This document shows, piece by piece, positions 1 to 64,000 of a stretch of DNA of 64,000 nucleotides (positions within the stretch are counted from its first letter, which is position 1; each line of letters begins with the position of its first letter). The stretch is from Aquisphaera giovannonii (GTDB taxonomy: Bacteria > Planctomycetota > Planctomycetia > Isosphaerales > Isosphaeraceae). The stretch covers positions 7,502,001-7,566,000 of the forward strand of contig NZ_CP042997.1 of the NCBI RefSeq assembly GCF_008087625.1, given 5' to 3'. Made by a program: the position numbers and the translations under genes. The notes beneath the pieces are model-generated. The model ran no database searches and had not been told where the DNA came from. It worked only from the letters and a program-made list of their open reading frames with translations.

Positions 1-267
1 CCGGGGGACAGATCCTACGACCTGGTGAGCTGGGTGCAGGACCGCCTGCATTCGCTTGCGGACGTCCCGATGCTGATCGCCTGGGGGCTGAAGGACTTCG
101 TGTTCGACCGCCCTTTCCTGGACGAGTGGATTCGGCGATTCCCCCGCGCGAAGGTCTTGCCGTTCCCCGAAGCCGGGCATTACGTGCTGGAGGACGAGGC
201 GGATGCGCTCATCCCGGCGATCCGCGACTTCCTCGGCGACGCCACGCCGGGGCCTCGGGATCGCTGA
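1..267 (+). CDS. oleB: OleB-type alpha/beta hydrolase, C-terminal part (5' end outside window)
   Basis: The frame is open from base 1 and ends at TGA 265-267, so only about 88 C-terminal residues are present. The remaining segment has the end of an alpha/beta-hydrolase fold of the haloalkane-dehalogenase type: a strand reading MLIAWGLKD, which normally carries the late acidic residue, then FPEAGHYVLEDEA, whose His is the likely catalytic histidine. The call as OleB is mainly contextual, because the next two genes are recognisable OleC and OleD. Family knowledge: OleB is a beta-lactone decarboxylase that releases the cis-olefin made by OleA, OleD and OleC. The nucleophile and the N-terminal half cannot be checked here. 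A generic hydrolase remains possible. Confidence 0.75.
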   Translation, partial: PGDRSYDLVSWVQDRLHSLADVPMLIAWGLKDFVFDRPFLDEWIRRFPRAKVLPFPEAGHYVLEDEADALIPAIRDFLGDATPGPRDR

Positions 268-300
268 GAAGGAGGGTTGCGGGGCGACGCCGGGGCCGTC

Positions 301-320
301 GGGACGCCGGGGGGCGTCCC
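301..320 (+). promoter_or_regulatory. Hairpin in the oleB-oleC gap
   Basis: GGGACGCC, a four-base GGGG loop and GGCGTCCC form a perfect 8-bp stem 33 bases after the oleB stop, inside a 174-base gap. There is no clear T-tract. It could be an intercistronic attenuator or an mRNA stability element. Function is inferred only from position. Confidence 0.3.
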
Positions 321-441
321 GCCCGACTTTCCCGCCGCATATCGGTTTCGTATCTTGATTCATCGATCGCGAGCCTCGTCCCCGGCCGCTCGCGATACGG
401 ACCGCCCCGGCGCGGGAGCCCGATGCCGATGGAGGCCATTC

Positions 442-2139
442 GTGGCGACGACCGTTGAAGAGCCACCGAACATCGCCCGGCACCTGCGTCTCATGGCGAT
501 GCGCCAGCCTCACCGGCACGCCGTCGTGGTGCCGGAGGGCCGGTCGCCCGGCGGTCGCCCGCGATACGCCCACATGACCTACCGCCAGCTCGACGCCGAA
601 GCGGACGCCATCGCTCACGGGTTGGCGGTCGCCGGCGTGGTACGCGGCTCGAGGGCCGCGGTCATGGTCAGGCCGGGGCTGGACTTCTTCGCCCTCACAT
701 TCGCCGCATTCCGCGCGGGCGTTACCCCGATCCTCATCGATCCCGGCATGGGCTTGAAGAGCCTGGGGCGGTGCATGGACGAGGCGGAGCCGGAGTTCTT
801 CTTCGGCGTCCCGAAGGCCGTCGCGGTGCGAAGGGCACTCGGATGGGGACGCGAGACCATTCGCGAGGTGTTCGTCGTCGCCCCCCGGTGGCGATGGACG
901 GGACACCGGACGCTCGACGAGATCCGGCGCCTCGGCAAGCAGAGGATGGCCCACCGTCGAGCCGACGAGCCTGTCCCTGCGCCGGAGGCCGACCCGCACG
1001 CACCGGCGGCCATCCTCTTCACGAGCGGCAGCACGGGCCCGCCCAAGGGCGCGGTGTATACTCACTCGATCTTCGAAGCCCAGGTCGAGATGTTCCGGCG
1101 GGCTTACGAAATCGAGCCGGGCGAAATCGACCTCTGCACGTTCCCCCTGTTCGCCCTCTTCGCCCCGGCGCTCGGGATGACGGCCATCGTTCCGGAGATG
1201 GACTTCACCCGCCCGGCCCGGGTCGATCCGGACCGGCTGCTGGAGACGATCGACGACTTCGGCCCGACCAACCTCTTCGGGTCGCCGGCCCTGCTCCGTC
1301 GCGTGGGGCCGGCGGCCGCGGGGCGAGGGGTCCGGCTCACCACGCTGAAGCGTGCCATCACGGCCGGCGCGCCGGCCTCGCCGCGCGTGCTGGAGGTCTT
1401 CGAGGCCCTGCTGTCGCCTCCCGCCGAGGTCTTCACCCCGTATGGCGCCACCGAGGCCATGCCGGTTGCCTCCATCGGGAGCCGGGAGATCCTGGGCACG
1501 ACACGCGTGCTGACCGAGAAGGGCGAGGGGATCTGCGTCGGCAAGCCCTTCCCGGGGATCGATGTGCGGATCATCCGGATCACCGACGAGCCGATCCCGA
1601 CGTGGTCCGAAGACCTCGAACTCCCGGACGGGGAGCCGGGCGAGATCGCCGTCGCCGGACCGATCGCGACCCGCGAGTATTTCCGCCGCCCCGACGCCAC
1701 GAGGCTCGCGAAGATTGCCGACCCGACTCGCAACTCCTTCTTCCACAGGATGGGGGACATCGGGTATCGGGACGGCTCGGGGCGGCTCTGGTTCTGCGGC
1801 CGCAAGTCGCAGCGCGTCGTGACGGCCGACACGACCCTGTTCACGATCTGCTGCGAGGGCGTCTTCGGCGCGCATCCCGACGTCACCCGCGCCGCCCTCG
1901 TCGGCGTGCGACGACGGGCGCTGACCGTGCCCGTGATGTGTGTGGAACCCGCCAGCCCTCTGGACCGGCCGGGCCGGGACAGGCTGCGTGGCGAATTGCT
2001 CGAGATGGGCTCCCGGTTCGCTCACACGAGGGGGATTCGCGACATCGTGTTCCATCCGTCATTCCCCGTCGATATCCGGCATAACTCGAAGATAAACCGC
2101 GAGATGCTCGCGGCCTGGGCGGCGAGGAAGGTCCGATGA
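442..2139 (+). CDS. oleC: OleC-type AMP-forming beta-lactone synthetase
   Basis: An adenylate-forming enzyme of the ANL superfamily, 565 residues. The ATP-binding P-loop TSGSTGPPKG lies at residues 194-203. YGATEAMP (motif A5) and GDIGYRDGSGRLWFCGRKSQ (motifs A7/A8) follow. Family knowledge: OleC converts a 2-alkyl-3-hydroxy fatty acid with ATP into a cis-beta-lactone, which OleB then decarboxylates. A longer frame opens at 277, but GTG 442 is preferred: GGAGG at 431-435 sits six bases upstream and the N-terminus then begins ATTVEEPPNIARHLR, as expected of the family. The stop overlaps the oleD start by four bases, so translation is coupled. The alternative reading, a fatty-acyl-AMP ligase, is less likely given the neighbours. 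Confidence 0.85.
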   Translation: MATTVEEPPNIARHLRLMAMRQPHRHAVVVPEGRSPGGRPRYAHMTYRQLDAEADAIAHGLAVAGVVRGSRAAVMVRPGLDFFALTFAAFRAGVTPILIDPGMGLKSLGRCMDEAEPEFFFGVPKAVAVRRALGWGRETIREVFVVAPRWRWTGHRTLDEIRRLGKQRMAHRRADEPVPAPEADPHAPAAILFTSGSTGPPKGAVYTHSIFEAQVEMFRRAYEIEPGEIDLCTFPLFALFAPALGMTAIVPEMDFTRPARVDPDRLLETIDDFGPTNLFGSPALLRRVGPAAAGRGVRLTTLKRAITAGAPASPRVLEVFEALLSPPAEVFTPYGATEAMPVASIGSREILGTTRVLTEKGEGICVGKPFPGIDVRIIRITDEPIPTWSEDLELPDGEPGEIAVAGPIATREYFRRPDATRLAKIADPTRNSFFHRMGDIGYRDGSGRLWFCGRKSQRVVTADTTLFTICCEGVFGAHPDVTRAALVGVRRRALTVPVMCVEPASPLDRPGRDRLRGELLEMGSRFAHTRGIRDIVFHPSFPVDIRHNSKINREMLAAWAARKVR

Positions 2140-3167
2140 GCGACGAGATCGATGCGCCCGTGCTGATAACCGGAGGCGGGGGGTTCCTCGGTTCCGCCAT
2201 CGCCGCCATGCTTCGCGAGCGGGGGCGGCAAGTCCGGTCGTTCGCCCGCAGCCGCCACGAAGTCCTCGACCTCATCGGGGTCGAGCAGGTCCGAGGAGAC
2301 ATCGCCGACCGTGCTGCCGTCTCGGATGCCGTCCGGGGCTGCGGCACCGTCTTCCACGTCGCGGCGCTCGCGGGCATATGGGGCCCCTATGCCGCGTACC
2401 ATCGCACCAATGTGCTGGGCACGGAGAACGTGGTCGCCGCGTGCCGCGAGCACCGGGTGCCGAGGCTCGTCTACACGAGCTCGCCCAGCGTGGTGTTCAC
2501 CGGCCATGATCTCGAGGGCGTCGACGAGTCCGCCCCTTACGCCGATCGCTACGACGCGGCCTACCCCGCGACGAAGGCCATCGCGGAGAAGCTCGTCCTG
2601 GCGAGCAACGACGCCTCGATGGCCACGGTGGCCCTCCGCCCGCATCTGATCTGGGGCCCCGGGGACAACAACATCCTCCCGCGGGTCTTCGCGAGGGCCC
2701 GCGCCAGGCGGCTTTTCCGCATCGGGGATCGCAACCCTTTGATCGACCTGACCTACATCGACAATGCCGCGATCGCTCATGTCCTCGCGGGCGAGAAACT
2801 GGCGCCCGGATCGCCGATCGCCGGCAAGGCGTACTTCGTCGCCCAGGGCCAGCCCGTGCCGCTCTGGGAGATGGTGAATCGCTTCCTCGAGATCGCCGGC
2901 ATCCCGCCCGTCCGGAGGTCCGTCCCCCGCTCGGTTGCCGTCGCGATCGGCGGGCTGATGGAGGGCCTCTACGGCGCGTTCCGCCTCTCCGGCGAACCGA
3001 GGATGACCCGCTTCCTGGCGCGAGAACTCTCCACGGCGCACTGGTATAACCTGGATGCCGCACGCCGCGACCTCGGTTACGAGCCGCTGGTCAGCATCGA
3101 GGAAGGTCTTCGCCGCCTCGCTGCTCATCTCAGTGCAAGGACGGCCCCGCCCTCCGTCCCGGCGTGA
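2136..3167 (+). CDS. oleD: OleD-type NADPH-dependent 2-alkyl-3-oxoalkanoate reductase
   Basis: A 343-residue extended short-chain dehydrogenase of the 3-beta-HSD type. The dinucleotide motif TGGGGFLGSAI is at the N-terminus, a catalytic TSSPSVVF segment follows, and YPATKAIAEK carries the YxxxK pair. Family knowledge: OleD reduces the 2-alkyl-3-keto acid made by the thiolase OleA to the beta-hydroxy acid used by OleC. The gene starts inside the oleC stop (ATGA). OleA is not in the window and would be expected upstream of base 1 or elsewhere. Codon use matches the neighbours, with no sign of recent transfer. The substrate assignment rests on synteny with oleB and oleC. Confidence 0.85.
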   Translation: MSDEIDAPVLITGGGGFLGSAIAAMLRERGRQVRSFARSRHEVLDLIGVEQVRGDIADRAAVSDAVRGCGTVFHVAALAGIWGPYAAYHRTNVLGTENVVAACREHRVPRLVYTSSPSVVFTGHDLEGVDESAPYADRYDAAYPATKAIAEKLVLASNDASMATVALRPHLIWGPGDNNILPRVFARARARRLFRIGDRNPLIDLTYIDNAAIAHVLAGEKLAPGSPIAGKAYFVAQGQPVPLWEMVNRFLEIAGIPPVRRSVPRSVAVAIGGLMEGLYGAFRLSGEPRMTRFLARELSTAHWYNLDAARRDLGYEPLVSIEEGLRRLAAHLSARTAPPSVPA

Positions 3168-3297
3168 AATTCATGCGCCGGCGCCTCTTCGAGGCGAGCG
3201 GGAAGCGGCCGTGGACGGGTCTTCTCCGTGCTTGGTTTCGAGTTGGATGCCGCGGCGCGTCAGGGGCATGGATCCGATTCATCTGCCGCATCGTACT

Positions 3298-5331
3298 TCA
3301 GGTCCGCGCCGCCGTTCGCGCCTCGGCCCTGGCGACCGGGCTCGGCCGTGAGGCATCCGGACGCGACGTTTCCCCTTCGCCCCGGAGCGACGGCCCCGGC
3401 GTTGCCGGGAGGGTGACGAAGAAGGTCGCGCCCTCGCCAAGCCGACTTTCGAGCCCGATGAGCCCTCCATGGGCCTGCACGATCTTTGAGCAGATGGCGA
3501 GGCCGGCCCCTATGCCTTCGTACTCGTCGGAGGAGTGGAGCCTGCGGAAGATGTGGAAAATCTTGTGATGGTTTCTGGGGTCGATGCCAATCCCGTTGTC
3601 CCGGACGAAGCATCGGACCATGGACGTATTCCCGGCCTCCGCATCGGCCGCCGGCGGGTGTTGACCCTCTACACCCTGGACCCCGACGACGATCCTCGGG
3701 GACTCGCTCCGGTTGTATTTGATGCCGTTGCCGATCAGGTTGGTGAAGAGGCGTTGGAGCCTCCATCGATCTCCCCTCAGGCTGACGTCCGGCCCCTCGA
3801 CGATGACTTCCGCCCCGCGTTCTCGGATGCGGGCGGATAGATCCGCCTTCACGATCTCGATGAGGTCGTGGAACGACACGTCCGAGAGTTCCCCGGCCGC
3901 CTTCCCCGCGCGGGCCGTGTTGAGCAGGCCGTTGACCATCGCATGGAGCCTGCGAGAGGCGTCGCTCAGGTGGTGGACGAGCTGCTGCCCCTGGGGATCG
4001 ATGCGGTCGGCATGGTCGCGGAGCAGGAAATCGGAATAGACCTGGAGCGTTCGGAGCGGCTCCTGGAGATCGTGGGAAACGACGTAGACGAATTCGTCGA
4101 GGTCCTCGTTCTTCTTGGAGAGCTCCGCGTTGGCGAGGGCGAGCGAGCGATTCGTCTCGCGGAGCTCCGCCTCCAGGCGGTGCTTGGCGGTCATGTCCTC
4201 GGCGACGCACCGCACCCGGTCCCCGGCCTCGCCCACACCGCGGACGACCTTGCCCCGAACCCAGACGTCGATCGTGCCCCCCTCCGCGAGCAGCCAGCGG
4301 CCCTCGGCCTCGATCGTGCCTCGCTCCTGGAGCACCGCGAAACGCCTCCGCGCGCGTTCCCGTTCGTCGGGATGGACGAACGCCTCGAAGCCCTTGCCGA
4401 GGATGTCTCCGCGTTTCCTCCGCAGGACGGATAGGAATGTCTCGTTGCACTCGATCACCCGCCCCGCGGCGTCGAGGCTGAAGCACATGGCGGGGACGCC
4501 GTCATAGAGCTCGGAATAGCGGTCCTTCAGGTCCTCGAGCTGGCGGTTGATCTCTCGGAGCTGTTCGTTGAGGCGGGTGAGCTCGCGGCTCCTCAGGCGA
4601 AGCTCCCTCTCGGCCCGGATCTTCTCGGTCACATCCGTGAGGTGGCAGCGGAGGCAGGATATTTGGTGCTCCGGCGTGTACCGCGCACTCGCGTTCAGCT
4701 CGACCGCCCGGGTCTCTCCCCGCGCGGTCTTGATGCGGAAGACGAGGCCGAGCGACTCGCCCCGCTCGATCGCCTGCTGGAACGACTCGCGGACCCTCGA
4801 TCGGTCGTCGGGGTGGACGATCTTGAGGAACGACGAGTCCCTCAAATCGCCGAGCGGCCACCCCAGGAACTCCTGCTCGGCCGGGCTCGAATCGAGCCAG
4901 CGGAAGCCCACCGGGTCTAGCCGGTTGACCATGTCCGTGATCGCGAACTCCCCCGTCCGGGCGAGATCACCGGACGAGGAGTCTTCCGGCACCGTCATGG
5001 TGTAGAGGCCGCTCCGCGTCATGACCACGTCGGAGCGTGCCGGAGGAAAGGAGGCGGCCGGCGAATTGGCGGAATCCACGGGCGGCCCTTCGGTCTTTGC
5101 CGGGGCAGCGACGGGGGGCCTTGGTTCGGGCGATGGACGCTGCCAGGCCCACACGAGCCACGTCCAGGCGAGCGGCACCGACGAGGTGGCCAGTACGAGC
5201 ACACGCTCGGAGCGGTCCACGTGCATCGACATCAGGCCGACCAGCGCGAGCCACCCCATGGCGATCAGGAACGGGGCCGCCGCGCGACGCCCGACACCCG
5301 GATCGCGGACCGGACTCCGCCGCCGGCTCAT
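3298..5331 (-). CDS. Membrane PAS-PAS sensor histidine kinase
   Basis: A 677-residue sensor kinase. Two hydrophobic segments (about residues 20-37 and 44-63) suggest a short membrane anchor, followed by a Pro/Ala-rich linker. PAS 1 spans about residues 132-240 and PAS 2 about 272-388. A helical region with the H-box VVSHDLQEPL (phospho-acceptor His420) comes next, then an ATPase domain with an N-box containing NGIKYN, then DNGIGID, and GIGAGLAIC near the end. The kinase core is of the phytochrome-like HisKA/HATPase type. ATG 5331 overlaps the stop of the upstream regulator-kinase gene by four bases (ATGA), so the two are probably co-translated and may work in one phosphorelay. PAS 1 contains a CLRCH sequence at residues 226-230. 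The signal sensed is unknown. Confidence 0.85.
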   Translation of the reverse strand: MSRRRSPVRDPGVGRRAAAPFLIAMGWLALVGLMSMHVDRSERVLVLATSSVPLAWTWLVWAWQRPSPEPRPPVAAPAKTEGPPVDSANSPAASFPPARSDVVMTRSGLYTMTVPEDSSSGDLARTGEFAITDMVNRLDPVGFRWLDSSPAEQEFLGWPLGDLRDSSFLKIVHPDDRSRVRESFQQAIERGESLGLVFRIKTARGETRAVELNASARYTPEHQISCLRCHLTDVTEKIRAERELRLRSRELTRLNEQLREINRQLEDLKDRYSELYDGVPAMCFSLDAAGRVIECNETFLSVLRRKRGDILGKGFEAFVHPDERERARRRFAVLQERGTIEAEGRWLLAEGGTIDVWVRGKVVRGVGEAGDRVRCVAEDMTAKHRLEAELRETNRSLALANAELSKKNEDLDEFVYVVSHDLQEPLRTLQVYSDFLLRDHADRIDPQGQQLVHHLSDASRRLHAMVNGLLNTARAGKAAGELSDVSFHDLIEIVKADLSARIRERGAEVIVEGPDVSLRGDRWRLQRLFTNLIGNGIKYNRSESPRIVVGVQGVEGQHPPAADAEAGNTSMVRCFVRDNGIGIDPRNHHKIFHIFRRLHSSDEYEGIGAGLAICSKIVQAHGGLIGLESRLGEGATFFVTLPATPGPSLRGEGETSRPDASRPSPVARAEARTAART

Positions 5332-6455
5332 TCGATCGCCGCCCCCTCGGCCGTCCTGGCGGAGTGGCCGCGCGGCAGCCAGATGCGGAAGCAGGCGCCC
5401 CCGTCGCTGTTGTTCTCCACGGTCAGGCGTCCCCCCTGCTCCTTGAGGATCTCCGAAGCGAGGTGGAGCCCGTAACCCGTGCCCCCCTCCTTGGTCGTGA
5501 AGAATGGCTCGAAGATGCGCCCGAGGTGACTCTCCGCGATCCCGGGCCCGTCGTCGCGGACGCTCAGGGTCACCCACGGCCCGTCGAGCTCGGCCGGGGC
5601 CACGACGACTTGGACCTTGCCGGTCCTGCGTACCGACGCGATGGCCTGCTGGGCGTTGCTGAGCAGATCGATCAGGACCTGTATGAGCCGGCCCGCGTCG
5701 GCCTTTGCACAGGCACTGGCCGGCACCTCGCAGCGGACTTCGTACGCGATGCCCCTGCTGTTCGGAGGCAATCCCTTGGAGAACAGGTCGACCGCCTCCC
5801 GCGCGACGGCGGCGGCGTCCACGTCATGGATCTGGGGCGGGCCGGAACGGACCATTGCCATGAGATGGTCGAGCCGGGACTGGAGGAGCTGGATGCCCCG
5901 CAGGATCGAATCGAGCCACTGGGGATCCTGGCGGCCCGGGTCGACATTCATCCGCAGCAGCTCCGCGCTGCCCCGGATCACCGACAGCGGGCCCCGGATC
6001 TCGTGGATGATCCCGGCCAGCAGGCGGCCGGCCTGGACGAGTTGCCGGTTGAGGGTCGTAAGTCCCAGGAGCTGTTGATACTGCACCAGGCGCTTGACCC
6101 TCGCGAGCACGAGCTCCGGTGCGGAGTCCTTGGCGACGTAGTCGTCCGCGCCGGCCTCCAGGCCCGCCAGCACATCGGCGTCATCGTGCCGGACGGTGAG
6201 CATCAGGACCGGGACATTCGCCAGCAGGCTGTTCGCACGGATCGCCCGGCAAACGGCCAGGCCGTCCATGTCTGGGAGGTTGACGTCGAGCACGACGATG
6301 TGCGGACGTTCCTGCAGCGCCTTGGGTACCGCGTCCTCCCCCCTGGCCACGTCGAAGACGGTATAGCCGCCCCGCGTCAGGATCGTGCGGAAGAGCGCGC
6401 GGTCCCCCGCGCTGTCATCGACGATCAGCACGGTGACGTTCTCTGCCATCCGCAT
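5328..6455 (-). CDS. Response regulator-histidine kinase hybrid (REC-HisKA-HATPase)
   Basis: A soluble 375-residue protein with a receiver domain first and a kinase domain second. The receiver begins VTVLIVDDS, and VVLDVNLPDMDG places the phospho-acceptor at Asp57. The kinase H-box is GIIHEIRGPLSV (His151), and the ATPase domain shows DGPGIA and the GTGYGLHLA box. There are no membrane segments. ATG 6455 is chosen because GGGA sits just upstream. ATG 6449, giving MAENVTVL, is equally possible. A longer frame to 6530 has no family-like residues. Receiver-first kinases usually get phosphoryl groups or conformational input from a partner, here possibly the overlapping PAS kinase. No output domain is present. 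Confidence 0.8.
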   Translation of the reverse strand: MRMAENVTVLIVDDSAGDRALFRTILTRGGYTVFDVARGEDAVPKALQERPHIVVLDVNLPDMDGLAVCRAIRANSLLANVPVLMLTVRHDDADVLAGLEAGADDYVAKDSAPELVLARVKRLVQYQQLLGLTTLNRQLVQAGRLLAGIIHEIRGPLSVIRGSAELLRMNVDPGRQDPQWLDSILRGIQLLQSRLDHLMAMVRSGPPQIHDVDAAAVAREAVDLFSKGLPPNSRGIAYEVRCEVPASACAKADAGRLIQVLIDLLSNAQQAIASVRRTGKVQVVVAPAELDGPWVTLSVRDDGPGIAESHLGRIFEPFFTTKEGGTGYGLHLASEILKEQGGRLTVENNSDGGACFRIWLPRGHSARTAEGAAIE

Positions 6456-6503
6456 GGTCCCGAGCGTCGAGGACGCACATCCCACACATCCGCCGCGCCT
6501 CCT

Positions 6504-6532
6504 AGCATGATCAAATCGACACCGGGTCACAA
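6504..6532 (-). promoter_or_regulatory. Candidate promoter for the two sensor-kinase genes
   Basis: On the minus strand TTGTGA (6527-6532) and CATGCT (6504-6509) are separated by 17 bp, about 50 bases upstream of the first kinase start. Box matches are moderate (3 to 4 of 6). It is back to back with the nadA promoter. Confidence 0.45.
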
Positions 6533-6556
6533 GGGTCGGGCGGCCGGACGCACTAT

Positions 6557-6586
6557 TTCAATTCCCGGGTCGCCCGAGCGTATAAT
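6557..6586 (+). promoter_or_regulatory. Promoter for nadA with consensus -10 box
   Basis: A perfect TATAAT lies at 6581-6586. The best -35 match is TTCAAT at 6557-6562 with 18-bp spacing, which is weak. Transcription would start near 6593 and leave a leader of about 70 bases before ATG 6663. The -10 box overlaps an upstream in-frame ATG, which argues against a longer nadA product. Confidence 0.65.
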
Positions 6587-6662
6587 GTGCCGTGTGCAAC
6601 GAAGGAAACCGCCCGCCGGGCACGCACATCCGGGCGGGCCTGTCCCCTGCGGGCGGACGCTC

Positions 6663-7775
6663 ATGACCAGCCTCGTCGCGGAATCGGAACCGGCCACGAT
6701 CCCCTTCGATCCGTATCGAAACCTCGCCGATGGGGACCTCGAAGAGCGGATTCGAGCCGCCAAGGAGACGCTCGGCGATTCCCTCCTGATCCTCGGTCAT
6801 CATTACCAACAAGACCAGGTGATCCAGTTCGCGGACCTGCGCGGGGACAGCCTCCGCCTCAGCCAGCTCGCGGCCCGTAGCGATGCGTGCAGGCACATCA
6901 TATTCTGCGGCGTCCACTTCATGGCCGAGACCGCCGACGTGCTCTCGCGAGAGGAGGTCGAGGTCTATCTCCCGGATCAGGCCGCCGGCTGCAGCATGGC
7001 CGACATGGCCGACCTCGACGCCGTGGAATCGGCCTGGGCGGACCTCGGCGAGGTGATCGATACGGGCGACTTGATGCCGGTGACCTACATCAATTCGACC
7101 GCCGACCTGAAGGCGTTCTGCGGCCGTCACGGGGGCATCGTCTGCACGAGCTCGAATGCTCGCGAAGTCCTGGAATGGGCCTTTGCGCGCCGGAAGCGGG
7201 CCCTCTTCTTCCCGGACCAGCACCTCGGACGGAATACGGCGAGGGGAATGGGAGTTCCCCTCTCCGAGATGCCGGTCTGGGATCCCCGGTTGCCGATGGG
7301 CGGCAACGCCCCCGAGGCCCTCGAAGCGTCACGGGTGATACTCTGGAAAGGCCACTGCTCCGTCCACCAGATGTTCAAGCCAGCCCACATCGCTCAATTT
7401 CGTCGTCAGATGCCGGGTATAAAGGTCCTCGTCCATCCCGAATGCATGATGGAAGTTGTTGACCAGGCCGATCTCGTCGGCTCGACGGAGTTCATCCTCA
7501 AGACCGTCGAACAGGCGCCCTCCGGGTCGAGCTGGGCAATCGGCACGGAACTCCACCTCGTGAATCGCCTGGCGTCCTCCAATCCGGACAAGAGCATCCA
7601 CTTCCTGTCTCCCATGGTCTGCATGTGCGCAACGATGTATCGCATCGATCTGCCGCACCTAGCCTGGTGTCTTGAAAACCTCATCCAGGGCACTCCGGTG
7701 AACCGGATCCGGGTTCCCGCCGATACGGCCCATCATGCCCGCGTGGCCCTTGATCGGATGCTGGCACTCAAGTAA
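6663..7775 (+). CDS. nadA: Quinolinate synthase NadA
   Basis: Condenses iminoaspartate with dihydroxyacetone phosphate to quinolinate in de novo NAD synthesis, using a 4Fe-4S cluster in the cytoplasm. The 370-residue product has the family motif LGHHYQQDQV near residue 45. Likely cluster ligands are Cys110 (AGCSMADM), Cys232 (KGHCSVHQMF) and Cys320 or Cys322 (PMVCMCATM). HPECMMEV at 258-265 is also typical. The frame is open far upstream (to 5037), but that part overlaps the kinase genes and is non-homologous. ATG 6663 fits family length and lies downstream of the TATAAT promoter. nadB and nadC are not adjacent, so the gene appears monocistronic. Confidence 0.95.
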   Translation: MTSLVAESEPATIPFDPYRNLADGDLEERIRAAKETLGDSLLILGHHYQQDQVIQFADLRGDSLRLSQLAARSDACRHIIFCGVHFMAETADVLSREEVEVYLPDQAAGCSMADMADLDAVESAWADLGEVIDTGDLMPVTYINSTADLKAFCGRHGGIVCTSSNAREVLEWAFARRKRALFFPDQHLGRNTARGMGVPLSEMPVWDPRLPMGGNAPEALEASRVILWKGHCSVHQMFKPAHIAQFRRQMPGIKVLVHPECMMEVVDQADLVGSTEFILKTVEQAPSGSSWAIGTELHLVNRLASSNPDKSIHFLSPMVCMCATMYRIDLPHLAWCLENLIQGTPVNRIRVPADTAHHARVALDRMLALK

Positions 7776-8032
7776 CGGATTGCCTGCCTGATTGATGCCC
7801 TCGCCGGATGCCCCATCCTTCCGTCTTTCTCCAGTCGCGAAGGATTGCGTATGCACCGGAGATTTTGGCTGAGGACAGGCAGATGTAAGTTGGAAAGTCG
7901 GCGACGCCCATAAAGATGGCCGGGATTGGAATACCCGTTGCGTGGGGCGGCGGATCGGGCTAAGTATGGGCCCGTGGAGAGATGGCACGACTTGATAGAT
8001 CCGGGATCGGATCGGATGGTGGGTGAAGCAAC

Positions 8033-10318
<2,286 letters not shown>

Positions 10319-10334
10319 AGAGGCAACGTGCCGG

Positions 10335-12446
10335 TCACTCGAACTCGTCGAGCGAGCGGAAGACCTTCGGCCGGCCCCCCCTCGGGGGGGCCGCTGGATT
10401 TCGGGAAGCCTCGTCGGGCGTCCTCGCGGCCTGAGGGATCAGCTCGTCGATCGCCACGTCCCAGGTCACGTGGCCGATCGCCACGGTGGCCGTCTTCTTC
10501 CGCGGGTCGAGCTTGACGATCCGGCCGGGCCGATCGTAACCCAGTCTCGGCACGACGACGCGATCGCCCTGCTGGAGCCGAGCGCGGGCGTCGGCGATCG
10601 ACTCCTCCCGCTCCGCCTCCCGCTGCAGGTCGGCCAGCCGCTGCGCCAGGGCTTCACGCGTCCGTTCGGCCTCCGCCTGGGCCGCGAGCGCCGCCTGCCG
10701 TGCGTCCTCGGCCTCCTTGCGGAGCTTCTGGATGAGCTCCCACTCCGGAGCCGAGGAGGAGCCCTGATGCTTCTCCTGATAGCCCTCCGCCCGTCCCACG
10801 ATGTGCTCCGGCAGGCCCAGGCGCCTGGCGATGCGGAGGGCGTTGGACTGGCCCACATCCCCGATGTGCAGGCGGTATCGCGGCTGGAGAGTCTCCACGT
10901 CGAACTCGACGGCCGCATTCTCGGCCCGCCCGTTCGACATGGCATAGGACTTCAGCTCGCCGATGTGGGTCGTCACGATGGCGTCGCAGCCGATGCTGTC
11001 GATCTCATCCAGGATCGCCCAGCCGAGCGCGGCGCCCTCCGCGGGGTCCGTCCCGGCACCCAGCTCATCGAGGAGAACCAGGGAACGCTCCGTCGACTTC
11101 GAGAGGACCTGGGAGATCCTCCGGACGTGCGACGAGAACGTCGATAGCGACTGCTCCAGGCTCTGCTCGTCCCCGATGTCCGCCAAGACGTCGTCGAAGA
11201 CGGGGAGCTGCGAGCCTTCGGCCGCCGGGATGTGCAGGCCGCTCTGGGCCATCGCCGCGAGCAGCCCGACTGTCTTGAGCGCGACGGTCTTCCCGCCGGT
11301 GTTGGGGCCGGTCACGACGAGCGTCCGGAACCGCACACCCAGGTGTACGTCGACCGGCACGACCGTGCGACGCGACGTCGCGGGAAGGCCGGGGGGCGGG
11401 TCGAGTCCCGGGCCCGCGGACGTGACCGCGTCGGCCGGCGGCGAATCGGGGGGCGTCGCCGGCGGCCGGTCGACCTGGGCCGACGCCTCGAGCGCCGGGT
11501 CTTTCCTGAAGATGGCCTCCAGCAGCGGATGGCGGGCCTGGCGCAGGACGAGGCGTCCTTCGAGGTTCATGTCCGGGGCGACCATCTCGTAATCGTAGCT
11601 GAGCCGGGCGCGGGCGTGGATCAGGTCCAGGTGCGCCAAGATGCGGAGGGTGTCGAGCAGGGAATCCGCCACGTGCCCGACCTGGGCGCTCAGCCATCGC
11701 AGGACGCGGCGGATCTCCTTGGCCTCTCGGGAACGCAGGTACGAGAGCTGGGCGGACTGCTCCGAGATGGCGGCGGGCTCGATGTACACCGTCTCATTGG
11801 TGGCGCTGGTTCGCTGGACCGAGCCCTGCACCTCCCCTCGGTGCTCCTTGGAGATCGGGAGCACGTAATGGTGCCCGACCATCGTGAAGTTGGGATAGCG
11901 GAGGTACCGCTTGATCTCCGGCGACCTCAACATCCTGCGGAGCGTGTCCTGGATCCGCTCCTCGGCCTGGCCGATCTCGCGACGGAGGGCGGAGAGGCGG
12001 CGGCTCGCCGTGTCCAGGATCTTCGCGCGGCTGTCGAGGCAGCCGTCGATCGTGGTGGCGACGCCGGAGAATTCCCCGACCCCGTGCCTGAGCCCGCCGA
12101 GGCGAGGGAACTGGTCGCCGACCCGGACGAGCCACTGATCGAGGTAGCCGATCGCCCGCAGGGTCTCGGCGACCTCGGCGAGCTCCTCGGGCTCGAGCAT
12201 GGCCCCGACCTGGGCCCGTTGGACGTGGGGGCGGATGTCGTGGAGGCCGCCCAGCGGCGGCGTGATCCTCGAGCGGATGGCCTCGACCATCTCGGTCGTG
12301 AGGGCGAGCTCCTCGTGGATGGACCCCGGGTCGACCATCGGCGCGAGGCCCCTGGCCGCCTCCTTGCCAAGTGAGCAGGCGGCCCGCGACGCCAGGAGGA
12401 GTCGGATCCTGTCGAACTCGAGGAGGTCGAGCGTGTGGCTATCCAT
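10335..12446 (-). CDS. mutS2: MutS2-family ATPase lacking the Smr domain
   Basis: A 703-residue MutS2-type protein. The core and lever helices (residues 1 to about 300) precede the ATPase, with Walker A VTGPNTGGKT and Walker B LVLLDELGAGTDP, then STFSSHVRRI and TTHIGELK motifs. A long coiled coil (EWELIQKLRKEAEDA onward) and a short beta domain (GDRVVVPRLGY) end the protein. Well-studied MutS2 proteins are nearly 800 residues and finish with an Smr nuclease domain, which I cannot find here. A Pro/Ala-rich insertion of about 50 residues (VDRPPATPPDSPPAD onward) precedes the ATPase. MutS2 acts on branched DNA or, in some bacteria, rescues collided ribosomes. Without Smr, cleavage is unlikely. 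Confidence 0.85.
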   Translation of the reverse strand: MDSHTLDLLEFDRIRLLLASRAACSLGKEAARGLAPMVDPGSIHEELALTTEMVEAIRSRITPPLGGLHDIRPHVQRAQVGAMLEPEELAEVAETLRAIGYLDQWLVRVGDQFPRLGGLRHGVGEFSGVATTIDGCLDSRAKILDTASRRLSALRREIGQAEERIQDTLRRMLRSPEIKRYLRYPNFTMVGHHYVLPISKEHRGEVQGSVQRTSATNETVYIEPAAISEQSAQLSYLRSREAKEIRRVLRWLSAQVGHVADSLLDTLRILAHLDLIHARARLSYDYEMVAPDMNLEGRLVLRQARHPLLEAIFRKDPALEASAQVDRPPATPPDSPPADAVTSAGPGLDPPPGLPATSRRTVVPVDVHLGVRFRTLVVTGPNTGGKTVALKTVGLLAAMAQSGLHIPAAEGSQLPVFDDVLADIGDEQSLEQSLSTFSSHVRRISQVLSKSTERSLVLLDELGAGTDPAEGAALGWAILDEIDSIGCDAIVTTHIGELKSYAMSNGRAENAAVEFDVETLQPRYRLHIGDVGQSNALRIARRLGLPEHIVGRAEGYQEKHQGSSSAPEWELIQKLRKEAEDARQAALAAQAEAERTREALAQRLADLQREAEREESIADARARLQQGDRVVVPRLGYDRPGRIVKLDPRKKTATVAIGHVTWDVAIDELIPQAARTPDEASRNPAAPPRGGRPKVFRSLDEFE

Positions 12447-12636
12447 GATCTTCTTGGGAGATGGAGCGGGCGGTCATCCCGGGCGAATCCTGCGTCCGAT
12501 CGCGAGGGGCCGCGGCGGTCCCCGTCACGGCGAGACACCCTGCGCGTAAAGCGGGTTCGGTATCTTACGGTAAGCCGTCAAGGCCTTCCCGCCCGGCCGG
12601 GTCGCGTTGCGGGCCCCATCGCCCTCGAAGCCGGGC

Positions 12637-13416
12637 TCAGCGCGGCCGCGATGGGGCGGCCGCGGGACCGCCGCCGGTCGAGGCCGTCGAGGCGGCCGCT
12701 CCCGGGGATCCCGCCGACGCCCCCGCATCGGGGGCGGCCGCCGCCTCGATCTGGGACTTGAGACCCTTGCGCCACTCGGCCGCGTCGGTCCCCAGGTCCT
12801 TCCTGGTGAGCGCCCTCAACGCATTCAGCGCGGCGAGTCGGATGGCGGGGTCGTCGTGCTCCATGTTGTCGACCAGTAGCTTGAAGATCCGCGGGTCGCT
12901 CGTCTTCAACTCGGCGATCCCCTCGATGGCGGCGATCCGCGCGTCCTCGAGGTTGTCGGTCGCCATGACCTGGGCGAGGATCGTGGCGTCGGCAGACTGG
13001 CCGACCTTGCCGAGGGCACGGCAGGCCTCGACCCGGATGACGGCGTCGGGGCTGCTCACCGCCTTGACGAGCGTGTCGTGCGCCCTGGGGTCGTGCAGCT
13101 CGCCGAGAGACCGGCAGATGACGGCCCTCGTGGCCACGGGCTCGCGCCCCTTCTCGAACTTGTCGATGAGGGTCTGGACGGCCTCGGACTTCTGCCCGTC
13201 GCTGTCATACGCCTCGGGCGAGCCCAGCTTGGAATAGGCGAGGTAACGCGCGTTGGGATCGGGGTTGTTGCGGACGTGCCCGAGGAAGCTCGCGGCCGTC
13301 GTGCCGACGTAGGTCTTGCAGCCGGGCAGCAGGAGGGAGGCGGCCGCGAGTATGACGGGCACCAGGGGCGCGAGCAGGCAGGCGGCAGCCCGACGATCAG
13401 GGGAATTGACAGCCAT
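12637..13416 (-). CDS. HEAT-repeat lipoprotein
   Basis: A 259-residue exported protein. The N-terminus has arginines, a hydrophobic core and the lipobox LLLPGC, so it is probably lipid-anchored at the cysteine. The mature part contains HEAT/PBS-type helical repeats, for example RAVICRSLGELHDPRAHDTL, VIRVEACRALGKVG and IRLAALNALRALT. It ends in a Gly/Ala/Ser/Pro-rich tail. ATG 13416 is chosen because the signal sequence starts there. The longer frame to 13665 has no homologous character. A promoter is visible upstream. The gene lies 190 bases ahead of mutS2 on the same strand and may be transcribed into it. HEAT repeats usually act as protein-binding scaffolds. No specific function can be given. 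Confidence 0.75.
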   Translation of the reverse strand: MAVNSPDRRAAACLLAPLVPVILAAASLLLPGCKTYVGTTAASFLGHVRNNPDPNARYLAYSKLGSPEAYDSDGQKSEAVQTLIDKFEKGREPVATRAVICRSLGELHDPRAHDTLVKAVSSPDAVIRVEACRALGKVGQSADATILAQVMATDNLEDARIAAIEGIAELKTSDPRIFKLLVDNMEHDDPAIRLAALNALRALTRKDLGTDAAEWRKGLKSQIEAAAAPDAGASAGSPGAAASTASTGGGPAAAPSRPR

Positions 13417-13517
13417 GACCAGCGGCCCCGCTTCCTGACAGGGGACTCCTCGGACTCTGCCGCGCCGCGTCCCTTCGCGACCGGCTCGCGGACGCGTCGC
13501 CACGCCCGAGCGGGGGG

Positions 13518-13546
13518 ATCTTAGCGGCGTGCGTGCCATCCGCCAA
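13518..13546 (-). promoter_or_regulatory. Promoter for the HEAT-repeat lipoprotein
   Basis: On the minus strand TTGGCG (13541-13546) and TAAGAT (13518-13523) are separated by exactly 17 bp, about 100 bases before the lipoprotein start. Confidence 0.6.
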
Positions 13547-13644
13547 GGTCGAGTTGCCGAGACCCGCTGGGCCGCCGGGCCCTGCGGTCCCGAGCCGCGA
13601 GCCGGAGGGGCGCGGCCGCCTCGCGGGCGGACCGCGTAAAGGAG

Positions 13645-13686
13645 CGAGGCCAGGGCGGCGTCCATTGGGACGCGGCCCTGGCCTCG
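13645..13686 (-). terminator. Strong stem-loop terminator after the H1-like gene
   Basis: A 12-bp perfect stem (13645-13656 with 13675-13686) is extended by one mismatch and 6 more base pairs around an ATTG loop. It lies about 65 bases past the H1-like stop. On the minus strand it is followed by CTCCTTTACG, a short T-containing tract. Confidence 0.65.
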
Positions 13687-13749
13687 GATGTGTTCGGGGC
13701 TACGCGGGTCCGGCTTTCCTTGCTCGCAGGCCCGGGCCCGCGGCGGGGG

Positions 13750-14169
13750 TCAGGCCGAGGGGGCGGCCTCGGAGCCGCCGGAGGCGGGGGCCGGGGCGGA
13801 GTGCTTGGAGCCGAGTTTCGTGATGTGGTACAGGAACTGGCCGCCCTCCTGCTTCTTGCCCTTCTTGACGAGCTTCTTACCCTGCAGCGCCGTCAGCGAG
13901 CGGGCGTTGGCCTTGGTGGAGACCATGCCGGCCTCGCCCGTCTTGGCGACCTCGTTGAGGAGGGAGACCTGCGCGTCGGTCAGCTTGACCGCGGCCTTCT
14001 TCGGGGCGGCCTTCTTCGGGGCGGCCTTCTTCGGGGCGGCGGCCTTGGGCGCGGCCTTCTTCGTCGCGGCGGCCTTGGGCGCGGCCTTCTTGGGGGCGGC
14101 CTTCTTGACCGTCGCCTTCGGCGTCTTCGGGGCGGAGGTCTTCGGGGCGGCCGACTTCTTGACAGCCAT
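13750..14169 (-). CDS. Histone H1-like Lys/Ala/Pro-rich DNA-binding protein
   Basis: A 139-residue basic protein. Residues 3 to about 60 are a low-complexity tail of KKAAPKKAAPK-type units, resembling eukaryotic H1 tails and bacterial Hc1/HctB-like proteins. Residues about 61-125 (LTDAQVSLLNEVAKTGEAGM through GGQFLYHITKLGSKH) look like a compact winged-helix-type domain. The likely role is nucleoid binding or compaction in the cytoplasm. ATG 14169 has GAGGAGAG upstream. The longer frame to 14283 lacks supporting residues. The gene is monocistronic, with a strong terminator behind it. The assignment to a DNA-binding role is from composition, not from a specific family match. Confidence 0.7.
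   Translation of the reverse strand: MAVKKSAAPKTSAPKTPKATVKKAAPKKAAPKAAATKKAAPKAAAPKKAAPKKAAPKKAAVKLTDAQVSLLNEVAKTGEAGMVSTKANARSLTALQGKKLVKKGKKQEGGQFLYHITKLGSKHSAPAPASGGSEAAPSA
13987..14154 (-). repeat. Direct repeats encoding the KKAAPKKAAPK tail
   Basis: Short tandem units such as CTTCTTCGGGGCGGC (plus-strand view) recur with small changes. They encode the basic tail of the H1-like protein and could expand or contract by slippage. Confidence 0.7.
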
Positions 14170-14350
14170 CGCTCTCTCCTCGGTGCTAAACATGTTCGCG
14201 TGTCTTCGACCAACTCTGATCGAGCGGTCCCTGCGCCAATTCATACCAGATCTTTGAATCAGTGGAAGAGGAAGTTCGGGCAATTCCGGGTATTTTCTGC
14301 GGTTTCTCCAGCATTCCCGGAGGACTGAGCCGTCGGATCAGTATGCGGAA

Positions 14351-14384
14351 TCAAATATTTCATTTGATCTGATATAGTATATCA
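14351..14384. promoter_or_regulatory. AT-rich island with two adjacent inverted repeats
   Basis: TCAAAT-ATTTC-ATTTGA (14351-14367) is followed by the 15-bp perfect palindrome TGATATAGTATATCA (14370-14384). Both lie in about 60 bases of low G+C inside a very GC-rich genome. They look like operator or protein-binding sites about 200 bases upstream of the H1-like gene. No regulator can be named. Confidence 0.45.
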
Positions 14385-14718
14385 ATATGACAATACTAGG
14401 ATCGATGTGCGAGTTCTCCAGTCTTTTTCGGGGGATTTCGGAATAACGTCGCGCGGGGGCTGGCGCGGGGACTGCGGAACGCGGCCGGCTCGCGCGCGAG
14501 AGGCACCTGGCGTCACCTTTCGGCTTGGCCAATCCGTTCGCCGAGCGCAAAATCATCCCTCGCCGGGGCGAAATACCGCGTGGTCGATTCCCGCCAGGTC
14601 GGGGCGAGATTCGCACGCGGCGTCAGATTTACCGCAACCCGAAAAGATGCAGGCCGGGTCGCCGCGGTCGGCCCATCCGCCAGGCGGTCGCCGAATCGTC
14701 GCGCGTGGTCCACCGAGC

Positions 14719-14747
14719 TTGATCCGGAGGACGACATCGGCCATAAT
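14719..14747 (+). promoter_or_regulatory. Promoter for ruvAB
   Basis: TTGATC (14719-14724) and CATAAT (14742-14747) with 17-bp spacing. The start of transcription would be near 14754, about 47 bases before the ruvA start. Confidence 0.7.
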
Positions 14748-14800
14748 TACTGAACAAAATACCAGACCGCTCGATCGCATCGGAGAAAGGACGGCGGCCG

Positions 14801-15460
14801 TTGATCACGCACATCCGTGGCACCCTGAGGACGGTCGCCGAGGAGGCGCTGACGCTCGCGGTCGACCCGTTCGAAATCGAGGTTCTGATCCCGGAGCACA
14901 CGCGGAGGCAGGTCCAGGGCCGACTCGGCGAGCTGATCACCCTGCACACGATGTTCTACATCGAGGGCAACGCGATGGGGGGGCGGATGGTCCCCCGGCT
15001 GATCGGGTTCATCACGCCCCTCGACCGCGAGTTTTTCGACACCTTCTGCTCGGTGGACGGCGTGGGGGTCCGCAAGGCGCTGCGTGCCATGGTCCGGCCC
15101 GTCCGGGAGCTCGCCCGCGCCATCGAGGACCAGGACGTGAGGCTGCTCGCCACATTCCCGGGAATCGGCGAGGCGACCGCGGAGAGGATCGTGGCCAAGC
15201 TGCGGCGCAAGGTCGGCAAGTTCGCCCTGATCGTCAGCCGCGAAGGCGCCGACGAGGATGCGGCCGCGGGGTCGAACGGCACGCCCCCGACCGCCGAGCC
15301 GGACGTGATTCGCGACACCTACGAGACCCTACTCTCGGTCGGCCACAGCGAGAGCCAGGCGCGTCAGGTGCTGGACCGGGCGCTCGCCGCGGCGGGCAAG
15401 AAAAAGTTCAAGTCGGTGGCCGAGCTGATCGAAGCCATCTATCACCAGAGCCGGGATTGA
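14801..15460 (+). CDS. ruvA: Holliday junction branch migration protein RuvA
   Basis: A 219-residue RuvA that binds four-way junctions and loads RuvB. Domain I ([20 protein letters not shown]) is an OB fold. Domain II has the helix-hairpin-helix signatures [16 protein letters not shown] and [18 protein letters not shown]. Domain III ([20 protein letters not shown]) is the RuvB-binding UBA-like domain, after an acidic/Gly linker. The start is TTG 14801, with GGAGAAAGGA about nine bases upstream, and a good promoter precedes it. ruvB follows 49 bases later. ruvC is not in the window. Confidence 0.93.
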
Positions 15461-15509
15461 GAGCACGGACGGGCCCCGAACGGGGCCTCGCCGACGAAGC
15501 GAGGGAGCC

Positions 15510-16610
15510 ATGAGAGAGCGCATCATCCAGGGGAATCCCGACGAGGGCCTCGATCCGGAGGAAGGAAAGGAGCGGGAGGCCGACTCCCGCCAGCCCCGGG
15601 CCCACGACCCGGCGGACGACCGGCTGCGTCCCCAGCGGCTATCCGAGGTGGTCGGCCAGAGATCCGTCGCGGAGCGGCTCTCGATCGCCCTGCTGGCCGC
15701 CCGCAAGCGCGGGGAGCCCCTCCCGCACATCCTCTTCGACGGGCCCCCGGGCCTCGGCAAGACGACCTTCGCGACCGTCCTCCACAACGAGCTTGGCGTC
15801 GAGCTGAACATCACCAGCGGCGCCGCGCTCGACAAGAAGATGGACGTGATGCCCTACCTCACGAACGCGGCCGAAGGCTCCATATTATTCATCGACGAGA
15901 TCCATCGCCTGCCGAGGGCCGTCGAGGAATTCATCTACCCCGTCATGGAGGACTTCCGGGTTGACGTCGTCCTCGGCGAGGGGATGTCGGCGCGGACGAT
16001 CAACCTCCCGACGAAGAAGTTCACGATCATCGGCGCCACGACGCGAAGCGGCATGCTCTCCGGCCCGCTCCGCGAGCGGTTCCACATGCACGAGCACCTG
16101 GAGTTCTACGACCGAGAAGACCTGGCGACCATCATCACGGTGAACGCGCAGAAGCTCCGAACCAAGATCTCGCTCGAGGCGGCCTGGGAGCTCTCCGGCC
16201 GCTGTCGGGGGACGCCGCGGATCGCGAACGCCCGGCTCCGGTGGGTCCGCGATTACGCGCTGGCGCGTGCGGATGGGGACGTCACGACGTCGATCGCCCG
16301 GGATGCCCTCGACATGCAGGAGATCGATACGGAAGGCCTGGACAAGCAGGACAGGCGTTACCTCGAGACGCTCATCCGTGTCTTCCACGGGGGGCCCACG
16401 GGGGTCGAGGCGATCGCCGCGACGATGAACGTCGCGGTGGACACGCTGCGGGACGAGGTCGAGCCCTACCTCCTCCGCCGGGAGTTCGTGGTGCGGACTC
16501 CGCGCGGGAGGCAGGCCTGCTCGCTGGCGTATCGGCACCTCGGGATCTCGGAGCCCGAACCGGAGCCGACCATCTCACTCCTCGACATCCAGCGGAAGCT
16601 GTTCGACTAG
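15510..16610 (+). CDS. ruvB: Holliday junction helicase ATPase RuvB
   Basis: The 366-residue AAA+ motor that drives branch migration with RuvA. Visible motifs are Walker A DGPPGLGKTT, Walker B ILFIDEIHRL, sensor I IIGATTRSG, and the RERF arginine region (PLRERFHMHEHLEFY). The C-terminal winged-helix domain follows. The first 40 residues are an acidic extension before RPQRLSEVVGQ. The 3' end overlaps the 3' end of the convergent sua5/tsaC gene by 36 bases, an unusual but small overlap. Translation is probably from the same mRNA as ruvA. Confidence 0.95.
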   Translation: MRERIIQGNPDEGLDPEEGKEREADSRQPRAHDPADDRLRPQRLSEVVGQRSVAERLSIALLAARKRGEPLPHILFDGPPGLGKTTFATVLHNELGVELNITSGAALDKKMDVMPYLTNAAEGSILFIDEIHRLPRAVEEFIYPVMEDFRVDVVLGEGMSARTINLPTKKFTIIGATTRSGMLSGPLRERFHMHEHLEFYDREDLATIITVNAQKLRTKISLEAAWELSGRCRGTPRIANARLRWVRDYALARADGDVTTSIARDALDMQEIDTEGLDKQDRRYLETLIRVFHGGPTGVEAIAATMNVAVDTLRDEVEPYLLRREFVVRTPRGRQACSLAYRHLGISEPEPEPTISLLDIQRKLFD

Positions 16611-17630
16611 GGGGCGGGTCGCGCGGTGCAATCGGTCGCGGATCGCCGCCCACTCCAGGCCCAAGGGCGGCATCGCGACGAAGATCGCTTGCAGGCCTCT
16701 CGCGTCGAGGTCGTGCAAGGTCGCGTACAGCTCGCGGGCCGCGACCGTGGGTTCCGCAAGCACGATCCTCGGGACCTCGCGCGGCCAGCGTACCCCAGCC
16801 AGCTCACCGACGATCAAGAGGGCCGAGCGATCCGGCCAGACGATTCCGTGCGGATCGTCGCCGGGGCCGATCCGATAGGCCGGCGTCGTCGGCGCGTAGT
16901 GGACGGGGAGCATCCCCGGGCTCGCGGCCGGAGCGGTCGCGTCGGGGAAGGTCCCCTCGTGACCCTGACGGCTCGGCCCTTCGGCCAGGCGTAGCCCGCG
17001 GATGGCCGCTTCGATCTCGGGGGCCATCAGCGGCCCGGGGCGGAGTATGCGGGGCGGGACCGTGGTCAGGTCGAGAACCGTGGACTCCAGGCCGAGGCTC
17101 GTCGGGCCCGTATCCAGGATCAAGTCCACGCGATGGTCGAGGTCGGCGAGGACGTGCTCGGCCCGCGTCGGCGAGATCCGATTGGATCTATTGGCGCTCG
17201 GCGCCGCGAGTGGGGCACCGAGTTGCCCGATGAGGGCGAGGGCCACCGGCGTGGCGGGCATCCGCACGGCCACCGTCGGCCGGCCCGCGGTCACTTCATC
17301 CGGGATGCGGCGTGACCGCGGGAGTATCAGGCTGAGCGGCCCCGGCCAGAACCTGGTGGCCAGCTCGGACGCCAGTTCGTCCCAGCCGAGGCTGCACTCC
17401 CTGGCCCGGTCCATGCCGTCCACGTGGACGATCAGGGGATTGAAGCTGGGCCGGCCCTTGGCCTCGAAGATCCGCCGCACGGCTCGCGGCTCGGTCGCGA
17501 TCGCTCCCAAGCCGTAGACGGTCTCCGTGGCGAAGGCCACCAGGCCGCCCCGGCGGAGCACATCCGCGGCCTCGACGATGGCGGAGGAGTCGGGGCGCTC
17601 CCGGTCGAGCTGGATCACTCGGGTTTGCAT
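16575..17630 (-). CDS. tsaC: L-threonylcarbamoyladenylate synthase (Sua5/YwlC type)
   Basis: Makes threonylcarbamoyl-AMP from threonine, bicarbonate and ATP for the t6A37 modification of ANN-decoding tRNAs. The YrdC domain (residues 1 to about 200) has GGLVAFATETVYGLGA, EAKGRPSFNPLIVHV and APSANRS. A C-terminal Sua5 domain (about 220-351) makes it the long 351-residue form rather than short TsaC. The linker around VHYAPTTPAY matches the Sua5 hinge. It is convergent with ruvB and lies just downstream of the polyamine gene pair on the same strand (17 bases), so it may be the last gene of that transcript. Confidence 0.9.
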   Translation of the reverse strand: MQTRVIQLDRERPDSSAIVEAADVLRRGGLVAFATETVYGLGAIATEPRAVRRIFEAKGRPSFNPLIVHVDGMDRARECSLGWDELASELATRFWPGPLSLILPRSRRIPDEVTAGRPTVAVRMPATPVALALIGQLGAPLAAPSANRSNRISPTRAEHVLADLDHRVDLILDTGPTSLGLESTVLDLTTVPPRILRPGPLMAPEIEAAIRGLRLAEGPSRQGHEGTFPDATAPAASPGMLPVHYAPTTPAYRIGPGDDPHGIVWPDRSALLIVGELAGVRWPREVPRIVLAEPTVAARELYATLHDLDARGLQAIFVAMPPLGLEWAAIRDRLHRATRPLVEQLPLDVEE

Positions 17631-17647
17631 CGTCCCGCCCGGTCGCC

Positions 17648-18784
17648 TCAGTCGAGCTTCTTCCGAGCGGAGAGGTCCGGTGCGGCCTCGCCTCGGGCCT
17701 TGTAGTCCTTCCGGAGCGCCTCGTAGTCCTTCTTGCGGCGGTCGTAGAGCCGCTTGAGCGGCCTGGGCTCGTGTCGGGAGAGGGCGTAGGCCGTCAGCAA
17801 CGGCAGGAAGATCGTCGAATCGGTGTAGCAGGTCACGCTGTCGGGCAGGGTATCGGGGTCGACCTTGCCCCAGGTCATGGCCTCGCTGGCGGTGGCCCCG
17901 GAGAGTCCGCCCGTGTCCGGCCGGGCATCGGTCACCTGCAGGAAGTAGTCGTGACCGCTCTCGGCAAGGCCGAGGACCTCCTGGATTTGCGGCTCCGTCT
18001 GGAGGATGAAGTTCTTGGGGCTGCCGCCGCCCAGGATCAGGACGCCCGACTTCCCGCCCCCCTTCTTCGCGTTGTAGACGATGGCCGCCGTCTCGTTGAC
18101 GTCGCGAAGCACGTCGATCTGAAGCTTGCCGCCCTGCAGGCTGAGCGCGGCGAGGTTCATGCCGATCGAGCTGTCACCCGGGCTGGACGTGTAGACCGGG
18201 ACCGCGCACTCGTAAGCGGCGGCGAGGAGGCTGTTGGCGGGGCGGCCCAGGGACCCCGCCCTGCCGTGGAGGTAGCGGCCCACCTCATGATGAAACTCGG
18301 CCGTACTCATGCTCCGGGCGAAGGCGGGATCCTGGATCAGTTCCCGGTAGAAGGCGTCCGTGTCCAGCAGCGTCTTGTAGTCGAAGACGATGTCGTAGAT
18401 CCGGATGACGTCGTTCTGACGGAGCGCGAAGTCGTCGAGGTGCGGCCCGCTCTGGTGGAGCGGCAGGTCGAGGGCATAGTGGGTGTCGTGGTAGAGGTTC
18501 GCCCCGGTCGAGACGATCCAGTCCACGAACCCTGCGCGGATCAGGGGGATGAGGCAGCTCATCCCCAGGCCCGCCGGCGTGAGCGCACCCGAGATCGTCA
18601 GCCCCACCGTGCAGTCGGGCTCCAGCAGCTTGCGGGTGAACACCTGGCAAATCTCGCGGAGGCGGCCGCCGTTGTAGCTGAGGAACGTCTGTTCGATCAG
18701 GTCCGCCGCCGACTCCTTGCCGGTGACGGCGGGAGGAGCGATCCGGTGCTTGCTGATCTTGTCGAGGAGTCTCTTCTTGGCCAT
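17648..18784 (-). CDS. Deoxyhypusine synthase-like protein (probable polyamine synthase)
   Basis: A 378-residue member of the deoxyhypusine synthase family. The NAD-binding and aminobutyl-transfer regions are evident: [42 protein letters not shown], and LGGGSPKNF with the putative imine-forming lysine at residue 257. [16 protein letters not shown] corresponds to the eukaryotic GARPDEAVSWGK block. Bacteria lack hypusinated eIF5A. Family knowledge is that bacterial homologues can make polyamines such as homospermidine from spermidine or diamine donors. The gene lies 58 bases downstream of a pyruvoyl arginine decarboxylase, which supports a polyamine role. The exact product cannot be told from sequence alone. 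Confidence 0.85.
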
Positions 18785-18842
18785 GGGCGCTCGCGAGTCC
18801 GCTGGGTGAGAGGTTCCGTCGTTGAGCCGACGACGGCGGTCA

Positions 18843-19388
18843 TCAAGGGAGGAGGATGGCCGCGGCGACGACGGTGGTCCAGAGGCCGTCCTTGTGGCCG
18901 ATGGCCGTCTGGGTGACCTCCTTCGTCTTCACGATGACGTCCGCCATCTTCCAGATCTCTCGCTTCTCGTCCCAGGAGCTATTCGGGTTGAACTCGACGC
19001 CGAGGACGGTGGCCAGCATCTCCGCCGCCAGGTCCTCCGCGTAGTCGGCGGCCGCCTTGGCCGTCTGGCCGTAGGCATGATGCTCGGAGAGGTATCCGAA
19101 CGTGTCGCGGTCCTTCGGGATGGCGACGCCGACGCTGGCCGCCACCAGCCGATTCGGCTCGGCGGTCGCGCTCTCGCTCATCACCACGTGCACGATCTGA
19201 CCGGGCTGGAGGTGCTTGAGGCCCTGGTCGATCGAGATTTCCTTGCATCGAGGCGGGAAGATGCTCGAAACGCGGACCAGGTTGTAGCAGGCGATCCGGG
19301 CGTCTCGGAGGGCCAGCTCGAAGCTCGTCAACTTCTCCCGATGGGTGCCCACGCCTTTGGTGAAGAACAGCTTGGTTGGTACGTACAT
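18843..19388 (-). CDS. pdaD: Pyruvoyl-dependent arginine decarboxylase
   Basis: Converts arginine to agmatine, the first step of polyamine synthesis. The proenzyme (181 residues from ATG 19388) has the self-cleavage site [11 protein letters not shown]. Cleavage between Ser41 and Ser42 would turn Ser42 into the pyruvoyl group. [11 protein letters not shown] and the GVAIP and EHHAYGQ blocks are typical of the archaeal and bacterial family. The frame opens at 19445, but ATG 19388 gives the usual [15 protein letters not shown]-terminus, with CCAGG just upstream. It is probably co-transcribed with the deoxyhypusine-synthase-like gene from the promoter at 19505..19534. Confidence 0.9.
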
Positions 19389-19732
19389 CTGTGGCCTGGA
19401 ATCTCCCGGGGCCGGACGACGCGGATTCATCGCCGGACGATTCATCCCGAAGGGGGGAAAGGGCTGCGCGCCGCCCTGGCGCGACCAGTCATCGGAAGAG
19501 ATGAATTATGGAGCCCCACCCGCCGCGGCATCAAGCCCTTCGGAAGCCAAAGCGTGCGGATGCCTCGCCGTCGATCCGCGGGTCGGCCTCGTCGTCGTGC
19601 TCCCGCATACCGCGAGCCTTCCAGCGGCAAAGGGCGGCGGCGCCGGGAGGCCGGGACGCGGCCGCGAACGCACGGTTCCGGCGCCAACGACTCGATGCAC
19701 CCCGGCCGATCGACGTGTCCGAGTTGGGCCGT
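19389..19732. other. Intergenic region upstream of the polyamine genes
   Basis: Contains the pdaD promoter (19505..19534) and the sequence after the sulfotransferase stop. I see no gene. Confidence 0.5.
19505..19534 (-). promoter_or_regulatory. Promoter for the arginine decarboxylase operon
   Basis: On the minus strand TTGATG (19529-19534) and CATAAT (19505-19510) with 18-bp spacing. The leader to ATG 19388 would be about 110 bases. Confidence 0.65.
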
Positions 19733-20872
19733 TCACGCGGCGTCCGACTCGGGCCGGTGTGCCCGCAATTCCCTGCGCTCGGTCGATGGCAGGGTCGGCC
19801 AGCCGGATAGGGCGGGGGGCTCCTGCCCCATCTCCGCAGGCGCGAGGGAGGCCCCCGCCGCCTTCAGCAAGCGAAGGAGGATGGCCATCTGAACCGAAAC
19901 GACATCCTTCAGCCCCTCCACCTGCTCGTGTTGCCGATCGGCGTCGGCGACGAAGCCGGGCCTGGCGAAGATCCTGCCGTACCTCAGGGAGCCGAAGAAT
20001 CGCCGATGGAGCTCTCGATTGTCATCTTCGAAGGCGTCCAGGATACGGTCGCGGAGCGACGTGTTCATGTAGTGCTTATATCTTCGATAGAGGGGCTTCC
20101 GGGGGCTCAGGCCGTCGATGACATCCCTGATCGCATTGTCATCGACGGACGGGTACACGGTGCAGACGGCCCGGAGCACCTCGCATACGTAAGGGTTGAT
20201 CGCCTCGTTGCGATCGTCCTGCCTACCCTCTTCACTCAGAGGGGCCATTCCCAGGCGGTGGTAGAAATCCGCCAGGAGCCCCCCCCTGGTGAGAGCTTGG
20301 TAGTGCAGCGGGATGACAGAGACGCTGTCCCGGCCATAGATGTGTTGGAAATCCAGCGCATTGGCCAGGAACGCCGGCAGTCGCGCTTCGAGGCAATACT
20401 CGGCCCAATCCGCGAGGGAATATCCCGCCTTGTGCCCCCATTGCTGCCACGCGGACAGGATCCAATCATCCTGAGGGCGGATGTAGTAGAGCACCTTGAC
20501 ACGCGCGAACCTTGCCGCGAGCGCTCGGTGTAGGTCCATGGCATGGGGCAGGTAAAGATTGCAGAGGTTCTCCGACGAGAGGAGGATGGTCTTGCTAGAG
20601 CCCCTCTCAGCCCGACTCACCACCTCGTCGATCCTGCGCTCGAACTGAGCCATTGGGATCGAGCCCGTCGCAACTCCCTGCAAGTACAGGCTCGGATGCG
20701 CCGACTCCGCGGCCTCGTGCCGACCCTCGAATCGGAACTGGAAGCGCTCATCGGGCACGTAGACGGAGTGCCTTTCGAGCGACGCGAGATTCCCGTAAAT
20801 GCTTCTCTGTATGGAAGTTGAGCCGCACTTCGAGTGGCCGGGATGGAGTACCAGATCGATGGAATGATCCAT
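19733..20872 (-). CDS. Sulfotransferase-like protein
   Basis: A 379-residue protein with features of PAPS-dependent sulfotransferases. Near the N-terminus, HPGHSKCGSTSIQRSIY resembles the 5'-phosphosulfate loop. LYYIRPQDDWILSAWQQW resembles the 3'-phosphate-binding RxxxDxxxS region. The rest is helical, with many aromatic and His residues, as in bacterial capsule or glycan sulfotransferases. The expected substrate is a cell-surface glycan or small molecule. ATG 20872 is chosen because the fold starts at once (MDHSIDLVLHPGHSKCG), and an AGGAGG lies about 13 bases upstream. A longer frame to 21043 is not supported. The gene looks somewhat richer in A+T than its neighbours and lies close to a tRNA gene. 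Horizontal acquisition is possible. Confidence 0.75.
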   Translation of the reverse strand: MDHSIDLVLHPGHSKCGSTSIQRSIYGNLASLERHSVYVPDERFQFRFEGRHEAAESAHPSLYLQGVATGSIPMAQFERRIDEVVSRAERGSSKTILLSSENLCNLYLPHAMDLHRALAARFARVKVLYYIRPQDDWILSAWQQWGHKAGYSLADWAEYCLEARLPAFLANALDFQHIYGRDSVSVIPLHYQALTRGGLLADFYHRLGMAPLSEEGRQDDRNEAINPYVCEVLRAVCTVYPSVDDNAIRDVIDGLSPRKPLYRRYKHYMNTSLRDRILDAFEDDNRELHRRFFGSLRYGRIFARPGFVADADRQHEQVEGLKDVVSVQMAILLRLLKAAGASLAPAEMGQEPPALSGWPTLPSTERRELRAHRPESDAA

Positions 20873-21426
20873 TTTCCGTCTTTCGCCTCCTGCGCGACGA
20901 CTTCTCCGACGCCCGAACACTGTCGGTTTCGATTTCAGATTTAGAACGCGAATCAAGGGGCCGAGCGTGCGCTCGGTCCGAAGAAATTCGGGAAGGGTCG
21001 CCGTGAGGGCTCCGGACGTTCCGGCGGCTCGCCGTCGCTGCATCCACGGTCGCTGACGAAGGTTTTCTTAGGAGGCCGATGGGTTGAGCCGGGGACAGCA
21101 AATGCAGAGCGCTGGGCCCAGGGTCAACGCTGGCAGCGCTCCAACTTGCCCCCACGCATCGCTTTAGCCTCGGGTTTCCGGGGCCTTAGATAGAGGCTCG
21201 GCACGAAGGGCAGTGCATCTTTAGAAAGTTCGCGCGCGAGACACCCCGGCACAGAAGCCAGCGATCACACCCAATCGTGGTGTCCGACTGGATCTCACGC
21301 TTCGATGTGAAGGCCACCGCGTAGGCCCCTCTGCATGGTCCGAGTACACACGGAGAGCTAGCCAGGCTGCCTTAGGAGAACGTGTTGAGGGAGAAGTGAA
21401 GCTGGGAGACTTCACCGATGTGAAAG
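20873..21426. other. Intergenic region between sulfotransferase and tRNA-Asp
   Basis: About 550 bases with no convincing gene in any frame. G+C looks lower than in the neighbouring genes. The tRNA terminator candidate is at its right end. It could be decayed DNA, but no recognisable relic is visible. Confidence 0.4.
21396..21415 (-). terminator. Stem-loop after tRNA-Asp
   Basis: On the minus strand GTGAAG, an 8-base loop and CTTCAC are followed by TTCTCCCTC, 12 bases past the tRNA 3' end. The stem is only 6 bp. Confidence 0.4.
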
Positions 21427-21500
21427 CGAGGATGACGGGGCTCGAACCCGCAACCTCCGGCGTGACAGGCCGGTGCTCTAACCAATTGAGCTACATCCCC
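21427..21500 (-). tRNA. tRNA-Asp (anticodon GTC)
   Basis: The minus strand folds as a complete cloverleaf. The acceptor 5' strand GGGGATG pairs with CATCCTC, with one G-U pair. The D-arm contains GCTCAATTGGTTAGAGC. The anticodon stem CCGGC/GCCGG holds the loop CTGTCAC, giving anticodon GTC. The T-arm is GCGGG-TTCGAAC-CCCGT. The discriminator base is G, as expected for Asp. The CCA end is not encoded. A promoter precedes it at 21524..21552. Confidence 0.95.
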
Positions 21501-21523
21501 AATCGCGTCGTTGAGTAGGAATC

Positions 21524-21552
21524 AATCTAACCCGGGGGACGACCCGCGTCAA
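21524..21552 (-). promoter_or_regulatory. Promoter for tRNA-Asp
   Basis: On the minus strand TTGACG (21547-21552) and TAGATT (21524-21529) with 17-bp spacing. Transcription would start about 17 bases before the mature tRNA. Confidence 0.75.
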
Positions 21553-21562
21553 GAGTCGGGGG

Positions 21563-21591
21563 TTGCCGTGTCCGAGAAGAGCCCGTAGTCT
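21563..21591 (+). promoter_or_regulatory. Candidate promoter for the sugar-activation operon
   Basis: TTGCCG (21563-21568) and TAGTCT (21586-21591) with 17-bp spacing, back to back with the tRNA-Asp promoter and about 90 bases before GTG 21682. Confidence 0.45.
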
Positions 21592-21681
21592 GTGAGGCCG
21601 TGCCCCGCGGCGCTAGGGATTGGGCCGATCAGATGGGATTCGCCGCGGTCCCGGCGCGGACGATTCGCAAGGTGGATTCGC

Positions 21682-22641
21682 GTGCAGCTTTCCAAGGCGG
21701 TAATCACGGCCGCGGGCCGCGGGCCGGGGCAATATCCTGCCTCGGACAATGTCCAGAGGACGATGCTCCCGGTCGTCGATCGCGACGGGCTGACGAAGCC
21801 CGTGCTCCAGGTCATCGCCGAGGAGGCGATCGAGAGCGGCATCGAGGAAATCTGCGTCGTCGTCGCCCCCGGCGATGAGCCCATCTATCGCAACCAGTTC
21901 CGGAAATATGCCGCGAACCTCAGGTCCGGGTTCCGGGGCATGGACTGGGCCCGGGAGCAGGCCGATCGCCTGGAGCAGCTGGACCAGAGGTTGCGATTCG
22001 CGGTCCAGGCGGAAGCCCAGGGCTACGGACACGCCGTCTGGTGCGCCCGGGACTTCCTCGCCGGGGAGCCGTTCCTGCTCCTCCTCAGCGACCATCTCTA
22101 CGTCTCCAACGAGCCCAGGCGTTGCGCCCGGCAGTTGATCGACCTCGCGTCCGCGGAGGAGTGCTCCGTGTCGGCCGTCCAGGCGACGCGTGAACATCTG
22201 ATCCACCAGTACGGGACGCTCACCGGCCGCCGCCTCGCCCAGCGTTCGGACGTCTATTCCATCGACGAGATCGTCGAGAAGCCCAACCCGACGCTCGCCG
22301 AGCTTCGGCTGCACGTGCCGGGGCTCCGGGCGGGACATTATCTCTGCTTCTTCGGGATGCACGTCCTGACGCCCCGGGTCCTCGACGTCCTGGATCATCT
22401 GGTCCGGAGCGACGTCCGCGAGCTCGGCCAGATCCAGCTCACGACGGCCCTCAACGAGCTTGCCCGGGGTGAGCGATACCTCGCCCTGGAGACGCGAGGG
22501 TCGCGGTTCAACCTCGGGGCGAAATTCGGGGTCATCGAGGCCCAGATCGCCCTGGCCATGGCCGGCGCCGATCGGGAACGAATCCTGGCGCTGCTGGCCG
22601 GCTCGCTGGCGCTCTTCGAACAGAACGCCCAATCATCATGA
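21682..22641 (+). CDS. GalU/RmlA-like nucleotidyltransferase (sugar-1-phosphate)
   Basis: A 319-residue nucleotidyltransferase that would join NTP and a sugar-1-phosphate to give an NDP-sugar. The N-terminus VITAAGRGPGQYPASDN is a variant of the LAAGxGTR nucleotide loop. MLPVVDRDGLTKPVLQVIAEEA is the usual lysine-bearing strand-helix. LLLLSDHLYVS carries the metal-binding Asp, and IDEIVEKPNP matches the VxxVVEKPxP block of GalU. The start is GTG 21682, with AAGGTGG six bases upstream. The longer frame to 21592 is not supported. Its stop overlaps the next gene by four bases. The overall pattern favours UTP:glucose-1-phosphate uridylyltransferase, but the odd first loop leaves the substrate open. 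Confidence 0.8.
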   Translation: MQLSKAVITAAGRGPGQYPASDNVQRTMLPVVDRDGLTKPVLQVIAEEAIESGIEEICVVVAPGDEPIYRNQFRKYAANLRSGFRGMDWAREQADRLEQLDQRLRFAVQAEAQGYGHAVWCARDFLAGEPFLLLLSDHLYVSNEPRRCARQLIDLASAEECSVSAVQATREHLIHQYGTLTGRRLAQRSDVYSIDEIVEKPNPTLAELRLHVPGLRAGHYLCFFGMHVLTPRVLDVLDHLVRSDVRELGQIQLTTALNELARGERYLALETRGSRFNLGAKFGVIEAQIALAMAGADRERILALLAGSLALFEQNAQSS

Positions 22642-25600
22642 GTCAACTCGGACGACTGCTGATCGAGACGATCACGAGCTCGGAGCCGGCACTCAGGGAC
22701 CGGTCCGTCCTCTCGATGGCCCGAGGCGCCTCGCTCGGGGAGCGGCTCGAGGCGTGCGAAGCGTTGGAGGCCTTCCGCCAGCGCTGCACGAATCTTTACG
22801 AGCGCGTGCGTGCGTCGCTCTTCCTCCACGCCCTCTATCGCTACGAGATCCAGGAGGATCCGGGCGTACGCACCGCGGGATTGATCCCCTTCGACGGCTT
22901 CACCGACGTCATGCAGCGTCGCTACGAGCGGGCGATCGCGGTCTTCCGCCGGGCCCTGAACGACGGCGGGCCGGACGGTGCCATCTGCAGCGCGCTCGCG
23001 AACGCCTACGACCAGGTCGCCTTCCAGACGCTGGCGGACCAGGTGCGGAAGTCGGTCCGGAGCTGCGCGGGAAACCGCTGGATGTTCCGTGTCGGCGGGG
23101 TCGACGAGCACCCGCTCAGGATCCATCCCCGGCTGCTCGAGCGGGCCGGGCGGGACGATGCGTTCCCGATCCTGGTCGAGCGGACGCCGGTGCGGCTCGA
23201 CCTCTCTCACAGCGGCTGGTCCGACATCTTCTTCCTGGGCATGGACTATCCGGAAGGGGCACGCGTCCTGAACATCTCCGTGGACCTGGGGGTCCACGGC
23301 CGGGACGACGCCGCGAAGCCCCCGATCGAGACGCGCCTCCGCGTGATCGACGAGCCGATCCTGAGGCTGACGAGCATCGACCTGGCGGCGTGCAAGGACG
23401 TCGAGACGCTCGACGAGCTGTTCAACTTCGGCAATGACTACCTCGCGCTGGTCAAGGCGGGGGTGATCGCCTCCGGGCTGATCCCCCCCTCGCTCGAAGG
23501 GACGGACATCCCACTCGCCTCACTCCTCGGTGCGGTCATCCGCCCGGGCCTAGGCCTGGAGGTCGTCAGCAAGGTCAACGACATCCCCAAGGGCTCACGC
23601 CTGGCCGTCTCGACGAACCTCCTGGCCTCGCTCATCACGGCGCTCATGCGTGCCACCGGCCAGACGAAGCAACTCACCGGCGGCCTCCAGCTCGACGAGG
23701 CCCGCGTGGCCGTGGCCCGGGCCATCCTGGGCGAGTGGCTGGGAGGATCCGGCGGCGGATGGCAGGACTCCGGGGGAATCTTCCCCGGGGTGAAGCTGAT
23801 ACGGGGCGTGCCCGCCGTCGAAGGCGACCCGGAATGGGAGGTGAGCCGCGGCCGCCTGCTGCCGGAACACCGCCTGATCGGCCATCAGGGCCAGGGCGAG
23901 AGCGCCGCGTCCGGGGCCGGCGAGCTGTCAGCCGGCGGATTCCAGGATCAGCTCGCGCGGAGCCTCATCCTGATCCACGGGGGGATGGCGCAGAATGTCG
24001 GGGCGATCCTGAACATGGTCACGAGCAAATATCTCCTCCGAAATGAGGCGGAGTGGGAGGCAAGGCAGGAGGCCCTCGGGATCTTCAGCCGAGTCGTCGC
24101 CGCCGTCGAGTCGGCGGACATCCGCGAGCTCGGGCGATCGACGACCGCAAACTGGGAGGGCCCGCTCAAGCGCATCATCCCGTGGGTCTCCAACGCGTTC
24201 ACCGAGGCGATCATCGCGATGGCCAGGGAGGAGCTCGGAGAAGACTTCTGGGGCTTCCTGATGCTCGGCGGCATGTCGGGGGGTGGCATGGCGTTCTTCG
24301 TCGCGCCGCATCGCCACGGGCAGTTTCAGGAGCGTGTCCGCGACCTCATGCGGAGCGCAAAGGCGCAGCTGGACGACGCGCTCCCCTTCGCGATGGAGCC
24401 GGTGGTCTATGACTTCCGGATCAACCCCAGGGGTTCCTGGGCCGAGATCGAGGACGGCAAAGCCGCGATGATGCCGGCCCGGTATTACGCCCTCCAGATC
24501 CCGAGGATGATCGGCGCGGGGCGCGAGGCGCATTCGCCGCTCCGGAAGGCGGACGTGGACCGCTTCGCCAGCCAGTCTCGGGAGGCCGCCGAGCTCCTCG
24601 CGGTCTTCCGGACGACCGTCAATCATCTCTTCCCGGTGACGAGGGCCGCCGGAGACGATTCGGCGGCGAGGTGGGACGAGCAGGCCGAGGAGATTCGTCG
24701 GGAAAACGGGTTCGACTCCGTCCAGCACGAGCGGCTGCGGGCCGACCTGCAACGCGGCCGCATCGGGCTTGCACGCAATCGCCTGCCCGTGGACCTGGAG
24801 ATCCTGGATGTCGAGGACTCCGATCTGGTCCCCGCCCACCTGCCGACCTCGGGTGAGGTATGGGAGTCGGGCGAGGCCGCGATCGCCCGCGGAGAGGTCG
24901 CCGTCGTGACCCTCGCCGCGGGTGTTGGCAGCCGGTGGACCACCGGTGCGGGGGTCGTCAAGGCCGTCAACCCGTTCGTCACGATGGCCGGCCGGCACCG
25001 CAGCTTCCTCGAGATCCATCTCGCCAAGACTCGCGCCCTGATGCGTCGCTACGGCGCGGCCATCCCGCACGTGGTGACGACCAGCTACCTGACCCACTCC
25101 GCGATCGAGAGGCACCTCGGCGCCAGCCGGAATTACGGCCATCCCGGCCCCGTGTTCCTCTCCCGAGGCCAGTCCATCGGCCAGCGGCTCGTGCCGATGA
25201 CGCGCGACCTGACGTTCCTCTGGGAGGAGGCGACGCACGAAACGCTGGACGAGAACAAGCAGAAGGTCCGGGAGGCCGGCCGGCGGGCCATCCTGGACTG
25301 GGCTAGGTCCAAGGGCGAGGGGGCCGACTACACGGACAACGTCCCGCTGCAGAGGTTCAATCCGCCCGGGCACTTCTACGAGGTCCCGAACCTGCTCCGA
25401 AACGGGCTCCTGGGGCGCCTCATCGGGGAGTACCCTCGGCTGAAGTGGTTGCTGGTCCACAACATCGACACCCTCGGGGCGATGCCCGATCCGGGAATCC
25501 TGGGGATGCTCCTCGAGCGGCCGTCGACGCTCGGCTTCGAAGTCATTCCCCGCCGCATGGACGACCGAGGGGGGGGACTGGCCAGGGTCGCCGGCCGACT

Positions 25601-26024
25601 GAGGCTGCTCGAAGGCCTGGCACAGCCGCGCGAGGAGACGGAGTTCGCCCTCAGGTACTATAATACCTTGACGACATGGGTGAGCATCGACGGCCTCCTG
25701 GAGACGTTGCAGTTGTCGCGGGACGATCTGTTGTCCAACCCGGAGAAGGTCGCCGTGGCCGTCCGGAATCTCGCGAGCCGCGTGCCGACGTACGTCACGA
25801 TCAAGGACGTCAAGAGGCGCTGGGGCCACGGGCAGGAGGACGTGTTCCCCGTCGCCCAGTTCGAGAAACTCTGGGGCGATCTGACGTCGCTGCCGGACCT
25901 CTCGTGCTCGTTCCTCTCGGTGCGGCGGGCGAGGGGACAGCAGCTCAAGGACGCCGCCCAGCTCGACAGTTGGGCCAACGACGGCAGCGCCGCCTTCGTC
26001 GAATCGCTCTGCGATTTCTCCTGA
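22638..26024 (+). CDS. Bifunctional GHMP sugar kinase-UDPGP-type pyrophosphorylase fusion
   Basis: An 1128-residue two-enzyme protein. Residues 1 to about 175 are a helical region I do not recognise. A GHMP kinase of the fucokinase/heptose-kinase type follows from about 180: VRLDLSHSGWSDI is the substrate strand, IPKGSRLAVSTNLLASL (316-332) is the phosphate-binding loop, GGGWQDSGGIFPGVK (372-386) is typical, and GGMSGGGMAFFV is the third motif. From about residue 753 a UDPGP/UAP-type pyrophosphorylase begins: TLAAGVGSRW is the nucleotide loop, and HNIDTLGAMPDPGILG with a later RYYNTLTTWVSIDGL are characteristic. Together they could turn a free sugar into an NDP-sugar. In the known FKP enzyme the pyrophosphorylase is N-terminal and the kinase C-terminal. 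Here the order is reversed. The start overlaps the previous stop (ATGA). Confidence 0.8.
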   Translation: MSQLGRLLIETITSSEPALRDRSVLSMARGASLGERLEACEALEAFRQRCTNLYERVRASLFLHALYRYEIQEDPGVRTAGLIPFDGFTDVMQRRYERAIAVFRRALNDGGPDGAICSALANAYDQVAFQTLADQVRKSVRSCAGNRWMFRVGGVDEHPLRIHPRLLERAGRDDAFPILVERTPVRLDLSHSGWSDIFFLGMDYPEGARVLNISVDLGVHGRDDAAKPPIETRLRVIDEPILRLTSIDLAACKDVETLDELFNFGNDYLALVKAGVIASGLIPPSLEGTDIPLASLLGAVIRPGLGLEVVSKVNDIPKGSRLAVSTNLLASLITALMRATGQTKQLTGGLQLDEARVAVARAILGEWLGGSGGGWQDSGGIFPGVKLIRGVPAVEGDPEWEVSRGRLLPEHRLIGHQGQGESAASGAGELSAGGFQDQLARSLILIHGGMAQNVGAILNMVTSKYLLRNEAEWEARQEALGIFSRVVAAVESADIRELGRSTTANWEGPLKRIIPWVSNAFTEAIIAMAREELGEDFWGFLMLGGMSGGGMAFFVAPHRHGQFQERVRDLMRSAKAQLDDALPFAMEPVVYDFRINPRGSWAEIEDGKAAMMPARYYALQIPRMIGAGREAHSPLRKADVDRFASQSREAAELLAVFRTTVNHLFPVTRAAGDDSAARWDEQAEEIRRENGFDSVQHERLRADLQRGRIGLARNRLPVDLEILDVEDSDLVPAHLPTSGEVWESGEAAIARGEVAVVTLAAGVGSRWTTGAGVVKAVNPFVTMAGRHRSFLEIHLAKTRALMRRYGAAIPHVVTTSYLTHSAIERHLGASRNYGHPGPVFLSRGQSIGQRLVPMTRDLTFLWEEATHETLDENKQKVREAGRRAILDWARSKGEGADYTDNVPLQRFNPPGHFYEVPNLLRNGLLGRLIGEYPRLKWLLVHNIDTLGAMPDPGILGMLLERPSTLGFEVIPRRMDDRGGGLARVAGRLRLLEGLAQPREETEFALRYYNTLTTWVSIDGLLETLQLSRDDLLSNPEKVAVAVRNLASRVPTYVTIKDVKRRWGHGQEDVFPVAQFEKLWGDLTSLPDLSCSFLSVRRARGQQLKDAAQLDSWANDGSAAFVESLCDFS

Positions 26025-26052
26025 TTCCATCGGCCTGAGGGGCCAGACCAAG

Positions 26053-27006
26053 ATGAAGAATGAGGGAACGGCGCTCGTCACCGGCGGGGCGGGATTCATC
26101 GGCTCCCATCTCGTCGGGGCCCTGCTCGAGGCCGGCTATCGCGTCCGCGTCATCGACAATCTCTCGACCGGCCATCGCTCGAACCTCGCCGGCTTCGAAG
26201 GCCGCTTCGAATTCATGGAGGGCGACCTCTCCGACATCGACGTCTGCCGGCGTGCCGCCGACGGGGCGGATTTCGTCCTCCATGAGGGCGCGATCCCCAG
26301 CGTACCCCGCTCGGTCAGCGATCCCATCGGCTCGCACGTGAGCGGGCCGACCGCGACCCTCAACATGCTCGAGGCCGCTCGCGAGGCGGGCGTGCGCCGC
26401 TTCGTCTTCGCGGCATCCAGCAGCGCCTACGGGGACACTCCCGAACTGCCCAAACACGAGGAGATGGTCCCCAATCCCCTCTCCCCCTATGCGGCCGGGA
26501 AGCTGGCCGGCGAGCACTACGTCCGCGTGTATGCCCGGACCATGGGGCTCGACGGCGCGAGCCTCCGTTACTTCAATGTCTTCGGGCCCAGGCAGGATCC
26601 GTCCAGCCCTTACAGCGGCGTCATCTCACTGTTCATCAGGATGATGTCCGGCGGACAGGCGCCGACAATCTACGGCGACGGGACGCAGACTCGCGATTTC
26701 ACGTACGTCGACAATGTGGTCGCCGCGAACCTGGCCGCCCTGCATCATCCCGAGCCGCTCGAAGGCCGGGTCTTCAACGTCGGAACGGGCTCTCGGATCA
26801 GCCTCCTGGACCTGGTCGCGTCGCTGAACCGGATTCTCGGCACAGACCTCGGACCGATCCTCCGCGAGCCCAGACCGGGAGACGTCCGGGATTCGCTCGC
26901 CAGCATCGACCTCATCAGCCGCGTCCTCGGCTACAGGCCGACGGTGTCCTTCGAGGAAGGCCTCCGGAGGACCGTCGAGGCCGCCCTGGAGAGTCGCCCG
27001 GGCTGA
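26053..27006 (+). CDS. NAD-dependent nucleotide-sugar epimerase
   Basis: A 317-residue extended SDR of the UDP-glucose/UDP-GlcNAc 4-epimerase group. TGGAGFIGSHL is the NAD loop. FAASSSAYGDTPELPKHEEM and SPYAAGKLAGEHY hold the catalytic Ser and the YxxxK pair. RYFNVFGPRQDPSSPYSGVI and YGDGTQTRDFTYVDNVV are the substrate-side blocks. The compact substrate loop resembles WbpP/GNE-type epimerases rather than strict GalE, although substrate cannot be set. It follows the kinase-pyrophosphorylase gene by 28 bases on the same strand and would act on that enzyme's NDP-sugar product or on the GalU-like product. Confidence 0.85.
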   Translation: MKNEGTALVTGGAGFIGSHLVGALLEAGYRVRVIDNLSTGHRSNLAGFEGRFEFMEGDLSDIDVCRRAADGADFVLHEGAIPSVPRSVSDPIGSHVSGPTATLNMLEAAREAGVRRFVFAASSSAYGDTPELPKHEEMVPNPLSPYAAGKLAGEHYVRVYARTMGLDGASLRYFNVFGPRQDPSSPYSGVISLFIRMMSGGQAPTIYGDGTQTRDFTYVDNVVAANLAALHHPEPLEGRVFNVGTGSRISLLDLVASLNRILGTDLGPILREPRPGDVRDSLASIDLISRVLGYRPTVSFEEGLRRTVEAALESRPG

Positions 27007-27039
27007 GCGAAAACGTCGACCACGCGAGGCGGGCGCTTC

Positions 27040-28146
27040 TCAAGCGGGGCAGAGCCCTGCCAGATCCCGGATCGTAGCCTGAGCCAGCGGCGTCGGGCAT
27101 GACCAGACGAGGAAGAACAGCGCCTGCCGTGCCCACCTCTGGGCGGGCTCCGAGAGGACGAATCCACTCCCCTTGCGGGCCAGCAGGTAGGCCTGGGTCG
27201 CCTTCAGGACCAGGTCATTCGACCGCGAGCGGACGTGCCCCGAATTGGGAGCGTCCGGCTCGCCGCGGGCGCACGCCAGCAGGGACGACCAGGCGTCGGA
27301 CCAGGCCCGGAAGAGCTCGTCGGACGGCTCCGCGAGGTCCGCCTTGTCGGCGGCCAGGCCGGCCAGTGCGTCGATCGCCGCCCGGGCCTGCCCGAGCGCG
27401 AGCGCTGAGGTCTCCAGCCCGGCCGTGCCCACGGCGCTCGGCTGCGAGGACTGGTCGGCGCCGGGCTCGGCGAGGAGGTCGGAATCGTCCACGTGGACGT
27501 CGTCCAGGGACACTTCCGCCGTGCACGAGGCCTGGAGGGCCGCCAGGGCGAAGGGAGGGCGGACGGCGACGCCGGGCCGTTCGGCCGGAAGGGCCACCAG
27601 GAGTTGCCGCCCGTCCTCCATCAAGGCCCCCGTGACGAACACATCGGCCCTCTGTGCGGCCGTCACCCAGGGCATTGCGCCTCGGAGTCGGTAACGGCCA
27701 GGGACGAGCTCGGTCGCGACGAGCGCCTGGGCGCCCAGGCGGCGGGAGGTCGTGAGCTGCGAGATGCCGACCGTCGCGAAAGCGTCCCCGGATCGGATCC
27801 GGTCGAGCCATAGCTTCGCGGCGGGGTGCCGGGCCGCTGCGGAGAGCCTCCGGACGGCGGCATCGTGCTGGGAGAGGACGAAAGCCGCCGTCAGGCTGGC
27901 CGAGGCGAGTTGGGCGTAACGCTGGAGGAACAGCGGCCGGGGGCATGCCGGCCCCCCCTGCTCTGTCGGGATCGACCAGAGGGTCGCTCCCGCGTCCCGG
28001 ACGAGTCGCCAGAGCGGTTCCGACCAGACGCCCGCCCGGTCCACGCCCGTATCGGCGGCGGCGAGCTCTGACACCAGCCGGCTCATGACGGCCGCCTCGG
28101 GATCGGCGATGTCCCACGCGGGCGGTCCGGTCTCAGACTTGCTCAT
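27040..28146 (-). CDS. Acyl-CoA dehydrogenase-like protein
   Basis: A 368-residue protein with acyl-CoA dehydrogenase architecture: a helical N-terminal domain, a middle beta domain (VTAAQRADVFVTGAL, then SLDDVHVDDSDLL, the usual V-x-V-x-x-x-x-L strand) and a shortened C-terminal helical domain. FAD-dependent oxidation of an acyl-CoA or a related substrate is the family role. The C-terminal EGT motif that normally carries the catalytic or near-catalytic Glu is not visible, so activity may be altered. Two ATGs are tandem at the 5' end. 28146 has the better spacing to AGGG. The gene is divergent from a Nudix hydrolase across 67 bases and convergent with the epimerase. Confidence 0.7.
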   Translation of the reverse strand: MSKSETGPPAWDIADPEAAVMSRLVSELAAADTGVDRAGVWSEPLWRLVRDAGATLWSIPTEQGGPACPRPLFLQRYAQLASASLTAAFVLSQHDAAVRRLSAAARHPAAKLWLDRIRSGDAFATVGISQLTTSRRLGAQALVATELVPGRYRLRGAMPWVTAAQRADVFVTGALMEDGRQLLVALPAERPGVAVRPPFALAALQASCTAEVSLDDVHVDDSDLLAEPGADQSSQPSAVGTAGLETSALALGQARAAIDALAGLAADKADLAEPSDELFRAWSDAWSSLLACARGEPDAPNSGHVRSRSNDLVLKATQAYLLARKGSGFVLSEPAQRWARQALFFLVWSCPTPLAQATIRDLAGLCPA

Positions 28147-28213
28147 CATTGGCCCTGGTGCGAGGATGGAAAGCCCTCCGTCATTGTAGCATGGCTAGAA
28201 AGACGAGGGCCCC

Positions 28214-28771
28214 TTGCCCGCACCCTATTGTTACGACTACCCGCGGCCCATGGTCGCCGTGGACCTCGCGGTCTTCGCATGGACCGGAGACGGCCTCCGG
28301 GTGCTGCTCGTCCGGCGCCGCAACGAGCCGTTCGCAGGCTCCTGGGCCCTCCCCGGTGGATATCTCGGCATGGACGAATCGCCCGAGGAGGGCGCCCGTC
28401 GCGAGCTCCGGGAAGAGACCGGCCTCGTCCTCCCGGGCCCGGTCGAGCCGCTCGGCTTCTTCGGAGATCCCGGTCGGGATCCGCGCGGTCGGACGATCAG
28501 CCTGGTGCATGCGGCGGTCGTCGGGCCGGGGGATCATCCGATCGAGGGCAGCGACGACGCCGCCGAGGCCGCTTGGAAGCCGGCCGATGCAGACCTCCGA
28601 CTGGCCTTCGACCACGCGAAGATCCTCAGGGCGGCCGGCCGCTGGCTGATGGACGGCCTTCGGGATGGGGGGCTCGCGAAAGCCCTGTTCGCCGGCGAGC
28701 CACCGCAGGATTCCCTCGTCGCCATCCGCCGCGCGATCGGATCCCTCGAGGCGAATCCATCCGCGTCATGA
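28214..28771 (+). CDS. Nudix hydrolase
   Basis: A 185-residue Nudix protein. The Nudix box GYLGMDESPEEGARRELREETGL is complete (GxxExxxxxxxREUxEExGU form), so pyrophosphate-bond hydrolysis of a nucleoside diphosphate derivative is expected. The start is TTG 28214. It adds PAPYCYDYPRPMVAVDLAVF, which matches the Y-DYPRP-VDLxxF opening of the ADP-ribose/NrtR-like Nudix group, so the start is preferred over ATG 28250. The C-terminus lacks the NrtR DNA-binding domain, so it is an enzyme rather than a regulator. Substrate unknown. Confidence 0.85.
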   Translation: MPAPYCYDYPRPMVAVDLAVFAWTGDGLRVLLVRRRNEPFAGSWALPGGYLGMDESPEEGARRELREETGLVLPGPVEPLGFFGDPGRDPRGRTISLVHAAVVGPGDHPIEGSDDAAEAAWKPADADLRLAFDHAKILRAAGRWLMDGLRDGGLAKALFAGEPPQDSLVAIRRAIGSLEANPSAS

Positions 28772-28832
28772 AATCCGATCGGCCATGGCTCCGGCCGCTC
28801 GGGGAAGCATGTCGCGTTCTCACGAAGCGGGA

Positions 28833-29327
28833 TCAGGATGACAGATCCGCCTCGCAGAGGATCTCAAAGCCCATGTCGTGGAGGGTCCTGCTGGCCTGCT
28901 CGGCGTTGTCGATGTGCATGGCGACGGCCGGCCGACCCCTCGGATTGCCGACCAGCGGGTAGGCGTAGTGGATGTTGATCTCCGCCTGCAGCAGCGCCGT
29001 GCACAGCTCCTGGATGGCATTCGGGGATGCCGACAGCTCGACGGCCACCAGCTCGTTCTCGGCGAAGGCGTGCTTGTTGAGCGAGAGGATCTCCCGCCCC
29101 TGCTCGGGATGGCTGAGGATGAGCCGGACGATCGAGCAATCCGCGGAGTCCGAGATCGTCAGGCCGACGATCTTGACCTTGCTGCCCTGGAACGCACGGA
29201 CGACCTCCAGCAACTGGCCGACGCGGTTCTCCAGGAAGACCGAAAACTGGGTGACCGTGGGCCAGTTTCGACCGCGCACGGTCTCGATTTCGACTTCGCT
29301 GCCGCCGTCATCCTCGCCGAAGCTCAT
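28833..29327 (-). CDS. Tandem ACT-domain protein
   Basis: A small 164-residue protein made of two ACT-type folds. The first begins TQFSVFLENRVGQLLEVVRAF and the second LVAVELSASPNAIQELCTALLQAEINIHYAYPL. ACT domains bind amino acids and other small ligands and regulate metabolic enzymes. Stand-alone pairs like this resemble the small regulatory subunit of acetolactate synthase, but no enzyme partner is adjacent. ATG 29327 has GGGGG about five bases upstream. A much longer open frame (to 32255) runs antisense through real genes and is not coding. A promoter candidate is at 29379..29405. Confidence 0.8.
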   Translation of the reverse strand: MSFGEDDGGSEVEIETVRGRNWPTVTQFSVFLENRVGQLLEVVRAFQGSKVKIVGLTISDSADCSIVRLILSHPEQGREILSLNKHAFAENELVAVELSASPNAIQELCTALLQAEINIHYAYPLVGNPRGRPAVAMHIDNAEQASRTLHDMGFEILCEADLSS

Positions 29328-29726
29328 GAGGCCCCCGGTTTCTCGGGCTGCATGGTAGACTTCTGAAGGATTGCCAAGGTAATAGCTCTCCGGGTTCGCG
29401 GTCAATGGCGTGTGCCCTGGGGGCCCCCAAACCTGCCGGATCGGGCAATGCCGACGAGCTAAGCGGTCGCACCGGAGACGCGGTTCGCCGGATCGGCGGG
29501 ACAGGAGATTGGTTCCAGGACGGTGCGAATCGGTGCCGAAGTATGAGGTGATGGGCTCGAATATCCCCGCGTCGCGGATCGTCTCGGGAGAAGCGGGAGT
29601 GTCCGCGCCACAATGAGCCCCGAACGCGCCAATTCCAACAATACACGAATGCATGACCAAACGGGCCCGGGAGGGTGGGCGTGGGAACGCCCTCGGGAAC
29701 GGCCCCGTCCAGAAAGGTCCAACGCA
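29328..29726. other. Divergent intergenic region
   Basis: About 400 bases between the ACT protein and the secreted protein, with one promoter candidate at 29379..29405. Nothing else is recognised. Confidence 0.5.
29379..29405 (-). promoter_or_regulatory. Candidate promoter for the ACT-domain gene
   Basis: On the minus strand TTGACC (29400-29405) and TATTAC (29379-29384). The 15-bp spacing is short, which lowers confidence. Confidence 0.4.
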
Positions 29727-31082
29727 ATGCTGTGGCGACACCTTTGCCTGGTCCGGGCCTGGTCGGCCGCGGGCCTGATCGTGCTGGGATCGGTCCCGGC
29801 GACGGCCCAGACCAAGGGGCTCGCTGATGGCCTCGAACGGTCCGCGCCCCCGGCCGGAGTCGAGACCGCGACGGTCGATCTCCTGAAGGGTAGCAAGGCC
29901 GGGGACTTGAACGTTGTCGCCCGGGGCGATGGCCAGGAGCGGGTGCGGCTGACGATCCGCAACACCTCCGCCAAGCGCCTCAACGTCGTCATCCCGCCCG
30001 GCCTCGTCGCCTCGGCGGCGGCGGGCCAGGGGGGCGGCGGCCGCGGCAACCAGAGCATGGGGCTCGGCTCGGTCTCCACCCACGCCGGCGGGTTCGGCCA
30101 GTTCGCCTCCTCCGCCGGGGCCGCGGGGCTTCGGTCGGTCGACGTCCTGCCGTCCCCCATCGGTCCTGCCGTGGCCGTGCCGTCCGGGGAGACGATCGAA
30201 GTGAAGGTGCCGGCCGTCTGCCTGAACTACGGCCTCGCCACCCCGACCCCGGCCAACACGTTCACGCTCATGGACGTGGCCGACTATTCCAACGACCCGC
30301 GGGTGCGCAAGGCCCTCCGCTCCCTCGCGACGCTCGGCACGAGCCACGGCGTCGCCCAGGCGGTCATGTGGCGGGTCTGCAACGACCTGCCGTTCGAGTC
30401 GATGGCCTCCCAGGCCGGCAAGATCATGAACACCTCCGAGATCATGATCGCCGCCCGGTTCGTGGACCTGGTGGATCGGTCGCCCGACGAGCAGCTCGTG
30501 GACGGCTCCGCGCTGATGCACGACCGCGTCTTCGTCCGGATTCATGGCGAAGGGGCGCTCGCCAAGGATGCCCAACGTCTTCATGACCAGATGGTCAATT
30601 ACCGCCTGCTCGGCCTGCCCGTCCGGGCGCTCGACGACGCCGACGCCCCCTCGGCAGAGGGCCCGGCCCTGCTGATCGACGTCGCCCTCACCGACACGAG
30701 GATCGGCGAGACGAAGGGCCGCATCGCGATCGGCTATCGCGGCGGCAATGACGACTGGCAGCCGATCGGCAAGTCGTCGTTCCAGGATAGCTCGTCGCTC
30801 GCGGTCCTCGACGGCGAGACGCTGGCCCGCAAGCTCGATCAGGCGATTGCCGGTGCCCTCGTGACCGTCAAGCCGGCGAGGAAGGCCGTGGGGAGCACGC
30901 TGCTGAAGCTGGACAACCGCCTCCCCTTCACGCTCTCCGCCATCACCGTCAAGGCGGGCGACTCGGCCGGGGCGCCCGTCGTCCCGTACGCCGCGGTCGG
31001 CGTCGGGCCCGGCCGCTCGGCCCTGCTGCCCATCCAGGCGCCCTCGGCGACCATCGAGCACGTGGAGCTGAATGGCCTCTAA
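29727..31082 (+). CDS. Secreted protein of unknown function
   Basis: A 451-residue exported protein. The N-terminus MLWRHLCLVRAWSAAGLIVL and the following GSVPATAQ form a signal peptide with cleavage after ATAQ. The mature region has a beta-rich segment (VRLTIRNTSAKRLNVVIPPG), a Gly-rich loop, and a helical part (DPRVRKALRSLATLGTSHGVAQAVMWRVCN). A C-terminal beta-rich domain follows. I recognise no catalytic motif. It resembles planctomycete exported hypothetical proteins. ATG 29727 has AGAAAGG nine bases upstream. The longer frame to 29613 is not supported. A very strong terminator follows at 31110, so it is monocistronic. Confidence 0.7.
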   Translation: MLWRHLCLVRAWSAAGLIVLGSVPATAQTKGLADGLERSAPPAGVETATVDLLKGSKAGDLNVVARGDGQERVRLTIRNTSAKRLNVVIPPGLVASAAAGQGGGGRGNQSMGLGSVSTHAGGFGQFASSAGAAGLRSVDVLPSPIGPAVAVPSGETIEVKVPAVCLNYGLATPTPANTFTLMDVADYSNDPRVRKALRSLATLGTSHGVAQAVMWRVCNDLPFESMASQAGKIMNTSEIMIAARFVDLVDRSPDEQLVDGSALMHDRVFVRIHGEGALAKDAQRLHDQMVNYRLLGLPVRALDDADAPSAEGPALLIDVALTDTRIGETKGRIAIGYRGGNDDWQPIGKSSFQDSSSLAVLDGETLARKLDQAIAGALVTVKPARKAVGSTLLKLDNRLPFTLSAITVKAGDSAGAPVVPYAAVGVGPGRSALLPIQAPSATIEHVELNGL

Positions 31083-31109
31083 GCCCCCGATCGACCTCGA
31101 TGGACGAGC

Positions 31110-31157
31110 GGCCGGCCGCGACCACCGGAAGGTGTCGTCGCGGCCGGCCTCTTTTAT
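31110..31157 (+). terminator. Rho-independent terminator with GGAA tetraloop
   Basis: A 13-bp stem (31110-31122 with 31137-31149) is extended by CACC-GGAA-GGTG, which closes a GNRA-type tetraloop with a 2-base bulge. TCTTTTAT follows directly. This is the clearest intrinsic terminator in the window. Confidence 0.85.
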
Positions 31158-31211
31158 GGGCCGATCCTCGGCTGCGAGACGCCCGAGGGGCCGATGCCCC
31201 ACTGTCAGCTC

Positions 31212-31239
31212 TTGTCCGGGGCATCCGGCGTGGGATAAA
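31212..31239 (+). promoter_or_regulatory. Promoter upstream of acylphosphatase
   Basis: TTGTCC (31212-31217) and GATAAA (31234-31239) with 16-bp spacing, just after the terminator of the preceding gene. Confidence 0.5.
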
Positions 31240-31313
31240 CTAAGTCGAGAAACGGTGGGGCCGTCGCGATCGGTCGGCCCACCGGGTTGCTCCGCGGAGA
31301 CGCTGGAATTTTC

Positions 31314-31592
31314 ATGCCCTTGGTACGCCGGCGGTACTTCTTCTCGGGCCACGTCCAGGGAGTCGGGTTCCGCGCGACCTGCCGCCACCTCGCCGGCGGT
31401 TATCAGGTCCTCGGGCATGTGCGGAATCTCTCCGACGGTCGGGTCGAGCTCCTGGCGGAGGGGAGCTCCGCGGAGATCGACCGCCTCATCGAGGCCATCA
31501 AGTCCGAGATGGGCCATTACATACGCGAGACCACCGTTCATGATGAGCCGTGTGGCGAGCCCGCACTGACGAGCTTCGCCATTCGCCTCTGA
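31314..31592 (+). CDS. acyP: Acylphosphatase
   Basis: A 92-residue acylphosphatase, which hydrolyses the carboxyl-phosphate bond of acylphosphates. The signature FFSGHVQGVGFRATC carries the phosphate-binding Arg, and LGHVRNLSDGRVELLAEG carries the catalytic Asn. Length matches the family. ATG 31314 is chosen over the in-frame start at 31287 because MPLVRRRYFFSGHVQG is the usual opening. It is followed 87 bases later by an ABC permease gene, which is probably transcribed from the same promoter. Confidence 0.9.
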   Translation: MPLVRRRYFFSGHVQGVGFRATCRHLAGGYQVLGHVRNLSDGRVELLAEGSSAEIDRLIEAIKSEMGHYIRETTVHDEPCGEPALTSFAIRL

Positions 31593-31679
31593 GACCGCGT
31601 CGTCCTGCCGCACGACGCGATCGCCCCGGATCGAACCGTTTTCATCGACACCATCCCGATCTTCCCCTCGCGACCTACC

Positions 31680-32501
31680 ATGAAATCCATCACCATCGCC
31701 CTCGCGACCGCCAAGGAAACGATCCGTCAGCCCTCCTTCTTCGTCATGGCGGTGATCGCCGGGGCGCTGCTGATCGCGACGATCTTCGTGCCGTACTTCA
31801 CGTTCGGCGAAGATATCAAGATGTACAAGGACACGGGGCTGACGACGATCTCCTTCGCGTGCATGCTGCTCGCCCTCCTGACCGCGAGCTCGACCGTGGC
31901 GGAGGAGATCGAGGGCAAGACGGCCATCACGCTGCTCTCCAAGCCGATCAATCGGAGGCAGTTCATCGTCGGGAAATTCCTCGGGATCGAGCTGGGCGTC
32001 CTGGCCCTCTACGTCCTGCTCGGGACCCTCTTCGCGGGGGGGCTCTGGTACAAGTACCAGTACGACCTGAGGGAGACGGCGGGGGGAACGGCGGAGACGG
32101 CCAAGCGGATCGCCCAGGTGATGCAGGTGCTGCCGGGCCTGGTGCTCGGCTTCTTCGAGGTGACCATCCTCACGAGCATCAGCGTGGCGATCTCGACGCG
32201 GCTTCCGATGCTGGTGAACCTGGTCGTGTGCATCCTCATCTTCTTCCTCGGCCACCTCAGCCCCGTCCTCGTGGAGGTCGCCAAGGAGACCCAGATCAAC
32301 GAGCTGATGAGCTTCATGGCCAGGCTGTTCTCGCTGATCCTCCCGTCCCTGGAGTTCTACAACGCGGGGCCGTCCATCTCGACCGGGGCGGTCATCCCCT
32401 GGTACGGCTACGTCCTGCCGGCGCTAGGCTATTGCGTGTTGTACAGTGGAGCGGCTTTGTTGTTCGCCTTCCTTCTCTTTGAAGATCGCGACCTGGCCTG
32501 A
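31680..32501 (+). CDS. ABC-2 type transporter permease
   Basis: A 273-residue integral membrane protein with about six hydrophobic segments, for example SFFVMAVIAGALLIATIFV, ISFACMLLALLTASSTV and YVLPALGYCVLYSGAALLFAFLLF. EIEGKTAITLLSKPINRRQFIVGK is the typical ABC-2 cytoplasmic 'E-x-G-T/K-x-L-L-x-x-P' segment. Substrate is unknown. No canonical ATPase gene is adjacent. The next gene encodes a fused exporter with a degenerate ATPase, and whether they pair is uncertain. There is no clear Shine-Dalgarno before ATG 31680. Confidence 0.8.
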   Translation: MKSITIALATAKETIRQPSFFVMAVIAGALLIATIFVPYFTFGEDIKMYKDTGLTTISFACMLLALLTASSTVAEEIEGKTAITLLSKPINRRQFIVGKFLGIELGVLALYVLLGTLFAGGLWYKYQYDLRETAGGTAETAKRIAQVMQVLPGLVLGFFEVTILTSISVAISTRLPMLVNLVVCILIFFLGHLSPVLVEVAKETQINELMSFMARLFSLILPSLEFYNAGPSISTGAVIPWYGYVLPALGYCVLYSGAALLFAFLLFEDRDLA

Positions 32502-32530
32502 CAAGCCCCGATCCGCCGGAGGACGAGTGC

Positions 32531-34507
32531 ATGAATGCGGATGCCTATCGTCGCGCGAGGGCACTCGTGGGTCCGGGGCGTGACGGGCCGGTCGGTCGCA
32601 TCCTCGGCGCGGTCCAGTCGGTGCTGCTGCTGGGCCTGCTGGTCATTGCCTGCCTGTTCATCGCCCTGATGGCGAGCCGGGGCGAGGCCCGATTCCCGGC
32701 GGCCCAGGAGGCGGAGCTTCCGTCCTGGGTCGCCCATCTGGGCACCGGCGATGGCCTGTTCGTCCGGTTTCGCAACACGGGGATCTTCCCCCTCGTCGCG
32801 AACAATCTCCTGAGCCGCAACCCGGTGCACCGGCTGGGCGCCCGGGTCCTGGACCGGATCTCCGGGGCCATCCCGCCGCTCCGGAATAATCTCGGCGCCC
32901 TGGCCACCCTGCTGGCGGTCGGCCTGCTCTTCCTGCTGGCGATCACGTTCCTGACCCAGTGGAGGCGCCGGGCCATGTCGCGAGCGGCGACCGACCTGGC
33001 CACGACCTTGCGACGGCAGATCCACCGCCAGATGTACCGGCTTGGCGACTCCTCGCTGCCGACCGAAGGCATCGGCCCGGTCGTGAACATCTGGACCCGC
33101 GAGGTGAACGACGTCCGGGAGGCGTATCTTGCGGACCTCAACATCACGCCGCGGACGCAGATCCTGGCCGCCGGCCTGATCCTCATCGCCCTGTTCGCCT
33201 CGCCGATTCTGACGCTCTTCCTCGGCTCCCTGGGGCTGCTCGTGTGGATCACCTCGCGGGTGCTGAACCGCGACGCGCGGCTCGCCCACGACGCGGCCCT
33301 CCGGGACGTCTCGGTCCAGCTCTGCTTGCTCCACGAAGACCTCGGTCTGCTCCGCACGGTCCGGATCCACGGGCTGGAGAGCTATGACCGCCAGCGGTTC
33401 GACGAGCACCTCGACCGCTTCCGCCAGGCGGACGCGGAGCGGATCGCCACCGAGCCCAGGATGAATCCCACGACCGTGCTCCTCTACGGGTCGGCCGTGG
33501 TCATCGCGCTCGGGCTGCTCGGATACAACATTCTGATCCGCGATCACATTTCGATCGGGACCATGCTGGTCCTGATGGCCTCGCTGGCCGGGCTGGCCGT
33601 GCCCATCTCGCGGTGGCTGAAACTCCGCGACCTCATCACGCAGGCCAATCGATCGGCGTCAGGCATCTTCGAGTTCCTGGAGCGGTCGCCCGAGCTGCAC
33701 CAGAACGTCGGTGCCCACTTCCTCGCGGCGGTGAGGGAGCAGGTGAGCCTGCGGGACCTGTCGCTCCGGAGCCGCACCGGCAAGACCCTCCTCTCGTCGG
33801 TCCAGGTCGACTTCCCGGCCGGGATGAGGACCGGGATCCTCAGCCTCGACGAGGATTCGCGGCTCGCGATGGCCTGCCTGATCCCCCGCCTCATCGATCC
33901 CCAATCGGGCCGCATCCTGATCGACGGGCATGACCTCCGGGACGTGACCCTGGAATCGATCCGGGCGCAGGTCGGCACGGTGCTGCAGTCGGACCTGGTG
34001 TTCACCGACTCCGTCCTCGTCAACATCGGCATGGGCGACCCGGTGAACGGCCTGCCGCGCGTGATCGAGGCGGCGAAGCTGGCACACGCCCATCATTTCA
34101 TTCTCGACCTGCCCCACGGGTACGACACGATCATCGGGCCGCTCGGCCACTATCTGAAGCCGGATGAGCAGTTCCGGATCGCGCTGGCGCGGACCTACCT
34201 GCACGACGCCTCGGTCCTCATCGTCGAGGAGCCGACGGTGCCCGTGGATGAGGAGACGCAGCTCCTGATCGACGACACGCTCGCGAGGCTGGCCGAGGGC
34301 CGGACGCTCATCCTCCTGCCCAACCGGCTGTCCACCATCCGGTCGTGCGACCAGCTCATCGTGCTCCACGACGGGAAGGTCGAGGATGTCGGGTCGCCGG
34401 CCCAGCTCGAGGCCGAGAGCAAGATCTACCGCCACCTCATCTACGAGAAGTTCAACGAATTCGCCGGCGGGGAGATCGCTTCCGGCCACCTCGGCCTGAA
34501 CGTCTGA
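32531..34507 (+). CDS. ABC exporter-like protein with degenerate ATPase domain
   Basis: A 658-residue half-exporter: a membrane domain (hydrophobic segments near 30-48, 122-142, 210-242, 315-360) fused to an ABC ATPase fold (about 400-640). The fold is clear (LIDPQSGRILIDGHDLRDVTLESIRAQVGTVLQSDLVF, then DLPHGYDTIIGPLG), but key motifs are altered. The Walker A region reads GILSLDEDSRL (435-445), with no GxGKS/T. The signature is LKPDEQ (542-547) instead of LSGGQ. Walker B Asp is replaced by Glu (VLIVEE), and the H-loop His is Asn (LPNRLST). The Q-loop Gln486 is kept. ATP hydrolysis is therefore doubtful. It may be a regulatory or scaffold partner of a canonical ABC half. The start has GGAGGAC upstream. 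Confidence 0.8.
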   Translation: MNADAYRRARALVGPGRDGPVGRILGAVQSVLLLGLLVIACLFIALMASRGEARFPAAQEAELPSWVAHLGTGDGLFVRFRNTGIFPLVANNLLSRNPVHRLGARVLDRISGAIPPLRNNLGALATLLAVGLLFLLAITFLTQWRRRAMSRAATDLATTLRRQIHRQMYRLGDSSLPTEGIGPVVNIWTREVNDVREAYLADLNITPRTQILAAGLILIALFASPILTLFLGSLGLLVWITSRVLNRDARLAHDAALRDVSVQLCLLHEDLGLLRTVRIHGLESYDRQRFDEHLDRFRQADAERIATEPRMNPTTVLLYGSAVVIALGLLGYNILIRDHISIGTMLVLMASLAGLAVPISRWLKLRDLITQANRSASGIFEFLERSPELHQNVGAHFLAAVREQVSLRDLSLRSRTGKTLLSSVQVDFPAGMRTGILSLDEDSRLAMACLIPRLIDPQSGRILIDGHDLRDVTLESIRAQVGTVLQSDLVFTDSVLVNIGMGDPVNGLPRVIEAAKLAHAHHFILDLPHGYDTIIGPLGHYLKPDEQFRIALARTYLHDASVLIVEEPTVPVDEETQLLIDDTLARLAEGRTLILLPNRLSTIRSCDQLIVLHDGKVEDVGSPAQLEAESKIYRHLIYEKFNEFAGGEIASGHLGLNV

Positions 34508-34508
34508 C

Positions 34509-34530
34509 GCCCGGCCGCTCCGGGCCGGGC
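34509..34530. terminator. Bidirectional terminator between convergent genes
   Basis: GCCCGGCC, a 6-base loop and GGCCGGGC (8-bp stem) sit exactly between the ABC stop (34507) and the SDR stop (34538). No strong T-tract. Confidence 0.5.
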
Positions 34531-34537
34531 TGCCCTG

Positions 34538-35269
34538 TCAGCAGAAGTCGTCCACCGTTGGCGTGATGACCAGTTCGGGGACCCGAGCCCGAGGATGGAG
34601 CTCGACGAGGAATCGGACGGCAGCCGCCACGTCCTCCGGCTGGAGGATGGCGGCACGTCGCTCGGCCGGGACGGGGACCGGCCGGGCGTCGAGGATCGGC
34701 GTGTTGACTTCGCCCGGGTAGATCACCGTCGATCGGATGCCGTTCGTCCCCTCCTCCCTCCCCAGGCACAAGCCCAGCGCGGACTGGCCGAACTTTGACG
34801 CCGAATATCCCGCGCCACCCAGCGTGCTCGCGCGGAGCCCGGAGATCGAGCAAATCTGGATGACGAGGCCGTTCTTCCGCTGCCGCATGGACGGAAGGAC
34901 GCCCTTGACCAGGTTGAAGGGGCCGGTGAGATTCACCTCGACCATGCGATCCCAATCCTCGCCGGTCAGAACGTCGAGCTTCCGGTTCCGGACATTGGTG
35001 CCGGCGTTGCAGACCAGCACATCGATCGATCCGAAGGCGTCCAGGACTTGCTGGACGGCCGTAGCGACCGCGGTACGATCCGAGACGTCGCACGAGACGC
35101 ACATCGCCTCGGGCCCGCCCCGAGCGAGCAGGGTTCGCGATTCCTCGAGCTTGTGTGTATCGCGGCCCAGCAGTGCCAGGCGGATCCCGGCTGAATCCAG
35201 CGCCTGGGCGATGCCTCGACCAATCCCGCTCCCCGCGCCACTAATCAGTGCAGTCTTCGGCGTCGTCAC
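34538..35269 (-). CDS. Short-chain dehydrogenase/reductase
   Basis: A 243-residue classical SDR. TALISGAGSGIGRGIA is the TGxxxGxG nucleotide loop, LVCNAGTN is the NNAG-equivalent, ICSISG carries the Ser, and YSASKFG the catalytic Tyr-Lys pair. NAD(P)-dependent oxidation or reduction of an unidentified alcohol or ketone is expected. The start is GTG 35269, with AGGGGAG upstream. The longer frame to 35347 is not supported. It is convergent with the ABC gene and separated from the upstream subtilase by a terminator. Confidence 0.85.
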   Translation of the reverse strand: MTTPKTALISGAGSGIGRGIAQALDSAGIRLALLGRDTHKLEESRTLLARGGPEAMCVSCDVSDRTAVATAVQQVLDAFGSIDVLVCNAGTNVRNRKLDVLTGEDWDRMVEVNLTGPFNLVKGVLPSMRQRKNGLVIQICSISGLRASTLGGAGYSASKFGQSALGLCLGREEGTNGIRSTVIYPGEVNTPILDARPVPVPAERRAAILQPEDVAAAVRFLVELHPRARVPELVITPTVDDFC

Positions 35270-35347
35270 GCGAACTCCCCTTTCGGACCAGCGGCCGAAT
35301 CCGTTTCGAGCCCTCCGGATGGCCGGACGAGGACTCGAAAATGGCAA

Positions 35348-35382
35348 GCCCCGCCGCGGCCCTTCGATGGGCCGCGCGGGGC
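35348..35382 (-). terminator. Stem-loop terminator after the subtilase gene
   Basis: GCCCCG/CGGGGC and CGCGGCCC/GGGCCGCG pair around a TTCGAT loop with one bulged C. On the minus strand TTGCCATTTTCG follows. It lies about 140 bases past the subtilase stop. Confidence 0.5.
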
Positions 35383-35520
35383 GCCTTCCATTCGATCTTA
35401 TCGCCGCCCGCGTCGCGACGCGACTCAGCCCCCTGGCAGCCTCCGCGGCCTCGCGCGTTGACGGAGCGGCCAGGGAGACGACCGCTCCCTGGCCGTTCCG
35501 ACCCAGGCCAGATGGCCGCG

Positions 35521-37263
35521 TCAGCGTGAAGCGGCCTTCCAGATGCGGACCTGACTCGTCTGGGTCGTGCCCTCCGCGGCCCAGGCATTCATGCCCTTCA
35601 GGAGAGCCATGAGGCTGCTCGAGCTCAGACCGTTGATCGAGGAAATCGGTCCGCCCGCGGTGAGCCTCGTCCCCGCCACGAAGAGCTGGACGTTGGGTGC
35701 CAGGGAGATCGTGTCCGTGCCCGTGGACGCCGGTGGCGCGGTCGAGCCGCCGCCGGTCGCCGATCCTCCCGTTTCGCTCGAACCGCCGCTCGTCGCGCCG
35801 GAGCCGGTCGATGGGGAGATGCCCGACCCCGTCCCGGCGGAGCCGTCGTCCGGGGGCGTCGTATCGGGGCCACCCGGATCGGCGGGCGTGCTCGGTCCGC
35901 TCGGGTCGACCGGGGTCGACGGGCTCCCCGATCCGGTCGAGGGGGGCGAGGTTGAGGTATCGCCACCGCCCGCGGGGGGCGTGACGGGCGTGGAGGGCGT
36001 AGACGAGCCCTGAGGCAGCGGGATGAGGGAGGCCGACTTCAGGATGTCCAGGCGACCGATCGTCAGGCCCGTGACGCTATCGTAGACGGATTTCGCCCCG
36101 CCCTCCAGCCACTGGGTGACCTGAGCGACGGTCGGCAGCGAACCGTAGCGGGCCTGGTAGATCTGCTGCAGGAGCACGACCGCACCGCTGACGAGAGGGG
36201 CGGCGAAGCTCGTCCCCTCCACGGTGGTGCTTCCGCTGTCGCCGGAAGGCGCCTTGAGCCCCTTTCCGGGCGCCGCCAGCTCGGTGGCCGTACCCATGCC
36301 GACGGTCGGGCCGAGCCTCTGGGCGTTGGACAGGAGTTGGTCGGACCCGTCCGTCGCCGTGACGCTGATCACGCCGTCGACGACCGCCGTGAAGCCCTCC
36401 CCCTGGTAGCCGTTGAAGCTGTTCCCGGTGGCCGAGACGACGGCGATTTTCATCGAGCTGAGCTGCTGGATGAGCTCCGTGATCTTCTGCCCGTTCCCCC
36501 CGTCCTGGGCGAACCAGTTGTGGGCATAATTGCCGCCATCGGACAGCGACATGTTCACGGCGGTGATGTTGTACTGGGCGTGGTGATCGACGACCCACTG
36601 CAATGCGCTCGCGATGCTCGAGAGGCTCGCCGTGTTGTCCGAGCCCACGACCTTCAGGGCCACGATCCCGACGCCCGGCGCGACGCCGAGGTCGCTCGGG
36701 TCCTCCGACCCGATCAGCCCGGCGACGGAGGTGCCGTGCTGGGAGGTGGTGGCGATCGGGTCCGCGCTGTCGTCGGCGAAGTTATAGCCGGCGATCACCT
36801 TGGCCCCCGGGCCGTACTTGCCGCCGAACGCCGAATTCTTGTAGTCGACCCCCGTGTCGATCACCGCCACGGTCATGCCGGAGCCGTCCACCGAGTAGGC
36901 GGATCGAGTGGCCGAGGCGTTGATGAGCGATTCATAAGTGGTCGTGGCGCCGGCGGAGGCGGTCCCCGCCGGGCTCTCGACGGCCCTCGGGGAGAAGGCC
37001 GGCGAGTTGACCGTCGAGGCGATGGCCTGCGCAGCGAGCGAGGCGGCGGAGGCCGCCGACCCGGCGCCCTTGCCGGCCTGGCTCGGGATCGGGGCCCGAG
37101 AGTTGACCTGCACGGCGGCCTTGAAGGCTCCGGCATCCCCGTTGTGGAGGAGTTCCGCACCGGCCGTCGTCGAGAGGAGACAACGATCGTCGAGGGTCTC
37201 GAGAGTAGGGCGTTGAGGTCGAGCCTTCTTCCGACTCCGGAAGCGGTCCGTGATCCAGGCCAT
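35521..37263 (-). CDS. Exported subtilisin-like (S8) serine protease with LEPR-type N-terminus
   Basis: A 580-residue protease. The N-terminus has a basic stretch and then TLETLDDRCLLS (residues 20-31), a variant of the planctomycete LEPR-XLL signature of exported or surface proteins. The S8 catalytic triad is clear: Asp136 in VAVIDTGVD, His176 in QHGTSVAGL, Ser352 in EGTSFAAPL. Asn281 (SATGNSFN) is the oxyanion residue. A Pro/Ser/Thr/Gly-rich linker of about 110 residues follows (from about 435), then a short C-terminal beta region ending VRIWKAASR, which may be an anchor or sorting segment. ATG 37263 has GGGGAG nine bases upstream. It is probably active outside the cytoplasm. The substrate is unknown. 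Confidence 0.85.
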   Translation of the reverse strand: MAWITDRFRSRKKARPQRPTLETLDDRCLLSTTAGAELLHNGDAGAFKAAVQVNSRAPIPSQAGKGAGSAASAASLAAQAIASTVNSPAFSPRAVESPAGTASAGATTTYESLINASATRSAYSVDGSGMTVAVIDTGVDYKNSAFGGKYGPGAKVIAGYNFADDSADPIATTSQHGTSVAGLIGSEDPSDLGVAPGVGIVALKVVGSDNTASLSSIASALQWVVDHHAQYNITAVNMSLSDGGNYAHNWFAQDGGNGQKITELIQQLSSMKIAVVSATGNSFNGYQGEGFTAVVDGVISVTATDGSDQLLSNAQRLGPTVGMGTATELAAPGKGLKAPSGDSGSTTVEGTSFAAPLVSGAVVLLQQIYQARYGSLPTVAQVTQWLEGGAKSVYDSVTGLTIGRLDILKSASLIPLPQGSSTPSTPVTPPAGGGDTSTSPPSTGSGSPSTPVDPSGPSTPADPGGPDTTPPDDGSAGTGSGISPSTGSGATSGGSSETGGSATGGGSTAPPASTGTDTISLAPNVQLFVAGTRLTAGGPISSINGLSSSSLMALLKGMNAWAAEGTTQTSQVRIWKAASR

Positions 37264-37852
37264 GGAGTGGTCTCCCCAGACGGCCGCCAAACCATTGGCC
37301 CTGGCCGCCCCGCGAATCGGTTGTGAACGCCCCCCTTCCATGGCGCGACGGCGCCGGCCGGCTCGTCGGGCCGGGCGAGCGACGCGCGGGGATCCGGTCG
37401 GGCCTCACCCGGCGGATCCGCGGAGCGTGTGGCAAGGTTGTTCGGTTCGTGAAGGGCCGCCATCGGCGATCCGTCGCCCTGCCCGTCCTTGGACGACCAA
37501 GGGATTTGGTGCCTCCGGTTCGTTGACCCGGCAGAAGGAGACCGGCCACTCGTCGGCGGGGCGAAGGGTCTGGGGACACCCCTCCCCGCGCCCGCGGGGC
37601 GCGGCCCCCTATGGACCTCCTGGGGGGACCCGGCGATGGCTCGCCGGGGGCATTCGGCCCGGGCCCGTGAGAGGGCGGGCCGCGACGCGATCCGTTCGCG
37701 TCGCAGTCGCTCGCCCGGTCGCTCCGACTCCGTCTTGTGTCCCCTCATGGGACGCGCTAGAGTGGGGCCGGCCGGGGCGAGGGCCGGTAGGATCTGGTTC
37801 CTTCCGGCGAGCCTTGTATCGGCCCATGCTCGCAGAGAAGGCCCTTCGAAAA
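37264..37852. other. Intergenic region between subtilase and kdsB
   Basis: About 590 bases with no supported gene. It holds the kdsB promoter (37735..37763). The remainder shows no feature I can name. Confidence 0.5.
37735..37763 (+). promoter_or_regulatory. Promoter for kdsB
   Basis: TTGTGT (37735-37740) and TAGAGT (37758-37763) with 17-bp spacing, about 85 bases before ATG 37853. Confidence 0.55.
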
Positions 37853-38602
37853 ATGGCAATCGTCGCCGTGATCCCGGCCCGCTACGCTTCGACCCGATTG
37901 CCCGGCAAACCCCTTCTATCCGAAACCGGGCGACCGCTCATCCGCCACGTCGTCGAATCCGCGCGAGCCGCCCGATCGCTGCAACGCATCGTTGTCGCAA
38001 CCGACGACGAGAGGATCCTGGAGGCGGTCCATGCCTTCGGCGGCGAGGCCATGATGACCCGCGATGACCACGCGACCGGCACGGACCGCGTGGCCGAAGT
38101 GGCCTCGCGAATCCCGGAAGCCCGGATCATCGTCAACGTCCAGGGCGACGAGCCGGAAATCGCGGGCGAGACCATCGATCGCCTCGTCGCGCTCCTGGAA
38201 CGCGACCCGGAGGCCCCGATGGCCACGCTCGCCACCCCGATCCGGGACGAGTCGGTCTATCGCGACCCGTCCTGCGTCAAGGTCGTGTGCTCCCATCGGG
38301 ACCGCGCCCTCTACTTCTCCCGCAGCCCGATCCCGTGCCACCGGGACGGCCTCGCTGCGTCGGGAACCCTGCCCATAGCACTCCTGCACCTGGGGCTCTA
38401 CGCGTACCGCCGCGAGTTCCTCCTCTCGATCGGCGGGCTCCCCCCGTCGTCCCTCGAGAGCTCGGAGAAGCTGGAGCAACTCCGAGTCCTGCAGGCGGGC
38501 CACCCCATCGCCATCGGCGTCGTGGACGAGCCGGGGGTCGGCATCGATACCCCGGAAGACTACCGCCGTTTCGTCGACCGCTGGCGGACGCGGGAGCATT
38601 GA
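37853..38602 (+). CDS. kdsB: 3-deoxy-manno-octulosonate cytidylyltransferase (CMP-Kdo synthetase)
   Basis: Activates Kdo with CTP for lipopolysaccharide core synthesis. The 249-residue product starts MAIVAVIPARYASTRLPGKP, the family CTP-binding opening. VVATDDERI, DDHATGTDRVAEVA and NVQGDEPEI are the conserved substrate and metal blocks. YFSRSPIPCHRDG and GLYAYRREFL follow. GIDTPEDYRRF closes the protein. This supports a Gram-negative-type outer membrane. An in-frame ATG at 37826 is possible but adds no family residues. The frame is open upstream to 37250 by chance. It is convergent with topoisomerase IB. Confidence 0.95.
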   Translation: MAIVAVIPARYASTRLPGKPLLSETGRPLIRHVVESARAARSLQRIVVATDDERILEAVHAFGGEAMMTRDDHATGTDRVAEVASRIPEARIIVNVQGDEPEIAGETIDRLVALLERDPEAPMATLATPIRDESVYRDPSCVKVVCSHRDRALYFSRSPIPCHRDGLAASGTLPIALLHLGLYAYRREFLLSIGGLPPSSLESSEKLEQLRVLQAGHPIAIGVVDEPGVGIDTPEDYRRFVDRWRTREH

Positions 38603-38630
38603 GGGCCCGGCCCGCCGGCCGCCTCGGCGG

Positions 38631-39764
38631 CTAATCCGAGCGTTGCCGACCCTCGAGCGCCAGCCGATTCTGGATCAGGGCCATGACGGCCGCCTCCTCG
38701 GGCCGGAGCGTCCCCTTCGACTCGTCGATCGCCCGGCTCGCCCTCTTCTGGAGGGCCTTGATCATCGAGCCGTCGAGGTAGGAGTCGATGACCGCCGGGT
38801 GGACGTAGCACTTGCGGCAGACGCTCGGGGTGTTGCCCAGCCTCTCCGCCACCCGCTCGATCGCCCGGACGACGTTCTTCTTCGCCTGGGCGTCCGAGTC
38901 GAAGCTCTCGAATTCCTGGAGCGCCAGGGCCGCGAGGACCGTGCCGGCCCATGTCCTGTAGTCCTTCGCCGTGAACTGCTCCCCGGCGATCTCGCGGAGA
39001 TACTCATTGACGTCGGAGGAGCTGACGTCCCGGACGACGCCGTCCTCGTCGACGTAGCCGAATAGCTCCTGGTCGGGCAACTCCTGGCATCGCCGGACGA
39101 TCCTGGCCAGCCTCGGGTCGTCCACCTCGATCTCGTGAGCCACCCCGCTCTTCCCTCGGAACTTGAAGCGGATCGTGGAGCCCTGGACCGACGCGTGGCG
39201 ATTGCGGATCGTGGTCAGCCCGTACGACCGATTGGTCCGGGCGTACTCATCATTCCCCACCCGGATCAGAGAGAGCTCCAGCAGCCGCACCACGGCGGCG
39301 AGGACCTTCCTCCGAGGCATGCCCGGCAGCTTCAGGTCGGCGTCGGTCTGCTCGCGGATCCGGGGCAAAACCCTGCTGAACGCGACCATCCGCCCGTACT
39401 TCGTGTCGTCCCGGGTCGTCCGCCATCGGGGGTGGTATCGATACTGTTTACGGCCCCTGGCATCGCGGCCCGTCGCCTGGATGTGGCCCGTCTCATGCGG
39501 GCAGATCCAGACTCCGGTCCAGGCCGGTGGGATTGCCAGGCTCCGTATCCTCGAGAGCGTGGCCTCGTCCTTGACGGTCCTACCCGCCGGGTCGAGGTAG
39601 CGGAAACCCTTCCCCGCTCGCTTCCGCGATATCCCAGGGCGCGTGTCCGACGAATAACGCAGGCCGGCGGCCCGAGCCACATCCTTCGGGTCCACTTCCA
39701 ACGCCTTGCTGGAGCCGTTGCTGCGCACGCCCATGGCCTCCCGTGAGGCAAATGGAATGCCCAT
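38631..39764 (-). CDS. DNA topoisomerase IB (bacterial, poxvirus-like)
   Basis: A 377-residue type IB topoisomerase that relaxes supercoils through a 3'-phosphotyrosine. The N-terminal domain has GKGFRYLDPAGR and IPPAWTGVWICP. The core has HIQATGRDARGRKQYRYHP, RVGNDEYARTNRSYGLTT, a RFKFRGKSG lysine loop and FTAKDYRTWAGT. The active-site Tyr is in VCRKCYVHPAVIDSY. Length and order match small bacterial TopIB enzymes. ATG 39764 gives the longest product. ATG 39734, with GGGAGG only two bases upstream, is an alternative start. The gene is divergent from glgX. Confidence 0.9.
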   Translation of the reverse strand: MGIPFASREAMGVRSNGSSKALEVDPKDVARAAGLRYSSDTRPGISRKRAGKGFRYLDPAGRTVKDEATLSRIRSLAIPPAWTGVWICPHETGHIQATGRDARGRKQYRYHPRWRTTRDDTKYGRMVAFSRVLPRIREQTDADLKLPGMPRRKVLAAVVRLLELSLIRVGNDEYARTNRSYGLTTIRNRHASVQGSTIRFKFRGKSGVAHEIEVDDPRLARIVRRCQELPDQELFGYVDEDGVVRDVSSSDVNEYLREIAGEQFTAKDYRTWAGTVLAALALQEFESFDSDAQAKKNVVRAIERVAERLGNTPSVCRKCYVHPAVIDSYLDGSMIKALQKRASRAIDESKGTLRPEEAAVMALIQNRLALEGRQRSD

Positions 39765-39951
39765 CCGCGACGGTTCTGGCCGTTGCAGTGCTAAGCTTCA
39801 CGGGCCCATGGCCTCCGGGCCCGCCCCCCTGCCCGGTTGCGTCGACGGCATGGTAAATGCAATAAGGGTCGACGTCACGACCGAGCAGGGCGTGAATGGA
39901 CCACATGTTCCATGAAATCGACACGAGCGGACGGCTTCGACGGAGAACCCA

Positions 39952-42180
<2,229 letters not shown>

Positions 42181-42188
42181 CGGAAGAC

Positions 42189-42216
42189 GAGCGGGGGCGT
42201 GCAGGCGCCCCCGCTC
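42189..42216 (+). terminator. Stem-loop between glgX and treY
   Basis: An 11-bp perfect stem (42189-42199 with 42206-42216) closes a TGCAGG loop nine bases after the glgX stop. There is no T-tract. It may be a partial terminator or an mRNA stabiliser that sets the glgX:treY ratio. Confidence 0.5.
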
Positions 42217-42251
42217 CGCCGAACCGCAGCCTCGACACCGAGCGGAGAACC

Positions 42252-45200
42252 ATGGCCACCGTGACAGACCCGCCCAGCAGCGACCGCACGCCTCCCCCGG
42301 CCCCCCAGGGCGCCGACGCCCCACCCGCACCCGACCACACGGCATACAGCCGCGAGCTCTACCGGGCGGCCCTCGAGGAAATTCGCCGCCGCAGGTCGCT
42401 CCCCGACGCGACCTATCGCATGCAGCTCCACGCCGGCTTCACGTTCCGACAGGCCGAGGAGATCGTCCCGTACCTGGCCGAGCTCGGGATCTCCGACGCC
42501 TATGCTTCCCCCTACCTGAAGGCCGCCCCGGGCAGCACCCACGGCTACGACATCACCGATCACGAACAGCTCAACCCCGAGATCGGCACGCAGGCCGAGC
42601 ACGATGCCTGGCTGGACTCGCTGGGGCGGCACGGGATCGGCCTGATCCTCGACGTCGTGCCGAATCACATGGGGATCCTCGGCAACGAGAACCCCTGGTG
42701 GAACGACGTCCTGGAGAACGGCCAGGCGTCCATCCACGCGCAAGACTTCGACATCGACTGGGCCGCGCCCACGAGGCCGGAGAATCGCGGACGCGTCCTG
42801 CTGCCATTCCTCGGCGACGTCTACGGCGTGACCCTGGAGAAGGGCGAGCTGGTCGTCGGTCGCGACGGCGGCGCGTTCCACGTCCAGTACATGGAGCATC
42901 GGTATCCCCTCGACCCGAGATCCTATGCCGCGATCCTCGAGCCGGCCGTCGGGCCGGTCTCGACTGCGCTCGGGGAGGACGCCGAGCCGGTCGTGGAGCT
43001 GAAGAGCATCCTGACGGCGCTTCGCAACCTGCCGGAGCACACCGAGACCTCGCCCGGCAAGGTGGCCGAACGCAGGCGCGAGAAGGAGGTGGTGAAGCGG
43101 CGACTGGCCACCCTGCTGGAGTCGCAGCCGGTCGTCGTCGGCGCCATCGATGAGTCCCTCCGCGTCCTCAACGGGACGCCCGGCGAGCCGAGGAGCTTCG
43201 ACGCCCTGGACGCCCTGCTCAGCGTCCAGCCCTACCGCCTCGCCTTCTGGCGCGTGGCGTCGGACGAGATCAACTACCGCAGGTTCTTCGACATCAACAC
43301 GCTCGTCGCCCTGCGGACGGACCGCGAGGAGGTCATGCGGGCGACGCACCGCATGGTCTTCGACATCGTCACGCGGAAGGGCGCGACGGGCCTTCGCATC
43401 GACCACCCCGACGGGCTCCTGGATCCGCAGAGGTACCTGGAACGGCTCCAGCAGGCCTTCGTGCTGATGACGGCACGCCGGCTCCATCTCGACGGCCCGA
43501 GATCGTCGGAGGTCACCTGGGACGAGCTGAGGCCCTACCTGTACGACATCGTGCGCCCGGCCCCGGTCGCCAGCATCAACGACCCCAGGCTCTACGTCGT
43601 GGTGGAGAAGATCCTCGGCTCCGACGAGCCCTTCCCCGAAGACTGGGTCTCGCACGGGACGTCCGGCTACGACGCGCTGAATCGCATCAACGACCTGTAC
43701 GTGGACCTGTCCAACTCCGGGGAATTCGCGCGACGCTATCAGGAGTGGATCGAGGATACGACCCCGTACCGGGAGCTCGTGCGCCAGAAGAAGTACCTCA
43801 TCCTGGAGCACTCCCTCGCCAGCGAGCTCCACGTCCTCTCGTACCAGCTCGAGCGGATCGCGCTCCGCGACCGGCGGTCGCGGGACTTCACCCAGACCGT
43901 CCTGCGCCACGCGCTCCGCGAGGTGATCGCGTCGTTCCCCGTCTACCGGAGCTACATCACCGCCAGGAAGGTCCACGACTACGATAAGGACCTCGTCGAC
44001 CGCGCCGTCCGCTCCGCCAGGCGGAGGAACCCGGTGATCAGCCGCTCGGTCTTCGACTTCCTCCGCGACGTGCTGCTCGGCCGGGTGGGCGCGGCGGACG
44101 AGGTTCCCGAGAGCGAATTCGCCCCCGCGGACTTCGCCGGCAAGTTCCAGCAGGTCACGGCCCCGGTCATGGCGAAGGGGCTGGAGGACACGACGTTCTA
44201 CGTCTACAACCGCCTGCTCTCGCTCAACGAGGTCGGCGGCGAGCCCAATCGCTTCGGCTCCAGCGTGGACTCGCTCCACCGCTGGAATCAGGAACGGGCC
44301 TCGCGATTCCCGCACTCGATGACGCCCCTCGCGACTCACGACACGAAGCGCAGCGGCGACGTCCGGGCCCGGATCAACGTCCTCTCCGAGGTCCCGTCCC
44401 TGTGGTTCGAGGCCCTGGCCCGCTGGAGCGACCTGAATCGGAAACATCGCACCCTCATCGAGGACCACGAGGCGCCCGATCACAACGAGGAGTACTTCTT
44501 CTACCAGAACCTCCTCGGCGCATGGCCGATGGAAGGGCTCACGCCCGAGAACACCGCGTCCTTCGTCGAGCGGGTCCGCGGGTTCATGCAGAAGGCGATC
44601 CACGAGGCGAAGGTCCACAGCAGCTGGCAGAATCCCAATCCCGACTACGACCAGGCCGTGGACCAGTTCGTCGCGAAGGTCATCGACCCGTCGCAGAACG
44701 CGGAGTTCCTCGACGACTTCGCCGAGCTCCGGGACCTCGTCCGCCGCCACGGCATGATCAACTCGCTGTCCCAGACGCTCCTCAAGCTGGCGATGCCCGG
44801 CGTGCCGGACACGTACCAGGGGACGGAACTCTGGGACCTGAGCCTGGTCGACCCGGACAATCGGCGGCCCGTCGATTATGCCCTCCGTGCTCGACTTCTG
44901 CGGGAGCTGATCGCCGCACACGACGACCCCCAGGTCGGCCCCGGCCGGCTCGTGCGAGACCTGACATCGAACATGGTCGATGGCCGGATCAAGCTGTATC
45001 TCCATTGGCGCGCGCTGCGTGCCCGCCGCGAGCAGCCCGACCTCTTCACGACCGGCGAGTACCGGGGACTCAATCCTCGAGGGGCCAATCAGCAGTCCCT
45101 TTTCGCCTTCGTGCGAGCTTCCGGCGATCGGAGGGCCGTCGTCGCCGTGCCCCGGCTCACGACGCGACTCTGCGGGGGGCATCTCCCGCTCGGCGCAGAG

Positions 45201-45362
45201 AGCTGGGGCGACACCGAAGTCCAGCTCGAGGGGATGGGAAGCGTGACGAGCCTGCGGAACGTCTTCACCGGCGAGACCTTCCCCATCGCCCCGGAGGGCG
45301 GGACGGTCCTCAAGGCCGCCGACCTCCTCGCCTCATTCCCCGTGGCACTCCTCGTCGGTTGA
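42252..45362 (+). CDS. treY: Malto-oligosyltrehalose synthase TreY
   Basis: Rearranges the reducing end of malto-oligosaccharides to an alpha,alpha-1,1 link. The 1036-residue protein has the TreY opening ATYRMQLHAGFTFRQAEEIV and the block ASPYLKAAPGSTHGYD. VVPNHMGI, GLRIDHPDGL (nucleophile) and VVVEKILG (acid/base) are the GH13 catalytic regions. A large helical insert follows, as in the family, and FLLRR-like ALRARLLREL occurs near the C-terminus. ATG 42252 has GGAG five bases upstream. Family members are about 700 to 1000 residues, so this is a long form. Its stop is directly adjacent to the stop of convergent treZ. Confidence 0.93.
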   Translation: MATVTDPPSSDRTPPPAPQGADAPPAPDHTAYSRELYRAALEEIRRRRSLPDATYRMQLHAGFTFRQAEEIVPYLAELGISDAYASPYLKAAPGSTHGYDITDHEQLNPEIGTQAEHDAWLDSLGRHGIGLILDVVPNHMGILGNENPWWNDVLENGQASIHAQDFDIDWAAPTRPENRGRVLLPFLGDVYGVTLEKGELVVGRDGGAFHVQYMEHRYPLDPRSYAAILEPAVGPVSTALGEDAEPVVELKSILTALRNLPEHTETSPGKVAERRREKEVVKRRLATLLESQPVVVGAIDESLRVLNGTPGEPRSFDALDALLSVQPYRLAFWRVASDEINYRRFFDINTLVALRTDREEVMRATHRMVFDIVTRKGATGLRIDHPDGLLDPQRYLERLQQAFVLMTARRLHLDGPRSSEVTWDELRPYLYDIVRPAPVASINDPRLYVVVEKILGSDEPFPEDWVSHGTSGYDALNRINDLYVDLSNSGEFARRYQEWIEDTTPYRELVRQKKYLILEHSLASELHVLSYQLERIALRDRRSRDFTQTVLRHALREVIASFPVYRSYITARKVHDYDKDLVDRAVRSARRRNPVISRSVFDFLRDVLLGRVGAADEVPESEFAPADFAGKFQQVTAPVMAKGLEDTTFYVYNRLLSLNEVGGEPNRFGSSVDSLHRWNQERASRFPHSMTPLATHDTKRSGDVRARINVLSEVPSLWFEALARWSDLNRKHRTLIEDHEAPDHNEEYFFYQNLLGAWPMEGLTPENTASFVERVRGFMQKAIHEAKVHSSWQNPNPDYDQAVDQFVAKVIDPSQNAEFLDDFAELRDLVRRHGMINSLSQTLLKLAMPGVPDTYQGTELWDLSLVDPDNRRPVDYALRARLLRELIAAHDDPQVGPGRLVRDLTSNMVDGRIKLYLHWRALRARREQPDLFTTGEYRGLNPRGANQQSLFAFVRASGDRRAVVAVPRLTTRLCGGHLPLGAESWGDTEVQLEGMGSVTSLRNVFTGETFPIAPEGGTVLKAADLLASFPVALLVG

Positions 45363-47405
45363 TCATGACTTGTTCGGCCCGTCGGGCTCGTCCCGACGGG
45401 CCGACCTGGCCCGCCTGATCTGCGGGTGGATGTCGAAGTCTTCCGCCTCCACGGCTGCCATCTCGTACAGGTCCGGGCGAGGCGTGCTGGCCCGAGGCGC
45501 GAGCACCACGGCGCCGTGGCCGGCCAGTCGCCAGGGGGATGCCGCATCCAGGGGAGGCATGCCGGCCCCGCCATACCGGGGATCCTCGCTGAAGCAGAGC
45601 AGCTCCCATTCATGGTCCTCGGGAGGTGCCAGCAGGGGTTCCGAGTTCGACGCGGGGTAGAGGTCGCGTCCCAGGTTCACCAGGATGAGCCGGCAATCCT
45701 CATCGCCGGCCGCCGGGTCGTCCCCCCACAGTCGCAGCGCGAAGGCCTCCGGGCCCAGGACGGCTCCTTCGAGCTTCCTCGAGCATTGCGACCGGAAGAT
45801 CGGGTCCTCCCGACGCAGCGTGAGGAGGTCCTGGAAGAGCAGGAAGGCCGGATGGGAACGGTAGTCGCCGGGCGGATCGAGCCGCGACGCTTCGAAGCTC
45901 GTCGACGGGTCGGGGAGCTTCCCCAACATTGCGGGGTGGGTGGTGCTCCGGAAGCCGGAAAGCTCCTCCTGACGCCCCTTGCGGACGATCTCGCGGAGCT
46001 CGGGATTGTGGTCGCAGAAGTAGAGGAACGGCCGGCTCGACCCGAGCTCCTGGCCCTGGAAGAGCATGGGCGTCTGGGGTGCCAGGAGCCAGAGGGTGAC
46101 CATGGCCCGGTACCGCCCCGGGCTCGTCAGCTCCTTGATCCGAGCTCCCGTGGCCGAATTGGCCACCTGGTCATGGTTCTCGAGGTAGGTGATGAACCGG
46201 GCGGCATCGATCCCGTAGGTCGGCGTGCCCCGGAGCTTCTGCTGCCACTTGCACAATTGCCCCTGGAACAGGTAGCCCCATTTGACCGCCGAGATCAACT
46301 CCTGGGGCGTGCCCCGGTAATCGCAGTAGTAGGCCTCCGCATGGCCGGTTAGCGCGACCCGAGAGGCGTGGTGGAAGTCGTCGTTCCAGACGGCATCGAG
46401 CCCGTTGCCACCCTTCTCGACGGGCTTCACCAGCGAAACCTTCTGCCGCTCATCCTCCGCCACCACGAGGATCGTCCGCCGCCCCGCCGCCGCGCGGGCA
46501 TGGCGGGTGAGCTCGGTCACCACATGGAGCTTCGACGTGTCGTGGATGGCCTGCACGGCGTCCAGCCGGAGGCCGTCCAGGTGGAACTCGTCGATCCAGT
46601 AGCCGGCATTCGACACGAAGAATTCGCGGACCGGGGCGCTGCCCTCGCCGTCGAAGTTCAGGGCCTTGCCCCAGCCGGTCGGCCCCCGGTCCGAGTGGAC
46701 GTAGGTCCCGGAATACGAGTCGTGGTAGTCGCCGTCGGGCCCGAAGTGGTTGTAGACCACGTCCAGCAGGACCCCCAGGCCCAGCCCGTGTGCGCGGTCG
46801 ACGAACCGTCGCATGTCATCCGGGCTGCCATATCCTCGATAAGGGGCGAAGAGGGAGACGCCGTCGTAGCCCCAACCGAATTTCCCGGCGAACTCGGCGA
46901 CCGGCATGACCTCGACGGCGGTGATCCCCAACTCCTTGAGCCTCGGCAGCTGACCCGCCGCCGCCGCCCACGTCCCTTCGTCCGTGAACGTGCCGATGTG
47001 GAGCTCGTAGAGGACCTGTCCTTCGAGCCTCAGACCGGGCCAGGACTCGTCGCGCCACGCGAACGCACCCGGGTCCACGACCTCGGACGGGCCGTGCGGG
47101 CCATCCGGCTGGAAGCGCGACGCCGGGTCGGGGCAGCAGTCGCCGCCATCGAGGCGGTATCGGTAGCGAGTGCCGGCCGTCGCATGAGGTACGAGGCCGG
47201 AGTGATACCCGTCCGGCTCCGGCGTCAGCCCCACCTCCGATCCCTGGGAACCGTCCAGCACGACCTCCACCTTGCTGCGAAGCGGAGCCCAGACCCGGAA
47301 ATGGACGGCTCCTCCCCCCTGCACCTCGGCGCCGATCGGCAGCCGCCGCGGGACGGGGGGAAGCGTCGCATTCGAAGACGAACCATCGGCACTCGAGCCA
47401 GCCAT
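45363..47405 (-). CDS. treZ: Malto-oligosyltrehalose trehalohydrolase TreZ
   Basis: Releases trehalose from the TreY product. The 680-residue GH13 protein has an N-terminal CBM48 (VHFRVWAPLRSKVEVVL), DVVYNHFGPDGDY, LDGLRLDAVQAIHD (nucleophile Asp), LVVAEDERQK (acid/base) and YLENHDQVAN. ATG 47405 is chosen because AGGAG lies eight bases upstream. GTG 47414 overlaps that site. treZ is convergent with treY with no gap between the stops. With glgX and treY it completes glycogen to trehalose conversion. Trehalose is an osmoprotectant, so the set may respond to osmotic stress. Confidence 0.93.
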   Translation of the reverse strand: MAGSSADGSSSNATLPPVPRRLPIGAEVQGGGAVHFRVWAPLRSKVEVVLDGSQGSEVGLTPEPDGYHSGLVPHATAGTRYRYRLDGGDCCPDPASRFQPDGPHGPSEVVDPGAFAWRDESWPGLRLEGQVLYELHIGTFTDEGTWAAAAGQLPRLKELGITAVEVMPVAEFAGKFGWGYDGVSLFAPYRGYGSPDDMRRFVDRAHGLGLGVLLDVVYNHFGPDGDYHDSYSGTYVHSDRGPTGWGKALNFDGEGSAPVREFFVSNAGYWIDEFHLDGLRLDAVQAIHDTSKLHVVTELTRHARAAAGRRTILVVAEDERQKVSLVKPVEKGGNGLDAVWNDDFHHASRVALTGHAEAYYCDYRGTPQELISAVKWGYLFQGQLCKWQQKLRGTPTYGIDAARFITYLENHDQVANSATGARIKELTSPGRYRAMVTLWLLAPQTPMLFQGQELGSSRPFLYFCDHNPELREIVRKGRQEELSGFRSTTHPAMLGKLPDPSTSFEASRLDPPGDYRSHPAFLLFQDLLTLRREDPIFRSQCSRKLEGAVLGPEAFALRLWGDDPAAGDEDCRLILVNLGRDLYPASNSEPLLAPPEDHEWELLCFSEDPRYGGAGMPPLDAASPWRLAGHGAVVLAPRASTPRPDLYEMAAVEAEDFDIHPQIRRARSARRDEPDGPNKS

Positions 47406-47608
47406 CCGGACCACTCCTGGGTATGTATCGCGGCCATTTCGCGGCGAAAGCGGCCGACCGGCGGGGTCCGGCCTGTCTCACGCCCTCCGTCCATTGCAAG
47501 TTGCGTTCCCGATTGAGTCAGTCCCGGTCTCCGGAGGTCCCCCGATCTCGCCGCAAGCCTCGACGGCTTGGTCGGGTCGTCGAGCATTCTCATTTCGGAA
47601 ATTCACAA

Positions 47609-47638
47609 CTGACACAGCGATGTATGCTTTAGTAGGAT
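47609..47638 (+). promoter_or_regulatory. Candidate promoter for the secreted protein gene
   Basis: CTGACA (47609-47614) and TAGGAT (47633-47638) with 18-bp spacing, in a locally AT-rich stretch about 65 bases before ATG 47705. Confidence 0.45.
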
Positions 47639-47704
47639 CAGAAGCCGGGCGCAACGGCCGTGAACTGTTCCGGCCCGAAAGCCTGTTGCTTGCGAGGTAC
47701 AACG

Positions 47705-48799
47705 ATGTATCAGCGATTGAAGGGGACGCTCTTGCTCGGGCTCGTCTTCGCGGCGCTCCCCGCCGGCACGGCCCGCGCCCAGTGGGGCATGCCGGGCGGG
47801 ATGATGGGCTGGGAGTGGATGGGTTTCGGGGTCGGCACGGCGCAGGGTGACATCGCCCGGGGCGAGGGCATGTTCCTGATGGGGGCCGGGATCTACAACC
47901 AGTTGACGGCCGAGGCGGAGGCGCTGAACACCGAGACCGTCATGCGCTGGAACGAGTATGTCCACGAAGCCCAGGCCAACGCCAATCGCCTGAGAGCGGA
48001 GCGCAGGGCGGGCGAGCGGGAGCGGACCAAGGCGGCGATCGACGCCAGGCTGGCCCGGCTCCGCGACAACCCGGAGCCCCGCGACATCAACCAGGGAGAC
48101 GCCCTGAACGCCTCGCTGGACATCATCAACGATCCCAGGGTCTACGTGAAGGCCCTCCAGGCGGCGAAGATGGCCGTGCCCTCGCAGGTCGTGCGCAACA
48201 TCCCCTTCCGCTACGCCGCCGCGGCGATCACGTATAGCCTGCACGACCTGGTCGGCGGCCATCTCCCCGAGGCCCTTCGTGCCCCCCAGTTCGCGGCCGA
48301 GCGAGAGGCCATCGCCGCCCTCGAGAAGACGCTCTTCGAGTCCGACGCCGACGAGGTGAAGCCGGACCCGGCCGTCCTGGACAAGCTCCTGGCGGCCATC
48401 TACTCGGCCGAGGAGAAGGTCGCCGCCGCCTACCAGCGGGGCACCCGGCCGAGATTCGACGCCGATCGGTTCCTGAAGGCCGCGCACGGGCTCGTCGTGA
48501 TGCTCAAGTCGCCCCAGTACGACGTGATCCTGGCCGGGCTGGACAAGCGCGAGAGCGTCCCCCTGGGCGAGCTGCTCAACTTCATGAAAGCGTTCAACCT
48601 CCGGTTCGGCGTGGCGAACACCGCCGGGGAGCGGACGTCGCTGAACACGCTCCATCCGATGCTCGTGACGCTCCGCGAGGAGATCCGCCCCGCCCTGGCG
48701 GCGGCCGGCCCGGCGCCGTCCACGGACCAGGCGATGGAGCGGTTCTTCTCCTCCCTCTCGTACGACGACCTCCAGAAGAAGGCGCCCAGGCCGAAATGA
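47705..48799 (+). CDS. Secreted protein of unknown function, helical
   Basis: A 364-residue exported protein. MYQRLKGTLLLGLVFAALPA and the following GTARAQ make a signal peptide. The mature N-terminus is rich in Gly, Met and Trp (WGMPGGMMGWEWMGFG). The rest is mostly helical, with a charged coiled-coil-like part (RLRAERRAGERERTKAAIDARLARL). No catalytic motif is visible. Its composition resembles other planctomycete exported hypothetical proteins. ATG 47705 has GAGG seven bases upstream. A bidirectional terminator follows. The gene is divergent from treZ. Confidence 0.7.
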   Translation: MYQRLKGTLLLGLVFAALPAGTARAQWGMPGGMMGWEWMGFGVGTAQGDIARGEGMFLMGAGIYNQLTAEAEALNTETVMRWNEYVHEAQANANRLRAERRAGERERTKAAIDARLARLRDNPEPRDINQGDALNASLDIINDPRVYVKALQAAKMAVPSQVVRNIPFRYAAAAITYSLHDLVGGHLPEALRAPQFAAEREAIAALEKTLFESDADEVKPDPAVLDKLLAAIYSAEEKVAAAYQRGTRPRFDADRFLKAAHGLVVMLKSPQYDVILAGLDKRESVPLGELLNFMKAFNLRFGVANTAGERTSLNTLHPMLVTLREEIRPALAAAGPAPSTDQAMERFFSSLSYDDLQKKAPRPK

Positions 48800-48814
48800 G
48801 CCGGGGGCGGCTCC

Positions 48815-48843
48815 TCCGCCGCGCGAATCGGACGCGCGGCGGA
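48815..48843. terminator. Bidirectional terminator between convergent genes
   Basis: TCCGCCGCGCG pairs perfectly with CGCGCGGCGGA (11 bp) around a 7-base loop, between the stops at 48799 and 48881. Confidence 0.6.
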
Positions 48844-48880
48844 CGCCCGCTACGCCGCGTTCGGGACCCGACCCGCACCT

Positions 48881-49843
48881 TCAGATCTGGTAGTTCAGCC
48901 GCTCCGCGTAGCCGTCATCGGGGCGGACGTCGCCCTCGCGGTAGCGGAGTCGGGGGTTCTCGATCGTCACGGTCGTGTGGGGTACGACGCTCCGCGTGAT
49001 CCAGGCGGAGGAGCCGATCACCGAGTGGTGGCCGATGACCGTGTCCCCGCCGAGGATGGTGGCGTTCGCATAGATGACGACGTCGTGCTCGATGGTCGGA
49101 TGCCGCTTGTTTCCCCGGACGACCTCGCCGGTGGACTCGTCTCGCGGGAAGCTGAGGGCCCCCAGGGTCACGCCCTGGTAGATCTTCACGCCGTCGCCGA
49201 TTTCCGTCGTCTCGCCGATCACCACGCCGGTCCCGTGGTCGATGAACAGCCGCTGCCCGATCCGCGCGCCGGGATGGATGTCGATCCCCGTCTTGCCGTG
49301 AGCGTATTCGGTCATCATCCGGGGGATGAGCGGAACCCCCAGCCCGTGCAGCACGTGGGCGAGGCGGTAGACCGAGATCGCCGCCAGGCCCGGATAGCAG
49401 AAGACGATCTCGTCCAGGCTCCTGGCCGCGGGGTCCCCCTCGTAGGCCGCGTGGGCGTCCTCGCTCAGGACCCGGCGCAGCTCGGGGATCGTCTCCAGGA
49501 ACCGGACCGCGATGTCCTGTGCCTTCGCCTCGAAGTCCGTCTCCAGCTCCTTGGCCCGGCAATTGTGGCGGAAGGCCCGGTCGATCTGCTGGGTCAGCCG
49601 ATCATGGAGGCTGTCGATCAGGTCCCCGACGTGATAGGCGACGTTCCCCATGTGCAGGTTCTGCCGCCGTCCGTATCCCGGATAGATGATCTCGCGAAGG
49701 TCGCCCAGGATCTCCACCACCTCGCGGTAGCTGGGAAGGGGAGAATGTCCCAGGTGGTGGATCGCGCCGCATTCCTCGTACGTCCCGACGATACGCTCGG
49801 TGATCGCCGGCAGCAGTTCCTTAAGCCTGACGTCCGTGGCCAT
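48881..49843 (-). CDS. cysE: Serine O-acetyltransferase
   Basis: Transfers acetyl from acetyl-CoA to serine, the first step of cysteine synthesis. The 320-residue protein has an N-terminal helical domain and a C-terminal left-handed beta-helix of hexapeptide repeats. [55 protein letters not shown] and [11 protein letters not shown] are the family blocks, and the catalytic His is in the DIHPGA and IDHGTG segments. ATG 49843 follows AAGGA by about ten bases. The longer frame to 50014 is not supported. No cysK is adjacent. Confidence 0.92.
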
Positions 49844-50013
49844 GGGCCCAGGTCCTTTCGAATCAGCCGCCGCGCGAGGTGCAAGCATTTCGGACGCGGA
49901 AACTCCGGCCTTTTCGGGCAAGCGTCGCACGGACTTGCCCAGACTGCCAACATCGTATCCCAGGAGTCTACCCCCGCGGAATGCCATCGTGGCGCCCGGG
50001 CGGAGACCCCTCA

Positions 50014-50043
50014 TCGACCGTCGTCGCCACGCGATGCTAGAAT
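50014..50043 (+). promoter_or_regulatory. Promoter for the ABC-2 permease gene
   Basis: TCGACC (50014-50019) and TAGAAT (50038-50043) with 18-bp spacing. The leader to ATG 50101 is about 50 bases. Confidence 0.55.
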
Positions 50044-50100
50044 GTCGCCGCGCGTGGCCGGAACAGGAACCGCCGCCCGGCTTGTGGAGGCAAGGCCCCG

Positions 50101-51978
50101 ATGCTCCCCGGCCCCGTCTTCTTCCACGAGCTCCGCGCGGCCTCGCGCCGGAGGCGGACGTTCGTCATACGGACATCCATCGGGCTGCTGTTACTCTACC
50201 TTCTCATCTCCATCCTCGGCGGCGGTAGGTATGCCCGCGTCGCCTCGGATCGCGACCTCACGGCGGGCGAGCTGGCGGATCTGGGCGGCGAGCTCTTCGC
50301 CGCCGTGGCCCTCCTCGAGTTCCTGCTCATCGCGGTCCTGACGCCGGCCTACATGGCCGGCTCGATCGCCGAGGACCGCCAGCGGAAGGTCCTGCCCTAC
50401 CTGCTGGCCAGCCCCCTCGGCGGGGCCGAGATCGTCCTCGGCAAGTTCGCCGCCCGGCTCATCAACCTGGTGACCCTCCTGCTGTCATGCCTTCCGATCG
50501 TGAGCATCGCGTCGTTCCTGGGCGGCGTGGACCCGGCCATGATCTGGGCCTCCGCCGGGGCGGCCCTGGCGATGCTGGTCCTGTTCGCCTCGATCTCGGT
50601 GTGCATCTCCCTCCACTGCGAACGTCCCCGCGACGCCATCGTGGCGACGTACGCGGCCGTGTTCTTCATGCTCTGGGGGCCTGTCCTCCTGTCCGCCCTC
50701 CTCCACAGCGGGACGCAGCTATCGGCGTGGTTGCGCTCGATCGATCCGGTCCCCGACTGGTTGATCCACCTGAGCCCCATGCTCCTCTTCGAGGGCCCCG
50801 CGGGCTTGCAGCGGGACTCGTCCGGCCCCCTGTTTCGGACCATGATCGCCCAGGCCGCCCTCGCCGTGCCGGTGCTCGCGTGGGCGACGTTCCGGCTCCG
50901 GCCCAGGGAGCGAGGGTCCAGGGTCGGGCGAATGAGGCGGTTCCTCGGACTGGGGGCCCGCCGCGAGGGGCCGTTCCGCCTGCTGCCCCGCCCGCGGATG
51001 GGCGACCGCCCCATGTTCTGGAAGGAATGCACCGGCTCCTCCGCGTCGTCCAGCCGCCTCCGGCTCGGGCTCATGGTCCTGCTCCGGGTGGCGGTCGCGG
51101 CGGGGCTGGCCTATGCCCTCCTCGTCCCCGGCGTGGGGGCGCTTCGGGAGACCCTCGAGTACGGCTACGGAGGCCCCGGCCTCTCGGGTGCCCGCGAGCT
51201 CTTGAACGCCACCGTCCGCGGTGCGGTCACCGCGCTCTACTGCCTGGCGGGCCTGATCATCTCGGCTTCCGCGGCCACCGCATTCACCGGGGAGCGTGAG
51301 CGGGACACCTGGATCAGCCTGATCGCGACGCCCCTGGAGCGCAGGGAGATCGTCCTCGCCAAGATCGCAGGAGCCTTCTGGAAGAGCCGCTGGCTCCTGG
51401 CCGGGCTCCTCACCGCACTGCTGGTCGGCCTGGCCTGCGGCTCGGTCCACCCGCTCGGCTTCCTCCTGGCCGTCGGCCTGACCGCCTTCTACCTCGCCTT
51501 TCCCGCGATCCTGGGCACGTATCTCTCCCTGCGACTCAAGACCTCGGCCGGGGCGATCGCCGCCACGCTCGGGATCGTCCTGTTCCTGAACTTCGGCTAC
51601 CTCTTCTGCTGCATACCCGTCGCGCACGGCGGAAGTGAGGTGTTCCTCGCGGGCGTCACCCCCCTCTTCGTCGGCGAGGCTCCTTGCTCGTACGCGGACC
51701 TGAACTATGCCTTTCACCTCCACGGGGAGTGGGGCGTGAGGCTCCTCGGCGCACTCATCCTCAGCGTGGGATTCTATGGGGTCACCTCGGGCGTAATCTT
51801 CGTGACCTGCCTGGAGGAGTTCGATAGCCAGGTGGGCCGCCCGAGGCGTTCGTTCGTGCATCCGCTGGAGAGGCCCAACCCGGCCGGAATCCAGTTCGTG
51901 GACGAGGCGCCGGAGCCCGGCGAGGTCGTCTTCCTGCCCGAGGATCGCGAGGCGGACAGGTCTTCCCGGGACGCGTGA
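50101..51978 (+). CDS. Large ABC-2 type permease
   Basis: A 625-residue membrane protein that looks like two ABC-2 permease units in one chain. Each half has a FxxELRA or FWKE start ([21 protein letters not shown] and [10 protein letters not shown]), then an [16 protein letters not shown] or [15 protein letters not shown] cytoplasmic motif, and several membrane segments (about 12 in all). This matches the NosY/ABC-2 exporter permease pattern. No ATPase is fused or adjacent, so the partner is elsewhere. ATG 50101 has GGAGG ten bases upstream. Transport substrate unknown. Confidence 0.8.
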
Positions 51979-52042
51979 GGCGACGATCCGGCGGCCCAGG
52001 GTTTCCCCTAAAGTCCGCGATCGGTGCGGCCGAGAGCCGCAA

Positions 52043-52071
52043 TTGACGCCCCCCGCGATCGTACGTATCAT
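52043..52071 (+). promoter_or_regulatory. Promoter for the Cys-rich exported protein gene
   Basis: TTGACG (52043-52048) and TATCAT (52066-52071) with 17-bp spacing. Transcription would start near 52078. Confidence 0.7.
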
Positions 52072-52145
52072 CCCCGCCCGAGCCCGGCCCTGCGGGGGCT
52101 TGCGCGAGGATTCGCAGGAAAGTCGGACGAAACGGAGGTCGTCGC

Positions 52146-53471
52146 ATGAGCACTGCCTTGGGATGGGTGGCCGTGTTGGCCGGTCTGGCCGGGGTACCCA
52201 CGGTGAAGTCGGACGGCCCCGAGGTCGCGTACCAGTTCCGGACGATTGAGGTCCGCGGCCTCCAGTGGCGCGAGGGGCTCATCCCGGGCCTCAAGGCCGT
52301 CACCAGCCAGGGCGGCGTCACGGTCTGGACGGCCCCGAAGGACTTCGCGAAACGGCTCCCGGCCGGCTCGGTGAAGGAGCAGCCGTCGGCCCCGAAGATC
52401 CTCGCCCGCCCGCAGACCCCCGCCCACGTCACCAGCCGCAGGGGCCATTCCTATGCCACGCAGGTCTCGTGGCGAGGCGGAGGCGCCGAGCCCCGCAAGA
52501 ACTCCGATACGATCCGCGAGGGCATGGCCGCGACCGTCTCGGGCCGCGTGCTCGACCAGGGCATCCTCGCCCAGCTCGTGATCGAGGATACCGAGGTCCG
52601 GGCCGTGCACACCGTGAGCTGCCCGTCGCCCGAGGCACCGAAGGCGGACAGGGACGCGAAGCTCGCCTCCTGCTGCCTCGAGGATGAGGCGCTGGATTGC
52701 TGCGCCGGCGACGGGTTCTCCGGCGGCTGCTGCGAATCCGGCGGCTCGAAGCTGGCCTGGGGAAGCTTGGATATCAAGGTGTCCCTGACCGCGAACGCGG
52801 CCGATAAGTGTCCGACGAAGGCGACGACCGCGTCACCCACCTGCGGCGAGGTCGCGAAGGCCGCGGTTGCCCGGGTCGAGATTCCCGAGGTGGGCCAGGC
52901 CCAGATCGCCGGCGAGTGGCTGATCCCGAAGGATGAGGTCCTCCTCGTCGCCTTCGGCCCACACACCGTGGCCGACAAGGACGGCAGGGCCGTGGTCCGC
53001 GAGCACATCGCGATGATCACGGCCGAGGAGGTCGCGAAGGATGAGGCGAAGGACGCCGAGCCGCTCGGCTTCCCCCCCCTGCCCTCGGCGCCTCGGGCTG
53101 CGCGTCCGGCCTCGGTCGTCGCCCCGGCCCCGGCCGTCGCGAATCCCGCCCTGCCGATGCCCGCGACGCCCAGCCGGACGCTCCCCCAGCGCGTGAACGC
53201 CGACGGCACCCCCGCCGCGCTGCCGAAGCTGCCCGAGGAGGACACGACGCCGGCCTCCGAGGGCTCGAGCGAGCCGCAGGCCAGCCCGCAGACGCGCAAG
53301 GCCCCGAAGCTCCCCCCCGTCAAGTCCACCGACGAACATGCCGCCAAGCCGATCAGTTCCATGTCCAGCAAGGAACAGTGGGCATGCGATATGCTCCTAC
53401 TCCTTGACGACCTCGATGCGTTCAGCATCGACAGAGGCATCTACGCCGGCGCGCCTCGGAGCCCCCGCTAA
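52146..53471 (+). CDS. Cys-rich protein of unknown function with Pro-rich C-terminus
   Basis: A 441-residue protein I do not recognise. The N-terminus is hydrophobic (LGWVAVLAGLAGV) and may be a short signal peptide. Residues about 20-160 are beta-rich (QFRTIEVRGLQWREGL, GGVTVWTAPKDFAKRL). A cluster of paired cysteines, CCLEDEALDCCAGDGFSGGCC, follows. A second beta domain contains VRIEIPEV-like repeats and HTVADKDGRAVV. The last 120 residues are Pro/Ala-rich and probably disordered. Cysteine clusters of this kind can bind metal or form disulfides outside the cell, but this is inference. ATG 52146 has GGAGG seven bases upstream, and a good promoter precedes it. Confidence 0.7.
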   Translation: MSTALGWVAVLAGLAGVPTVKSDGPEVAYQFRTIEVRGLQWREGLIPGLKAVTSQGGVTVWTAPKDFAKRLPAGSVKEQPSAPKILARPQTPAHVTSRRGHSYATQVSWRGGGAEPRKNSDTIREGMAATVSGRVLDQGILAQLVIEDTEVRAVHTVSCPSPEAPKADRDAKLASCCLEDEALDCCAGDGFSGGCCESGGSKLAWGSLDIKVSLTANAADKCPTKATTASPTCGEVAKAAVARVEIPEVGQAQIAGEWLIPKDEVLLVAFGPHTVADKDGRAVVREHIAMITAEEVAKDEAKDAEPLGFPPLPSAPRAARPASVVAPAPAVANPALPMPATPSRTLPQRVNADGTPAALPKLPEEDTTPASEGSSEPQASPQTRKAPKLPPVKSTDEHAAKPISSMSSKEQWACDMLLLLDDLDAFSIDRGIYAGAPRSPR

Positions 53472-53494
53472 TCTCCTTCGTCGGTCCCCTACGC

Positions 53495-54250
53495 TCAGAG
53501 CGCCGCAGAGTACCCGCCGTCCACCGGGATGGCCACGCCCGTGACGTAGTCGCTGGCGCGGCTGGCGAGCCAGACGGCCGTCCCCGCCATGTCCTCCGGC
53601 CTGGCCCATCGCCCCGCGGCGATCCGGGCCAGGACCCGCTCGTGCAGGCCCGGGACCTCGACCCGGGCCTGCTGCGTCAGCTCGGTGTCGAACCAGCCCG
53701 GCAGGATCGCGTTCACCTGGATGTTGTCCGCGGCCCACGAGAGCGCCAGGCTCTTGGTGAGCTGGACGATCCCCCCCTTGCTCGACGCATACGGCGCGGC
53801 GAAGCTCGACCCGAAGATCGACGTCATCGACCCCGTGTTCACGATCTTGCCGCCCCCGGCCGCCTTCATGGCCGGGTAGACCGCCTTCGACATCAAGAAG
53901 GCGCTCGTCAGGTTCGTCTCCAGGACGCTGGTCCACTCCTCCGCCGTGATCTCCTGCGGAGGCCGTCGGACGTTGATCCCCGCGTTGTTGAAGAGGATGT
54001 CGATCCGGCCGAAACGACCGGAGACCTCCTCCACGACGCGGTCGACCTGGTCGGGGCGGCCGACGTCGGCGGAGACCGGCAGCGCGGTCCGGCCGAGGCT
54101 CGACGCGGCCGCACGGGACTTCTCGGCATTGCGGCCGACGATCGCCACGGACGCCCCGGCCTCGGTGAGCCCCTTCGCGATCCCGAGGCCGATGCCGCCA
54201 TTGCCCCCGGTCACGATGGCCACCTTGCCGGTCAGGTCGAACGGGTTCAA
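53495..54250 (-). CDS. Short-chain dehydrogenase (gluconate 5-dehydrogenase-like)
   Basis: A 251-residue classical SDR. VAIVTGGNGGIGLGIA is the nucleotide loop, LFNNAGIN the NNAG motif, NTGSMTS carries the Ser, and YASSKGGI the Tyr-Lys pair. The C-terminus VTGVAIPVDGGYSA is typical of sugar-alcohol and gluconate dehydrogenases. The exact substrate is not fixed. The start is TTG 54250, with GAGGAGG nine bases upstream. The longer frame to 54712 overlaps a divergent gene. A promoter lies at 54310..54338. Confidence 0.85.
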   Translation of the reverse strand: MNPFDLTGKVAIVTGGNGGIGLGIAKGLTEAGASVAIVGRNAEKSRAAASSLGRTALPVSADVGRPDQVDRVVEEVSGRFGRIDILFNNAGINVRRPPQEITAEEWTSVLETNLTSAFLMSKAVYPAMKAAGGGKIVNTGSMTSIFGSSFAAPYASSKGGIVQLTKSLALSWAADNIQVNAILPGWFDTELTQQARVEVPGLHERVLARIAAGRWARPEDMAGTAVWLASRASDYVTGVAIPVDGGYSAAL

Positions 54251-54309
54251 TGCGGTCTGCCTCCTCGGTGATCGTCCCGGCGCCCTCGCGAGGGCGGGTT
54301 CCACACGGT

Positions 54310-54338
54310 AAGCTAAACGAAGGCCGTGCCCCTGGCAA
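54310..54338 (-). promoter_or_regulatory. Promoter for the SDR gene
   Basis: On the minus strand TTGCCA (54333-54338) and TAGCTT (54310-54315) with 17-bp spacing, in the 160-base divergent region shared with the aminopeptidase gene. Confidence 0.5.
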
Positions 54339-54410
54339 GGATTGCGCCTCCGTCGCCGACCCCCGGCGATCCCGTACTCCCGTCTCAGCCAGCCTCCCGA
54401 GAGCCCATCG

Positions 54411-55541
54411 ATGAATGACCCGCGCTGGGAAAAGCTCGCGTCGATCCTGGTCCAACATTCGCTGAAGCTCGGGAAGGGCGAGACCCTGTTCATCGAGTGC
54501 TTCGACCTGGACGACACCTCGTTGCCGAGGCTCCTCGTCCGGAAGGCCCTGGAAACGGGCGCATCCGCCATCGTGGACGTGCGAGACAACTGCATCGTCC
54601 GGGAGCTGATCCGCCACGGGAACGCCGAGAGCCTCCGCCGCTGGGGCGAGATCGATCGGACTCGGATGGAGCGCGTCGATGCATACCTCGGGCTCCGGGG
54701 GGCCCGGAACATCAGCGAGCTGTCCGACGTCCCGTCGGATCGGATGAGCCTCTACAATCAGGAGTACCAGAAGCCGGTCCACTTCGATTACCGGATCAAG
54801 AAGACGCGCTGGTGCGTCATGCGGCTGCCGAGCCCGAGCATGGCCCAGCAGGCGGCCATGAGCACGGAGGCCTTCGAGGACTTCTACTTCGACGCCTGCA
54901 CCCTCGACTACGCCTGGCTGTCGCGAGCCCTCCGGCCGCTGGTGGGACGCATGGACGCGGCCCGCGAGGTCCACATCCAGGGCCCGGAGACCGACCTGCG
55001 GTTCTCGATCGCCGGGATCCCGGTCATCCCCTGTGCGGGGGAGATGAACATCCCCGACGGCGAGGTCTTCACGGCCCCGGTGCGCGATTCCGTCGAGGGC
55101 CACGTCCGATTCAACGCCCCGACCATCTACCAGGGGACGGCGTTCGACGGCGTCCGCCTGGAGTTCTCCGGAGGACGGGTCGTCAGGGCGGACTGCACCG
55201 CCGGGGACGCGGAGAAGCTCCGCTCGATCCTCAACTGCGACGCGGGCGCCCCCTTCATCGGCGAGTTCTCGATCGGGTGCAACCCGAAGATCTTCCACCC
55301 GATGCGCGACATCCTCTTCGACGAGAAGATCGCCGGCAGCTTCCACTTCACCCCGGGCAACGCCTACGACGAGGCCGACAACGGCAATCGCTCCAAGATC
55401 CACTGGGACCTCGTCCAGATCCAACGCCCCGACTACGGCGGCGGGACCATCTCCTTCGACGGTCAGCCCATCCGAATCGACGGCCGGTTCGTGACCGACG
55501 ACCTGAAGGGCCTGAATGCTGAGATGCCACAAAGAGTCTGA
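54411..55541 (+). CDS. M29-type aminopeptidase
   Basis: A 376-residue metallo-aminopeptidase of family M29 (aminopeptidase T/PepS type). The N-terminal domain starts WEKLASILVQHSLKLGKGETLFIE. The two-metal site is suggested by CAGEMNIPDGEVFTAPV and DEADNGNRSKIHWD, with Glu, His and Asp ligands. LGEFSIG-like IGEFSIGCNP also matches. It cleaves N-terminal residues from peptides in the cytoplasm. ATG 54411 gives the usual N-terminus. The longer frame to 54342 is not supported. Divergent from the SDR gene. Confidence 0.85.
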   Translation: MNDPRWEKLASILVQHSLKLGKGETLFIECFDLDDTSLPRLLVRKALETGASAIVDVRDNCIVRELIRHGNAESLRRWGEIDRTRMERVDAYLGLRGARNISELSDVPSDRMSLYNQEYQKPVHFDYRIKKTRWCVMRLPSPSMAQQAAMSTEAFEDFYFDACTLDYAWLSRALRPLVGRMDAAREVHIQGPETDLRFSIAGIPVIPCAGEMNIPDGEVFTAPVRDSVEGHVRFNAPTIYQGTAFDGVRLEFSGGRVVRADCTAGDAEKLRSILNCDAGAPFIGEFSIGCNPKIFHPMRDILFDEKIAGSFHFTPGNAYDEADNGNRSKIHWDLVQIQRPDYGGGTISFDGQPIRIDGRFVTDDLKGLNAEMPQRV

Positions 55542-55882
55542 CGTGGGCCCGATGCGGGCGGGGCGAACGCCCGGGATTGCCATGGGACGGCTCTCGACGT
55601 GCGGCCTCGCCCTCAACCCACCCCCGCGTCCGCCCGCGATTGTCGGGTGCAAGGAGGGACCTCGATCGCCCCGGCCCTCCGGGCGGAATCCCGGTTCGGG
55701 GTTCATCAGGGTCGTCTCGCGTGGCTCCACTCGTCGCGCCGCCTGCTTCGAAAGTCTCGCCGCAACTCCATCCCGCGACAGGTCTTGACCTCGGTTTTCG
55801 AACGGCTTTGCCGGCATCGTCCCAAATGACCGGGGAGCCCTCACGGGGAGGTTGACGGTTGACACCGCGCCGCATGCACGGG

Positions 55883-56074
55883 TGACCACGATCGTCAGAT
55901 CGTGGTTCGGACGGGCGAAGCCTCCAGCCTCGCACTTCAGTGCGACCCGGGGCGCCGGGACATCGAGGCGAGGACGAGTCTCCTCCCGCGGGCCGAGGCC
56001 CGCCCCCCAGATCCGGCTGACGCCGGAGGCTGGAGGCTTCGCCCGTCCGAACCACCCGCTCACGCGGGTGGTCA
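55883..56074. repeat. Long inverted-repeat element (MITE or REP-like)
   Basis: A 30-bp perfect inverted repeat: 55902-55931 pairs with 56026-56055. An outer 7-bp pair (TGACCAC at 55883-55889 with GTGGTCA at 56068-56074) frames it. The 94-base centre contains GCACTTCAGTGC, a small hairpin. There is no transposase. When read as protein the arms give GWFGRAKPPAS-like or ARPNH-like strings, which I recall as common in annotated planctomycete hypothetical proteins. This suggests a dispersed repeat family. Confidence 0.7.
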
Positions 56075-56505
56075 TGTGTTCATGGATTCTCCGGCGAAGT
56101 GTCAAGTTGGCGCTCGAGCATTTGGGACGATCCCGCTTCGCCGGGGCCTCGCGGACCGGTCGTGCGGCGGCTCCCGGCGGCTCGACGGCCGGCACGCCGC
56201 TGCACGCAAGGGTCCGCTGCCCCGCATCCGGCAGGTCGGCGCCCGTCCGACCGGGCTCAACCGGACGCTCCGCAGCAGGAGGCGCCGCGACCGTGGGCCG
56301 CTCGCCGCCCACCGGCCGAGGCTCGCCCGGTTGCCGCACGGAGGCGGCTGCGATCCCCCCGGCGAGGGAGACGCTCGCGCCGACCGGGGTTGGGCCTCCC
56401 TCTCCGCGGAGTGAAGCGGGAAGGCCGGAGTCGATTTCCTCCTCACGAAGGGGGGATACAGGCGGGTTGTTCGATCGCCTCGGCCCGGGCCATGCACCCC
56501 CTCCG

Positions 56506-56526
56506 ACTCCCCCTTCGTAAGGGGGA
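56506..56526. repeat. Short perfect hairpin repeat unit
   Basis: CTCCCCCTT, loop CGT, AAGGGGGAG. A related imperfect hairpin lies near 56443-56458. Translated, the unit gives the SPPYEGGVGG string. Probably a small dispersed extragenic palindrome. Confidence 0.55.
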
Positions 56527-56681
56527 GAGCCGGATCGGCCCGCCCCGCAGCGGGGGATGAGCGGTGCCCCAGGAGGCGGGGAGCCTGACCTGCTTTCTCG
56601 CCGGGGTAATTCGAGGGCATCCACCGGTCGGAGCTCGCCCGGTTCACGACGGGAGGCGCCGGCTTCGTCGGAAGGCTCGAT

Positions 56682-57689
56682 CCCCCGCGGCGTCGCGGGC
56701 TCGCCCTCCTTCGCCTCCGGCCGGGCCTTCCGGACCCGGCGGAGGTCCTCCAGGACCTGGAAGAACTCCCGGCTCATCGCCGATGCCTCCCGCCGCAGCC
56801 GCTCCACCGCCGCGCTCGCGGCGAGGGCCTCGCGGCCGGCCCGGTCGGCGTCGGTCTCGCCCTGGAGCATCTCCAGCCGGCCGACCCGCTCGTCCGCCAG
56901 CCCCACCAGGAAGGCGCGGGCCTCCTCCGCCGACTCGAACGGCCCGGCCAGCTCGCGCCAGGCCAGCGAGGCGCGGATCATCGGGTGGCACGCCCCGGCC
57001 AGGTCCCTGGCCCGCGCGAAGAACGCCTCGCAGTCGACCCGGCCATTTTCGTCCAGGGCGTGGAGCGCCCGGAAGACCTCGTTGACCTGCGGGAAGGTGT
57101 CCACGTCGATCGGGTCGTATCCGAGCATCCTCACCAGCCGGTATCGGCCCGTCGGCTGGAACCGGCTCGTCCGCCCGACCCAGTCGCGGACCCATCGCCA
57201 GAGCCGGATCAGCCACGCCCGCCCCGCGCCCGAGCCCTCCAGCTCCCGGAGGATCGCCCCGGCCCCGCCCCCGAGGTCGTCGCCGGTGGCCTCCCCCCAC
57301 TCCAGCAGCCGCCGGACCAGCTCCTCCGCCCGCTCGCCCGCCCCCGCCTCGGCCGCCTCGTGCCGCTCCTCCGCGGCGCGGACGGCCCGCTCCAGGTAGG
57401 CGCATTCGGCCCGCTCGGCCTCGTCGATCTTCCAGGACAGCTCGCCGGCCTTCCTCAGCAGGGCCCTCTCCTCCTCGCTGTCGATCAGGACCGCCGACTC
57501 CAGGAACCCCGCCACCCGCTCCTCGAGCCCCCGCCCGTTCGCCTCGCGGACCCTCAGCCCCGCCTCCCTCCTCCGCCCCCCCGGCCCGTACCCGTTCCTC
57601 CGCGACCGGGCCTTCCCCCGCTTCGTCCTCGGGCCCGTCGAGAGCCTGGCATTCCGCCGGTTCGCCTGGATCTGGGCCTCCGTCGCCAT
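56682..57689 (-). pseudogene. 'ANRRNA-STGP' family protein with undefined 3' end
   Basis: Starting at ATG 57689, the protein opens MATEAQIQANRRNARLSTGP, the hallmark of a protein family common in planctomycetes, and continues with KARSRRNG and helical charged segments to about residue 336 (RRVRKARPEAKEGEPATPR). The conserved part ends near 56682. No stop codon occurs in this frame until 53397, inside the region of two other genes, so the natural end is missing or the tail now reads into repeat DNA. The usual KHGL segment after the N-terminal motif is also altered (GYGPGGRRREAGLR). I call it a probable decayed gene. A functional gene with a long low-complexity tail is the alternative. Function of the family is unknown. 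Confidence 0.5.
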
Positions 57690-58192
57690 CGTCGGGTGCC
57701 TCCGCGTCGAGGATGAGGGTCGGTCCGCCGCGAGTGCGCAATCTCGCAGCATTTACCCAGCACGATCCCATGACGCGAGCCGCATGTTTCACGGCGAGCC
57801 GAAAATGAAGCGACCGGTCATCCGCCGTACGGACTCCCCCGCGGCGCGGTCCGCATCAGGGCCGTCGTCTCCGGCCCGGCGAATCGCTCGTCGGCGATCG
57901 TGGGAGGGAGCTCCACGGCCCTGCCGTCGGGTCGACTCCGGTCAGTGAACGTGTCGGCGTCCGTAACCAGCAGATCCGCCAGGCAGCCGTCGCGTCGACG
58001 GGAAGCCAGATTCGATGGCTGGACGATCCCGGGCGGAATGGGGGCGAGTTCGACGGTGAGCAAGAACGTGGTCTTGTTGCAGGTGGTACGATTCGCGGGC
58101 CAGGGCGGTGCGAGAGCGATCGGATCGCCCTCGCACCGCTCTTGCTACCTTGATGTCTATCTCGGAATTCACGAGTCGGACTGCGGGCCGTC
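57690..58192. other. Intergenic region before the collagen-like gene
   Basis: About 500 bases with a strong hairpin at 58105..58139. No gene is supported. Confidence 0.45.
58105..58139 (-). terminator. Hairpin downstream of the collagen-like gene
   Basis: Arms of 10 bp (58105-58114 with 58130-58139) plus an inner GCGATC/GATCGC pair after one mismatch, 54 bases past the collagen-like stop. No T-tract. Likely terminator or mRNA 3' end protector. Confidence 0.45.
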
Positions 58193-59536
58193 TCAACCTA
58201 CGACGAAGCCCGAGCCGGCGAGGACGGACGTGAACATCTCGTTCTGGACGGCCACCGTCGTCCCGACCAACGTCCCCGAGACGGTGATGCCCACGTTCAC
58301 GACGTCGCCTGCGTTGAAACCGCTGAGCACTCCGTTCAGGGAGACCGTATAGGTACCCCCGCCGTCGACACTCAGGGTCTCGGTCATGGTTGTGGAGGCG
58401 GTGGGTCCGGTGCCGTTGACCGTCACGCCGATCGAGAACGTGACCGAGTTGGAGATGCCCGTCACGGAGAACGCGAGGTCGCCAAAGACGAGGATCTTGT
58501 CGGACGTTGCACCGATCACGTACTGCGTGCTCGCGGCCCCTGAGGGATCCACATACGTCGGGAGGAGAAGCCCCGAGAACGAGCCGGTGGACGAGTTCGT
58601 AAAGATGATGTTGCCTGGAGTGAGACCGGAACCTGTGGCACCCGTCGGCCCGGGATCGCCGGTCGGCCCCGTGGGTCCGGTATCGCCGGTCGGGCCGGTG
58701 GGCCCGGTGTCGCCGGTCGGGCCGGTGGGCCCGGTGAGGCCCTGAGGCCCCGTCGGTCCCGTATCACCGGTAGGCCCGGTGAGGCCCTGGACGCCCGTCG
58801 CTCCGGTCGCCCCGGTCGCACCCGACGCCCCGGGATCACCGTCGGTTCCCGTCGGCCCCTGCGCGCCGGTCGCCCCGGTGGCTCCCGTGGCCCCGACGAC
58901 GCCCTGCCCCCCTGTCGCGCCGGTGGGACCCGGGACTCCCGTTGCCCCGGTGGCGCCCGGAGGGCCCGTGGCACCCGTCGCTCCCTGGATCTGAATGACA
59001 GCCTGCGTGAACGAGGTGCTGGCCTGCGGCAAGGCCGTGCGGGCGCCGATCTGCGGCGCGCCCGGTCTCACCCTGGAGTACGAGATGTAGAGCGAGCTGT
59101 TCTGCTCGAACACGGAGGCGGGGATTCCCCCGCTCGTCGCCGAGCCCAGCGTCACCGAGAACCGGTGATTGGCCGCATTGACCGCCTGGACCTCCGTGAA
59201 GAGTGGCGTCCCGCCGCGGTTGCTGCCGTAAACATTGAACCGGAGCAGGATCGTGGCCGACTGGCCGGACGTGACGGTGCCCGCTAGCTGGATCACCCCG
59301 GCACTCGGCGAGATCGCGACGATCGAGGCGGACCGGGCGGGGCCGGAGGCCTGCGCGAATGCGTGCGGGGCCGGGGCGGCATGGAGCGCCCGGAGGGCCT
59401 GATGTCTGTCCGGCCGAATCAGCGGCGTGGCCGACATGGCGGCCCTGAACGGCTCGCCCGAGCCGCTCAGGGCCAGGCGCTGCTCGAGGGCGTCCTGGAT
59501 CTGCGCCCGGAACTTACGGCTCGGCCTCTTCTTCAT
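58193..59536 (-). CDS. Collagen-like surface protein with LEPR-type N-terminus
   Basis: A 447-residue exported or surface protein. Residues 8-24 ([17 protein letters not shown]) match the planctomycete LEPR-XLL N-terminal signature. A beta-rich domain covers about 65-180. About 39 uninterrupted Gly-X-Y triplets (residues 185-302) follow, mostly GAT, GPT and GDT, so Thr is frequent in the third position. A C-terminal beta domain (about 303-447, [15 protein letters not shown] onward) resembles the globular heads of bacterial collagen-like proteins. A trimeric stalk-like fibre is expected. ATG 59536 has GGAG about ten bases upstream. A family-2 glycosyltransferase gene is divergent next to it. 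Confidence 0.8.
58628..58984 (-). repeat. DNA repeats encoding the collagen-like stalk
   Basis: Nine-base-based units (for example GGTCCGGTATCGCCGGTC-type blocks on the plus strand) repeat with small changes. They are coding for Gly-X-Thr triplets, not a CRISPR array, and may vary in copy number between strains. Confidence 0.7.
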
Positions 59537-59778
59537 GGGTTGCGACTCCGGATGAGGGATGCACCGGTGATTTGCTCTATGGCGTTACCCTCGGACGCGA
59601 AGTCAACCCATGAGAAGATATTTGCCCTCGAATGCCCTCTCGATTGGCAATTCGAGTCGCATGTTCTCGCGGGCAAATCTCACGTCGTATGTTGCGGGAT
59701 GACGGGCGGGGCGGTTCGACGCGGTCCGCCGACGACCGGCGATGGTCGCGCATCCGGGCGCGGTGGGGGGGCGGTTCG

Positions 59779-60951
59779 ATGAACGAGCGGGGCCAGACCG
59801 TCTGCCTGAACATGATCGTCAAGGACGAGGCGCACGTCATCCGCCGGTGCCTGGAGTCGGCGCGTCCGCTGATCGACGCCTGGGTGATCTCCGACACCGG
59901 CTCCACCGACGGAACGCAAAACATCATCCGCGAGGTCCTCGCGGACATCCCCGGCACGCTGATCGAGCGCCCGTGGGTGGACTTCGCCCACAACCGCACG
60001 GAGGTGCTGGAGGCCTCCCGCGGCCGGGCCGACTACATCCTCGTGGTCGATGCCGACGACGAGTTCGAGGTCGACGACAGCTTCGTCATGCCGGCCCTGG
60101 CGGCCGACTCGTACAACGTCGCCCTGCGGTTCGGAGGCATGGGCTACCACCGCCGCCAGATGGTGCGAAGTGCCCTACCCTGGCGGTACGAAGGTGTGCT
60201 CCACGAGTACCTCACCTGCGAACAGGCGCGGACCGAGGAGATGCTGAACGGCGTCCGCATCCTCGTCCATCACGAGGGGGCACGCTCGCGGGACCCGCTC
60301 ACCTACCGTCGCGACGCCCTGGTCCTGGAGAAGGCGCTCCTGGACGAGCCCGATAACGCTCGCTACGTCTTCTACCTCGCCCAGAGCTATCGCGACGCGC
60401 AGGACCCGGAGCTGGCGTTGCGGCACTACCGGCGGCGGGCGGCGATGGGGGGATGGCGCGACGAGGCCTGGTATTCGCTCTATCGGATCGCGCACATCGA
60501 ATCGCAGTTTAACAAGCCCTGGACCGAGGTCATGGCCTCCTACCTGACGGCCTTCCAGTACATGCCGAGCCGCGCCGAGCCGCTGTACTGGATCGCCATG
60601 CACTATCAGCGCGGCAGGGAGTTCCACGTGGCCAAGGGATTCTTCGAATGGGCGATGGCGATCCCCTCGCCGACGCCGACCGCCCTGTTCGTCGAGCGCT
60701 CGATCTACGAGTACCTATTGGAGCTGGAGTACGCGGTCTCCTGCTATTACGTGGGCGAGCACGCCAAGGCCGTGGCGGTCAACGACCGGCTGCTGGCGCG
60801 GGGAACGCTCCCGGCGGACCTGGTCCACCGCGTTGCGGCCAATCGCCAGTTCAGCCGGGATGTCCTGGCGGGGCAAGCCGTCGCCCCGGCCGCGCCGGGT
60901 CGCTGGGCGACCGAAACGCAGGCGGCGACCCTGATGACGTCGCCGGTCTGA
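59779..60951 (+). CDS. Family-2 glycosyltransferase with TPR-like C-terminus
   Basis: A 390-residue protein. The N-terminal GT-A domain starts TVCLNMIVKDEAHVIRRCLES and has ISDTGSTDGT and VVDADDEFEVDD, with the DxD-type metal motif. The C-terminal half is helical with TPR-like units (ARYVFYLAQSYRDAQDPELALRHY, EPLYWIAMHYQRGREFHVAKGF). It would transfer a sugar from an NDP-sugar in the cytoplasm. ATG 59779 is preceded by a run of G. The frame is open upstream to 59632 without family residues. It is divergent from the collagen-like gene and might modify its Thr-rich stalk, though this is only inferred from position. Confidence 0.8.
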   Translation: MNERGQTVCLNMIVKDEAHVIRRCLESARPLIDAWVISDTGSTDGTQNIIREVLADIPGTLIERPWVDFAHNRTEVLEASRGRADYILVVDADDEFEVDDSFVMPALAADSYNVALRFGGMGYHRRQMVRSALPWRYEGVLHEYLTCEQARTEEMLNGVRILVHHEGARSRDPLTYRRDALVLEKALLDEPDNARYVFYLAQSYRDAQDPELALRHYRRRAAMGGWRDEAWYSLYRIAHIESQFNKPWTEVMASYLTAFQYMPSRAEPLYWIAMHYQRGREFHVAKGFFEWAMAIPSPTPTALFVERSIYEYLLELEYAVSCYYVGEHAKAVAVNDRLLARGTLPADLVHRVAANRQFSRDVLAGQAVAPAAPGRWATETQAATLMTSPV

Positions 60952-61067
60952 CGGGTCGGATTGCCGCTCCGTCCTGCTCCAGGGGTACGAGGCGAGTCCA
61001 CGCCGGACCGGGAAGCTGCGAAGGGTCGGCTCATGCATCGGCTCCTCTCCTGGCCCGTGGCGGAAGC

Positions 61068-61097
61068 TTGAAACCCGACCTCCACCATGGATATGTT
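61068..61097 (+). promoter_or_regulatory. Promoter for the lipase gene
   Basis: TTGAAA (61068-61073) and TATGTT (61092-61097) with 18-bp spacing, about 85 bases before ATG 61188. Confidence 0.55.
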
Positions 61098-61187
61098 GAC
61101 TGCATGTCGCCGCGTCGGCCGATCACTTCACACCGCGGCGGTCATCCTGGGGTCCGGTCCAGCGGTCATCCGACGCGGGAGACGAGC

Positions 61188-62261
61188 ATGAGCGGACTGT
61201 TGAAGGGCGTCGAGAAGTGGGCGATCCCGGTACGCCTCCAGCAACTGTACAAGGGGTACAAGCTGGAAGACGTGACGATCGACGAGATCGTCATGCCGCA
61301 TACCTTCCTGGCCTCGCTGGCCAGGGTGTCGAACGCGGTCTACAAGACCGGCACGGTCCGCAGCCACAGCAAGGCCGGCTCGCCGCAGGAGCTGGAGCTG
61401 AAGCAGGGCATGGAATCGAGCCTGGGGAACTATGTCTTCCTCGGTCGGTTCGATGCGGCGACCGGCATGATTTTCGAGACGAACGGGCCGTTCGGCGCCG
61501 TCGTGGCAACCTGCACGCTCCCGGGGCAGGAACCCGACGTCCCCCTCACGGGGCATATCCACCCGCACCAGCCCCGATACCGGATCTTCGTCGTCTTCCG
61601 GGGGACCTCGCCGGGCAAATTCTACTGGGATGACATCTCGACGGACCTGAAGGCCGGCTTCTACAACCTGGACAATCCTCTGGGTAGGAAGAGCGGCACC
61701 CTGGCCAGGGGGTTCCTCAACACGTACATGTCGTGTCGGGGGCGGGTGGCGTCGCTCGTCAACGAGGCCGGCCGGCATCTGCAGGAGCGTTTCCGCGAGC
61801 TGGCGAAGGGCTTCACCGACCGGTTCGGCGGCCGGTCCTTCGGGCTCCGCGGCAAGCTCCCGCTCGAGCAGATCGAGCTCTACGTGGTCGGCCACAGCCT
61901 CGGCGGGGCCGTCGCCACGATCTGCGCCTACGACCTGGCCTTCACCGCGACGCGGTTCGTCCGGCCAGTCCTGGTCACCTTCGGGAGCCCGGCCGTCGGC
62001 GACATCGATTTCGCCATCGACTTCCAGAGGATGATGGTCCAGGACGAGAACCGCTACTCCCCCTACACCGGCTACCTGAGGAGCGTCCGCGTCGTCGCGC
62101 AGACGGCGGCGAAGGACGAGGACATCGTCACGAAGAGCAGCGTGCTGCCCAACTTCATCCACGTCAATTCACGCCTGAGCGTGACCACCGAGGCGGCGAA
62201 TCGGCTCAAGGCCCACTCGATGGACAGCTCCTACATCAAGGCCATCGACAAGCTGCCATGA
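61188..62261 (+). CDS. Class 3 lipase-like alpha/beta hydrolase
   Basis: A 357-residue lipase of the fungal class-3 type. VVGHSLGGAVAT carries the nucleophile Ser. FVVFRGTSPGKFYWDDISTDLK is the typical beta3/oxyanion segment, and LVTFGSPAVGDIDFA holds the conserved post-nucleophile block with the acid Asp region. The C-terminal HVNSRLS His is a plausible catalytic histidine. No clear signal peptide, so it may act in the cytoplasm or be exported by another route. ATG 61188 has GGGAG about six bases upstream. The longer frame to 60648 overlaps the glycosyltransferase and is not coding. Substrate probably a lipid ester. Confidence 0.8.
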   Translation: MSGLLKGVEKWAIPVRLQQLYKGYKLEDVTIDEIVMPHTFLASLARVSNAVYKTGTVRSHSKAGSPQELELKQGMESSLGNYVFLGRFDAATGMIFETNGPFGAVVATCTLPGQEPDVPLTGHIHPHQPRYRIFVVFRGTSPGKFYWDDISTDLKAGFYNLDNPLGRKSGTLARGFLNTYMSCRGRVASLVNEAGRHLQERFRELAKGFTDRFGGRSFGLRGKLPLEQIELYVVGHSLGGAVATICAYDLAFTATRFVRPVLVTFGSPAVGDIDFAIDFQRMMVQDENRYSPYTGYLRSVRVVAQTAAKDEDIVTKSSVLPNFIHVNSRLSVTTEAANRLKAHSMDSSYIKAIDKLP

Positions 62262-62316
62262 AAACGAAGGGAGCCCGGCATCCTCGCGGCCAGGCTCCCC
62301 GCTAGCCTTGTTCGTC

Positions 62317-62352
62317 GAGCCTTGGCGGGCGCACGCTGCGCCCGCCGGGCTC
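62317..62352 (-). terminator. Strong terminator overlapping the ilvD stop
   Basis: GGCGGGCGCA-CGC-TGCGCCCGCC forms a perfect 10-bp stem, extended by GAGCC/GGCTC after a small bulge. The outer arm reaches the ilvD stop codon (62351-62353). No T-tract on either side. Confidence 0.6.
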
Positions 62353-64000
62353 AATCCCACTTCAAGATCGCGCCCGTATCGGCGCTCGTGGCCATCTTCG
62401 CGTAGCGGGCCAGCCAGCCGGTCTTGAAGGGGGACGGCCGGGGCTTCCACTCCGCGCGGCGGGCGGCGAGCTCCTCGTCGGAGAGCCGCACCGAGAGCTT
62501 GCCGGCGGGGATGTCGATCTCGACGATGTCCCCGTCGCGGATCAGGCCGATCGGGCCGCCGACGGCGGCCTCGGGGCTGACGTGGCCGATCGAGGCCCCC
62601 GCGCTGCCGCCGGAGAAGCGGCCGTCGGTGACGAGCGCGCACTTGTCGTCCAGCCCCACGGCCTTGATGGCCGTCGTGGGCGCCAGCATCTCCTGCATGC
62701 CCGGCCCGCCCCTGGGGCCCTCGTTGCGGACGATCACGACGTCGCCCGGCTTCACCTTCCCGAAGACGATGCCGTTGTAGGCGTCCTCCTCGCTCTCGAA
62801 GATGACCGCAGGCCCGGAGTGCACGTACATCGACTTGCTGACGCCGGCCGTCTTCACGACCGCACCCTTCGGGGCCAGGTTCCCGGAGAGCATCGTCAGG
62901 CCGCCCGTCTCGGAGTAGGCGCGGGAGACCGGGCGGATGACGTCGTACGGATCGAAGCCGTCGCCGTGGCCCCCCCCGTTCCCATTCTCCCCGGACGAGG
63001 GCGACCCGCTCTCGCCCTCGGCTTCGAGCAGGGCGAGGCCGGCGGACTGAGACCGCGGGTCGGCGGAGACGCTGGGCACGGTCCAGGCCTGGGTGGTCCG
63101 CTCGCCGCCCGGGCGCACCGCGGCCCACGTCCGCGCCATGGACACGGCCTTCCCGCTGCGGACGTCGAATTCCTCGATGTTCTCGCCGAGCGTCTTGCCG
63201 GTGACCGTCCGGCAGGACAGGTCGAGCAGGCCGGGGCGGCCGCGGGCGACCTCGCCGAGGATCGTGTGGATGCCCCCGGCGCGCGCCACGTCCTCGATGT
63301 GGTAGCTGCTCGACGGGCTCACCTTGCAGATGTTCGGCGTCTTCTTGCTGAGCTCGTCGATCCGATCGAGCGTGAACGGCACCCCGGCCTCGTGGGCGAT
63401 GGCCAGGATGTGGAGCACGGTGTTGGTGCTGCCGCCCATCGCCATGTCCAGCACCATGGCGTTGTCGAACGCGGCCGACGTGGCGATCTCGCGCGGCAGC
63501 AGCCCGTGCCCTTCCCCTTTGCGGCCGAATTCCAGGGCCATCTCCACGACCCGCTTCGCGGCGCGCTCATAGAGCTCCTTGCGGTCGGCCGACGTCGCAA
63601 GGATCGTCCCGTTGCCCGGCAGGGCCATGCCGATCGCCTCGGCCAGGCAGTTCATGCTGTTGGCCGTGAACATGCCGGAGCAGCTGCCGCAGGTCGGGCA
63701 GGCCGCCTGCTCGATCTCGAGCAGCTCCTCCTCCGAGATCTTGCCGTTCGCCTTCTGCGCCCCGGCCACGAAGGCGTCGATCAGGTCGACCGTCTTCCCG
63801 CCGACCGTCTTGCCGGCCTCCATCGGGCCGCCCGAGACGAAGATGGTCGGGATGTTGACGCGCATCGCGCCCATGAACATCCCCGGGACGATCTTGTCGC
63901 AGTTCGGGATGCAGATCATCCCGTCGAACATGTGCGCCTCGATCATCGTCTCCACGCTGTCGGCGATCAGCTCTCGGGAGGGGAGCGAGTACTTCATCCC
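62351..64000 (-). CDS. ilvD: Dihydroxy-acid dehydratase IlvD (5' end outside window)
   Basis: Dehydrates dihydroxy-acids in valine, isoleucine and leucine synthesis using an Fe-S cluster. The window holds 549 codons and the frame runs off the right edge. The first residues, GMKYSLPSRELIADSVE, normally lie about 70 residues into the protein. ICIPNCDKIVPGM, ACPTCGSCSGMFTANSMNCL (cluster cysteines) and MGGSTNTVLHI are diagnostic. GGLTMLSGNLAPKGAVVKTAGV and GPRGGPGMQEML follow. About 60 residues rich in Gly, Ser and Ala, including PSSGENGNGGGHGDG, are inserted before DVIRPVSRAYSETGG. A terminator overlaps the stop. Confidence 0.93.
   Translation of the reverse strand, partial: GMKYSLPSRELIADSVETMIEAHMFDGMICIPNCDKIVPGMFMGAMRVNIPTIFVSGGPMEAGKTVGGKTVDLIDAFVAGAQKANGKISEEELLEIEQAACPTCGSCSGMFTANSMNCLAEAIGMALPGNGTILATSADRKELYERAAKRVVEMALEFGRKGEGHGLLPREIATSAAFDNAMVLDMAMGGSTNTVLHILAIAHEAGVPFTLDRIDELSKKTPNICKVSPSSSYHIEDVARAGGIHTILGEVARGRPGLLDLSCRTVTGKTLGENIEEFDVRSGKAVSMARTWAAVRPGGERTTQAWTVPSVSADPRSQSAGLALLEAEGESGSPSSGENGNGGGHGDGFDPYDVIRPVSRAYSETGGLTMLSGNLAPKGAVVKTAGVSKSMYVHSGPAVIFESEEDAYNGIVFGKVKPGDVVIVRNEGPRGGPGMQEMLAPTTAIKAVGLDDKCALVTDGRFSGGSAGASIGHVSPEAAVGGPIGLIRDGDIVEIDIPAGKLSVRLSDEELAARRAEWKPRPSPFKTGWLARYAKMATSADTGAILKWD

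Follow-up and report, generated by a model that had tools for sequence, protein, structure and literature searches.

A planctomycete ABC exporter homologue with a degenerate ATP site, encoded beside a NosY-like permease

What keeps an exporter-like gene in a genome when the motifs of its ATP site are gone? An open reading frame of Aquisphaera giovannonii raises this question. It lies in a 64,000-nucleotide stretch of contig NZ_CP042997.1, the whole of which is called the window below, and it encodes a homologue of ABC exporters (the pseudo-exporter) next to the gene of an ABC-2 permease. A preliminary description, made from the letters of the sequence, had proposed a purposeful pseudo-ATPase that pairs with a canonical partner in the manner of asymmetric exporters. 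The coordinates of the features are collected in Table 1; the motif names Walker, A-, Q-, H- and D-loop follow textbook usage.

Table 1. Features of the locus, with positions in the window
Feature	Position	Strand	Remarks
Acylphosphatase	31314..31592	+	92 aa; precedes the permease; homologue cluster upstream in 23/41 loci, two families
NosY-like ABC-2 permease	31680..32501	+	273 aa; usual upstream neighbour; no ATPase gene adjoining
Pseudo-ABC exporter, TMD + NBD fold, ATP-site motifs lost	32531..34507	+	658 aa; ATG start
First membrane helix and following loop, residues 1-118	32531..32884	+	highest omega (0.244) of the window pair
Transmembrane domain (TMD), residues 119-385	32885..33685	+	omega 0.080 in the window pair
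Pseudo nucleotide-binding domain (pseudo-NBD), residues 400-645	33728..34465	+	omega 0.129 in the window pair
SLDEDSRLA replacing GxxGxGK[ST]T, residues 438-446	33842..33868	+	alignment, AlphaFold2 model
LKPDE replacing LSGGQ, residues 542-546	34154..34168	+	alignment
Glu-Glu, residues 566-567: Walker B Asp to Glu, catalytic Glu kept	34226..34231	+	alignment
H-loop His to Asn, residue 598	34322..34324	+	alignment

The frame of the pseudo-exporter is open throughout, and a GGAGGA stands 7 nt ahead of its ATG. A promoter and terminator scan, weakly informative for Planctomycetota, found 0 and 0. Pfam recognized both ABC_membrane (46.9 bits) and ABC_tran (33.5 bits) over their cut-offs, the ABC_tran match beginning only at profile position 30, that is, past Walker A. 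The same profiles matched 31/34 (ABC_membrane) and 34/34 (ABC_tran) family members at E<=0.001 (set A3), while none of the best 25 of the 104 NCBIfam models matching the protein attained its cut-off. Since ABC_tran passes the Pfam cut-off, automatic annotation would probably label the pseudo-exporter an ATP-binding transporter.

According to the AlphaFold2 model, built on a 34-row alignment, the fold is predicted to be intact (mean pLDDT 86, pTM 0.79). The best Foldseek matches of this model in the PDB were all type IV exporters (TM287/288, ABCB10, TmrAB, P-glycoprotein and MsbA), so the earlier statement that the rest of the fold is intact is borne out as a prediction. Downstream of strand 433-438 the model has a helix beginning at residue 441. 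This is ahead of position 444, that of the Walker Lys, so the helix may take up part of the room of the phosphate-binding loop.

Alignment with canonical exporters showed which residues of the ATP site differ. Walker A of the window protein carries G438S, G441E, G443S, K444R, S/T445L and T446A, and the A-loop Tyr (column 414) is a Ser; Gln486 of the Q-loop is retained. The absence of Walker A and LSGGQ, the Walker B Glu and the H-loop Asn had all been read correctly in the preliminary description. Whether these substitutions are conserved has a divided answer, as the losses of the P-loop glycines and of the signature are common to the family and the changes of the H-loop His to Asn and of the Walker Lys to Arg are not. 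For this comparison family code f1 was taken as Isosphaeraceae, and f2 is another family, 31-36% identical. Neither P-loop glycine (441, 443) is preserved in any of 40 Isosphaeraceae rows or of 27 f2 rows. Every one of the Isosphaeraceae rows has an acidic residue, Glu in 33 and Asp in 7, instead of the glycine at position 441. Of these 40 rows, 35 retain the Walker Lys and 4 have Arg in its place, whereas all 27 f2 rows have lost it. The f2 signatures (LxxG[QE]) are less degraded and keep the second Gly and a Gln or Glu in 27/27 rows. One further f1 row (L055, from G011), omitted from the 40-row count, is likewise degenerate and has an Arg in the H-loop.

At the H-loop position, 39 Isosphaeraceae rows have a letter: Asn in 2, those of the window and of A. 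insulae, and His in the other 37, among them G002, which bears the same genus code as the window. Isolated cases of Asn were seen elsewhere, in one of the 27 f2 rows and in L221 and L227. We rejected the H-loop Asn as a family-wide feature; judging by this alignment, it is a recent and local change.

Neither Walker A (GxxxxGK[ST]), nor a looser form of it, nor an xSGG signature was matched in any of 110 family rows. These rows span seven family codes (f1, f2, f101-f104 and f109) and include partial ones, among them L056, L229 and the two fragments of one gene, L057 and L058, of which L057 ends before the signature region. The same script, run as a control on canonical exporters, found Walker A in 45/45 rows and the signature in 43/45, the 45 rows representing 43 distinct sequences. 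Orthologues with intact motifs, named in the preliminary description as the sign of local decay, are thus absent from the 110 rows.

We computed a tree from 48 family members and 44 canonical exporters of planctomycetes after removing the motif columns; in it the whole family lies on one side of a branch with an SH-aLRT of 99. The tree was made by a quick method, is unrooted and carries SH-aLRT support only, and long branches in it, such as L124, L127 and L055, are uncertain. With the family on one side of this branch, multiple independent motif losses are not favoured; the ATP site was most likely lost once, in a relative of planctomycete ABC half-exporters.

Simple Nei-Gojobori counts (pS 0.28-0.48) gave a whole-gene dN/dS of 0.126 for the window gene against that of A. 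insulae, 0.057 for two Singulisphaera and 0.041 for the pair L004/L013. Judged by these ratios, the pseudo-exporter is shown to be under purifying selection in the three pairs tested. We found neither of the marks of a pseudogene, relaxed selection or a broken frame, and rejected local decay, as the motif loss is common to the whole group, omega is low and the frames are open. The idea of a purposeful pseudo-ATPase is supported by the motif counts together with an omega of 0.02-0.13 in the pseudo-NBD.

To describe what the family has lost and gained, we compared 45 members with 43 canonical exporters, L124, L136, L137 and L140 having been dropped ahead of the count. Of the conserved columns, 27 are canonical ones that the family has lost, 29 are shared by the two groups and 34 are peculiar to the family. 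ATP contacts make up 12 of the 27 lost columns and fall in the A-loop, P-loop, Q-loop, signature, Walker B Asp and H-loop. The positions conserved only in the family include the linker 391-397, residues 566, 568, 581, 582 and 586 around Walker B, and a C-terminal RHxxYxxFN (634-642). We read this pattern of lost and gained columns as that of a protein whose function would have changed rather than been lost. Compared with type IV (MsbA/ABCB-like) half-exporters such as TM287/288, TmrAB and MsbA, the pseudo-exporter is alike in domain order, predicted fold and sequence homology, but it lacks Walker A and SGG in the 110 rows and does not conserve the A-loop Tyr or the Walker B Asp.

For the neighbouring permease, Foldseek indicated a NosY fold (7znq and 7o0y, best E 6.9e-5, TM-scores about 0.6), and none of the NCBIfam models matched it. 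One segment of the permease aligns well with NosY and is conserved; going by what is generally known of ABC-2 permeases, we take this segment to face the ATPase. In fold and conserved segment the permease resembles the NosFY / NosDFY ABC-2 transporter, but it lacks an adjoining ATPase gene and has the pseudo-exporter or other genes there instead. In some families the permease open frame reaches about 500-630 aa, with the extra sequence on the N-terminal side.

The preliminary description had noted this permease without an adjacent ATPase gene, and the observation was confirmed well beyond the window. No ATPase gene adjoins the permease in any of 90 loci inside and outside the class, some of which end near the gene. 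Among 91 loci, 90 of them containing the permease, an NBD-like ORF other than a family member was found in 8 (L091, L098, L102, L126, L130, L140, L141 and L165), never adjoining the permease. We considered the nearby exporter of L140 as a possible member and rejected it as a canonical paralogue (Walker A present, 101 bits, 1.8 kb from the permease).

The two genes are usually found together. In 88 of the 100 genomes with both, the pseudo-exporter lies just downstream of the permease on the same strand with a gap below 1.2 kb, adjacency being taken from match coordinates and the gap measured between match edges. In the other 12 the genes are not adjacent, lying far apart on one contig in 2 genomes and on different contigs in 10. 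Among the first 41 loci compared, the pseudo-exporter follows an ABC-2 permease on the same strand in 40. The other neighbours mostly differ between f1 and f2, although clusters 4, 5 and 8 turn up again at a few f2 loci. A 489-aa ORF at 29613-31082 of the window has no Pfam or NCBIfam match, and its homologues (cluster 3) occur nearby in 17/41 loci.

We then looked at how far each gene extends through the planctomycetes. With a threshold of E<=1e-118, placed beyond the best canonical match (1.8e-113), 101 of 148 class genomes contain a single pseudo-exporter match; the most divergent members (g18, L124) escape this threshold. In the order of the window, 40/45 genomes match at E<=1e-60, and two of the five misses, G033 and G034, carry a more divergent syntenic member. 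Strongly divergent members, full length and still adjoining the permease, were seen in two g18 genomes (L136 8128-10095 and L137 5147-7069) and in G484 (L124 8598-10478). A search for hidden members in 13 genomes lacking a syntenic copy, in which 26 of 32 matches were read, found one in G449 (L190, unlinked); the remaining 25 all carry Walker A.

The permease is found in 143/148 class genomes, with one match each except in G494, and in 109/382 phylum genomes. Among the 143, 43 have no family row at E<=1e-118, although divergent members are present in a few. Another 32 class loci were picked, partly for families lacking a family row; the pseudo-exporter stands beside the permease in 13 of them and is absent there in 19. 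Three of those 19 genomes carry a member elsewhere: G327, G449 and G459, where it lies away from its permease. Because permease genomes and loci exist without the pseudo-exporter, the basic function of the permease does not need it. Outside the class, none of 18 loci has an exporter-like neighbour adjacent to the permease. Four of these 18, picked for an ORF of 246-299 aa following the permease, all have a calcineurin-like metallophosphoesterase there (L148 3136-3870, L149 7088-7837, L158 7453-8202 and L157 5690-6583).

Our preferred reading is that the pseudo-exporter is a nucleotide-independent partner of the permease, to which we give a probability of about one half. A relative of planctomycete ABC half-exporters would have lost its ATP site and then been kept as a nucleotide-independent membrane protein; this protein may act as a non-catalytic partner of the NosY-like permease, and the permease would take its power from an ATPase whose gene lies elsewhere in the genome. 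The parts of this reading do not stand equally firm. From its motifs, the pseudo-exporter very probably does not hydrolyse ATP. It is likely that pseudo-exporter and permease take part in one and the same process. That it serves as a non-catalytic subunit of a complex, be it scaffold, gate or regulator, in which the permease is powered by an ATPase encoded elsewhere, can only be proposed tentatively. The catalytic Walker B Glu567 (window 34229-34231) is conserved in 39/39 Isosphaeraceae and 27/27 f2 rows and counts against a simple scaffold, which would not require it. The strong divergence in the g18 genomes and L124, the 12 genomes with non-adjacent genes and the several families that have the permease but no pseudo-exporter also tell against a partner of the permease.

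The pseudo-exporter could instead be an ATP-independent channel or secondary transporter, a homodimer with a gating stimulus other than ATP. In the window pair the omega of the TMD is below those of the other two parts, and the model predicts an intact TMD fold. However, constraint weighs more heavily on the pseudo-NBD than on the TMD in the other two pairs (0.041 against 0.057 in Singulisphaera, 0.024 against 0.059 in L004/L013), and a channel would leave the linkage to the permease gene unexplained. We regard this explanation as rather unlikely.

The pairing with a canonical half-exporter encoded elsewhere, as in the heterodimeric asymmetric exporters, fares no better than improbable. In its favour, the heterodimers TM287/288 and TmrAB are among the close solved folds, the genome of the window holds 5 further exporter-like matches (E<=1e-45), each with Walker A, and the f2 signatures retain part of the motif. 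Degenerate sites with a changed Walker A are also known, with Lys to Arg in ABCG5/G8 and Lys to Cys in Pdr5, and the review PMC7756269 lists TAP, CFTR and others with these two among the asymmetric exporters whose degenerate ATP-site motifs are likewise kept under selection. As set out there, a composite ATP site is built from Walker A and B and the A-, Q- and H-loops of one NBD and the signature of the other. Even in the strongest degenerate cases of that review, such as Pdr5 and ABCG5/G8, Walker A is changed within one site and the second stays canonical. In the pseudo-exporter, by contrast, a single NBD has lost both Walker A and the signature, which would leave a homodimer with no ATP site. 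For the same reason, pairing with a canonical half would yield a heterodimer that lacks Walker A in one site and a good signature in the other, both being incomplete where asymmetric exporters keep one canonical composite site (PMC7756269). This same-NBD loss speaks against an asymmetric exporter, even though the f2 signatures are less degraded. Moreover, a canonical half-exporter is adjacent in none of 54 loci with the pseudo-exporter. Canonical exporters also group together whether or not their genome has a pseudo-exporter, so no canonical partner tracks its distribution in the set examined. The canonical partner suggested in the preliminary description is thus not upheld.

It is equally doubtful that the altered pocket binds a nucleotide or another phosphorylated ligand in a new way. 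The Walker Lys of most Isosphaeraceae rows, the invariant Glu567 and the newly conserved residues near Walker B would suit such a pocket, but the acidic residue at 441 in every Isosphaeraceae row, the loss of the Lys throughout f2 and the loss of the A-loop Tyr argue against it. Finally, a decaying gene or sequencing artefact, to which the very divergent g18 members and L124 might point, is highly improbable given long open frames across families, whole-gene omega values of 0.04-0.13 in three pairs and the group-wide loss.

A literature search by title and the start of the abstract found no paper on the pseudo-exporter family or its transport system. As to essentiality, neither "transporter" nor "permease" occurs in the main text of the P. 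limnophila Tn-seq paper (PMC10632474). What we rate as new is an ABC exporter homologue that appears, from its motifs, to have become a pseudo-ATPase at both sites. Known degenerate ABC sites leave one of two active; here Walker A and the signature are lost together, and the family is still widespread. More speculatively, a whole exporter, with its membrane and ATPase parts, may have turned once into an ATP-free subunit and been kept across most of the class to serve an orphan NosY-like permease as its dedicated partner, the permease drawing on an ATPase from elsewhere; this would make a complex of two transporters with one engine erased. The pseudo-exporter family is a natural experiment on the role of the NBD fold in the absence of nucleotide, and the widespread permease (143/148 class genomes) points to a planctomycete transport system.
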